A stretch of 34,813 nucleotides of DNA from Phycisphaerae bacterium (lineage in GTDB: Bacteria; Planctomycetota; Phycisphaerae; UBA1845). Under the pieces are notes generated by a model. The model searched no databases. It was not told where the DNA came from and saw only the letters and a program-made list of their open reading frames with translations. The stretch is from positions 1-34,813 of the forward strand of contig BQJS01000025.1 of NCBI GenBank assembly GCA_021604825.1, given 5' to 3'. Below, piece after piece: positions 1-34,813 of this stretch (its first letter is position 1; each line of letters starts with the position of its first letter). Made by a program: the position numbers and the translations under genes.

Positions 1-842
1 CCTGGTGTTTGGAGGGTTAGGCCGACTCCGTTCCAAGACCCGGAAAGTTGACCATCGTCCAGCTCAAATAGCGGAGTCGAAGAGTCAGCGGCAGGATCTG
101 CAAACGTAGCCACCGTAAAGGGTGTAATGGGCCCTGCCTGGGCTTGTCCCGCGAATGCCAGCATGCCGCCAGCAACGACCAGCATTTTCAAAGCGCTGCG
201 AGTGCCCGAGCGCTTGCGTCGCCGCATTACCAATCCGGCAGCACAGGCAAGCAAGGTTAGACTTGCGGGCTCTGGAATCGGAATAGCCGTCGTTGAAGAA
301 GTGAACGCCGCCGTAGCGGAAAAACTATCATTGGGGCCAGTCCCAACCTGATTGGCAAAGGCAAAGCTGAACGCCTCTTCTTCATCGATGGAGGCCATGT
401 TGAATCCGGCAACGATGACCGGACCCGACATGGAAATCGAATCGGTATCGACAGCTAGGAATTCAGCAGAACCAAACCCGATGACTTCAAGCGAAGCGAT
501 CTCGAAACTAATCGTCAGGAGCGGGTCTGAATTCGAATCGAAGAAATCGATCGTTCCGCCATCGCTGTCTCCACCAAGCGCAACATCCATCGATGACATC
601 GTAAAGGTGACGTCGGTAAAATCGCCGGCGACCGTTTCGAGGGTCAGCCCGGTACCCGACCAGCCGCCATCAAGCGTCGTCGTCGTTCCGTCATAAGTAA
701 ACAGCGGTGTACCCGAACCCAATGTTGGGTCGGCGAATGTTGCAACAGTAAATGTCGTTGCGTTTGCTTGCTGCGTGCCAATGAAGCACGCAAGCACCCC
801 CATGAACGTTGCCGTTCGCGCAAATCTCGCGCCTTTGGTCAT
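1..842 (-). CDS. Tandemly duplicated PEP-CTERM surface protein, partial (runs off left edge)
   Basis: The minus frame is open from an ATG at 842 to base 1 (280 codons, no stop), so the C-terminus lies outside the window. A purine-rich RBS (GGGAGGGAGAT) precedes the ATG. Residues 1-28 look like a signal peptide ending AxA (QANA). Residues 29-185 are a Ser/Thr/Asp/Gly-rich exported domain. Residues 190-192 are the PEP motif, followed by a hydrophobic stretch and RRRKR (207-211), the hallmark of PEP-CTERM/exosortase sorting. The frame then continues: residues 206-236 resemble a new signal peptide (Arg-rich start, hydrophobic core, AQA), and from about 240 the mature domain begins again (FTVATFADP at 31-39 and at 242-250; STPLFE-like and GLTL(E/Q)T also repeat). 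The period is 211 residues. In PEP-CTERM proteins the tail is normally C-terminal, so an internal copy is odd. Possible internal ATG starts lie at 227 and 185. The function of the exported domain is unknown. Confidence 0.82.
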   Translation of the reverse strand, partial: MTKGARFARTATFMGVLACFIGTQQANATTFTVATFADPTLGSGTPLFTYDGTTTTLDGGWSGTGLTLETVAGDFTDVTFTMSSMDVALGGDSDGGTIDFFDSNSDPLLTISFEIASLEVIGFGSAEFLAVDTDSISMSGPVIVAGFNMASIDEEEAFSFAFANQVGTGPNDSFSATAAFTSSTTAIPIPEPASLTLLACAAGLVMRRRKRSGTRSALKMLVVAGGMLAFAGQAQAGPITPFTVATFADPAADSSTPLFELDDGQLSGSWNGVGLTLQTP

Positions 843-1326
843 CTCATCTCCCTCCCAAGAGATACGCGCAGCGCAAAGCGCTACACACTTATTGATGATC
901 TATTCAAATTGTCTTGGGAATTCGTCGATGCCCGAATGCGCCCAGTTCGTTGGACGTTCAAGCCGCAGGCAACTTCGAATACATTCAACAAACTGAATGC
1001 CTGCGAAACACCGACTCCTCAGCGGCTAGACCGAATGCTTTCGGTTCAAACCACCTCTCTCCGAGGATTCCCTCCCGTTAATTCTCTCTATCGCTACGAT
1101 AACGGCCCCGAGATCCCATTTCAAGTGATTCTCACAGGCAAGAAGTATATTCTGTGTTACCGCCAAGTGGTACTTGATATCATGGGCTCGCCACCACACC
1201 CCTGATTTGGGGGTCGTGAGGCCTGATTTTGCACCACAACCCTCGTCATCGCCATCAAGCGATCCGCAGGACCGATTCCCATGGCCGTGAAGTGCGAAAC
1301 CAAAGCGCACAATAAATGATATGCGT
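843..1326. other. Intergenic region upstream of the PEP-CTERM gene
   Basis: About 480 bp lie between two minus-strand genes. The overlapping ORFs here on both strands have unconvincing composition and no recognisable domain. The promoter of the PEP-CTERM gene should lie just right of 843, but I cannot identify clear -35/-10 boxes. A short CCCC-TGATTT-GGGG stem near 1197-1213 has no T-run and is not a convincing terminator. Confidence 0.5.
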
Positions 1327-1689
1327 TTATCGGACCGATTCGCCGAAGACTTGATCGAGGATCGCCAGCTTGCAGGTGTTGCAATCGTCAAGGGTCGTGC
1401 CGCCCAGCAAAGCATCAATCGCGCAGCTTCGAAGGGCGGTCGCTTCTTCCTCAGATTTGGTGACGCCATTGGATTGATCGATGCGGGCTGCCAGGATGCT
1501 CGAAAGTATTTCATCCTCCGTCATCACCGCATCGCAGTTTTCGTGAACATCAAGCGAAATGATTTCCGGATCAGGCAAGATGCGAACACCGGAGAGCAAC
1601 TCATCCAGGCTCGTACCGCAACCGTTCGTCATAGTGCATGCTGCCATAACGAACGAAATCGTTGATCTTCGACTAACCTTAAGGTGCAT
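1327..1689 (-). CDS. Small Cys-containing predicted exported protein, unknown function
   Basis: This is a 120-residue ORF with an ATG at 1689; no family is recognised. The N-terminus has basic residues (KVSRR) and then a short hydrophobic/small-residue run before NGCG at about 23-26, which could be a weak secretion signal or an atypical lipobox. The rest is acidic and helical, with paired cysteines near the C-terminus (DDCNTCKLAILDQVF). The acidic, ordered composition reads more like real protein than the opposite-frame ORFs over the same DNA, which is why I prefer this strand. An alternative start is the internal ATG at codon 15. It lies upstream of nothing obviously related and shares its strand with the CPBP protease gene. 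The coding call is moderately sure; the function is unknown. Confidence 0.5.
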   Translation of the reverse strand: MHLKVSRRSTISFVMAACTMTNGCGTSLDELLSGVRILPDPEIISLDVHENCDAVMTEDEILSSILAARIDQSNGVTKSEEEATALRSCAIDALLGGTTLDDCNTCKLAILDQVFGESVR

Positions 1690-1788
1690 GGCGAATACTC
1701 GAAAACAGAATGGACTCTATCCTTTCGACCCATAAAACATCGGCGCAGTTGCGTCGTATGCGTGAGTCGCCAGGTTGCGACTGCTGAA

Positions 1789-2667
1789 TTACGAGTGATC
1801 CGCGACTTGGCTTGCCTTTTGTTTCCTTTTCATGCGAATGGTCATAGTGGTCGCGACGGCGATCGTGGCAACGCGAAGTACATTTTCTATGACCCCTCCG
1901 CCGCCTGCGCCGCCAGACGCCCCCATGAGCAGCCAGCCAAGGTTCATTCCGGCGTGCAGACCGATCGGAACCCAAAGCGATTTCCAATGAAGCAGGAGCC
2001 AAGAATACCACACTCCCCCTATAAACGTAGCAACAAATGCCGGCCAGGATTGAAGAGCTTCGGATGTCCAGGGAACGTGAATCGAACCGAAGAAGATGCT
2101 CGACAAGATCACGTTGATCCAGAAAGAACGCCCGTTCCAGCCAATCGCACCAGCAACGCAAGCCACAAGCAACCCACGAAAGATCAACTCTTCACCAATC
2201 GGCGCGCGAATAACGGCCGATGAAAACGGTGGCCAAATCATCGCGATATCGAATTCGATTCCGCTTCGCGCCAGTCCAACAACCAAGCCGCCAAGCACCA
2301 TCGGAGCTACCGAGATCGCAACAACTTTCGCAACTCTGGTAGCACTGCTGCCAAGACAGAGGAGTGTACGCCATGGGGTGTGCAGCAATCTCGTGGCAAT
2401 CGCAGTGCCCGCAAATACGAAAACAACGTAGATCAGCAGGCTGTCGTAGTTCCGCAGACTGTCGGGTACACCGCGCTCAGCCATCCAGCGATGGATCCCC
2501 TTGTACGCATCCCATTGGCCACGAAATCGGGTGGAAACAATTGCGCCGACACCAAGCAGCCAACAGGCGACAACTGTTACCGAGCATACCGCAGACGAAT
2601 ACGGCTTGGATGAATCGCAGTCATTACCGACTTTCGGGCAGGATGATTCCGCGTCACTCTTTGTCAC
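1789..2667 (-). CDS. CPBP family intramembrane metalloprotease
   Basis: This 292-residue integral membrane protein has the CPBP (CAAX protease/bacteriocin-processing, Abi) motifs: GEELIFRG at about 158-165 (paired Glu plus Arg), FFGSIHVPW with His197, and a third motif HAGMN with His238. In this family the two Glu and two His residues form the intramembrane metalloprotease site. Hydrophobic segments occur around 27-45, 75-95, 112-132, 150-175, 183-200, 208-226 and 232-250. A glycine-rich tail (about 250-257) and a basic C-terminus follow. The chosen start is GTG at 2667, with no good Shine-Dalgarno sequence, so the exact N-terminus is uncertain. The physiological substrate cannot be inferred from the neighbours: a tRNA lies just upstream and an unknown small protein downstream. 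Confidence 0.88.
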   Translation of the reverse strand: MTKSDAESSCPKVGNDCDSSKPYSSAVCSVTVVACWLLGVGAIVSTRFRGQWDAYKGIHRWMAERGVPDSLRNYDSLLIYVVFVFAGTAIATRLLHTPWRTLLCLGSSATRVAKVVAISVAPMVLGGLVVGLARSGIEFDIAMIWPPFSSAVIRAPIGEELIFRGLLVACVAGAIGWNGRSFWINVILSSIFFGSIHVPWTSEALQSWPAFVATFIGGVWYSWLLLHWKSLWVPIGLHAGMNLGWLLMGASGGAGGGGVIENVLRVATIAVATTMTIRMKRKQKASQVADHS

Positions 2668-2698
2668 TGTTGGGAATCAATCGGCCAAGAAAATGAAA

Positions 2699-2785
<87 letters not shown>

Positions 2786-2884
2786 TGCGCAAATTGCGCC
2801 TGTTGCGAGGCGACATTATGGCGATCGGCGGCGATATCGTAAAGCCTGCCGCTCTCAATGATTCTGGTGGCTGACGTCCGTTCG

Positions 2885-3394
2885 TCACGACGGAAGGGGT
2901 GAATCGTCGTCGAGGTAGGCTTTAATGGGCAACTCGAAGACAACTTCGTCACGAACACGGATGCCTTCGTGGCCAACCTTGGGGATTTCGGGCTTGGCTT
3001 TTCGGGCTTGGTCGACCACGCCGAGGTTGACGGCGGTCATGCGGAATCCGAGCTTTTGATAGAAGGCCAATGCTTTGATGTTATCGTTGGTGGTCGTCAG
3101 CCAGATGCGGTCGATGTTGCGGTTGCGGGCGTCTTCGATGGCCAGCAGCATCAGGGCGGACCCGATCCGTTCGCCTTCGAGCATGCTGTTGAGCGTGAGC
3201 ACTTCGAGGGCGTCGCCCTGGTAGGCCATCGTCAGCAAGCCGGCGATCTGCCCGTCACGCCATTCGATGAAGCCCTCGTGTTCGTGGGGGAAGTAGGCTT
3301 TGCCCTGGCTCATGACCTTCTTGCTTCGCCAGTGCTTCTCGATGAAGTCGGCGATGGCTTGGCGGTCTTCGTCTTGGATTGGTCGGCGCGACAT
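2885..3394 (-). CDS. GNAT family N-acetyltransferase
   Basis: This 169-residue protein has a GNAT fold layout. The beta strands around 40-75 carry GQIAGLLTMAYQGDALEVLTL. The acetyl-CoA binding loop follows (motif A, ERIGSALMLLAIEDAR, about 75-92; a divergent R/Q-x-x-G-x-G/A). Motif B is NDNIKALAFYQKLGFRMT (about 103-120). Family members transfer an acetyl group from acetyl-CoA to an amine of a small molecule, peptide or protein; the substrate cannot be predicted. The ATG at 3394 has only a weak RBS. It is a single-gene unit between tRNA-Ser and a divergently transcribed PIG-L deacetylase, with about 180 bp of shared upstream DNA. Confidence 0.85.
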   Translation of the reverse strand: MSRRPIQDEDRQAIADFIEKHWRSKKVMSQGKAYFPHEHEGFIEWRDGQIAGLLTMAYQGDALEVLTLNSMLEGERIGSALMLLAIEDARNRNIDRIWLTTTNDNIKALAFYQKLGFRMTAVNLGVVDQARKAKPEIPKVGHEGIRVRDEVVFELPIKAYLDDDSPLPS

Positions 3395-3573
3395 AGCAGT
3401 ATATTAAACCCGATTTGCGAGAATTGACCAGAAACCCGGTGGGCAGATCCCGATTTGAATGCTGAAATCGCGGTGGAAACCCGCAACTTGTCGGCCAAGC
3501 GGTCGGTTTCTATGATGCCACGCCGCCCGCGCTGGGCACTTGAAAACCGCAGCCGACCTAAGGAACTTCCCCC

Positions 3574-4335
3574 ATGAGCGATTCGCTGGACATCATCTTC
3601 ACCGCGCCGCACCCGGACGATTTGGAAATTGGCATGGGCGGGACCATCGCCAAGTGCGTCAATGACGGATACCGCGTGGGGATGATCCACATGACCACCG
3701 GCGAACCGACACCACGTGGCACGCTTGAATCGCGCAAAGCTGAAACGCATGCAGCTGCCGAAGTGCTTGGGGTGGCCGTCTGCGAAACGCTCGACATGCC
3801 CAACCGCATTCTGATGGATAGTCCGGAAAACCGTTTCAAATTGGCGACGGTCTTGCGGCGGTACAAACCGCGCGTGCTTGTGGGGATGGCTGGTCGCACC
3901 GTTTCGGCGTCGCCGGATCATTATCAAGCCCAGCTCATCACCGAAGCCGCCCGTTTCTATTCGCAACTCACCAAGTGGGACGAGCGCTTCGACGGGACCG
4001 CACCGCACCGCATGGATCACCTGATGTATCGCGTCGTTCCAATCTCCGCAGAACCGCCGGCATTTCCGAGCAAGATCGTGGTTGATATCAGCGAAACGCT
4101 GGAAACCAAGATCGAAGCAATCAAATGCTACAAATCTCAATTCGACGAAAAGCGTGTCGTCGGTGTCGAACATTACGTGCGCAGTTATGCCGGAGTGGAA
4201 GGAGCATCGATCGGCGTGAAGTACGGCGAATCATACTATTTGCCACGCCCGCTGGGTGTTTCAGATCCGATCGCGGCATTGGGCGATTGGCAGGTTCCGC
4301 CGCCATTTGACCCCAAGAATCCGCCCCGCCAGTAG
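3574..4335 (+). CDS. PIG-L family zinc-dependent deacetylase (BshB/LmbE-like)
   Basis: This 253-residue protein begins with the family signature APHPDDLEIG (residues 11-20), in which the His-Pro-Asp-Asp residues bind zinc and provide the catalytic base. SPDHYQAQ, at about 113-120, fits the third metal-ligand motif. PIG-L enzymes remove acetyl groups from GlcNAc-type sugars, as in bacillithiol, mycothiol or GPI precursors. The length and the early TPRGTLESRKAETHAAAEVLG segment resemble the BshB1 group, so a bacillithiol-related role is possible, but no other thiol-synthesis gene is nearby. The ATG at 3574 is preceded by AAGGAA at a sensible distance. The C-terminus is Pro-rich (PPPFDPKNPP). 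It is followed after about 105 bp by a co-oriented unknown gene. Confidence 0.88.
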   Translation: MSDSLDIIFTAPHPDDLEIGMGGTIAKCVNDGYRVGMIHMTTGEPTPRGTLESRKAETHAAAEVLGVAVCETLDMPNRILMDSPENRFKLATVLRRYKPRVLVGMAGRTVSASPDHYQAQLITEAARFYSQLTKWDERFDGTAPHRMDHLMYRVVPISAEPPAFPSKIVVDISETLETKIEAIKCYKSQFDEKRVVGVEHYVRSYAGVEGASIGVKYGESYYLPRPLGVSDPIAALGDWQVPPPFDPKNPPRQ

Positions 4336-4440
4336 CGCCAACGCCCACAAGCGCAGATGCTGCGCAACAGTCGCCTCAATTTGCGCTTCCGATAGACCGA
4401 TAATACGGGGATACATCAATCTTTGTCGGAGGCGTCCCAA

Positions 4441-5073
4441 GTGAACGTTTACATCGATGACGTAGAAGCCAACATCGCGACCAACGCTGAGCAATTGCTC
4501 GACGACGTTTTGCAAGCTGCCCGCGAACAGGTGGACGAAGCCGGCCGAATGATTGTCGGACTCGTGTGCGACGGCATCGATGTGCCCGACGCCGAGTTGG
4601 CTGCAACGCTGCAGAAACCGCAGTCGGAATTTCAACGCGTCGATCTGCATTCGGCTGACCCGGTTGCGCTGGTGCGCGAAGCGCTTGACCAAGCCGAACA
4701 ACTTTTGAACGAGACAGCCCGCAGCGCCAAGGGGATCGTCGAGCAGCTGACTTGCGGAAACACTGCCGACGCGATGCCGATTCTTTCGTCGTGCTGCCAA
4801 GCGTGGCTGGAGATTCATGGCGGTGTTTCAAATGCAATGAATGCTTTGAAGATCAATCCGGAATCGGTTGAGGTAAATGGCAAGCCTATTGTGGAAGTGC
4901 TTGGTGAACCGATCCGCGTCTTGAACGACATCAAAGAAGCTGTGACAGCCCGCGACTTTGTGCTGCTCTCCGATATTCTTAGCTACGAGTTTGAGGAAGC
5001 GGCGGAAGGTTGGCGCGGGATCATCAATGCTGTTCGTCAGATGGCTGGTGGTGTCGAAGGCGATGCCAAGTAA
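4441..5073 (+). CDS. Predicted helical protein of unknown function
   Basis: The protein is 210 residues long if it starts at GTG 4441. I choose that start because GGAGG (4428-4432) lies 8 bases upstream; an in-frame TTG at 4423 would leave the RBS inside the gene. The protein is acidic, largely helical and lacks a signal peptide or membrane segment. Heptad-like stretches occur around 10-35 (AEQLLDDVLQAAREQ) and 80-105 (VREALDQAEQLLNETARSAK), suggesting a coiled-coil or helical-bundle fold. A Cys pair lies near 125 (SSCCQAW). I do not recognise a family. It ends 46 bp before the convergent FadF-like gene, with a stem-loop between them. Its tandem position behind the PIG-L gene may be only incidental. 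Confidence 0.72.
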   Translation: MNVYIDDVEANIATNAEQLLDDVLQAAREQVDEAGRMIVGLVCDGIDVPDAELAATLQKPQSEFQRVDLHSADPVALVREALDQAEQLLNETARSAKGIVEQLTCGNTADAMPILSSCCQAWLEIHGGVSNAMNALKINPESVEVNGKPIVEVLGEPIRVLNDIKEAVTARDFVLLSDILSYEFEEAAEGWRGIINAVRQMAGGVEGDAK

Positions 5074-5084
5074 ACTCGTCAGTC

Positions 5085-5104
5085 CCCCACCCTGAAGGGC
5101 GGGG
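5085..5104. terminator. Stem-loop between convergent genes
   Basis: A 9-bp GC-rich stem with one mismatch (CCCCACCCT / AGGGCGGGG) and a GA loop lies in the 46-bp gap between two converging genes. The position suits a bidirectional terminator. There is no strong T-run on either side, so intrinsic termination is not certain. Confidence 0.4.
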
Positions 5105-5119
5105 CACCCGAATTCGGCC

Positions 5120-7159
5120 TCACGCTTTATTTTCAGTGTTTTCTGCTGATCCTACCGATTCTAACAGCAGTTCTGCTATGTCTTGCTGGCTTACCTTTTC
5201 GTTGTCCTGAGCGGCTAATCCGTCGGTTAACATCCGCATGCAGAATGGGCAGGCGCTGGCGATTGCGTCGGCACCGGTTTCGGTGAGTTGGCGGGTGCGG
5301 GCTACGTTGACGCGCTCGGTGCCTTCCTCTTCCTCTTTGAAGAACTGGGCGCCACCTGCGCCGCAACACATGCCACGATCGCGTGTTTCTTTTGGCTCCA
5401 ACACCGTTAGTCCTGGGATGCTTTTTAGCACTTCGCGCGGGGCGTCGTAAATTTCGTTGTAGCGTCCGAGGTAACACGAGTCGTGGTAGACGACGTTTGA
5501 GTCGATCGCTTTTGTTGGTTTAAGTAAGCCGTCGCGAATCAACTTTGCGAGCAGGTCCGTGTGGTGAACGACTTCGTAGTGACCGTCGAAATCCGGGTAC
5601 TCATTCTTGAACGAATTGAAACAGTGCGGGCAGATCGCGATGATCTTGCGCACGTTGTGGGCGGTTAGCACTTCGACGTTGGACTGCGCGAGAATTTGAA
5701 ACAGAAACTCGTTGCCCGCGCGACGGGCTGGATCGCCCGTGCAGGATTCTTCACCGCCCAAGACAGCGTAATCCACGCCGGCATGGGTGAGCAGTTGAGC
5801 GACGGCGCGGGCTGTTTTACGGGCTTTTTCGTCAAACGCTGGTCCGCAGCCAACCCATAGCAGCCATTCGGCTCCGGGATTGTCGTCGAGTCGCGGCACT
5901 TCCAAACCTTCCATCCATTCGGTGCGTTGCTGTGCGGGAAGACCCCACGGGTTGCCGCTGTTTTCGAGACCACGAAAAGCGGTGGCAAGGTCTTGCGGGA
6001 ACTCGCCTTTTTCTTGAACGAGGTAGCGGCGCAGATCGACGAACTTGTCGACGTAGCTGATCATCACCGGGCATTCCTGTTCGCACGCGCGGCAAGTGGT
6101 GCATGCCCATAGTACATCGGGATTGATGACTGGTCCGACGAGGTCGATCGGTTCGTGTTCGCTCTTGTCTTTGGTCAGGAATTCTGTTTGCCGCTCGTAG
6201 AGGTTGTTGCGCAGATCGACGGTGAACTGTTTGGGCGAGAGTATTTTGCCGGTGTTAGCCGCAGGGCAGAAATCGGTACAGCGCCCACATTCGGTGCAGG
6301 TGTATAAGTCGAGCGCCGCCTTCCAACCGAGTTGATCGATGCGGGCGACACCGAGGGTTTCTTCGCGCTCGACTTTGCCTTCGAGGTCTTCGATCGGCGC
6401 AAGCCTTCCGGGCGGATCGATATCGCGGAGGTAGACATTGGGAATGGCAGTAATGATGTGAAAGTGCTTGGAATAGGGCAGAATATTCAAGAATACAAGC
6501 ACGAGCACCGCATGCGTCCAGAATCCGGCGTGGCGAATGACGTTGAGGATTCCGTCGGAAAAACCCATCGGCGATAGGACTGACGCGACAACTGAACCGG
6601 CTGGTTCCCAGATGTTGAAGTGCGCTGCAGATTGAGATTCGGCGGTCGAACTGTGCCGCAAGATGTCGGCTGCATCGTAAAGGATGTCAGACACCATCAT
6701 TGTGAGGATGATGGCGAGGATGACCAATGCCTCGGTACTCATGGTCATGCGTCCGAGTTTCTTGATGACGCGGTAGTACACGAACACGAGGGTGCCAAGA
6801 ATCACCAAGACGGCAAAGACATCTTTGAGCAGTGAATAGACGTTACCTAACGGTTGGCCCACGCCGAGGAACCAGAGGTTAAACTGCGAATCGAATCCGC
6901 GCCCCCAGAGAATCAACGATCGCAGCAAAAGGACACAAAACCCCGAAAAAATCAGCATGTGCGCCGCGCCGGCCAACGGGTAGCGACGCATTTTCTCCTG
7001 AGCGAACGCGTATCGAAACGTGCCAGCCAACCGCTTGCCGACCTGGTCGAAACGATTGGGACCACCGCCGACAGTCATCAGCCGCCAGCGACGGGAAGCG
7101 GACCACGCGAAAATTCCAAACCCAAGCAGCAATACGAGCGACATGATCCAAGGATTCAA
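5120..7159 (-). CDS. Membrane-bound Fe-S oxidoreductase, FadF/HdrD-like (CCG domains)
   Basis: This 679-residue protein has three parts. Residues 1-230 hold about five membrane helices (near 5-20, 65-85, 110-130, 143-163 and 210-228), in a position comparable to the quinone/haem-binding subunit of HdrE/NarI-type proteins. Two 4Fe-4S motifs follow: Cys288/291/294/298 and Cys353/356/359/363. The C-terminal half carries two CCG (HdrB/HdrD-type) domains, with the elements GCGPAFDEKA, CPHCFNSFK, HDSCYLGRYNEIYD and RGMCCGAGGAQFF. This matches the fused FadF-like family, which is thought to pass electrons between acyl-CoA dehydrogenase/ETF and the quinone pool. No etf or acyl-CoA dehydrogenase gene is in the window, so the donor is inferred. 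The ATG at 7159 immediately precedes a membrane helix. It stands alone, convergent with the gene on its left. Confidence 0.87.
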   Translation of the reverse strand: MNPWIMSLVLLLGFGIFAWSASRRWRLMTVGGGPNRFDQVGKRLAGTFRYAFAQEKMRRYPLAGAAHMLIFSGFCVLLLRSLILWGRGFDSQFNLWFLGVGQPLGNVYSLLKDVFAVLVILGTLVFVYYRVIKKLGRMTMSTEALVILAIILTMMVSDILYDAADILRHSSTAESQSAAHFNIWEPAGSVVASVLSPMGFSDGILNVIRHAGFWTHAVLVLVFLNILPYSKHFHIITAIPNVYLRDIDPPGRLAPIEDLEGKVEREETLGVARIDQLGWKAALDLYTCTECGRCTDFCPAANTGKILSPKQFTVDLRNNLYERQTEFLTKDKSEHEPIDLVGPVINPDVLWACTTCRACEQECPVMISYVDKFVDLRRYLVQEKGEFPQDLATAFRGLENSGNPWGLPAQQRTEWMEGLEVPRLDDNPGAEWLLWVGCGPAFDEKARKTARAVAQLLTHAGVDYAVLGGEESCTGDPARRAGNEFLFQILAQSNVEVLTAHNVRKIIAICPHCFNSFKNEYPDFDGHYEVVHHTDLLAKLIRDGLLKPTKAIDSNVVYHDSCYLGRYNEIYDAPREVLKSIPGLTVLEPKETRDRGMCCGAGGAQFFKEEEEGTERVNVARTRQLTETGADAIASACPFCMRMLTDGLAAQDNEKVSQQDIAELLLESVGSAENTENKA

Positions 7160-7666
7160 GGGTGTGGGCCTCCGGCTAACGTGGGTCGAATGTTTGGCAG
7201 TGCGCGGAGCGGTTTGGGTAACAGCTGGACAGGGGACACCCGCGCCATGCCGTGGTCATGATAACGCAACTCGTACGCGATGTGCAGACGGGGGGTTGAT
7301 CGCCAACGGCAAGTGAAGCGCTTGGGCAGACCGTGGGGATATTGTCGAGGCGTTGCGGGCTAGAGGCCGGTGCCGGTCGCTGAGAATAGACCGCCAAAGA
7401 ATGCCGCGAGAATTGCCAACAAGATTGCGAATATCGTCATGGCTTTCAGATGCTCCATTGCAAGGGTTGGGGACAGAAATCAAATCGGCCAACCGGCACG
7501 AATTTCTACCGCAATTTTCTCAGCGAACGGCGATTTCGACTCGGGAATATCGCTGCGAGATACCCATCAAAGTGGGCGGGTTGGTTCTCTTGACGATTTC
7601 GAGGTGGTTGGATAGGGTTTCACATCCTTCAGGCGGGGCTGTTTTGTTCGCTGGAAGTGCTATTTC
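7160..7666. other. Intergenic region between the Fe-S oxidoreductase and tRNA-Glu
   Basis: About 500 bp with several short overlapping ORFs of poor composition. The only coding candidate I support is the 32-codon minus-strand ORF at 7360-7458. The promoter of the minus-strand oxidoreductase gene should lie just right of 7159; no clear boxes are seen. Confidence 0.5.
7360..7458 (-). CDS. Putative 32-residue single-span membrane peptide
   Basis: On the minus strand, ATG (7458-7456) to TAG (7362-7360) encodes 32 residues. A short charged head (MEHLKAM) is followed by a strongly hydrophobic helix (TIFAILLAILAAFFGGLFS) and a small polar tail (ATGTGL). This layout is typical of real small membrane proteins. 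No clear Shine-Dalgarno sequence precedes the ATG, and a second in-frame ATG lies at codon 7. It could sit on a transcript leading into the oxidoreductase gene 200 bp further on, but that is only a guess. Chance occurrence is possible at this length. Confidence 0.35.
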   Translation of the reverse strand: MEHLKAMTIFAILLAILAAFFGGLFSATGTGL

Positions 7667-7739
7667 GGCCCCTTCGTCTAGAGGCCTAGGACACCGGCTT
7701 TTCATGCCGGCAACACGGGTTCGACTCCCGTAGGGGTCA
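7667..7739 (+). tRNA. tRNA-Glu (anticodon UUC)
   Basis: Acceptor GGCCCCT (7667-7673) pairs with AGGGGTC (7732-7738, one G-U), followed by discriminator A at 7739. The anticodon stem CCGGC/GCCGG (7694-7698 / 7706-7710) closes loop TTTTCAT, with anticodon TTC at 7701-7703. The T-arm ACGGG-TTCGACT-CCCGT is intact. CCA is not encoded. Confidence 0.95.
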
Positions 7740-7768
7740 TTTCATTCACTTTTCAGGCACGCCTCTCA

Positions 7769-7795
7769 GACGCCCCGAGGCGGCGCCGGGGTGTC
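7769..7795 (+). terminator. Hairpin downstream of tRNA-Glu
   Basis: The 9-bp stem GACGCCCCG / CGGGGTGTC (one G-U pair) has a 9-base loop and lies 30 bp after the tRNA and about 80 bp before polX. It probably ends tRNA transcripts, but the downstream sequence is not T-rich, so intrinsic termination is unproven. Confidence 0.45.
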
Positions 7796-7874
7796 GGTTC
7801 AATTGGGCTTTGCCCTTGGGCGGCCAGTTTTTTTCGTCTTACCCCGCCAATTTCGATTGCGAGGAGTTGTCCCG

Positions 7875-9596
7875 ATGGTCAAAGAGCTCGCCGGTGCATT
7901 TGAGCGCATCGCCGATCTGCTTGAGATTTCGGGAAGTGACGCCTTCCGCAGCAATTCCTATCGACGCGTCTCGCGCATCCTCAAAAACCTCACCGATGAT
8001 ATCGTGGCACTCAGAGAAGCCAACGTCATCGCCGAGATTCCCGGGATCGGTAAAAGCACCGCCGCCAAGATCGAGGAGTATCTCGATTCCGGCAAGATCA
8101 AAGTGCTCGAGGATCTTAAAAAGAAACTGCCCTCGGGGTTGCCCGACTTGCTGCGCATCCCCGGACTCGGGCCGAAGAAAATCGCGCTGTTCTACCGCGA
8201 ACTCGACGTCGAAAATTTCGATGACTTGGAGGCTGCGATCGAGGATGGAGCGCTTGCGAAGCTTGATGGCATGGGCGCGAAGAGCGTTCAGAAAATCGCC
8301 GACGGCATCGCTTTTCTGAAGACATCTTCGGGTCGCACGCCATTTGGGTTGGCGCTTCCGGTGGCAGAAGCGTTGGCCAACTATCTGCGCGAGTTTGGGA
8401 CCATCGAACAATTGGAAATCGCCGGTTCGCTTCGGCGCGGATGCGAAACGATCGGCGACATTGATTTGCTGTGTGCGCACGATGACGGTGAAGCACTAAT
8501 CAAACATTTCGTCGGGCATCCATCGGTCAAGCGCGTGTTGGCGTCCGGGGCGACGAAGGGTTCGATCACGATTCCAGTGCGCGACGAACGCGAGATTCAA
8601 GTGGACCTGCGGGTGGTGCCAGCTGACTCGTTTGGGGCAGCCCTCCAATACTTTACGGGCTCGCTCGATCACAACGTACACCTTCGAGGGCTGGCGCAGA
8701 AACAGGGACTGAAGCTGAACGAATGGGGCTTGTTCTCCGGCGAGGAATCTGTCGCAGGTGCTGAAGAATCAAGCATTTATGAAAAACTGGGCATCGTTTA
8801 TGTCCCACCGGAATTGCGGGAAGATCGCGGCGAGTTCGACCCGGATCTGAAAATCGATGAGCTCATTGCGATTGGCGATCTGCGCGGTGATTTGCACATG
8901 CACACCACGGCATCGGACGGCAAGAATTCCATTGAAGAGATGGCCAATGCTGCAATCGACTTGGGTTACGAATACATCGCCATCAGCGACCACAGTCAAA
9001 GCAGCGTGATCGCCAACGGTTTACCCGTCGACCGCATGTGGGAACACATCGATGCCATCCGCCAAGCCGACAAGAGCATCGACGGCATCAAGATCTTCGC
9101 AGCATGCGAGTGCGACATTTTGCCTGACGCGACGCTCGACTATCCCGATGACGTGTTAGCCGCCTGCGACCTGGTCGTGGCCAGCGTTCACTTCGCGATG
9201 ACGCGCAAGAAACCAAGCCCAACCGAGCGCACCATCGCCGCGATCGAAAATCCGTACGTCACCATTATCGGACATCCGACAGGGCGGTTGATTCACAAGC
9301 GCCCAGCGATGGATATGGACATTCCCACAATCATCGAAGCCGCAGTGAAGCACAGCACCGTGTTGGAGGTCAATTCATCGTGGCAGCGAATGGACCTCAA
9401 AGACGTTCATGTCAGGATGGCTGTCGATGCCGGCGTGAAAATTGCGATCGACACCGATGCCCACAGCACGGGCGACCTCTCGCGTATGCATTACGGGGTG
9501 CGAACAGCCCGGCGTGGTTTCGTCCGAAAACAAGATGTGGTCAACACATTGCCCCTCGCAGAACTGACGAAATGGCTGGCTAGTACCCGAGATTGA
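7875..9596 (+). CDS. polX: DNA polymerase X with 3'-5' exonuclease PHP domain (PolX)
   Basis: I choose ATG 7875 because GAGGAG (7861-7866) precedes it by 8 bases and because the resulting 573 residues match the usual bacterial PolX length; an upstream ATG at 7791 would add an unrelated 28-residue leader overlapping a hairpin. Domains in order: the helix-hairpin-helix 8-kDa-like region with three HhH turns (EIPGIGK about 54-60, RIPGLGPKK about 94-102, LDGMGAKSV about 130-138); the family X nucleotidyltransferase palm with GSLRRG (184-189), Asp195/Asp197 and a third Asp at about 244; and the C-terminal PHP domain starting GDLHMHTTASDG (338-349), with further His/Asp ligands (ISDHSQS, IGHPTGR, DTDAHS). 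Bacterial PolX fills short gaps in base excision repair, and its PHP domain gives Mn-dependent 3'-5' exonuclease and AP-site processing activity. Confidence 0.95.
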   Translation: MVKELAGAFERIADLLEISGSDAFRSNSYRRVSRILKNLTDDIVALREANVIAEIPGIGKSTAAKIEEYLDSGKIKVLEDLKKKLPSGLPDLLRIPGLGPKKIALFYRELDVENFDDLEAAIEDGALAKLDGMGAKSVQKIADGIAFLKTSSGRTPFGLALPVAEALANYLREFGTIEQLEIAGSLRRGCETIGDIDLLCAHDDGEALIKHFVGHPSVKRVLASGATKGSITIPVRDEREIQVDLRVVPADSFGAALQYFTGSLDHNVHLRGLAQKQGLKLNEWGLFSGEESVAGAEESSIYEKLGIVYVPPELREDRGEFDPDLKIDELIAIGDLRGDLHMHTTASDGKNSIEEMANAAIDLGYEYIAISDHSQSSVIANGLPVDRMWEHIDAIRQADKSIDGIKIFAACECDILPDATLDYPDDVLAACDLVVASVHFAMTRKKPSPTERTIAAIENPYVTIIGHPTGRLIHKRPAMDMDIPTIIEAAVKHSTVLEVNSSWQRMDLKDVHVRMAVDAGVKIAIDTDAHSTGDLSRMHYGVRTARRGFVRKQDVVNTLPLAELTKWLASTRD

Positions 9597-9934
9597 TTGC
9601 AGTATTCGCCCCACAAGCCCAAGCGGCGTCAGCCCACCCCTACTCACCCGAACAATCAAGAACGGTTCTTATCGGAATCGCCAACGCGTGGGGCTGGACG
9701 CATCGCGCAGGATGCGGCACCATGACGCTTGTTTGATCCGCCGAAACATGTTTGGCGGTTCAAGAAACGATTTCGTCGCCCTAAATTGGCCGATGACTTC
9801 GATGGACAATTCACGACAGATAGGCGTGTCAGACCTGATTGGCTCGGGGCCAATCCGTGGGTGATTCCCGAGTGACGGGTGCATTGCTGGCAGTCTGAAA
9901 TCGCGTCGAAATTTTTCGTCCATCGAGGTATAGC
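9597..9934. other. Intergenic region between polX and the antiporter gene
   Basis: About 340 bp with only shadow-type ORFs on the minus strand. One near-perfect palindrome (annotated separately at 9738-9758) is the only structured element I see. No clear intrinsic terminator follows polX. The antiporter promoter presumably lies here. Confidence 0.5.
9738..9758. promoter_or_regulatory. Palindrome upstream of the antiporter gene, possible operator
   Basis: CCGCC and GGCGG flank the core AAACATGTTT, giving a 10-bp-per-arm palindrome broken by one extra G. It lies about 175 bp before the antiporter ATG. The shape fits a dimeric regulator site; a terminator for polX is the other option, but no T-run follows. 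Confidence 0.28.
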
Positions 9935-11527
9935 ATGAGTACGGGAATGAGTCTGAACGTGCCGGTATCGCCTTCGCATCATGGGCCAACCCGCCTGGGA
10001 TTGCTTGATTGGATTGCCATTGCGGCAGCCGTCGGGATCTTGGGCTTTCTCATTTATCACCATGTCGCTCCGCATCATGACACGGTGGAGACGGCGCATG
10101 TGGCTCCGTTGGCCCATCCCGATGCCCATGGTGATACGCATGCCAAACCGCATGGCCCACCCGAAGGCTACTCATTGCCGCCGATCTGGGCATGCGCACC
10201 ATTCGTGGCAATTCTCCTTTGCATTGCTTTGTTGCCGTTGATTCCTGCGACGGAGCATTGGTGGGAGAGCAATAAGAATCGACTGGGCGTTTCGTTGGTG
10301 CTGGCGGCATTGACGCTGCTTTACTATGCACTCGTTCAACCGATGACCTACAACCACGCCACGATGCACACCTACTCGGGGGTGAAGAGCGTCATTCATA
10401 TCCTCGAACATGCGGTGTTGATTGAGTACATCCCGTTCATTGTTTTGCTGTTCAGTTTGTACGTGATTAGTGGCGGTATTTCGTTGAAAGGTGACCTGCC
10501 AGCCCACCCAGCCACCAACGCTGCGTTTTTGGGTGTCGGTGGATTGTTGGCAAGCTTCATCGGAACGACGGGGGCAAGCATGCTCTTGATCCGTCCGCTG
10601 CTGCAAACCAACTCGGAGCGACGCTACACCCGTCATACGGTGATTTTCTTTATCTTCCTGGTGAGTAATTGCGGTGGCTTGCTTCTGCCGATTGGTGATC
10701 CGCCATTGTTTTTGGGTTACCTGCGCGGGGTCGAATTCTTCTGGACGCTGGGGCTTGTCATGCCGTGGCTCCTGGTGAGCGCTTTGATCCTTGGTGTGTA
10801 CATTGTTTGGGATGTGATCGCCTATAAGAAAGAAAAGCCAGCTGACATCAAGACGGACGAAACGCGGGTCACGAAGTTGAAACTGGCTGGAAAAATAAAC
10901 TTCCTATACCTGCTCGGAATCGTCGCGTGCGTCGCGCTGATCGATCCTTCGAAAGAATTCCTTGGTCTTGGTTTCAAACCATTCCCGTTCATGCGTGAGT
11001 TGTGCATGATGGCCCTAGTGGGGTTGTCGTTGCTCACAACCAGTAAGAAGATTTACCAGGACAACCAGTTCAACTATCACGCGATCCTCGAAGTCGCGGC
11101 GCTGTTCATCGGTATTTTCATCTGCATGCAGGTTCCGATCGAAATCCTCAACGCCAAGGGAGCGGAACTCGGTCTGAGTAAGCCATGGCACTTCTTCTGG
11201 ACGACGGGTGGGTTGTCGGCATTCCTCGATAATGCTCCGACGTACGTGGTGTTCTTCGAGACGGCCAAGGTGCTGCCCGAAACCGGTGGTGCGGTCGTCC
11301 ATCTCAGCGAGACAGCCTCCATCGCAGAACCGCTGTTGGTTGCCATCTCATTGGGTGCGGTGTTCATGGGAGCGTTGACCTACATCGGCAACGGTCCGAA
11401 CTTCATGGTCAAGAGTATTGCCGAGCAGGGCGGCGTGAAGATGCCGTCGTTCTTCGGTTACATGAAGTACAGCTTCGGCGTGCTGGTTCCGATCTTTGTG
11501 GTCGTGATGTTCCTGTTCTTGCTGTAG
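9935..11527 (+). CDS. NhaD/CitMHS-like ion transporter (IT superfamily)
   Basis: This 530-residue polytopic membrane protein has about 12-13 hydrophobic helices. The conserved internal helices contain GTTGASMLLIRPLL (about 209-222) and SNCGGLLLPIGDPPLFLGYLRG (about 244-266). The second repeat has TTGGLSAFLDNAPTYVVFFETA and ALTYIGNGPNFMVKSIAEQ. These paired GTTGAS/GDPP and LDNAPTY/GNGPNFM motifs are typical of the IT superfamily (NhaD sodium/proton antiporters, ArsB, CitMHS_2). I therefore predict cation/proton exchange or organic-anion transport, with the substrate not resolved. Between helix 1 (about 24-42) and helix 2 (about 88-104) lies a loop rich in His (about 43-82, roughly 9-10 His) that could bind metal or sense pH. 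The start ATG 9935 has GAGG upstream; an in-frame ATG at 9947 is also possible. A terminator hairpin follows. Confidence 0.85.
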   Translation: MSTGMSLNVPVSPSHHGPTRLGLLDWIAIAAAVGILGFLIYHHVAPHHDTVETAHVAPLAHPDAHGDTHAKPHGPPEGYSLPPIWACAPFVAILLCIALLPLIPATEHWWESNKNRLGVSLVLAALTLLYYALVQPMTYNHATMHTYSGVKSVIHILEHAVLIEYIPFIVLLFSLYVISGGISLKGDLPAHPATNAAFLGVGGLLASFIGTTGASMLLIRPLLQTNSERRYTRHTVIFFIFLVSNCGGLLLPIGDPPLFLGYLRGVEFFWTLGLVMPWLLVSALILGVYIVWDVIAYKKEKPADIKTDETRVTKLKLAGKINFLYLLGIVACVALIDPSKEFLGLGFKPFPFMRELCMMALVGLSLLTTSKKIYQDNQFNYHAILEVAALFIGIFICMQVPIEILNAKGAELGLSKPWHFFWTTGGLSAFLDNAPTYVVFFETAKVLPETGGAVVHLSETASIAEPLLVAISLGAVFMGALTYIGNGPNFMVKSIAEQGGVKMPSFFGYMKYSFGVLVPIFVVVMFLFLL

Positions 11528-11555
11528 ACATCATCGACGGCGACATCAGACAATA

Positions 11556-11594
11556 GCCCGCGGTGCCTGGCGAAATGATCCAGGCGTCGCGGGC
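11556..11594 (+). terminator. Hairpin terminator after the antiporter gene
   Basis: GCCCGCGgtGCCTGG (11556-11570) pairs with CCAGGCgtCGCGGGC (11580-11594) as 7+6 bp with a 2x2 internal loop and a 9-base loop. It sits 29 bp after the antiporter stop and 40 bp before recO. Only TT follows the stem, so the U-tract is weak. Confidence 0.55.
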
Positions 11595-11635
11595 TTCACT
11601 ACGCGCGGACGGTTACCGTTGGTATCATCCATGGC

Positions 11636-12364
11636 ATGGCCATCATCAAGGACGACGCGGTGATCCTGCGCCGTCTGGACTATTCCGAATCCTCCCAAGT
11701 CTTGGCGGTGTTTACGCGCGCCCACGGTAAGGTGCGCCTGATCGCCAAGGGCATCAAACGCTCAACCAAGACCAAATTCGCGACCGGTATCGATCTGCTG
11801 GATATCGGACATTTAACGTTCTCTGCAAGACACGTCCGGCAGGAGGCATTGGCGACACTGACGGAGTGGGTTCAATCGCAGGCTGGGGCAGCTCTCCGCG
11901 ACGCGCTGGATCGCCTGTTGGCTGCACAGTACACGGCGTTCGTTGCGGCTGAGCTAACCGAAGACTGGGACCCCCATCCGGCGCTATACGACGGAATCTG
12001 CGAGACGCTGCGATCACTGGCCGATGGTGGTAGTCCGGTAAGTACACTTCTGACGTTTCAACGTTGTCTGCTTCAGGAAATCGGCTCGTTCCCGATTTTG
12101 GATCAATGCGTCGGGTGTCAGCGACCGGTCCCGGCTCATGGGGCGTTGTACTTTTCGTCGCTGGATGGCGGGGTGCTTTGTCGCGACTGCGAGAACGCCC
12201 GGTCCGAGAAGTGTGCGATCGACCGAACCACGCTCGCATGCATGAAGACTGCTTCCGGACCGGCTGATTCGGTGACCTCGGCATTTCGAGTTTTTGACTA
12301 TCACCTCTCACATCTGATGGGCAAACCCAACCCGCTGCTCCGCATGTTCATGTCCGCCTGTTAA
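11636..12364 (+). CDS. recO: DNA repair protein RecO
   Basis: This 242-residue protein starts at ATG 11636. The N-terminal OB-fold has the family's typical opening (AIIKDDAVILRRLDYSESSQVLAVFTRAHGKVRLIAKGIKR, described here in two parts: residues 2-19 and 20-42). A helical domain follows, then the zinc module CVGCQRP ... GGVLCRDCE (four Cys, about 158-184). RecO anneals SSB-coated single strands and, with RecR (with or without RecF), loads RecA at gaps. The gene lies between two hairpin structures and appears monocistronic. It is notable because recF is missing from the dnaA-dnaN-gyrB cluster 12 kb away; many bacteria work with RecOR alone. Confidence 0.93.
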   Translation: MAIIKDDAVILRRLDYSESSQVLAVFTRAHGKVRLIAKGIKRSTKTKFATGIDLLDIGHLTFSARHVRQEALATLTEWVQSQAGAALRDALDRLLAAQYTAFVAAELTEDWDPHPALYDGICETLRSLADGGSPVSTLLTFQRCLLQEIGSFPILDQCVGCQRPVPAHGALYFSSLDGGVLCRDCENARSEKCAIDRTTLACMKTASGPADSVTSAFRVFDYHLSHLMGKPNPLLRMFMSAC

Positions 12365-12454
12365 GCGCTCGTTTTCGGACGCGGGTCAACCACTTCTCAC
12401 ACCTCAACCCATTACCGTTTGAACGCGAACGCGTCCGAATACGCGCTGATTTTT
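12364..12454 (+). terminator. Large stem-loop with T-run directly after recO
   Basis: TTCGGACGCG (12374-12383) is the exact inverse of CGCGTCCGAA (12430-12439), and AGCGC (12364-12368) pairs with GCGCT (12443-12447), giving 5+10 bp around a 46-base loop. Five T residues (12450-12454) follow. It starts at the last base of the recO stop codon. It probably acts as a terminator or 3'-end stabiliser for recO, though the loop is unusually large. Confidence 0.4.
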
Positions 12455-12648
12455 GAACGCGCCCGCATTCGGGGGAGATTCCGGACGTTGGCTGCAACAG
12501 CGACGACCGAAAATGTCACGCGATAGTGCCACGATATGTCACTAAAGATTTTCTTTTACAAATCGTTTGCGTGTCATTTTTTTATATTTGAGTTTGCGAC
12601 TGTCCACTGGTTCCTGGCTAACGAGCCTCTTTTGGAAAGGTCGCAACG
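12455..12648 (+). promoter_or_regulatory. fliC: Flagellin upstream region; candidate sigma-28-like site
   Basis: This AT-rich leader contains TAAAGATT at 12543-12550, one base from the classical sigma-28 (FliA) -35 element TAAAGTTT. The expected GCCGATAA -10 about 11 bases later is poorly matched (ATCGTTTG). A sigma-28 promoter is expected for flagellin genes, but this assignment is weak. The RBS GGAAAGG lies just before ATG 12649. Confidence 0.25.
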
Positions 12649-14091
12649 ATGGGTCTAACAGCAACAAATCTAAACACAATGCAGTTGCTCAACATTGTCA
12701 ACAAGACATCGGGAGCACAAAGCAAAGCACTCACTCAACTCTCCACTGGTTTCAAAATCAACAAAGCATCAGACGATCCCGCCGGACTTATCGCTATTGA
12801 AAACTTCAACGCAGAATTAACCGCGGCCAACGCTGCGCTTGAAAATAATCAACGCTCGAATGCCCTGCTCTCTACCGCTGAAGGTGGACTCAATGAGATT
12901 TCCAGCCTCTTGCTGGAAGTTGAAAAACTCGCGGTAGCTTCTGTCAATGACGCATCGTTAAGCAACGCTGAACGCTCAGCCAACCAGGCACAGATCGACG
13001 CAGCCCTTGCCTCAATTGACCGAATTGCGAACACAACAACATTCAACGGCAAGAGCTTGTTGAACGGCTCGCAAGCCATTGACGCAACAGGCATCGCCGC
13101 CAACACCGTCGAAAACCTTCAAATCTACTCACGCGGTTCCAGCCCAAACGATGTCGATATCACAGCCGAAGTCACAACGGCATCCGCTGAAGCAAAAGCA
13201 ACAATCACATTGGCGTCAGGTGCCAAACTAACAGACGCTGAAACAACCCTTGAAATCCAGGGAACATTGGGAACAGCCACCGTCACCGTCGCACAGAATG
13301 GCATCGACAATGACATTCGCGATGCAATCAACAGCGTTACCGACATCACCGGTGTGCAAGCCGCCACCGTGGGTAACGACGTCGTTCTCAGCTCAGGCGA
13401 TGGCACAACCCTCGCAACCGGTAGCAGCGAAACCGTCTCGATGAAAGTCATATCCGGCGGAACCATGAGTTCCGGTGGAAACGTCATCGATCTTGATCGG
13501 CAGGAAGGTGTCGATGCAGTCCTTGATGTCAATGGCCGATCCATCACAGCCGACGGTGCGTTGGTTTCATACAACGAGGGCGGATACAGCCTTTCGTTCA
13601 ATCTCGGAACATCGCTCGACGCCGTTGGAAACACCGAAACGTTTACGGTCAAAGCAACAGGGGGAATGACCTTCCAGTTGGGCTCGGAAGCCAACACCCG
13701 CTCGACTCTGGGTATCGACGCAGTCACCTCCAGCCGGCTTGGCGAAACGGGCACAAACGGGACCTCCCTCGTTCAAATCCGTTCGGGCGGAACCGCCGAC
13801 CTCAATTCAAAGAGTGCGAATACATTGCAAGCCGTTCGTGGAGCAATCTCACAAGTCGCAGCGATCAAAGGCCGCATCGGTGGTTTCCAGAAGTTCCAGG
13901 TCGAAACATCGATCAACTCGCTGACCCAGCGAACAGAAGCGTTGACCGCTGCCAAGAGCGCCATCGCCGATACCGACTTCGCTGAAGCGTCGGCTGAACT
14001 GAATCGCCAGAGCGTGCTGCTCAACTCAGGCATCTCGTTGTTGGGTTTGGCCAATCAGCAAGCGAGCCAGATTCTTTCGCTCCTCGGATAG
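12649..14091 (+). CDS. fliC: Flagellin
   Basis: This 480-residue protein has both conserved flagellin ends. The N-terminal D0/D1 part (about 1-150) includes LSTGFKINKASDDPAGLIAIENF and NQAQIDAALASIDRIANTTTFNGKSLLNG. The C-terminal D1/D0 part (about 385-480) includes RIGGFQKFQVETSINSL, IADTDFAEASAELNRQ and LGLANQQASQILSLLG. These coiled-coil ends polymerise into the filament; no signal peptide is present, as expected for export by the flagellar type III system. The central variable region (about 165-375) is Thr/Ser-rich and has a flagellin hook IN-like segment (ITGVQAATVGNDVVLSSGDG). No chaperone, cap or other flagellar gene lies nearby, and the gene has its own strong terminator, so it is a monocistronic unit. 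Codon choice is more A/C-rich than in its neighbours, consistent with high expression. Confidence 0.95.
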   Translation: MGLTATNLNTMQLLNIVNKTSGAQSKALTQLSTGFKINKASDDPAGLIAIENFNAELTAANAALENNQRSNALLSTAEGGLNEISSLLLEVEKLAVASVNDASLSNAERSANQAQIDAALASIDRIANTTTFNGKSLLNGSQAIDATGIAANTVENLQIYSRGSSPNDVDITAEVTTASAEAKATITLASGAKLTDAETTLEIQGTLGTATVTVAQNGIDNDIRDAINSVTDITGVQAATVGNDVVLSSGDGTTLATGSSETVSMKVISGGTMSSGGNVIDLDRQEGVDAVLDVNGRSITADGALVSYNEGGYSLSFNLGTSLDAVGNTETFTVKATGGMTFQLGSEANTRSTLGIDAVTSSRLGETGTNGTSLVQIRSGGTADLNSKSANTLQAVRGAISQVAAIKGRIGGFQKFQVETSINSLTQRTEALTAAKSAIADTDFAEASAELNRQSVLLNSGISLLGLANQQASQILSLLG

Positions 14092-14144
14092 TCGAGGAAG
14101 TGAGCCCAGCGCCCGGCTAAGAATCCACTCCGGGCAAGAATAAT

Positions 14145-14189
14145 GATCGGCGGACCGAGCGGAGGGGCGGTCCGTCGATCTTTTGGTTT
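14145..14189 (+). terminator. Strong intrinsic terminator of the flagellin gene
   Basis: A 13-bp stem (14145-14157 with 14168-14180, one G-U pair) and a 10-base loop are followed by TTTTGGTTT. It lies 53 bp after the flagellin stop codon. Confidence 0.88.
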
Positions 14190-14335
14190 GGCACGTCTTT
14201 CCGCCCGCTTTCTGGGCCCCATAAACCACCAAAATCCCGGGCAAGCAAAGGACGCTTCGCGTTTGCCCGATGTAACTTCAGGGCTGCGCCTCCCCTTTCA
14301 AGAACCGGCGTACCAGCACTGGAATTGAGTTTGGG

Positions 14336-15253
14336 ATGAAGCAGAATCGAAACGCGCCATGCTCGTGTGGTAGTGGCCGAAAAGCCAAACATTGCTGCCT
14401 GCGGTCGGCTGCAGTGCGCCCCGCGGCTAAGCCCGGTTTGCGTGTCCCGATGAAAGTCATTCAGCGGTCGGAAGCGAAGGATGGCATCATCCGATCGTGT
14501 GACGGCTGCCAGGCCTGCTGTGCGGGGGCGTTGACAATTAACGACCCGGAATTGGTCGTCCCCCGTGGGCAACGATGTAGGAACCTCAACGAAACGGGTT
14601 GTTCGATCTACGGTTCGTCAAAGCCAAAAACATGCACAGGATTTATCTGCAACTATCTCGTCGAACCAGGCGGCCTCACCGAGGAGGATCGCCCTGATCG
14701 CGTCGGTGCCATCGTGCGACTTGTTCGCGATAGCAGGTTTGAACCGCCGATGGATCGGGTTGTTCATTTGAACGAATGCAAACCGGACGGGATGCAGAAA
14801 ATCCTTGCCAATCCGAATTGGGGTACGATCATTCGCAATGATTTGGTGGCTGGCATTCCCTTACTTTGTTCTTTTTGGGATGACCCGCAGGCGCAAGAGA
14901 TCGTCCACTTGCGATTCGTCGATGGGCAACTTCGATGCGAGCTGACGTCGTGCGATTCAGATGGTGCGCCCATTCTCCAAGTCGATGAGCCTTCCTATGA
15001 CGAACCCATCACCAAGGCGCTGATGATCCCGCAGAGTTTTGCGTTTGATGCGGCTGCATTGATTCAACAACTGGGCGACGATGCCAACCGAGTAATCGGC
15101 CCATCGGCACCGTCCAGTACAGATCGCCCGCTGTGCTTCTGGTTTACCCGCCGGCAAGCGATGTTTGCAAAAAGGGCGCTGCAGTTGATCCATGAAGGTC
15201 CGACGGAATTTGGCGAGACGCACGCCAACGTTCTCGCACTGCAACCGTCGTAG
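14336..15253 (+). CDS. SEC-C zinc motif fused to a YkgJ-like CxxCxxCC metal-cluster domain
   Basis: This 305-residue soluble protein begins with a SEC-C motif, CxC...HCC (Cys9, Cys11, His19, Cys20), the same zinc knuckle that ends SecA. A cysteine cluster domain of YkgJ/CxxCxxCC type follows: CDGCQACC at 55-62, then Cys82, CSIY at about 90, TCTGFIC at about 100-106. In this widespread family the cysteines are thought to bind a metal (zinc or iron-sulphur), but the biochemical role is poorly defined. The remaining about 190 residues are not recognised. The gene follows the flagellin terminator at about 145 bp and therefore probably has its own promoter. The start ATG 14336 lacks a strong RBS, but the SEC-C motif needs this N-terminus. 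Confidence 0.82.
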   Translation: MKQNRNAPCSCGSGRKAKHCCLRSAAVRPAAKPGLRVPMKVIQRSEAKDGIIRSCDGCQACCAGALTINDPELVVPRGQRCRNLNETGCSIYGSSKPKTCTGFICNYLVEPGGLTEEDRPDRVGAIVRLVRDSRFEPPMDRVVHLNECKPDGMQKILANPNWGTIIRNDLVAGIPLLCSFWDDPQAQEIVHLRFVDGQLRCELTSCDSDGAPILQVDEPSYDEPITKALMIPQSFAFDAAALIQQLGDDANRVIGPSAPSSTDRPLCFWFTRRQAMFAKRALQLIHEGPTEFGETHANVLALQPS

Positions 15254-15402
15254 CAAACCTTAAATCCCCTCATCCATCGAATCCCGACGTTGAACACGAC
15301 GAATTGACCAACCGCGTTGTGATGAATAAATCACCCGACTAGACTATTGATCAAACGTTGGGTGATTGGAAATTCTGATTCTAGAAGCTGAGGAGTTCGT
15401 CG

Positions 15403-15870
15403 ATGCGTCAATTCTTGATGGCGGTGATATTGTGTGCGGTGGTTTGTGGCGTCACACTGGTTTCAACGGGTGGAGAAAATCAGCCTGGCGTGCCCAAAGA
15501 CATGACCCAATACTTCGTTGGGGTCCTCTATCGAGGTGAAAAATGGTCACCGCAAGTGACCGAGGAAGTGACGGAGCTTCAAAAAGCCCATCTCGCCAAC
15601 ATTGGACGACTGGCCGACGAACGCAAGCTGGTGATGGCTGGCCCATTTGGTGACGGCGGCGACATGCGTGGGTTGTTCTTCTTTGACGTCAAGACCATGG
15701 AAGAAGCGCAGAAACTCGTCGACACCGACCCCGCCGTCAAAGCCGGTCGACTCCGTGTCGAGTTGCACCCGTGGTGGGGGCCCACGTCACTTCGTAGGGT
15801 GCTTGACGACATGGTCAACAAGACCGATGACGCCAAGCCAAAGACCGAGGCCAAAGTCGATTCCCCTTAG
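15403..15870 (+). CDS. Secreted YciI-like (YCII superfamily) protein
   Basis: The protein is 155 residues. Residues 1-23 form a signal peptide or membrane anchor (RQFLMAVILCAVVCGVTLVSTGG). The following domain (about 35-130) has YCII features: YFVGVLYRG, then LQKAHLANIGRLADERKLVMAGPFGDGGDMRGLFFFDV, described by its central His (about 67) and GPFGDGG turn, and TMEEAQKLVDTDPAVKAGRLRVELHPWW. YCII domains are ferredoxin-like dimers, usually cytoplasmic, with a conserved His-Asp pair and an uncertain enzymatic role; export of one is less common. The C-terminus is Lys/Asp-rich. RBS GAGGAG lies just upstream of ATG 15403. It converges with the TRASH-like lipoprotein gene, with only 31 bp between stops. 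Confidence 0.82.
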   Translation: MRQFLMAVILCAVVCGVTLVSTGGENQPGVPKDMTQYFVGVLYRGEKWSPQVTEEVTELQKAHLANIGRLADERKLVMAGPFGDGGDMRGLFFFDVKTMEEAQKLVDTDPAVKAGRLRVELHPWWGPTSLRRVLDDMVNKTDDAKPKTEAKVDSP

Positions 15871-15901
15871 GGCGACGAACGACCGATTTGCTCTACCACA
15901 A

Positions 15902-16219
15902 TTAGCCCTTGGGTAGCACCTTCAGCGGGTCTTTTGCGCACATGTCTTTGCACTTCGACGAACAGAAGTGCATGGTATAGCCTTCCAGCTTCAACTCGTT
16001 TTCAGCTTTGCCGTCCATTCGCAAGGCGCAGGTCGCGCACTTGCCGACGATTTTGTCGGTCGTCCCGTCGGCTGCGTCTGCCGATGCCAGGCGTGCTATC
16101 AATTCACCCTTCTGATCTGCGGGCACTTCCTTGGGGGCTTTGTCTTTGCTGCACGCTCCGAGAATCAGGAGGCTGGCGAGACAAACGGTTTGTATTGTTC
16201 GCAATAGGTCTTGAGACAT
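15902..16219 (-). CDS. Small lipoprotein with TRASH/YHS-like metal-binding motif
   Basis: Starting at ATG 16219, the protein is 105 residues. A lipoprotein signal peptide (about 1-22) ends at lipobox LGAC, with Cys23 as the lipidation site. After a charged linker, the mature part carries CATC (Cys61, Cys64) and HFCSSKC (His84, Cys86, Cys90). The spacing and the phrase GYTMHFCSSKC resemble YHS/TRASH domains, which bind copper or other heavy metals. A periplasmic or outer-membrane metal sensor or chaperone role is inferred. A longer in-frame reading from 16366 would bury the signal peptide and is rejected. The TGA-interrupted membrane-protein gene lies 150 bp upstream on the same strand. Confidence 0.78.
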   Translation of the reverse strand: MSQDLLRTIQTVCLASLLILGACSKDKAPKEVPADQKGELIARLASADAADGTTDKIVGKCATCALRMDGKAENELKLEGYTMHFCSSKCKDMCAKDPLKVLPKG

Positions 16220-16369
16220 GTTGTTGAGCTCACTTTCTTGAAGGCAGGGGTTGTGCGTCCGCGCCACCATCGCGCGAAACACGTCTGAGCGTAGCGACCT
16301 GTTCTCGTCGCAACAAGGGGCCCATGACAAGAATTGACGAAACCGGCGGAGGCCCCAACCAACCAATCC

Positions 16370-16636
16370 TTATTGGCCAAAGACGCTCGGTATCAGGTAG
16401 GGCAAGATCACCAACGCCATCGCGACAAAGCTGATGACCTGCGCAACACGGGCACCGAGATGTCCCGTCGCGCCCGCAAGCGTTTTCGCGGAGAGGGACA
16501 ACGCAAACCAAACGCCACCAATCAACATGCCCGAACTGAGCAAGCTATAAGGGCCCCCTCAGCCGAAGGTGCAACGCATCGTCGCGCCGGCCACGGCAAC
16601 CAAGGACGAACCAATCGCAAGTAGGTTTTGCATCAT
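16370..16636 (-). pseudogene. Small membrane-protein gene interrupted by an in-frame TGA
   Basis: On the minus strand, a GGAG RBS is followed by two ATG codons (16636-16634, 16633-16631) and a 25-codon hydrophobic start (MMQNLLAIGSSLVAVAGATM, then RCTFG). TGA at 16561-16559 is codon 26. The same frame then continues for 62 codons to TAA (16372-16370) with clear membrane-protein character: GGPYSLLSSGMLIGGVWFAL, a Gly/Ala loop with GATGHLGARVAQ, and a helix VISFVAMALVILPYLIP. Both halves look like one three-helix protein of 87-88 residues. I recognise no family. Explanations are a nonsense mutation, a sequencing error, or UGA recoding; TGA is a normal stop elsewhere here (for example polX). A 5-bp hairpin with an AGUUC loop lies 17-31 bases after the TGA but is not diagnostic of selenocysteine insertion. 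An internal ATG could also start a shorter product. Confidence 0.55.
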
Positions 16637-16713
16637 CTGCTCCAGAGGGCGACGCCTTCTATGGTATTCAAGAACACGTTTCGAATATTTCAAGTAAATC
16701 CGCGGGGCCTGTT

Positions 16714-19065
16714 ATGGGTCACAATGGGGCGTACAATGTGCGTATGATCGGTCAACACGTCAATCCCCCGCCCTCGCGACTCGCGATCCTTGCCGGATTC
16801 GGTGTGCTTGTCATTGCAGTAACAGCTGCGCATTGGCCGGTGTTGTCGGCTGGGGCGCTTTCGCTGGATGATTCGGAGTTTCTGACGAACAACCGGTTGG
16901 TGCAGAGTCCCAGTTGGGCTTCGACGCAGACATTTCTGACCGAAGTGCTCGAACCGTCTACCGTGCGCGGATATTACCTGCCGCTTTCGATGATGTCGCT
17001 GATGGGCGATTATGCGATGGGGGGCCGGCCCGACAATCTCGCCCCGTTTCATCGAACCAGTCTGATACTTCATGTCATTAATTGTGTGCTATTGACGGTG
17101 CTATTGGGTTGGCTCTTCGGATGGAGCCTCCCCGTTTTCGCCGTTGGGCTGTTGTTTGGCCTGCATCCGCTCACCGTCGAACCGGTGGTTTGGGTGGGCG
17201 AACGGAAAACGCTGCTGGCTGCGTTTTTTGTTCTTCTCGCGATGCTTGCTTACGTGCGCCATACGAGGGTTGGTGGATGGCGATGGATGATGGCAGCAAC
17301 TTTGGCCTACACACTGGCGATGATGTCGAAACCAACGGCGGTGATGTTACCGCTGCTCTTGGTTCTGATGGACTGGTGGCCACTCGGGCGATTGACCAAG
17401 CGGTCGCTCGTGGAGAAAGTGCCACTCTTTGGCATTATGGTTCTGTTCTCGGTGATCGCGTTGATGTCGCATGACCGGACGGCCGGATTTCTCTCGGAAG
17501 AATCGCCGGTGTCGGTCAATCGCGTACTTCTGGCCTTGTATTTGTGCGGATTTTACGCATCGAAGATTCTTTGGCCGGTTGATCTAACGCCGATTTATGC
17601 AATGCCCAATCCACTTTCGATAACACATCCCCTCGTCATTCTTGGCATTGTGATTGTGGGCGGGTTCGGCCTGCTCATTTGGGCGACATCCAAACGTTCG
17701 CGGGCGATTGCGGGTGGTGTATTGTTCTTCGGATTGGCGCTGGCTCCGACGATGGGGGTGGTGCGTTACAGCTGGGTGACGGCGTCGGATAAGTACGTGT
17801 ATCTGCCAGCGTTTGGGTTGGCGATGCTCGCGGCTTGGGGACTGGCGTTGCTTTGGACAAAGCTCAATCGGCAGAGTCGCTTCGCCTTGATTGGCGTGAT
17901 TGCTGCTGTGTTGGGTTTGGAAGTTGCGGGCACGCGCGTGGCCGCCAGCCATTGGCGCGACACCGAATCGCACTTTCGATACCTCACCGTGAATGCTCCC
18001 GGGCATCCCATGGCCCATTACGGACTGGGGCAGTGTTTACACCGACAAGAGCGTTATGCGGAGGCCATTGAACAGTACGAGCAGGTGCTAAGCATTGCCC
18101 CGAACTACGCCGAAGTGCATCATGACCTGGCGGTGTGTTTGTTTGAGCAGGGGGCGGTTGATCGAGCAATCGAGCGGTATCGACGGGCGATTGAAATCAA
18201 ATCCGACGAGAGCGAGTTCCACCGATCGTTGGGAGTCGCGTTGGAGGCTGTTGGTGATTTGAGCGGGGCGATGAAATCGTTGAACCGTGCGATCGAACTT
18301 GACCCCGAAAACGCCCATGCCCATTCCGATTTGGCCAAAACTTTGTACGGACGCGGGGATTTGGCGGCTGCAATCAAGGGCTTTCGCAGCGCTCTGCAGC
18401 TCGATCCAAAATCCGTCATCGCTAGGAACGGTCTTGGGGTGGTGTTGGCAGATACTGGGGATATCGACGCTTCAATTGACGAATTTCTGACTTGTCTGCA
18501 GTCCGAACCAGCCAATGCAGAGGTTCACAACAGCTTGGCTAACTCCTACTTGAAGAAACGCGACTTTGAGAATGCCCTCACCCATTATCGCCGGGCTGTG
18601 GATGCGGATCCGAACTATGCGGTCGCCCATCACAACTTAGCCGTGCTGCTCGCGAGTTTGAAGCGCATGGATGAAGCGATTGAGCATCATCTGGAAGCAA
18701 TCCGATGCGAGCCGAACTATCTCGAAGCGCGGATGAACCTGGCCAACATCTTCGCGGGGCAGCAGCGTTTTAGAGAAGCGGAAGCGCAACTTCGTAAGGC
18801 GATCGAAAGTTACCCTGACGCGCCAGCCGCCTACAACAACCTGGCTACGATTCTGCGATGGCAGGATCGCATCGATGAGGCGGCGGATGTTTATGCCAAC
18901 GTCGTGCGCCTGATGCCCAACGATGCCGATGCGCAATACACCATGGGAAAGTTACATCTTCGATTGAAAGACCAAGACGCAGCCGTCAGATACTTTAAGA
19001 AAGCGTTGGAGATCAATCCTGAACACGAGCGAGCCCAAGCGGAATTGAATTCGCTTTCGGAATAA
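16714..19065 (+). CDS. TMTC-like multi-spanning membrane protein with C-terminal TPR repeats
   Basis: This protein has 783 residues from ATG 16714; ATG 16744 would remove the first 10 residues and is equally plausible, since neither has a strong RBS. Residues about 22-425 contain roughly 10-11 membrane helices. They carry motifs seen in bacterial TMTC/DUF1736-type proteins: SLDDSEFLTNN near the start of the first periplasmic loop, HPLTVEPVVWVGERKTLL (about 150-167), MMSKPTAVMLP and TASDKYVYLP. These proteins have a GT-C glycosyltransferase-like layout with an acidic motif in the first loop; the eukaryotic TMTCs are O-mannosyltransferases. From about 430 to the end there are about 10 consecutive 34-residue TPRs (for example AIEQYEQVLSIAPNYAEVH, AMKSLNRAIELDPENAHAH). 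Protein or surface glycosylation is a possible role. It appears monocistronic. Confidence 0.87.
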   Translation: MGHNGAYNVRMIGQHVNPPPSRLAILAGFGVLVIAVTAAHWPVLSAGALSLDDSEFLTNNRLVQSPSWASTQTFLTEVLEPSTVRGYYLPLSMMSLMGDYAMGGRPDNLAPFHRTSLILHVINCVLLTVLLGWLFGWSLPVFAVGLLFGLHPLTVEPVVWVGERKTLLAAFFVLLAMLAYVRHTRVGGWRWMMAATLAYTLAMMSKPTAVMLPLLLVLMDWWPLGRLTKRSLVEKVPLFGIMVLFSVIALMSHDRTAGFLSEESPVSVNRVLLALYLCGFYASKILWPVDLTPIYAMPNPLSITHPLVILGIVIVGGFGLLIWATSKRSRAIAGGVLFFGLALAPTMGVVRYSWVTASDKYVYLPAFGLAMLAAWGLALLWTKLNRQSRFALIGVIAAVLGLEVAGTRVAASHWRDTESHFRYLTVNAPGHPMAHYGLGQCLHRQERYAEAIEQYEQVLSIAPNYAEVHHDLAVCLFEQGAVDRAIERYRRAIEIKSDESEFHRSLGVALEAVGDLSGAMKSLNRAIELDPENAHAHSDLAKTLYGRGDLAAAIKGFRSALQLDPKSVIARNGLGVVLADTGDIDASIDEFLTCLQSEPANAEVHNSLANSYLKKRDFENALTHYRRAVDADPNYAVAHHNLAVLLASLKRMDEAIEHHLEAIRCEPNYLEARMNLANIFAGQQRFREAEAQLRKAIESYPDAPAAYNNLATILRWQDRIDEAADVYANVVRLMPNDADAQYTMGKLHLRLKDQDAAVRYFKKALEINPEHERAQAELNSLSE

Positions 19066-19200
19066 CCCTGGCACCGGCGTGGGCCCGCGCAATTCGAGTC
19101 ATTCTTGATTCAACTTGGATGTTGCAATTCACTCTGCTACGATCTCGTCGGGTCGCGTAACGTTCGGTTGAATACACACGCCATTGAAAGGGAATACGCC

Positions 19201-19821
19201 ATGACTAGAGGAACACTTCGATTGATGCTGGTCGCGCTGTTTGGTGTCGCCATGGGGGCTGGCTTGGTGACTTATGCCGACGATGATGATGACAGGAAGA
19301 AAGGTTACGACGCCTACAACGATCCGAAGATGGCTGCGATGATGAAGTATTCCAGCCCGGTTCCTGAACATGGCGTGTTGCGTCAGTTGGAAGGCGATTG
19401 GGATCAGCAGGTCAAGTGGCGGATGGGTCCAGAGAAACCGTGGGTGACATCGGAGAGCGAATGCGAAAACGAGATGATCTTGGGCGGGCGGTTTCTTCGC
19501 CAGGAAATCGAATCAGAAGACGACGGAATGAAATACAACGCCATCGCGTATCTTGGGTATGACAGCTATCACAGAAAATATGTTGGCACCTGGGTGGACA
19601 ATATGACGACCATGATCAACCGATCGGAGGGGAGTTATGACCCAGCAAGCAAGATGTTCACCTTTCATGGCGTCGTCCCGGATTTTGAAACAGGCAAGAA
19701 TCGGCATTTTCGCAGCACGCTGACGCTTCACCACAAAGATGCGATGACCGAGCAAATGTTTGAGCCCGATGCCCATGGCGTCGAATATTTGAGTTTGGAG
19801 ATTCACTACAAGCGCGACTAG
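19201..19821 (+). CDS. Secreted DUF1579-like protein
   Basis: With ATG 19201 (AAAGGGA upstream) the protein is 206 residues and opens with a clean signal peptide (MTRGTLRLMLVALFGVAMGA, cleavage near TYA about 31). The longer in-frame reading from 19105 adds a Cys-rich leader in front of the signal peptide and is rejected. After an acidic DDDDD stretch, the mature domain has the DUF1579 pattern: PEHGVLRQLEGDWD, ENEMILGGRFLRQEIE, YLGYDSYHRKYVGTWVDNMTT, and a repeated beta-strand layout ending EHYL/EIHYKRD-like. DUF1579 proteins adopt a lipocalin-like beta barrel; their role is unknown, and many are exported in Planctomycetota. It converges on a GNAT gene with 16 bp between stops. Confidence 0.8.
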   Translation: MTRGTLRLMLVALFGVAMGAGLVTYADDDDDRKKGYDAYNDPKMAAMMKYSSPVPEHGVLRQLEGDWDQQVKWRMGPEKPWVTSESECENEMILGGRFLRQEIESEDDGMKYNAIAYLGYDSYHRKYVGTWVDNMTTMINRSEGSYDPASKMFTFHGVVPDFETGKNRHFRSTLTLHHKDAMTEQMFEPDAHGVEYLSLEIHYKRD

Positions 19822-19837
19822 TGATTTTGGGGATTCG

Positions 19838-20398
19838 TCACTTTACGCTTGCCAGGTAGTGTTCACGGGTCACTCGATAGAGAACGTGGGGCATGTCGGC
19901 ATGAATGATGTCGCGCTCGTAGGTCATGTGCAGTTTTTCCATGACGCGGCGCGACGCTCTGTTGTCGGGCAGGGTGAATGCTACGACGTTCTCCATACTG
20001 AGTTGATTGAACGCTATTTCGGCGGATGCGGCTGCGATCTCGGTGGCTCGATTCTGGCCCCAGTGTGATGCCGGAATGGCGTAGGCGATTTCGATTTCCA
20101 ATTCGCCGTCCTGAATGAGTTTGCGGAGTCCGCCCCTGCCGGCGAACCTTCCGGTTTCCAAATCGAAAAAGCACCAGAGTCCGAATCCGTGTTCGTCCCA
20201 GTGTGCGACGTTCTGCTCGAAACCTTTGCGAATCTGGGTAACCGATTGTACGCCGCCGAGCGTAGCCATCACCTCGCGGTCTTGGTAGAGCGCGACCAAG
20301 TGCGCGAAGTGCGGCTCGGCGATACGCTCGGCCCGCATGCGTTTGGTGGTTAGGGTGTCGATCGATTGGGATGTCATTGTTGCATCCTGTTCGGCCAA
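19838..20398 (-). CDS. GNAT acetyltransferase, RimJ/RimL type
   Basis: This 186-residue protein has the RimJ/RimL subgroup layout: TKRMRAERI at the first strand (usual form T.RL.LR), YQDREVMATLGG (about 38-49), FGLWCFFDLETGRFAGRGGLRK (about 72-93), EIEIAYAIPASHWGQNRATEIAAA (about 100-123, with the Q-x-x-G/A acetyl-CoA loop) and LPDNRASRRVMEKLHM (about 143-158). These enzymes acetylate N-terminal or small-molecule amines; the substrate is not predictable. Two starts are possible, ATG 20398 and ATG 20377; the first seven residues are not conserved in kind, so the second may be real. The REPIN-like repeat begins immediately upstream. Confidence 0.88.
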   Translation of the reverse strand: MAEQDATMTSQSIDTLTTKRMRAERIAEPHFAHLVALYQDREVMATLGGVQSVTQIRKGFEQNVAHWDEHGFGLWCFFDLETGRFAGRGGLRKLIQDGELEIEIAYAIPASHWGQNRATEIAAASAEIAFNQLSMENVVAFTLPDNRASRRVMEKLHMTYERDIIHADMPHVLYRVTREHYLASVK

Positions 20399-20425
20399 GC
20401 ATCATGGTGGCTACGCCCCACCGTC

Positions 20426-20577
20426 GTCATTCCTGCGCACGCGGGAATCCAGAAGTGTGCGTTACCACTGCCGAAAAAAGCGATACCAACCGCGGAAGAT
20501 TCATCGTGACTACACGTGGTACAGAAAATTCTGGAGATTATCGTTCGATCTTGGATTCCCGCTTGCGCGGGAATGAC
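20426..20577. repeat. REPIN-like element: two inverted REP hairpins
   Basis: A 26-base arm at 20426-20451 and its inverse at 20552-20577 match at 24 of 26 positions. Each arm is itself a hairpin; in the right arm ATTCCCGC and GCGGGAAT pair perfectly around TTGC. About 100 bp separate the arms. This is the layout of a REPIN, a short non-autonomous repeat mobilised by RAYT transposases. The core GTCATTCCCGCG...GGGAATCC is common in bacterial REP families. It lies between a GNAT gene and the 3' end of top6A. Confidence 0.75.
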
Positions 20578-20624
20578 AGGGAGTTAGTATCCGTTCACTG
20601 CGCATCGGCCCACCCTACATTACA

Positions 20625-21797
20625 TTAGTCCAGCCATGACTTGGTTTGTTTCAGCCGCTGCGGTGTGTACTCTTCAGTGACGAAGGTCAGTTCCTTACTG
20701 CACAGCGCTTCGACTTCCATCTTGAAACCATTCTTGATCATTTGTTTGATTTCGCGCTGCCACGGTTTTTTTCCGGCGAACCATGGATAGTTGAGAATCT
20801 GCTTGGCCCGTTTGACATCGTTGGCGTCGAGTTCGATTTTGACATCGTCGGTCAGGTCGAAACGTTCGTAGTCGTAACTGGATACGCCGATGAAGCGGGC
20901 GTCGGGGACGGCCATCCTTGACGACTCGAACGCGAGGTTGATCGAACCCTGCTTGATGACCGAATAGATGTAGTATCCCCACGGGTCGTTATCGAGTAGG
21001 CACACGACGGGCAGCTTGAGTTCGTCGTGCATTCGATAAAGCATTCGCCGCACGCCGCGCGACGGCTGACCACCGCCGTGGGTGAGGATGCAGCGGTGTT
21101 TCTCCCAAAAACGATCTTCGACAAAGCGCCGCCAAACTGTGTCTTTTTCGACATGAAGGACGTACTTGGCTTTGCACTTTTTGAACTGGATGACGTTTGG
21201 TTCGACGATGCTGGGGATGGCGTACCCGCCGCTGCCGAGTTTGGTGGCGTCGATGGTGTCGCCGCTGTCGACAAACGTTAACTCGCCGATGAGTGCTCCC
21301 TTGCTGCCGGCGAAGACGTGCAATTCTTCGCGCAGGGCTTCGAGGGCGACTTCCAAATCTTCGATGACGGGATCTGATTCGTCCTGATTGTCGAAAGTTT
21401 TTTCTTTCGTGCCTTTGATGGTGTGCTTGGCCAAGTAGTAGATTTGTCGAATGCTGGCTGTCTTGTCGGCATCGACGAGGTCTTTGCATTTACTCGCGAC
21501 CAAGAGCGTCTGCATGAACCGCTTCGCTTGTCCGTAATTGAACAAGTTGCGTTGTTGACAACGATCACCCATTTCGATGTAGCGGGTCTTGGGGTTGAAG
21601 CTGACGTTACTGAGCGCTCGAATGGGGATGTCGATCGCGGGTTCACGCTTTCCGAAGGCATTATCCACCACGGAACCTGCCAACCCTTCCAACTTGTCTG
21701 TGGTCTTGACGCCTTTTGCGCCCCGCTTGGATCGTTTTTTGATCACGGTCTTGGGGGCTTTCTTGGTCGCGGTCTTCTTTGATTTTTTCTTGGCCAT
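20625..21797 (-). CDS. top6A: DNA topoisomerase VI subunit A (Spo11-like)
   Basis: This is the 390-residue catalytic subunit of a type IIB topoisomerase. The first about 35 residues are a Lys-rich tail (AKKKSKKTATKKAPK ...). The winged-helix/CAP domain (about 55-200) carries TASIRQIYYLAKHTI, where one of the tyrosines at 120-121 (most likely 121) should form the 5'-phosphotyrosine link to DNA. The Toprim domain has HVEKDTVWRRF (Glu217) and LLDNDPWGYYIYSVI (Asp269, Asp271), the Mg-binding residues shared with Spo11. The enzyme cuts both strands with a two-base stagger and passes a second duplex in an ATP-dependent step driven by subunit B. The gene starts 54 bp after the top6B stop, so the two form an operon. 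Topoisomerase VI is standard in archaea and sporadic in bacteria. Confidence 0.94.
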   Translation of the reverse strand: MAKKKSKKTATKKAPKTVIKKRSKRGAKGVKTTDKLEGLAGSVVDNAFGKREPAIDIPIRALSNVSFNPKTRYIEMGDRCQQRNLFNYGQAKRFMQTLLVASKCKDLVDADKTASIRQIYYLAKHTIKGTKEKTFDNQDESDPVIEDLEVALEALREELHVFAGSKGALIGELTFVDSGDTIDATKLGSGGYAIPSIVEPNVIQFKKCKAKYVLHVEKDTVWRRFVEDRFWEKHRCILTHGGGQPSRGVRRMLYRMHDELKLPVVCLLDNDPWGYYIYSVIKQGSINLAFESSRMAVPDARFIGVSSYDYERFDLTDDVKIELDANDVKRAKQILNYPWFAGKKPWQREIKQMIKNGFKMEVEALCSKELTFVTEEYTPQRLKQTKSWLD

Positions 21798-21851
21798 GGG
21801 TTGCGGTCGACTATCTGTTCCGGTGTGGGTCCGGTTGAGTTTGCTTTCGGG

Positions 21852-23864
21852 TTACTTTCGCTTCTTGGTTTTCTTGGCGGATGACTTTTTGCTTGTTTTC
21901 TTCTTCTTTGTCTTCTTCGGTTTGGCACGGGTAGCACGTTTCGGACCGGCGTTGGTTTCTGCTTCACCGGCGAATAATTCCAACTGTCCTGGTGGTGCCT
22001 GCTCGGATTCGTCCAGGACAATCGTGTTGTCCATCTCCGATTTTCCGTTCTTGCGTTTTGCGATGATCTTGCCGTGGTCGTCGAATTCCATGTCAGCCGC
22101 TTCGGTTGCGCGGACGGCTAAGTCGTGTAGTGCTTGGCGAAGATCTTCTTTGTTGCATTCGGTCATCGACCCGCAGGATTCGGCAATCTCGTGAATATAG
22201 CGGTGAAACACATCGCGGCGCTGGGCGAAGTGCGATCGTTTCTTCTTTCGGCGGATGTACGTGCCAAGACGCCGGCCACACTCGGATAATCCGAGTTTGA
22301 TTTCCTTGCGGATTTCATCGTAGTCAGCGATCGCTTCCTTCGATTCCGACGTGAAAGGCACCCATACGCTGGCCATGTGGATCAAGACGACAAATGGGGC
22401 TTGCGGCAATGACGATCGCGATTGCGACAGACCGTAGTTGTTCCATTTGGTATCGACGACACTTTTGAACGTGCAGCATGCGCCTTGCTGATAGAGCAGT
22501 GGGACCCGGTTGGCGAAACGAATCACGCGCGCCGTCTGTGGTTGCTTGGACTTGTCGTCACCGTTGCCATTGCTGTTTGAATCGAGCGAGCCGAGTTGAC
22601 CGCCGAAGGCCATACCGACTTCAATTTGAAACGGGTTGCCGCGATAGACCGACGGAGGACGCGTCGATGCTGTGTAGAATTCGGCTTTGATTCCCTTGAG
22701 CAAACCGTTGAGGATGGCCTCCGCACCAATCGGCGCGAGGCAGTTGGTGCTGGGCGCGCGAAGTTTGGTTTCTTGCAGGACGTTGTAGAGTTTTTCGACG
22801 TCGGTCGGTGCGACGCTTTGAAGCCAGGTACGTTGGGTCAGACCAGCTTTGGCGCAGACCTCTTTGGCGATCTTTGGACTAACGCGGGAGAACTCACTGT
22901 TTAGAAACGCCCCCAATTGTTTGGATCCCGTTTCCTTGAGCATCTTCATCAACACGCCGAGTTCAACGCCGTGCGGATGCGGTTTGATCTCTTCAGTTTG
23001 CTCGGGCAGTTCATCGACGTTGCGTAGAAATTCGATGACTTTCTTGTCTGGACCTTTGAAAACAATCGACGTGTGCGGATTGGCGATGGCCGTCAATTCA
23101 ATGTATTCGGCGACACTTTGGCGACCTTTGTTGAAGCTAGCCACCATTTCAATCTCGATTTCCGTCCCTTGATCCCAAGGCACTTCCACGGTTTTGTCCG
23201 CGATGATATCGGGTTTGTTCTTCTTGGTGTCGATCGCCAGTTTGTAGTGGTGGGCGGGCTTGCCCTTGCCGGTGCGGCTGATGATGCTCACCGGTTTTCC
23301 TGTGGTGATCAACCCATACATGCCAGCCGCACTGATGCCGATACCCTGTTGACCGCGCGACATTTTGAGGCGGTGGAATTTTGAACCGTATAGCAGCTTG
23401 CCGAAGATATTAGGGATCTGCGCTTTGACGATACCCGGTCCGTTGTCTCGACAGATCATACGGAAACGGTCTTCCGAGAGCTGTTTGATTTCCAAATAGA
23501 TTTCCGGAAAGACGCCGCCTTCTTCGCACGCATCGAGGGCGTTGTCGACGGCTTCCTTCACGCTGGTTAAGAGCGCTTTTCGTTTGTTGTCGAAACCGAG
23601 GAGATGGCGGTTGCGGGCGAAGAATTCGGAGATGGAAATCTCGCGCTGCTGCTTGGCCATGCTCTCCGCGGACGCGCTGGATGATCGACTTTTCTTCTTG
23701 CTCACCTTGCCTGCCTTGGTACGGGTTAACTTTTTGACGGCTGCGGAAATTGAAGTTTGCGGGTCGAGATTCGGAGTCGTTTTGGTTTTCGCCGGGCCTG
23801 TGATATCTGAGTCTAGGCACGCTCCGCCAGCCCGCTGATCTTCCATGATCCTGCTTGCCTCCAT
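21852..23864 (-). CDS. top6B: DNA topoisomerase VI subunit B (GHKL ATPase)
   Basis: This 670-residue ATPase subunit has the family opening AKQQREISISEFFARNRHLLG at about 70-90 (described in pieces). The GHKL motifs follow: EAVDNALDACEE (104-115), DNGPGI (140-145) and SRGQQGIG (169-176). An H2TH-like region follows, then the transducer domain, with RFANRVPLLYQQGAC near 460-475. ATP binding dimerises B and gates strand passage by A. Residues 1-68 form a basic extension absent from typical family members. The last about 45 residues are almost a Lys/Ser/Thr tail. The start is uncertain: ATG 23864, ATG 23846 (GGAGG 11 bases upstream) or ATG 23660 (exactly at the conserved start). It is first in the top6B-top6A operon, divergent from dnaA. 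Confidence 0.94.
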   Translation of the reverse strand: MEASRIMEDQRAGGACLDSDITGPAKTKTTPNLDPQTSISAAVKKLTRTKAGKVSKKKSRSSSASAESMAKQQREISISEFFARNRHLLGFDNKRKALLTSVKEAVDNALDACEEGGVFPEIYLEIKQLSEDRFRMICRDNGPGIVKAQIPNIFGKLLYGSKFHRLKMSRGQQGIGISAAGMYGLITTGKPVSIISRTGKGKPAHHYKLAIDTKKNKPDIIADKTVEVPWDQGTEIEIEMVASFNKGRQSVAEYIELTAIANPHTSIVFKGPDKKVIEFLRNVDELPEQTEEIKPHPHGVELGVLMKMLKETGSKQLGAFLNSEFSRVSPKIAKEVCAKAGLTQRTWLQSVAPTDVEKLYNVLQETKLRAPSTNCLAPIGAEAILNGLLKGIKAEFYTASTRPPSVYRGNPFQIEVGMAFGGQLGSLDSNSNGNGDDKSKQPQTARVIRFANRVPLLYQQGACCTFKSVVDTKWNNYGLSQSRSSLPQAPFVVLIHMASVWVPFTSESKEAIADYDEIRKEIKLGLSECGRRLGTYIRRKKKRSHFAQRRDVFHRYIHEIAESCGSMTECNKEDLRQALHDLAVRATEAADMEFDDHGKIIAKRKNGKSEMDNTIVLDESEQAPPGQLELFAGEAETNAGPKRATRAKPKKTKKKKTSKKSSAKKTKKRK

Positions 23865-24232
23865 GCCTCGAACGATTCGAATTGAATCGGTTTGAGGTGT
23901 TTTATTGAGGGGCTTATCCTAACGTGCTTGAAACAAAGAGAACAGGACGCCAACCGGTGCAAAAAAACGCGACCGTTGAGGACGATTCCAAGCCCGCAGA
24001 GTCGTAAGCAATTTGTGGATAAAAGCTTCGGGCGCGGCGCTCCGATCGTGTTTATTCGACACATTTCACACTGGTTTTTCCACACGGTTCGTGTAGAATA
24101 ACCGTTTGATCGCCAGCGCGGCCAAACATCCATAACTGTATAAATTACAAAGCTTTACGATCATCTTATTTTCGTACTCGAGCATCATAACGAGGCTGGG
24201 ACACTCGCCCGGTTCGTTTTCTGGATATTCGC
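23865..24232. other. Candidate oriC, left part (top6B-dnaA intergenic)
   Basis: This 368-bp gap between divergent genes contains one perfect DnaA box, TTATCCACA, on the minus strand (24014-24022). A one-mismatch box, TTTTCCACA, lies on the plus strand (24076-24084), and a weaker TTATCCTAA at 23914-23922. An AT-rich stretch suitable for unwinding lies at about 24123-24190. TAGAAT at 24094-24099 could be a dnaA -10 element beside the second box, which would suit DnaA autoregulation. The dnaA and top6B promoters must both lie here. The gene context (dnaA and dnaN adjacent) supports an origin. Confidence 0.68.
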
Positions 24233-25564
24233 ATGTCTTCGATTGCTGCACCTGAGTGGAAAAGCATTTTGGACCGGATTCGGTCGCTGCATCCAGCGTT
24301 GATTCGCGGCTGGTTCAGCAGCTTGAAACCGATCGATTTAGCCGGAGGCGTTTTGCGCGTCCGCGCGGGCAACCTCAAGCAGGTGCGCTATCTCGAGGAC
24401 GAGTGTCGGTCGGTATTTATCGAGGCTGCCCAAGCCGTCATGGAGCAGTTGGTGACGACAACGTTTGAAACCGACGCTCCGAACGAGATCGCCGACGACG
24501 AAGGTTACCCACTTTCAATCTCAGAAAACAACCAGCTTCAACTCAACGACGATTATGTGTTCGACAATTTTGTGGTGGGGGCTGGCAACCGTATGGCCCA
24601 CGCGGCGGCGGTGGCTGCGGCTGAAAATCCAGGGCAGGTCTACAACCCACTGTTTATCCACGGTGACGTGGGTTTGGGAAAGACGCACCTGCTCCAGGCG
24701 ATCTGTCACGAAACCCGGCGACTCGGTACATGCCCGACGACGCTCTACATTTCGTGCGAAACCTTTGCGAATCATTTCATCGAAGCCGTCGAGCGCGGGG
24801 CGATGAATCAATTTCGCTTTCACTATCGCCACGTCGATCTGCTGGTCATCGATGACATTCAGTTTCTCGGCGCCCGCGAGCGGAGCCAGGAAGAATTCTT
24901 TCATACGTTTAACACGCTGCACCAATCGCAAAAGCAAATCGTCTTGTCGGCAGACTGCTCGCCGTCTGAGATTCCGACGCTTGAGAACCGTTTGGTGAGT
25001 CGATTCAAATCGGGGTTGGTGGCTTCGATCGACGCGCCGTGCATGGAAACGCGCATGGCCATTTTGCGAAAGAAGTCGCGTTTGCGGTGCATCGAAGTGC
25101 CCGAAGATGTGATTGAATACGTCGCGACCAATATCCACACGAACATTCGCGATCTGGAAGGGGCACTCTTGCGTCTTGATGCGATGAGCCAAGCTTCCGA
25201 CGGTACGATCGATGTGGAGCTTGCTCGAAGGGCGCTGGCTGACGGTTCAGAGGCCTCGGTGATTTCGATTCAACAGATCATCGATGTGGTCACCAGTCAC
25301 TTTGGAGTCCGGGTCAAGGATCTGCAAAGTAAGAAACGCCCGAAGTCGATCAGCCATCCGCGGCAGGTGTGCATGTTTTTGGCCCGCGAGCTGACGGAGC
25401 ATAGCCTCGAAGAGGTCGGTGGGTATTTCGGCGGGCGAGACCATTCGACGGTGCTGCACGCCAACCGAACGATCAAGAAGATGATCGACACCGACGCCAA
25501 GGTGCGCCGATCGGTCGAGAACCTGCGGGCTACGCTGCGGGCCAGGCAGAATGGCATAAGCTGA
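24233..25564 (+). CDS. dnaA: Chromosomal replication initiator protein DnaA
   Basis: This 443-residue protein has all four DnaA domains. Domain I (about 1-80) is the helicase/partner-binding part, with WKSILDRIRSLHPALIRGWFSSLKPI in two halves. A short linker (about 80-105) follows. The AAA+ domain III has Walker A GDVGLGKT (144-151), Walker B LLVIDDI (203-209) and sensor/arginine-finger regions (PTLENRLVSRFKSGL). Domain IV has the DNA-binding signature GGRDHSTVLHA at about 400-410. DnaA-ATP binds DnaA boxes and opens the origin; such boxes lie on both sides of this gene. ATG 24233 has no strong Shine-Dalgarno sequence. The Gly-Asp in Walker A (often Gly-Gly or Gly-Ser) is a mild variation. 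Confidence 0.97.
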   Translation: MSSIAAPEWKSILDRIRSLHPALIRGWFSSLKPIDLAGGVLRVRAGNLKQVRYLEDECRSVFIEAAQAVMEQLVTTTFETDAPNEIADDEGYPLSISENNQLQLNDDYVFDNFVVGAGNRMAHAAAVAAAENPGQVYNPLFIHGDVGLGKTHLLQAICHETRRLGTCPTTLYISCETFANHFIEAVERGAMNQFRFHYRHVDLLVIDDIQFLGARERSQEEFFHTFNTLHQSQKQIVLSADCSPSEIPTLENRLVSRFKSGLVASIDAPCMETRMAILRKKSRLRCIEVPEDVIEYVATNIHTNIRDLEGALLRLDAMSQASDGTIDVELARRALADGSEASVISIQQIIDVVTSHFGVRVKDLQSKKRPKSISHPRQVCMFLARELTEHSLEEVGGYFGGRDHSTVLHANRTIKKMIDTDAKVRRSVENLRATLRARQNGIS

Positions 25565-25939
25565 TATGTACACGAAAGATGCGCGACGAAGCAGTCTTGT
25601 GTGCAACGGTCCTGTGAGTAAGGGTGATGGGGATATCACCAAACGATCGCAGGACTGTCAGATGTGCAGTGAGTCAATCGCGATTGAGTCACACGATTCC
25701 ACAGGGCACCAGGTGGATTGGAGGCGCCCGTGACTGGTTGCGAGGTTGCCAACGCTGGCACTGACAAGTTATCCACGTGTTGGTGAGGTTGAAAAGATCG
25801 CTTAAGATATGGCCAAGCAAAAGCTTACCCGTGTCGTATGATCAGGAACCGCGTTTCTGACAGGGTATGGTAATAAGAAGTTCTTTATAGATTAGACTTA
25901 CACATTAAACACGTAGATTACTTTAGAAGGTCAACGTTC
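25565..25939. other. dnaA-dnaN intergenic region, candidate second part of oriC
   Basis: 375 bp without a credible gene. A DnaA box with one mismatch, TTATCCACG, lies at 25769-25777. A clearly AT-rich stretch (about 25867-25930, with GATTA repeated) lies just before the dnaN RBS AGAAGG. In many bacteria the origin is split across dnaA in this way, with the unwinding element in the dnaA-dnaN gap. The dnaN promoter should also be here. Confidence 0.5.
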
Positions 25940-27037
25940 ATGAAAGTCCGAATGAACCGGCAGGAACTCGCCGAAGCATTGGTCGCCGTTGGATCGGTGG
26001 CAGCGTCACGCACTCCCAAAGAAATCCTCGAGTGCACCATGATCGAAGCCCACAAAGATCATTGCGTCCTCATCGCGACCAACCTGGAGATCGGTATCCG
26101 CTACACGGTCGCGCAGGTTGAAGTCGACGAAACCGGACCGGTGGTCGTCGCAGCCGACAAGCTGACGCAGATCGTGCGCGAATCGACGGACGATGTTCTC
26201 GAGTTCAGCTCGGACGACAGCATCTGCCACGTGCGCGGTACGGGTGCCCACTATCAGATCTATACCAAACCACCAGCCGAGTTCCCACCGACGGCTGAGC
26301 TATCCGGCGAGCCAGATCTCACCGTCGATGCAGGTCTGCTGCGACGCATGTCAGAATGGACCGTGCTGGCCGCTGCCCGCGAGAACACGCGCTATGCCAT
26401 CAATGGTGTGCTCTGGGATCGAAAGGGCAAGGAGTTGGTGATGGTCGCGACGGATGGTCGACGACTCTCGCAGGCCAAGGGCAAGCTGGATTCAGCCGAC
26501 GGCGGTGATCTGGAGAATATTGTCCCGGTCAAGACGATGGGAATCTTCCAGCGGGTGTTGGGACCGGCTGACTCGACGGTGGCGATCAAAGCGACGGGCA
26601 ATCAGTTGGTTTTCAAGACGGCGAAAGCCACGATCAGCACGAGTTTGGTCGAAGGGCAATTCCCGAAATACCAGGATGTGATTCCAGCCAAGGGTGATCG
26701 CCTCGCGAAGATGAAGACGGCTGACCTGCTCAGTGCGGTGAAGCGTTCGGCGCTGTTGACCAACGAAGAGTCCAAGGGTGTGCGGATGGCGTTTTCGGCT
26801 GACAACTTGAAGCTCACCAGCCGAGCACCGACGCAGGGCGAATCGATGATTGAGATTCCGATCGAGTATTCGGGTGCAGATATGGAAATTGGGTTTAACC
26901 CCACGTTCCTGGTCGAGGCGTTGCGGGCGATTTCGGCTGAGGAGGTTCGGTTGGAATTGAGCGAGTCCAATCGGCCGGGTGTCTTGCGTGGTGACGAGGG
27001 CAACTTGTACGTCGTCATGCCCGTGAACTTGTCCTAA
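25940..27037 (+). CDS. dnaN: DNA polymerase III subunit beta (sliding clamp)
   Basis: This 365-residue protein has the usual length and three repeated clamp domains. It starts MKVRMNRQELAEALVAVGSV, a typical clamp N-terminus; the middle has ARENTRYAINGVLW and VATDGRRLSQAKG (about 150-182); the end has LRGDEGNLYVVMPVNL. That last segment corresponds to the conserved C-terminal strand (usual form ...YVVMPMRL) that lines the protein-binding pocket. The ring holds the replicative polymerase and other repair factors on DNA. ATG 25940 has AGAAGG 9 bases upstream. It is followed by the DciA-like gene (32-bp gap) and gyrB on the same strand, probably as one operon. Confidence 0.96.
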   Translation: MKVRMNRQELAEALVAVGSVAASRTPKEILECTMIEAHKDHCVLIATNLEIGIRYTVAQVEVDETGPVVVAADKLTQIVRESTDDVLEFSSDDSICHVRGTGAHYQIYTKPPAEFPPTAELSGEPDLTVDAGLLRRMSEWTVLAAARENTRYAINGVLWDRKGKELVMVATDGRRLSQAKGKLDSADGGDLENIVPVKTMGIFQRVLGPADSTVAIKATGNQLVFKTAKATISTSLVEGQFPKYQDVIPAKGDRLAKMKTADLLSAVKRSALLTNEESKGVRMAFSADNLKLTSRAPTQGESMIEIPIEYSGADMEIGFNPTFLVEALRAISAEEVRLELSESNRPGVLRGDEGNLYVVMPVNLS

Positions 27038-27069
27038 CCGGCTCCTATTTCTCTGATCGAGATTCGACT

Positions 27070-27453
27070 TTGGTGGAACACTCCAGCGACAACATTTCGC
27101 CTGGTCAGTTGCGATGGTGCCATGCCAATCGCCAAGCTCGAACGCGCACGAAATCGATCGGGGCATTGGCGGCGAAAGCGTCGTCTGAATTGGGTCGATC
27201 AGCCTCTCACGATGTGGCGGTTTTTGAGGCGATTTCAGCGGTTGTGGACGACGAGTTCAGGCGCTTGTGCCGGTATGGGGGCATGGCGGCTGGCAGCGTC
27301 GTAATATTGGTGAATCCAGCCGATGCGCGGTATCATAGCGTCATTCGAACGAAGTGGCATTTGCAGCTTCGCGAGCATCTTGAGCAGGTGTGCAGGGGGA
27401 CGATGATTCGGCGCATCCGGTTTGAGTTGGGGACGGATGGGGCGACGTTCTAG
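27070..27453 (+). CDS. DUF721/DciA-like protein
   Basis: This small basic protein of about 127 residues fits DUF721 in length, position and composition. The N-terminal helix is Arg-rich (LRWCHANRQARTRTKSIG), and the C-terminal KH-like domain contains VAVFEAISAVVDDEFRRLCRYGG, a strand pair VVILVNPADARYHS, and WHLQLREHLEQVCRGTMIRRIRFELG. DciA loads the replicative helicase DnaB in bacteria that lack DnaC or DnaI, and DUF721 genes commonly sit between dnaN/recF and gyrB. The start is uncertain: TTG 27070, GTG 27073 and TTG 27109 are all in frame and none has a good RBS. The gyrB start lies 84 bp downstream. Assignment rests on position plus the overall pattern rather than a decisive motif. Confidence 0.7.
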   Translation: MVEHSSDNISPGQLRWCHANRQARTRTKSIGALAAKASSELGRSASHDVAVFEAISAVVDDEFRRLCRYGGMAAGSVVILVNPADARYHSVIRTKWHLQLREHLEQVCRGTMIRRIRFELGTDGATF

Positions 27454-27537
27454 ACGGCTAAGACTTAGACGATCACTTCCGACCGGTATTCTTAAGAAAC
27501 AACGGCAAACATTAGCGGTAGCGATACTGAAAAAACG

Positions 27538-30192
27538 ATGAGTGAAGCAGCCAAACATTCGGGCCCGATCGAAACGTCTGCGGTTCCAACGAGCGAAGTT
27601 GCTCCGGACAGCGCGGTTGTCGCTTCAGATACCGGTGAGGGCGGTGGCGACTACGATGAGAGTCAGATCACCGTGCTTGAAGGCTTGGCCGCGGTTCGCA
27701 AACGTCCGGCGATGTACATCGGTGGTACGGGCGTCAATGGTCTTCATCATCTGATTTACGAAGTCGTTGACAACGCAATCGACGAGGCGATGGCTGGGTA
27801 CTGCACGAAGATTCTGGTGAAGCTCAACGCCGATGGAAGTTGCACGATTGTCGATAATGGCCGCGGTATTCCCGTTGGCCCGATGAAGCATGAGAATCCG
27901 TTGCTCAACGGCAAACCGGCGCTCGAAGTGGTGATGACGGTATTGCACTCGGGCGGTAAGTTTGATCAGAACTCTTACAAGGTCTCTGGTGGTTTGCATG
28001 GTGTGGGCGTTAGTGTTGTCAATGCGCTGGCTGAGTGGCTGGAAGTGACCGTTGAGCGCGATGGCAAAACACATTCGATGCGATTTGAGCGCGGTGATGT
28101 TGCCCGCGAATTGTCGGTCATTGGCGAAACGTCGACGAGTGGTACGCGGATCGAATTCGCACCCGATCCGGATATCTTCCCGGAGATCGTGTTCAAGCTT
28201 GACACGCTGGGCGTGCGACTTCGTGAGTTGGCGTATCTCAACGAAGGCCTCAGCATTGAAGTCGTGGATGAGACTTCCGGCAAGGAGATGTCGTTTTGTT
28301 TCGACGACGGCATCAAGCAGTTCGTCACCCACTTGGCCGGCGGGGCGGAACCAATCCATCGCGACGTGATCAAGCTCAAAGCCGAAGATCCCGAGCAGGG
28401 TTTGGCGTGCGACATTGCGTTGCAATATTCGGATAGTTACTCCGAAAACATCCTCGCGTTTGCGAACAATATTAAGAACATCGACGGCGGCATGCACATG
28501 TCGGCGTTCAAAAGCGCGTTGACGCGTGTGGCGAACAACTACGCGAAAAAGAACAATCTGGTGAAGGGTTCGGTGATTCCATCGGGCGACGATTGGCGCG
28601 AGGGGTTGACGGCTGTCGTTAGTGTTAAGGTGCCGAACCCCCAGTTTGAATCACAGACCAAGGTGCGTTTGCTCAACCCGGAAGTTGAGACGTTTGTGCA
28701 GCAAACGGTTAATGAGCAACTGCGCAACTTCCTCGAAGAGAACCCAGCCGACGCGAAAAAAATCGTGCAGCGTGGGGTGAACGCCGCCCAAGCGCGTGAA
28801 GCGGCCCGCAAAGCCCGTGACCTTGCCCGTAAGAGCGTGATGAGTACCGGCGGTTTGCCTGGCAAGCTTTGGGATTGCAGTTCCAAGAGTGCGGAAGGCA
28901 CCGAGATCTACCTGGTCGAGGGCGATTCAGCCGGTGGCAGCGCCAAACAGGGGCGCGACTCACGAACCCAGGCGATCCTTCCTTTGAAGGGTAAAATTCT
29001 AAACGTTGAGAAAGCTCGCATCGACAAAATGCTGTCGCACGACGAAATTGCGCACATCATCAAAGCCATGGGCTGCGGAATCGGCAAGGATGAATTCGAC
29101 GTTTCAAAGCGGCGTTACGACAAGCTGATCATCATGACTGACGCCGATGTCGATGGCAGTCATATTCGAACGTTGCTCCTGACGTTCTTATTCAGGCACA
29201 TGCGTCCGTTGATCGAAGAAGGGCGCGTCTACATCGCTCAGCCGCCGCTGTATCTGCTGAAGCGTGGTAAGAAAGAGCAGTACGTCCTTAACGAATCGGT
29301 GATGAATGACATGCTCACTGATTTGGGCTTGGACGAAACGTCGCTTCTGGTTCGCGATGTAGCCAGCGGGAACGGTGCTGAGCGCGAGATTCAAGGCGAC
29401 GAATTGCGTCGGTTGCTGGAGATTCTCGACGGGATCGATGAACACCGACAGTTCTTGGAGCGTCGCGGAATCGATTTTAAATCGATCGTTCTCAACAATC
29501 GGGAAGGGGGTCATTTGCCGACGATTTTCGCAGAGGTCCACAGCGAAGATTCCAATGTCGCTGACCGCCGGTTCTTTCATGACGACGCGGCGTTAGCTGC
29601 ATTCAGAGACGAATTGGCGGAGAAATGTGAACGCGTGGATTTGATCGAGGCGCGGCACATTGCGGTTGCCCGAACCAACAATGGCGACGATGACGCTGAC
29701 GCATTGTCCGACACATACATCGTGCGCCACGAATTGTCAGAATGTCGCGTGCTCGATTCGCTGATCAGTCGCCTTACGGAATTGCAGATCGACATTGCGG
29801 ATTATTTTGCGGTTCGCGAGCAACTGGTGACGGGTGAGTTAACACCAGCGCAGTATCTCTTGAAGCAAGGAACGCACGAGCCCAACGAACTCGACAATCT
29901 TGCCGACGTGCTGGCCGGTGTCAGGCGGTTGGGTAGCAGTGGCATTTCATTGAAGCGCTTCAAAGGTCTGGGCGAAATGAACGCCGAAGAGTTGTGGGAA
30001 ACCACGATGGACCGTTCCAAGCGAACGCTGCGTCGAGTGACTATCACGGACGATCCGGATGATGCGGAGCAGTTGGCGCTGGATGCTCAAGAAGCCGATC
30101 GCATGTTTCATGTGCTGATGGGCGACAGTGTCGAAGAGCGCCGACGCTTCATCGAAGAAAATGCGATCAACGCTCAGAATCTTGATGTCTAA
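27538..30192 (+). CDS. gyrB: DNA gyrase subunit B
   Basis: This 884-residue protein is longer than the approximately 640-residue minimal form, and longer than the E. coli enzyme. Residues 1-40 are a low-complexity acidic/Ser/Gly leader. The GHKL ATPase has LEGLAAVRKRPAMYIG (48-62), EVVDNAIDEA (75-84) and DNGRGIPV (106-113). GGLHGVGVSVVNAL gives the lid motif, and a transducer domain follows. The Toprim domain has EGDSAGGSAKQGRD, MLSHDEI and TDADVDGSHIRTLLLTF. A roughly 170-residue insertion (about 600-780) separates this from the C-terminal KRFKGLGEMNAEELWETTM. Such inserts occur in several gyrases. The partner gyrA is not in the window. Together with top6AB, this places two type II topoisomerases around dnaA. 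Confidence 0.97.
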   Translation: MSEAAKHSGPIETSAVPTSEVAPDSAVVASDTGEGGGDYDESQITVLEGLAAVRKRPAMYIGGTGVNGLHHLIYEVVDNAIDEAMAGYCTKILVKLNADGSCTIVDNGRGIPVGPMKHENPLLNGKPALEVVMTVLHSGGKFDQNSYKVSGGLHGVGVSVVNALAEWLEVTVERDGKTHSMRFERGDVARELSVIGETSTSGTRIEFAPDPDIFPEIVFKLDTLGVRLRELAYLNEGLSIEVVDETSGKEMSFCFDDGIKQFVTHLAGGAEPIHRDVIKLKAEDPEQGLACDIALQYSDSYSENILAFANNIKNIDGGMHMSAFKSALTRVANNYAKKNNLVKGSVIPSGDDWREGLTAVVSVKVPNPQFESQTKVRLLNPEVETFVQQTVNEQLRNFLEENPADAKKIVQRGVNAAQAREAARKARDLARKSVMSTGGLPGKLWDCSSKSAEGTEIYLVEGDSAGGSAKQGRDSRTQAILPLKGKILNVEKARIDKMLSHDEIAHIIKAMGCGIGKDEFDVSKRRYDKLIIMTDADVDGSHIRTLLLTFLFRHMRPLIEEGRVYIAQPPLYLLKRGKKEQYVLNESVMNDMLTDLGLDETSLLVRDVASGNGAEREIQGDELRRLLEILDGIDEHRQFLERRGIDFKSIVLNNREGGHLPTIFAEVHSEDSNVADRRFFHDDAALAAFRDELAEKCERVDLIEARHIAVARTNNGDDDADALSDTYIVRHELSECRVLDSLISRLTELQIDIADYFAVREQLVTGELTPAQYLLKQGTHEPNELDNLADVLAGVRRLGSSGISLKRFKGLGEMNAEELWETTMDRSKRTLRRVTITDDPDDAEQLALDAQEADRMFHVLMGDSVEERRRFIEENAINAQNLDV

Positions 30193-30662
30193 GAGGCGTG
30201 GAATGTCCAACTGAGGTGGGGTGTTCCCCCTGAATTAAACGTTCAACCCAAACCCACATCTTCGTGGTCGATCCGGTCACGGCACTCTGCATCATTCACG
30301 CCAGATTGTTGCTACCAGTTCATCCGGATGACACAATCCAGTTGCTCGATTCTTCGGATTCAACCGCGCGAAGCCAACCCGGAAACATACCATCGGGGCA
30401 GCTCCTATAACCTGTGAGAACAGGCTTAACGTCATTCCATCATTAAAGTTACAATCATTTGCGATTGCCAGTTGCCTCGGCCCAATCGGTGGTTATCATA
30501 CGGATGGAAGAAGCGTCAGGACGGTGGTCCGGGGGGATCGCCGCGGGGAAGAAGCTCCCATCAAAACGTTGCTCAAGTCGAGCTTCAATCCTCTTGCATC
30601 TCTGCCGCCTCAATGGTCTCTTCGCGAATTCAGGCAATCTGCGTGACTAGGGGAACTGGGGT
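30193..30662. other. Intergenic region after gyrB
   Basis: 470 bp with no supportable gene; the small ORFs near 30455-30705 overlap on both strands and have no domain. A short GGGG-TGTT-CCCC stem just after the gyrB stop (about 30217-30230) might contribute to termination but has no T-run. Confidence 0.5.
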
Positions 30663-31469
30663 ATGGGATCTAATGGTAAAGGGCGTCAACTGCCTTGTGT
30701 GTTGATGGACGTCAACACGCAGAATGATTTCTTGCGGGAGGATGGCTCGTGCCCGGTTGAGGGGCGTGAGGATCTCGTTAAGTCGCTGCGGCGAATGGTG
30801 GCTTGGGCGAAAAGGAACCACGCCCCTGTGATTTCTTCGGTGGATTGTCATCGCGATCGCGAAATGCGTTTCGCACGTTTGCCGGCACACTGTGTCGACG
30901 GCACACGCGGTCAGCAGAAAATCGACTTCACGTTGTTCGGTAGTTATGTGAAAATTGAGGGCGATAACACGTTGGTCGTTCCCATCGATTTATTTCGAAA
31001 TCATCAGCAGGTGATTTTCCGCAAACGCACCACTGATTTTTTGGCCAACCCCAAAGCCGATCGGTTTATCAGCAACTTGCCCGCAAAGAATTATGTCGTT
31101 TATGGCTTGGGCATTGAAGGTTCTGTCAAAGCGATTGCGCTGGGACTGCTCGCGCGGCACAAGCACGTGACAGTTGTCGTTGATGCGTGTGGGAGTTGGT
31201 GCAAGTCGGACGCGGAACAGGCGCTGCGCTTGATGGATGCCAAGGGTATCGAGTTAACGACGGTGGATCAGTTTGTTTCGACGCAGTTGCCCAGACCGAT
31301 ACGTTATCCGAGGGTGCGCATCGGGCAGGTTTCACTTCGAAACGGGATGTATGCCTCGCTCGTGCGTCCGCCGAACCTCCCGGAAGATGTCGATGCGAAT
31401 AGCGCTGGTCCTTCTGCACATTCAAACACCGCCAGCGTCAAGACCAATGGCCGCCACGCTCGCAGCTAG
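30663..31469 (+). CDS. Isochorismatase-fold (nicotinamidase-like) protein with Ser at the catalytic Cys position
   Basis: This 268-residue protein follows the cysteine-hydrolase pattern. DVNTQNDF (16-23) supplies the catalytic Asp16. The D.H...F..LP.HCVDGT.GQ block (about 61-85) resembles nicotinamidases. FRKRTTDF (119-126) supplies Lys121. The nucleophile motif, usually G-(x)4-CV-x-x-TA, reads YGLGIEGSVKAIALGLL, with Ser154 where Cys is expected. The fold should therefore be intact while normal thiol chemistry is lost. It may be a non-enzymatic binding protein or use a different mechanism. Two spare Cys (Cys12, Cys30) and Cys62/77 are not at the nucleophile position. The last about 50 residues are a low-complexity polar tail. 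The ATG at 30663 follows a G-rich tract; ATG 30705 would delete an essential strand. Confidence 0.8.
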   Translation: MGSNGKGRQLPCVLMDVNTQNDFLREDGSCPVEGREDLVKSLRRMVAWAKRNHAPVISSVDCHRDREMRFARLPAHCVDGTRGQQKIDFTLFGSYVKIEGDNTLVVPIDLFRNHQQVIFRKRTTDFLANPKADRFISNLPAKNYVVYGLGIEGSVKAIALGLLARHKHVTVVVDACGSWCKSDAEQALRLMDAKGIELTTVDQFVSTQLPRPIRYPRVRIGQVSLRNGMYASLVRPPNLPEDVDANSAGPSAHSNTASVKTNGRHARS

Positions 31470-31687
31470 ATCCAACCGACGCAACCAATTTGAAAGTTAC
31501 GAATCGCACTGAATTCGAGACTGGCTGACAGTTCACGTGAGAGGCCACTTCACTCGACCACCCACACTCCAAATGTCTTAGATTCACGAGAAAAGACTAG
31601 AAATATAGCGTCAATGGGTGCCTTGCTCCACGATTTCGGACGGATATACTAGGCGATTCTGCAGGGCGATACACCAATCGCCCAGCT

Positions 31688-31761
31688 GGCTGCGTGCCCA
31701 AGTGGACTAAGGGGGTGGATTGCAAATCCATTATTCGTCGGTTCGAATCCGACCGCAGCCT
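31688..31761 (+). tRNA. tRNA-Cys (anticodon GCA)
   Basis: Acceptor GGCTGCG (31688-31694) pairs with CGCAGCC (31754-31760), followed by discriminator T at 31761, an identity base for cysteine tRNAs. The anticodon loop TTGCAAA gives GCA. The T-arm GTCGG-TTCGAAT-CCGAC is perfect. CCA is not encoded. Confidence 0.95.
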
Positions 31762-31939
31762 TGATCGTTATTCCCCAGCCATTGATCATTCAACCTCCAC
31801 ACATTCTGCTCTTCCTTTCGAATATTAACTCAAGCGCGTTTTACGTGGTTCGCCGGATGCATCGAATCGTCAAGATTTGCTTGAAACTCGGATTGTCCGC
31901 GCAGACAAGGGTTGGGTTACGAAAACACATTTACCGGTT

Positions 31940-31979
31940 GATGTAAAAGAAAAAGGAGGGAACCAATTGGTTCCCTCCT
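31940..31979 (-). terminator. Strong terminator of the decaheme cytochrome gene
   Basis: A perfect 26-base palindrome (31954-31979, 13-bp arms, AGGAGGGAACCAA / TTGGTTCCCTCCT) is followed, on the minus strand, by TTTTTCTTTTAC (A-rich on the plus strand). It lies 35 bp after the cytochrome stop codon. With no unpaired loop bases in the palindrome the top must open by 3-4 bases. It may also stop plus-strand readthrough from the tRNA-Cys side, where the downstream T content is lower. Confidence 0.88.
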
Positions 31980-32014
31980 CTTCATTTTAGACTCGTCATG
32001 TTAAGCTACTGAGA

Positions 32015-34393
32015 TTAATTCCCAAGCCCGTGTGCGGTGTTCATGTTCGAGATGCTGTCTCCACCGTGGCACACTGAGCAGGACTCGGCATTTGTTACAT
32101 CTTGTCGCTGCGTGAAGTCATCCGCGCCTACGTTGGCAACGCTAATGACGCCACCGTTTTGCCGCATGTGGGCGAGCGTCAAATCGTTGTCGTGGCAGTA
32201 ATAGCATGTGGACGCGGTGGCTGTGTTCACCCAGTCGTTGACATTGGGTACGCTGTCGCGGGCTGCATCGACGGCAGCGAAATCGTTTCCGTCCAAACCG
32301 TCAGCGGTGCCCGTGGTGCGGACCGTCGTGTCCAATACGTTCTCAGCCAACGGCAACTCGTAAGTGCCTTCCATGTGACACAGTAGGCAGTTGCTGGAAC
32401 CGTGTTCGGCTGGGTAGGTGACTTCCGCCCAGTCGTAGAAGATACCATCGTTGCGGCCGCGGACAAACTGATAGTCGTTCGAACGCATGGCCGAAGCGTG
32501 GATACCGTGGATCATTTCCTTGAAGTTGTTGGTGTCTTCCGGCCAGGTCCAGGTATCGCTGTTACCCAATGCAACGGTTGCGGCTGAAGGATCATCCGTA
32601 AGCGGATCACCGTCCCGGTCAGCAGCATTGGCTGGGTTGATCGCCCGCCCGCTGGTGCTCAAGTTCGGGACGTGACAGAGCGCACAGATCGAGGGATCCA
32701 TGGGCATCTTTTCATTCAGCCCAACGACCCGGTTACCACCGTGCCCTTCAAACCACTCGTGACAAGCGCCGCATTTATTCGAGTCGACGATTTCACGACG
32801 AATTTCGTCACCGGTGACAGCGGCTACTGCCGACAGCGTGTGCAGGCTGGCGTCCTGGGCTTCGTCGCCATCGGTGTCGAATTGGAAGTAGCCCTGCAGA
32901 CCAACGGCTCGCAACATAGATCCTGCCGGGAACGCATTACCGGTCGAAGCAAAGTCGGCTACACAGTCTGTACCGCTGGAGCAATCGATACCCGCTGCCG
33001 CGACCAAGTCGCCAAGATCGACGCCGACAGGTTGTCCACCGTTTTGCCCAGTGTTGGTGTAGTCAGCCGGATTGGCGATACCGTCCTGCGCTTCGGCCCA
33101 AGCCATCAAGAAGACTGGCCAACGGAATGCGTTGCCATCTCCATCCACAAAACCATCTGGCAGGTCGTTCAAGTCGAGCAATTCGCCGTCGGCAGTCACC
33201 TTGAATGTGACTGTCGGATTTCCACCACCGTCTACGGTGACTGCGCTTACGCTGAATTCCATTGCAGGTACGCTGGCTGGCAGGTTCGGATTGTTGGGCG
33301 TTGCGTTTAAGGTGAGGTGACTGTCTTCAATACCGGCAATTCCACCGGATGCCGGGTGGCAAGCTGCGCACCCGGAGTTATCTGCCTGAGGACCGGCACT
33401 GTGCAGCGTCATACCCTCAGGTGCGGGATCGACAAAGCTCGTCTGGTGACAGCCCCCGCAGGCCATGATGCTGGGGACCGTGTTCCAATTGTCGCCGTCC
33501 GGAGTCGCTTCGTCATCGCTGGTATGGCACTTGCGACAATTCGCGAGGTCTTGCGGATACGTCACCTCTGAATAGTCGATGCCCTCGTCGAGCACGTCGA
33601 ACTTCTGGGCCGCGTGAATCTTGTGCGTCATAAACGCCATGTCGCCCTCGCCCATGGCCAACTCGGGCGTGTGGCAGTTCACGCAGTATTCCACCTTGAA
33701 TCGGCGACCATGGAACACGAGGTCTTCGTGGCACTCATTGCAGGAATTCATCGTCACGATGTTGCGGGTTTCAGTCACAGCCCCGCCTCCCGGGACAAAA
33801 TCCATAACCAAATTCTGGGCCGGCAAGGGGCTGCTACCGGAGCCGATCTGTCCAGCCACACGGTGGCTTAGCGTCGGTTCGTAAGTCACTCCGCTTACTT
33901 CGGCGACGTCGGTGTTGAAAGTGAACACGTAAGTTCCGTCGCCGTTGTCGACCAAGGATGAACCGGTGTCGTAATCAGGCGGGGTGGAACCATCGTTGGT
34001 CGTATCTCGTGTGTATGCGACCCAAGTGCTTGGATCACCATTGGTTCCCGCGACCAGTTTGGTCAGGGTAAATCGCACAAAGCGGTTGCTATCTTCCCAA
34101 AGCGCACCGATGCCCGTGATGGGTGTGCCGCTGGCTGTCGTTACAGTGAAATTGACGACCGGTGGGCTGGCGATGGTGACGCCAGTGATTTCGCTTTGAA
34201 CTTCCATCCCTGCGAAGTCATCGTCCGAAGCGGTGCCCAAGTCGACCACCGCCTGTCCGGCGGGACCGGCAGGGCCTGGTTCACCTTGGGGGCCTTGCGG
34301 ACCGGGAACACCGTTGCCACATCCGGCGATGCTCAGACCGAGTACCGCCAAAACGGCTGGCAAAAAATTTGTCCAAGCGATTCGACTTGTCAT
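32015..34393 (-). CDS. OmcA/MtrC-type decaheme c-type cytochrome, outer-surface lipoprotein
   Basis: With ATG 34393, preceded by AAGGAG, the protein is 792 residues; a longer reading from 34600 puts a non-conserved leader before the signal peptide and is rejected. A lipoprotein signal ends at lipobox IAGC (Cys25). A short collagen-like linker GPQGPQGEPGPAGPAG (31-46) follows. There are exactly ten CxxCH haem sites, in order CNECH, CVNCH, CRKCH, CGGCH, CAACH, CGACH, CALCH, CLLCH, CYYCH and CSVCH. They form two groups of five, separated by a beta-rich region, with another beta-rich domain at the N-terminus. This four-domain, 5+5 haem layout is that of OmcA/MtrC proteins, which carry electrons across the cell surface to metals or other external acceptors. 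The partner porin and inner cytochromes (MtrAB-type) are not in the window. Confidence 0.93.
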   Translation of the reverse strand: MTSRIAWTNFLPAVLAVLGLSIAGCGNGVPGPQGPQGEPGPAGPAGQAVVDLGTASDDDFAGMEVQSEITGVTIASPPVVNFTVTTASGTPITGIGALWEDSNRFVRFTLTKLVAGTNGDPSTWVAYTRDTTNDGSTPPDYDTGSSLVDNGDGTYVFTFNTDVAEVSGVTYEPTLSHRVAGQIGSGSSPLPAQNLVMDFVPGGGAVTETRNIVTMNSCNECHEDLVFHGRRFKVEYCVNCHTPELAMGEGDMAFMTHKIHAAQKFDVLDEGIDYSEVTYPQDLANCRKCHTSDDEATPDGDNWNTVPSIMACGGCHQTSFVDPAPEGMTLHSAGPQADNSGCAACHPASGGIAGIEDSHLTLNATPNNPNLPASVPAMEFSVSAVTVDGGGNPTVTFKVTADGELLDLNDLPDGFVDGDGNAFRWPVFLMAWAEAQDGIANPADYTNTGQNGGQPVGVDLGDLVAAAGIDCSSGTDCVADFASTGNAFPAGSMLRAVGLQGYFQFDTDGDEAQDASLHTLSAVAAVTGDEIRREIVDSNKCGACHEWFEGHGGNRVVGLNEKMPMDPSICALCHVPNLSTSGRAINPANAADRDGDPLTDDPSAATVALGNSDTWTWPEDTNNFKEMIHGIHASAMRSNDYQFVRGRNDGIFYDWAEVTYPAEHGSSNCLLCHMEGTYELPLAENVLDTTVRTTGTADGLDGNDFAAVDAARDSVPNVNDWVNTATASTCYYCHDNDLTLAHMRQNGGVISVANVGADDFTQRQDVTNAESCSVCHGGDSISNMNTAHGLGN

Positions 34394-34813
34394 GTTTAGT
34401 CTCCTTACAAGTTCGCCGAATACGACGAGCGAGATGCGAAAGCAATGCGCTAATGAGGTCATTTGAAACTTCCAATACAGCATTCTTTTAATCGACAATC
34501 TCAATCCACACAAACTAATCTTTCTCTTCTTATCTTGCCACTGCGCGCATGATTCAGTGCGCACAGCGCTCGTGGATCTTGTATTGGTGCAACCGCGCAA
34601 TCTATCGCGGCAAATAGCGCACCCGTATCGGCAAATCGCGCAATAGAATCAGTCGTTGCGTGCGCTTCCGCCAGTTTTGATTAGGTTCAGTATGAATTCT
34701 GCATCAGAACCGTGAAGGGGAGAGGCAATTTACGCGCCGCCCGGTTTGGTTTGTGGATATTAATTTTTGATTTGCACCAGTGTCGGCGCTGGGTGGTGCG
34801 GAATGTCTGCGAA
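34394..34813. other. Upstream region of the decaheme cytochrome gene, to the window edge
   Basis: 420 bp with no supportable gene. The RBS AAGGAG lies about 8 bases before the cytochrome ATG. The in-frame minus extension to 34600 is probably leader. I cannot identify a clear promoter or operator. Confidence 0.5.

Follow-up and report, generated by a model that had tools for sequence, protein, structure and literature searches.

The window analysed here (the whole stretch of DNA, 34,813 nucleotides) carries the genes for both subunits of topoisomerase VI, top6B standing divergent from dnaA, and we consider it probable (at roughly 0.6) that they encode an ancestral housekeeping enzyme that works alongside gyrase as a topoisomerase IV-like decatenase, and that top6B has been kept at dnaA by its usefulness there. 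Accordingly read, topoisomerase VI would be an ancestral enzyme of the planctomycete order and not an insertion; gyrase would supply negative supercoils and the Top6A2B2 heterotetramer would unlink replicated sister DNA. In a common ancestor of one large subclade, top6B would have come to its place divergent from dnaA, heading the dnaA-dnaN-gyrB block, and we propose that the gene stayed because origin-proximal dosage and expression alongside the replication genes were useful, top6A being free to move off without loss of the complex. That the enzyme decatenates in these cells, and why selection would have favoured the adjacency, we infer from the comparisons below, for which the order surveyed was that of the window's closest relative (114 genomes, the window's own genome lying outside the sample; titled genome records were mostly MAGs).

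Topoisomerase VI genes and their neighbours

Both subunits matched their profiles above the curated cut-offs, Top6B additionally matching Topo-VIb_trans and HATPase_c (Table 1). Six residues of Top6A (R117, Y120, Y121, E217, D269 and D271), which we take to be the catalytic motifs, including the catalytic tyrosine and the Toprim acidic residues, were unchanged across an alignment of 19 sequences. The same subunit carries the winged-helix/5Y-CAP domain (Pfam) that membership in DNA topoisomerase VI requires, and can be aligned to the solved archaeal structures 2zbk_A and 1d3y_A. Top6B is built of a GHKL ATPase, an H2TH region, a transducer and a basic C-terminal tail: the first and third of these were confirmed by HATPase_c, Topo-VIb_trans and TIGR01052, and the H2TH domain appears to be present, as the alignment with M. 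mazei 2q2e_B (residues 65-570, 476 bits) runs unbroken between them. The TopoVIB-like partners of Spo11 are described as missing this domain in PMC11302465. Judged by their sequence, the genes are confirmed as genuine and intact, and the claim of the earlier note that top6B and top6A retain all catalytic motifs is upheld by the profile matches and the invariant residues.

Table 1. Features of the topoisomerase VI and dnaA region, in window coordinates
Feature	Position	Strand	Basis
top6A, topoisomerase VI subunit A, 390 aa	20625..21797	-	TP6A_N, TOP6A-Spo11_Toprim, Topo_VI_alpha (Pfam) above cut-off; NF003333 547 bits
top6B, topoisomerase VI subunit B, 670 aa	21852..23864	-	TIGR01052 513.7 bits; NF003218 668.6 bits
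top6B-dnaA divergent spacer, 368 bp	23865..24232	.	read directly; alignment to five close relatives
TATCCTAACG, invariant in six close relatives, near top6B start	23915..23924	.	spacer alignment
perfect DnaA box TTATCCACA, inside conserved block	24014..24022	-	motif scan and close-relative alignment
DnaA-box-like TTTTCCACA, one mismatch, conserved block upstream of dnaA	24076..24084	+	motif scan and close-relative alignment
dnaA, 443 aa	24233..25564	+	TIGR00362 466.5 bits (cut-off 343.9)
one-mismatch DnaA box TTATCCACG, dnaA-dnaN spacer	25769..25777	+	motif scan
dnaN, DNA polymerase III beta clamp, 365 aa	25940..27037	+	TIGR00663 239.7 bits
small gene between dnaN and gyrB, 127 aa	27070..27453	+	DciA-like by position only
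gyrB, DNA gyrase subunit B, 884 aa	27538..30192	+	TIGR01059 885.7 bits (cut-off 882.4)

The gene order also agrees with what had been noted before, top6A and top6B running divergently from dnaA, with dnaN and gyrB farther along; 54 bp separate the two top6 genes, and a 127-aa ORF lies ahead of gyrB. Between dnaN and gyrB the window holds no recF-sized ORF, and of the 26 deeper adjacent loci, 21 have the small gene's family at this position. We considered DciA as its identity, which is a positional guess because the window's protein scored 13.4 bits against Pfam DciA (cut-off 24) and, among four small-gene proteins, two fell below the cut-off and the other two had no DciA match.

Adjacency and inheritance among relatives

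Top6B was present in 107 of the 114 genomes of the order, in 92 of 150 in the class sample and in 114 of 246 in the phylum sample. Of the 107 order genomes, 31 had a divergent dnaA no more than 3.5 kb from top6B; among the 83 with enough flank the count was 29 (the other 24, having <3 kb of upstream sequence, were excluded as uninformative, although 2 of them were still adjacent). Since 54 of the 83 informative genomes had no top6B divergent within 3.5 kb of dnaA, the position is not required for the function of the enzyme; in G041, for example, a dnaA match lies at 1 kb and top6B at 3.2 Mb, and the dnaA match listed for G012 is 1 Mb off. The earlier note had held that relatives lacking top6 at this locus would argue for chance insertion, and this applies in part: on the tree 43 of the 54 fall outside the adjacent clade, while the 11 that fall within it are best read as secondary losses. 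Whether top6BA as a whole stays beside dnaA, a check proposed in the same place, has a divided answer, for dnaA-top6B is kept in one clade while 6 of the 20 informative adjacent loci have no top6A close by. The conserved unit is dnaA-top6B, not the whole top6 operon.

On the Top6B tree (built without archaeal sequences, and excluding 5 of the 107 order genomes with Top6B <420 aa) the 31 adjacent genomes and the window fell within one clade of 50 rows, and adjacency changed state 8 times, as against a shuffled mean of 26, with none of 500 shuffles as low. This fits a single old gain followed by about seven losses. The Top6B and DnaA-DnaN-GyrB trees had 13 of 28 splits in common (shuffled maximum 3; G229 omitted from the comparison), which suggests that topoisomerase VI has long been inherited, largely together with the replication genes; one strong Top6B split contradicted the DnaA-DnaN-GyrB tree.

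It is extremely improbable, in our view, that the genes were recently acquired from archaea or a mobile element and inserted by chance at the origin. Bacterial topoisomerase VI sequences do form clusters inside the archaeal topoisomerase VI trees (PMC11302465), because of which bacterial top6 genes are probably archaeal in ultimate origin; the planctomycete Top6B clade, however, has for the most part been inherited along with the replication genes, and wherever one of the 120 listed homologs carried an organism name it was a planctomycete MAG protein (one was named just 'bacterium'). We reject a recent stray insertion on account of the presence in 107 of 114 order genomes together with the old clade-wide adjacency, so that the earlier view of topoisomerase VI as no recent stray holds, its tree largely following that of DnaA-DnaN-GyrB.

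A neutral history is possible, though we regard it as rather unlikely: top6 would have landed by dnaA once, and slow rearrangement of the dnaA-dnaN-gyrB region would have left it in a functionally meaningless position. The single gain explains the pattern, the seven or so losses were tolerated and the enzyme is retained in genomes without the adjacency, but the pair persists in 32 of 43 informative clade members (window counted) and its short gap is preserved, at 335-659 bp, in 28 of the 31 adjacent loci. Moreover, no other non-core family reached at least 5 of the 26 deeper loci, where dnaA, dnaN, the small gene, gyrB, top6B, top6A and overlapping ORFs did so (the tally covers the 20 largest families, hence all of those in at least 5 loci, and may lack some in 4). 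One might also see in dnaA-top6B a conserved origin-proximal control pair through which the cell's sole dedicated decatenase would have its ATPase subunit supplied in step with the initiation of replication. The enzyme would then be a type IIB stand-in for topoisomerase IV that is programmed from the origin, and top6B would remain at dnaA where top6A has moved because Top6B is the limiting subunit. We hold this to be unlikely.

The top6B-dnaA spacer and the origin

The DnaA-box region described in the earlier note exists in a modest form. The 368-bp spacer contains one perfect and one one-mismatch box, the former matching in position the sole perfect DnaA box found in 400 kb of the relative G001, and these boxes, with the conserved blocks, are common to the window's six-member close group. 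The TTWTNCACA count is at chance level (2 matches in the whole window, both in this spacer, against a chance mean of 2.12), whereas one-mismatch boxes number 10 in the window against 4.65 expected, a count reached by 2 of 100 shuffles, and 5 of the 10 cluster around dnaA (24014-25777). Counting the window, 9 of 32 loci have a box with <=1 mismatch 1.4-1.54 kb beyond the start of dnaA. The invariant TATCCTAACG may be a candidate control element of top6B; no sigma-70-type promoter emerged from a consensus scan of 23700-24300.

From such boxes it could be argued that topoisomerase VI acts in origin firing, the spacer being oriC and top6B being under DnaA control, which we judge very unlikely. An oriC would be expected to hold a DnaA-box cluster, and the window's spacer holds just two boxes. 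The 23 deeper dnaA-top6B spacers yielded no perfect or TTNTCCACA box and a single TTWTNCACA match, not above shuffles; those deeper loci that do have boxes carry them equally often inside dnaA or in the dnaA-dnaN spacer, and the adjacency itself is absent from most of the order. As the conserved reason for the adjacency, DnaA boxes thus fail outside the window's close group. The 7-mer GCCATCC was enriched in the deeper spacers (14 of 23), but it looks like the start-codon context of top6B (its reverse complement contains GGATGGC), since N-terminal codons of that gene were left in many of the spacers when they were cut.

The GC-skew sign change lies 40-55 kb from dnaA in G001, which likewise speaks against the spacer as oriC, and 30-37 kb from it in G152; the axis of an inversion between these two genomes is 0-14 kb from dnaA, and 20 sampled windows of the single-contig chromosome G197 gave no readable skew signal. 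The placement of the locus at the replication origin is hence supported in two relatives to a resolution of about 50 kb, and no finer.

Topoisomerase IV and comparison with known systems

GyrA/ParC matches occurred in 110 of the 114 order genomes, and topoisomerase IV, by these counts from the window's relatives, seems to be absent from the order. As two full-length matches were found in just one genome (G230), topoisomerase VI most likely carries out the decatenation that topoisomerase IV performs elsewhere. GyrB/ParE copies, counted in the class sample only, came to one apiece in 24 order genomes. In that sample second matches of both the GyrA and GyrB types were recorded in 0 of 92 Top6B genomes and in 14 of 58 Top6B-less ones, a contrast uncorrected for kinship and in which possible gene fragments were not inspected individually. 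Two Top6B genomes (G029 and G151) each gave two GyrA/ParC matches, the best E-values being weak (7.5e-82 and 6.6e-86); we interpret these matches as fragments of one split gene and retained them in the table. Some second matches in Top6B-less genomes (e.g., G040, G067, G142) may likewise be fragments. Strict exclusion between the two enzymes, which holds for both-type second matches in the class, is broken in the phylum sample, where 16 of 114 Top6B genomes had a second GyrA/ParC match. Since 42 of the 58 Top6B-less genomes of the class were also without a second GyrA/ParC match, gyrase alone may suffice in them. The role proposed in the earlier note, in origin firing or in decatenation, is thereby narrowed: decatenation is plausible because topoisomerase IV seems absent, and origin firing is unsupported, given the scarcity of boxes in deeper spacers and the retention of the enzyme away from dnaA.

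The topoisomerase VI of M. mazei is a preferential decatenase (PMC8837201), and PMC11302465 mentions unpublished work in which it complemented an E. coli parE mutant. There, topoisomerase VI is counted in 17 bacterial families, and topoisomerase VI-bearing groups outside Pseudomonadota and Terrabacteria are reported without topoisomerase IV (Allen and Maxwell 2024, PMC11302465); that bacteria can have topoisomerase VI and no topoisomerase IV was already published, and the order-wide counts and the dnaA linkage are added here. Neither 'dnaA' nor 'operon' occurs in its main text, and the literature searched held no report of a dnaA-topoisomerase VI linkage. The results point to a bacterial lineage with an archaeal-type topoisomerase as a core enzyme, very probably substituting for topoisomerase IV. 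The role of bacterial topoisomerase VI becomes directly testable; a natural experiment is also at hand, since a single class contains genomes with top6B at dnaA and genomes with it elsewhere, and likewise allows topoisomerase IV to be compared with topoisomerase VI.

With PVC bacteria (PMC11302465) the window shares the co-occurrence of topoisomerase VI and gyrase. With the archaeal enzymes (Methanosarcina mazei 2q2e, Saccharolobus shibatae 2zbk) it shares both subunits, their domain order and catalytic residues, Top6B being alignable over ~500 residues; it differs in its bacterial host, which has gyrase and DnaA, in its location next to dnaA, and in the N- and C-terminal extensions and small transducer-region insert of Top6B. 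Topoisomerase IV (ParC/ParE) has the same proposed job, decatenating replicated chromosomes, but is a type IIA enzyme of another build. The bacterial origin-region cluster has the order dnaA-dnaN-(recF)-gyrB, and the window keeps dnaA, dnaN and gyrB in this order, with the small gene ahead of gyrB in place of a recF-sized ORF and, on the divergent side, the gene of a type IIB topoisomerase.

The topoisomerase VI locus and its DnaA boxes

The earlier note's arrangement, in which top6A and top6B diverge from dnaA with gyrB further on, was borne out by gene coordinates, profile matches, invariant residues and archaeal alignments. In the window, top6A and top6B are separated by 54 bp and diverge as a pair from dnaA, downstream of which follow dnaN, a 127-aa ORF and gyrB (dnaN and gyrB also scored above the curated profile cut-offs, the 127-aa ORF being the sole gene of the set to fall below them in the profile searches). 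Six Top6A residues (R117, Y120, Y121, E217, D269 and D271), whose parts we take to be catalytic, were invariant in 19 homologs, and Top6A and Top6B could each be aligned to solved archaeal topoisomerase VI across most of their conserved length. As a separate observation, the window carries an OmcA/MtrC-type decaheme c-type cytochrome (861 aa) near the replication genes, which suggests extracellular electron transfer in this planctomycete, and a 783-aa protein whose C-terminal half contains about nine TPR repeats.

Features of the window (forward-strand coordinates)
Feature	Position	Strand	Remark
TPR-repeat protein	16714-19065	+	
top6A	20625-21797	-	profile match above curated cut-off
top6B	21852-23864	-	profile match above curated cut-off
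Perfect DnaA box	24014		top6B-dnaA spacer
Near DnaA box	24076		top6B-dnaA spacer
dnaA	24233-25564	+	profile match above curated cut-off
dnaA-dnaN spacer	25565-25939		
Decaheme cytochrome	32015-34600	-	TIGR03507, 390.9 bits

The accompanying claim of a DnaA-box region between the divergent genes held locally, and failed as an account of what keeps them together; nor did the boxes establish an oriC in the spacer. The window holds ten one-mismatch boxes where 4.65 would be expected, and half of the ten fall in the interval 24014-25777; in 400 kb of the closest relative (G001) the counterpart of the perfect spacer box is likewise the sole perfect one. An alignment of the window with its close relatives, six sequences in all, shows conserved blocks around both spacer boxes and another near top6B (TATCCTAACG), against a background in which much of the remaining spacer drifts; such a pattern suggests autoregulation of dnaA together with a separate candidate control element for top6B. 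By contrast, the 23 spacers shorter than 800 bp from adjacent loci outside this close group (hereafter deeper loci) had no perfect DnaA box, no TTNTCCACA box and one TTWTNCACA match, with no excess over shuffles, and with one mismatch allowed a spacer box was found in 2/26 deeper loci (G216 and G075). Counting the window, 9 of 32 loci share a perfect or one-mismatch box 1.40-1.54 kb past the start of dnaA, within the dnaA-dnaN spacer or close to it, which offers a lead towards an origin on that side; two deeper relatives, G202 and G003, have perfect boxes in this interval.

Extent and age of the dnaA-top6B linkage

The closest relatives of the window are G001 (Top6A 95% identical over the best segment), G152, G231 and G233, with G232 more distant. 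Records from the order of G001 were labelled Phycisphaerae, Phycisphaerales, Planctomycetota or Planctomycetaceae. Four loci bear other labels (L001 of G001, Alphaproteobacteria; L021, Chthonomonadales; L053, Acidobacteria; L064, Deltaproteobacteria) and their topoisomerase VI genes cluster with planctomycete ones; these are either mislabelled MAGs or cases of gene transfer, and for G001 the label is probably wrong.

Top6B (PF09239) was detected in 107 of the 114 genomes of the order, and topoisomerase VI is therefore core in it; the genomes compared are mostly drafts, and some of the seven misses may come from incomplete assemblies. The same profile matched 92/150 genomes in the class sample and 114/246 in the phylum sample. 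Top6A (PF21180) exceeded its cut-off in 92 genomes of the class sample, of which 91 also have Top6B (G120 encodes Top6B without Top6A, G037 the reverse). In eleven genomes (G007, G022, G041, G048, G186, G187, G188, G189, G191, G192 and G205) the Top6B transducer match was split into two pieces listed with identical open frame lengths, pointing to an insertion within this domain in several lineages.

With genes mapped by tblastn in the flanks of all 107 Top6B-bearing genomes of the order, a divergent dnaA lay within 3.5 kb of top6B (hereafter adjacent) in 31, or in 29 of the 83 whose upstream sequence reached 3 kb or more. The gap measured 335-659 bp in 28 of these 31 genomes and 2.1-2.4 kb in three; dnaN was found in 30 and gyrB in 29. 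Elsewhere, dnaA lies 4.0 kb from top6B (G219), top6B is convergent with gyrB (G111) or co-directional with a dnaA 5.9 kb downstream (G183), and, among the dnaA matches listed, the two genes are 1 Mb apart in G012 and lie at 1 kb (dnaA) and 3.2 Mb (top6B) in G041. In locus L013 (9-4764) a topoisomerase VI gene again neighbours replication genes, in a different arrangement: dnaN, a DciA-like gene and gyrB are directly followed by a co-oriented top6A, and no top6B was detected on this 7.2-kb contig. Among the matches listed, most of the 150 class genomes had two to the DnaA C-terminal domain, the second probably marking a second dnaA-like gene; in G222 (L137) such a match (35% identity) sits on the opposite side of top6B, roughly 10 kb away.

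In a Top6B tree of 130 sequences (window, 102 order genomes and 27 other loci, without archaeal sequences; quick method, simple LG+G4 model), the window joined the 31 adjacent genomes in a single 50-row clade (SH-aLRT 84; 100 for each of its two parts), 32 of whose 43 informative rows, i.e. those with enough flanking sequence, keep the adjacency (window included). Adjacency required 8 state changes, 5 of them forced by strong branches; shuffled states needed 26 on average, and none of 500 shuffles was as low. With the root placed outside, a single gain followed by about seven losses would best describe the history; a second gain is possible, because the branch joining the clade is not strong. 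Among 31 adjacent taxa (counting the window but not G229), trees of Top6B and of DnaA+DnaN+GyrB, built by the same quick approach, had 13 of 28 splits in common (at most 3 in 500 shuffles); 9 of 11 strong Top6B splits occurred in the core tree, with one in conflict, and 13 of 18 strong core splits in the Top6B tree. These figures argue for a mostly vertical inheritance of Top6B with DnaA, DnaN and GyrB, with some disagreement.

When the 26 deeper loci were grouped into gene families, those present in at least five were dnaA, dnaN, the small DciA-like gene, gyrB, top6B and top6A, the others being ORFs that overlap these genes on the opposite strand or in another frame (by the representative's coordinates). 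Where downstream sequence extended 3.5 kb or more (20 adjacent loci), top6A lay within 3.5 kb in 14 and was absent from that interval in six (G197, G069, G206, G213, G146 and G158), so it is dnaA-top6B that persists and not the whole operon. Order-wide, top6A follows top6B within 3.5 kb in 42/107 genomes (32/78 informative).

Distance to the replication origin

The GC skew of G001 stays negative until about 390 kb and is mostly positive beyond about 406 kb, and top6BA-dnaA occupies 441.8-446.6 kb; that of G152 switches sign at 162-170 kb, with dnaA at 200 kb and 3 of 28 sampled windows (5, 188 and 260 kb) contrary to the pattern. The sampled chromosome of G197 gave no usable skew. A large inversion separates G001 (C10) from G152 (C2), both draft assemblies (18/20 sampled G152 pieces map to G001). 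Its collinear core contains dnaA, and we place its axis at 447-460 kb in G001 and 202-215 kb in G152, on the dnaN-gyrB side of dnaA and 0-14 kb away from it; inversions of this kind are usually centred on origins. Skew and axis disagree on a scale of tens of kilobases, and proximity to the origin can thus be claimed at a resolution of about 50 kb at best.

Topoisomerase VI as a probable stand-in for topoisomerase IV

In the class sample, a second GyrA/ParC match occurred in 2/92 genomes with Top6B (G029 and G151, both weak and read as split genes) versus 16/58 without it, a second GyrB/ParE match in 1/92 (G109) versus 17/58, and both types in 0/92 versus 14/58, all counts here and below ignoring kinship. 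The contrast was weaker in the phylum sample (second GyrA/ParC match in 16/114 versus 71/132). Within the order, 110 of 114 genomes had a GyrA/ParC match, with two full-length matches in G230, small extra pieces in G227 and G007, and a merely partial gene in a few. On the best reading, topoisomerase VI would stand in for topoisomerase IV and gyrase would handle supercoiling. Among the Top6B-less class genomes, 42/58 likewise lacked a second GyrA/ParC match, so that gyrase may suffice by itself there.

The Methanosarcina mazei enzyme is described as a slow relaxase and preferential decatenase (PMC8837201). Bacterial topoisomerase VI without topoisomerase IV is already known: Allen and Maxwell (PMC11302465) count 17 bacterial families with the enzyme, topoisomerase IV being present as well in 7 of these, and refer to unpublished complementation of an Escherichia coli parE mutant. 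Within open-licence PMC papers we found no description of the dnaA-top6B linkage. To what is known, our analysis adds the order-wide presence of topoisomerase VI, the old dnaA-top6B linkage, the retention of top6B at dnaA without top6A, and the class-level contrast in topoisomerase IV.
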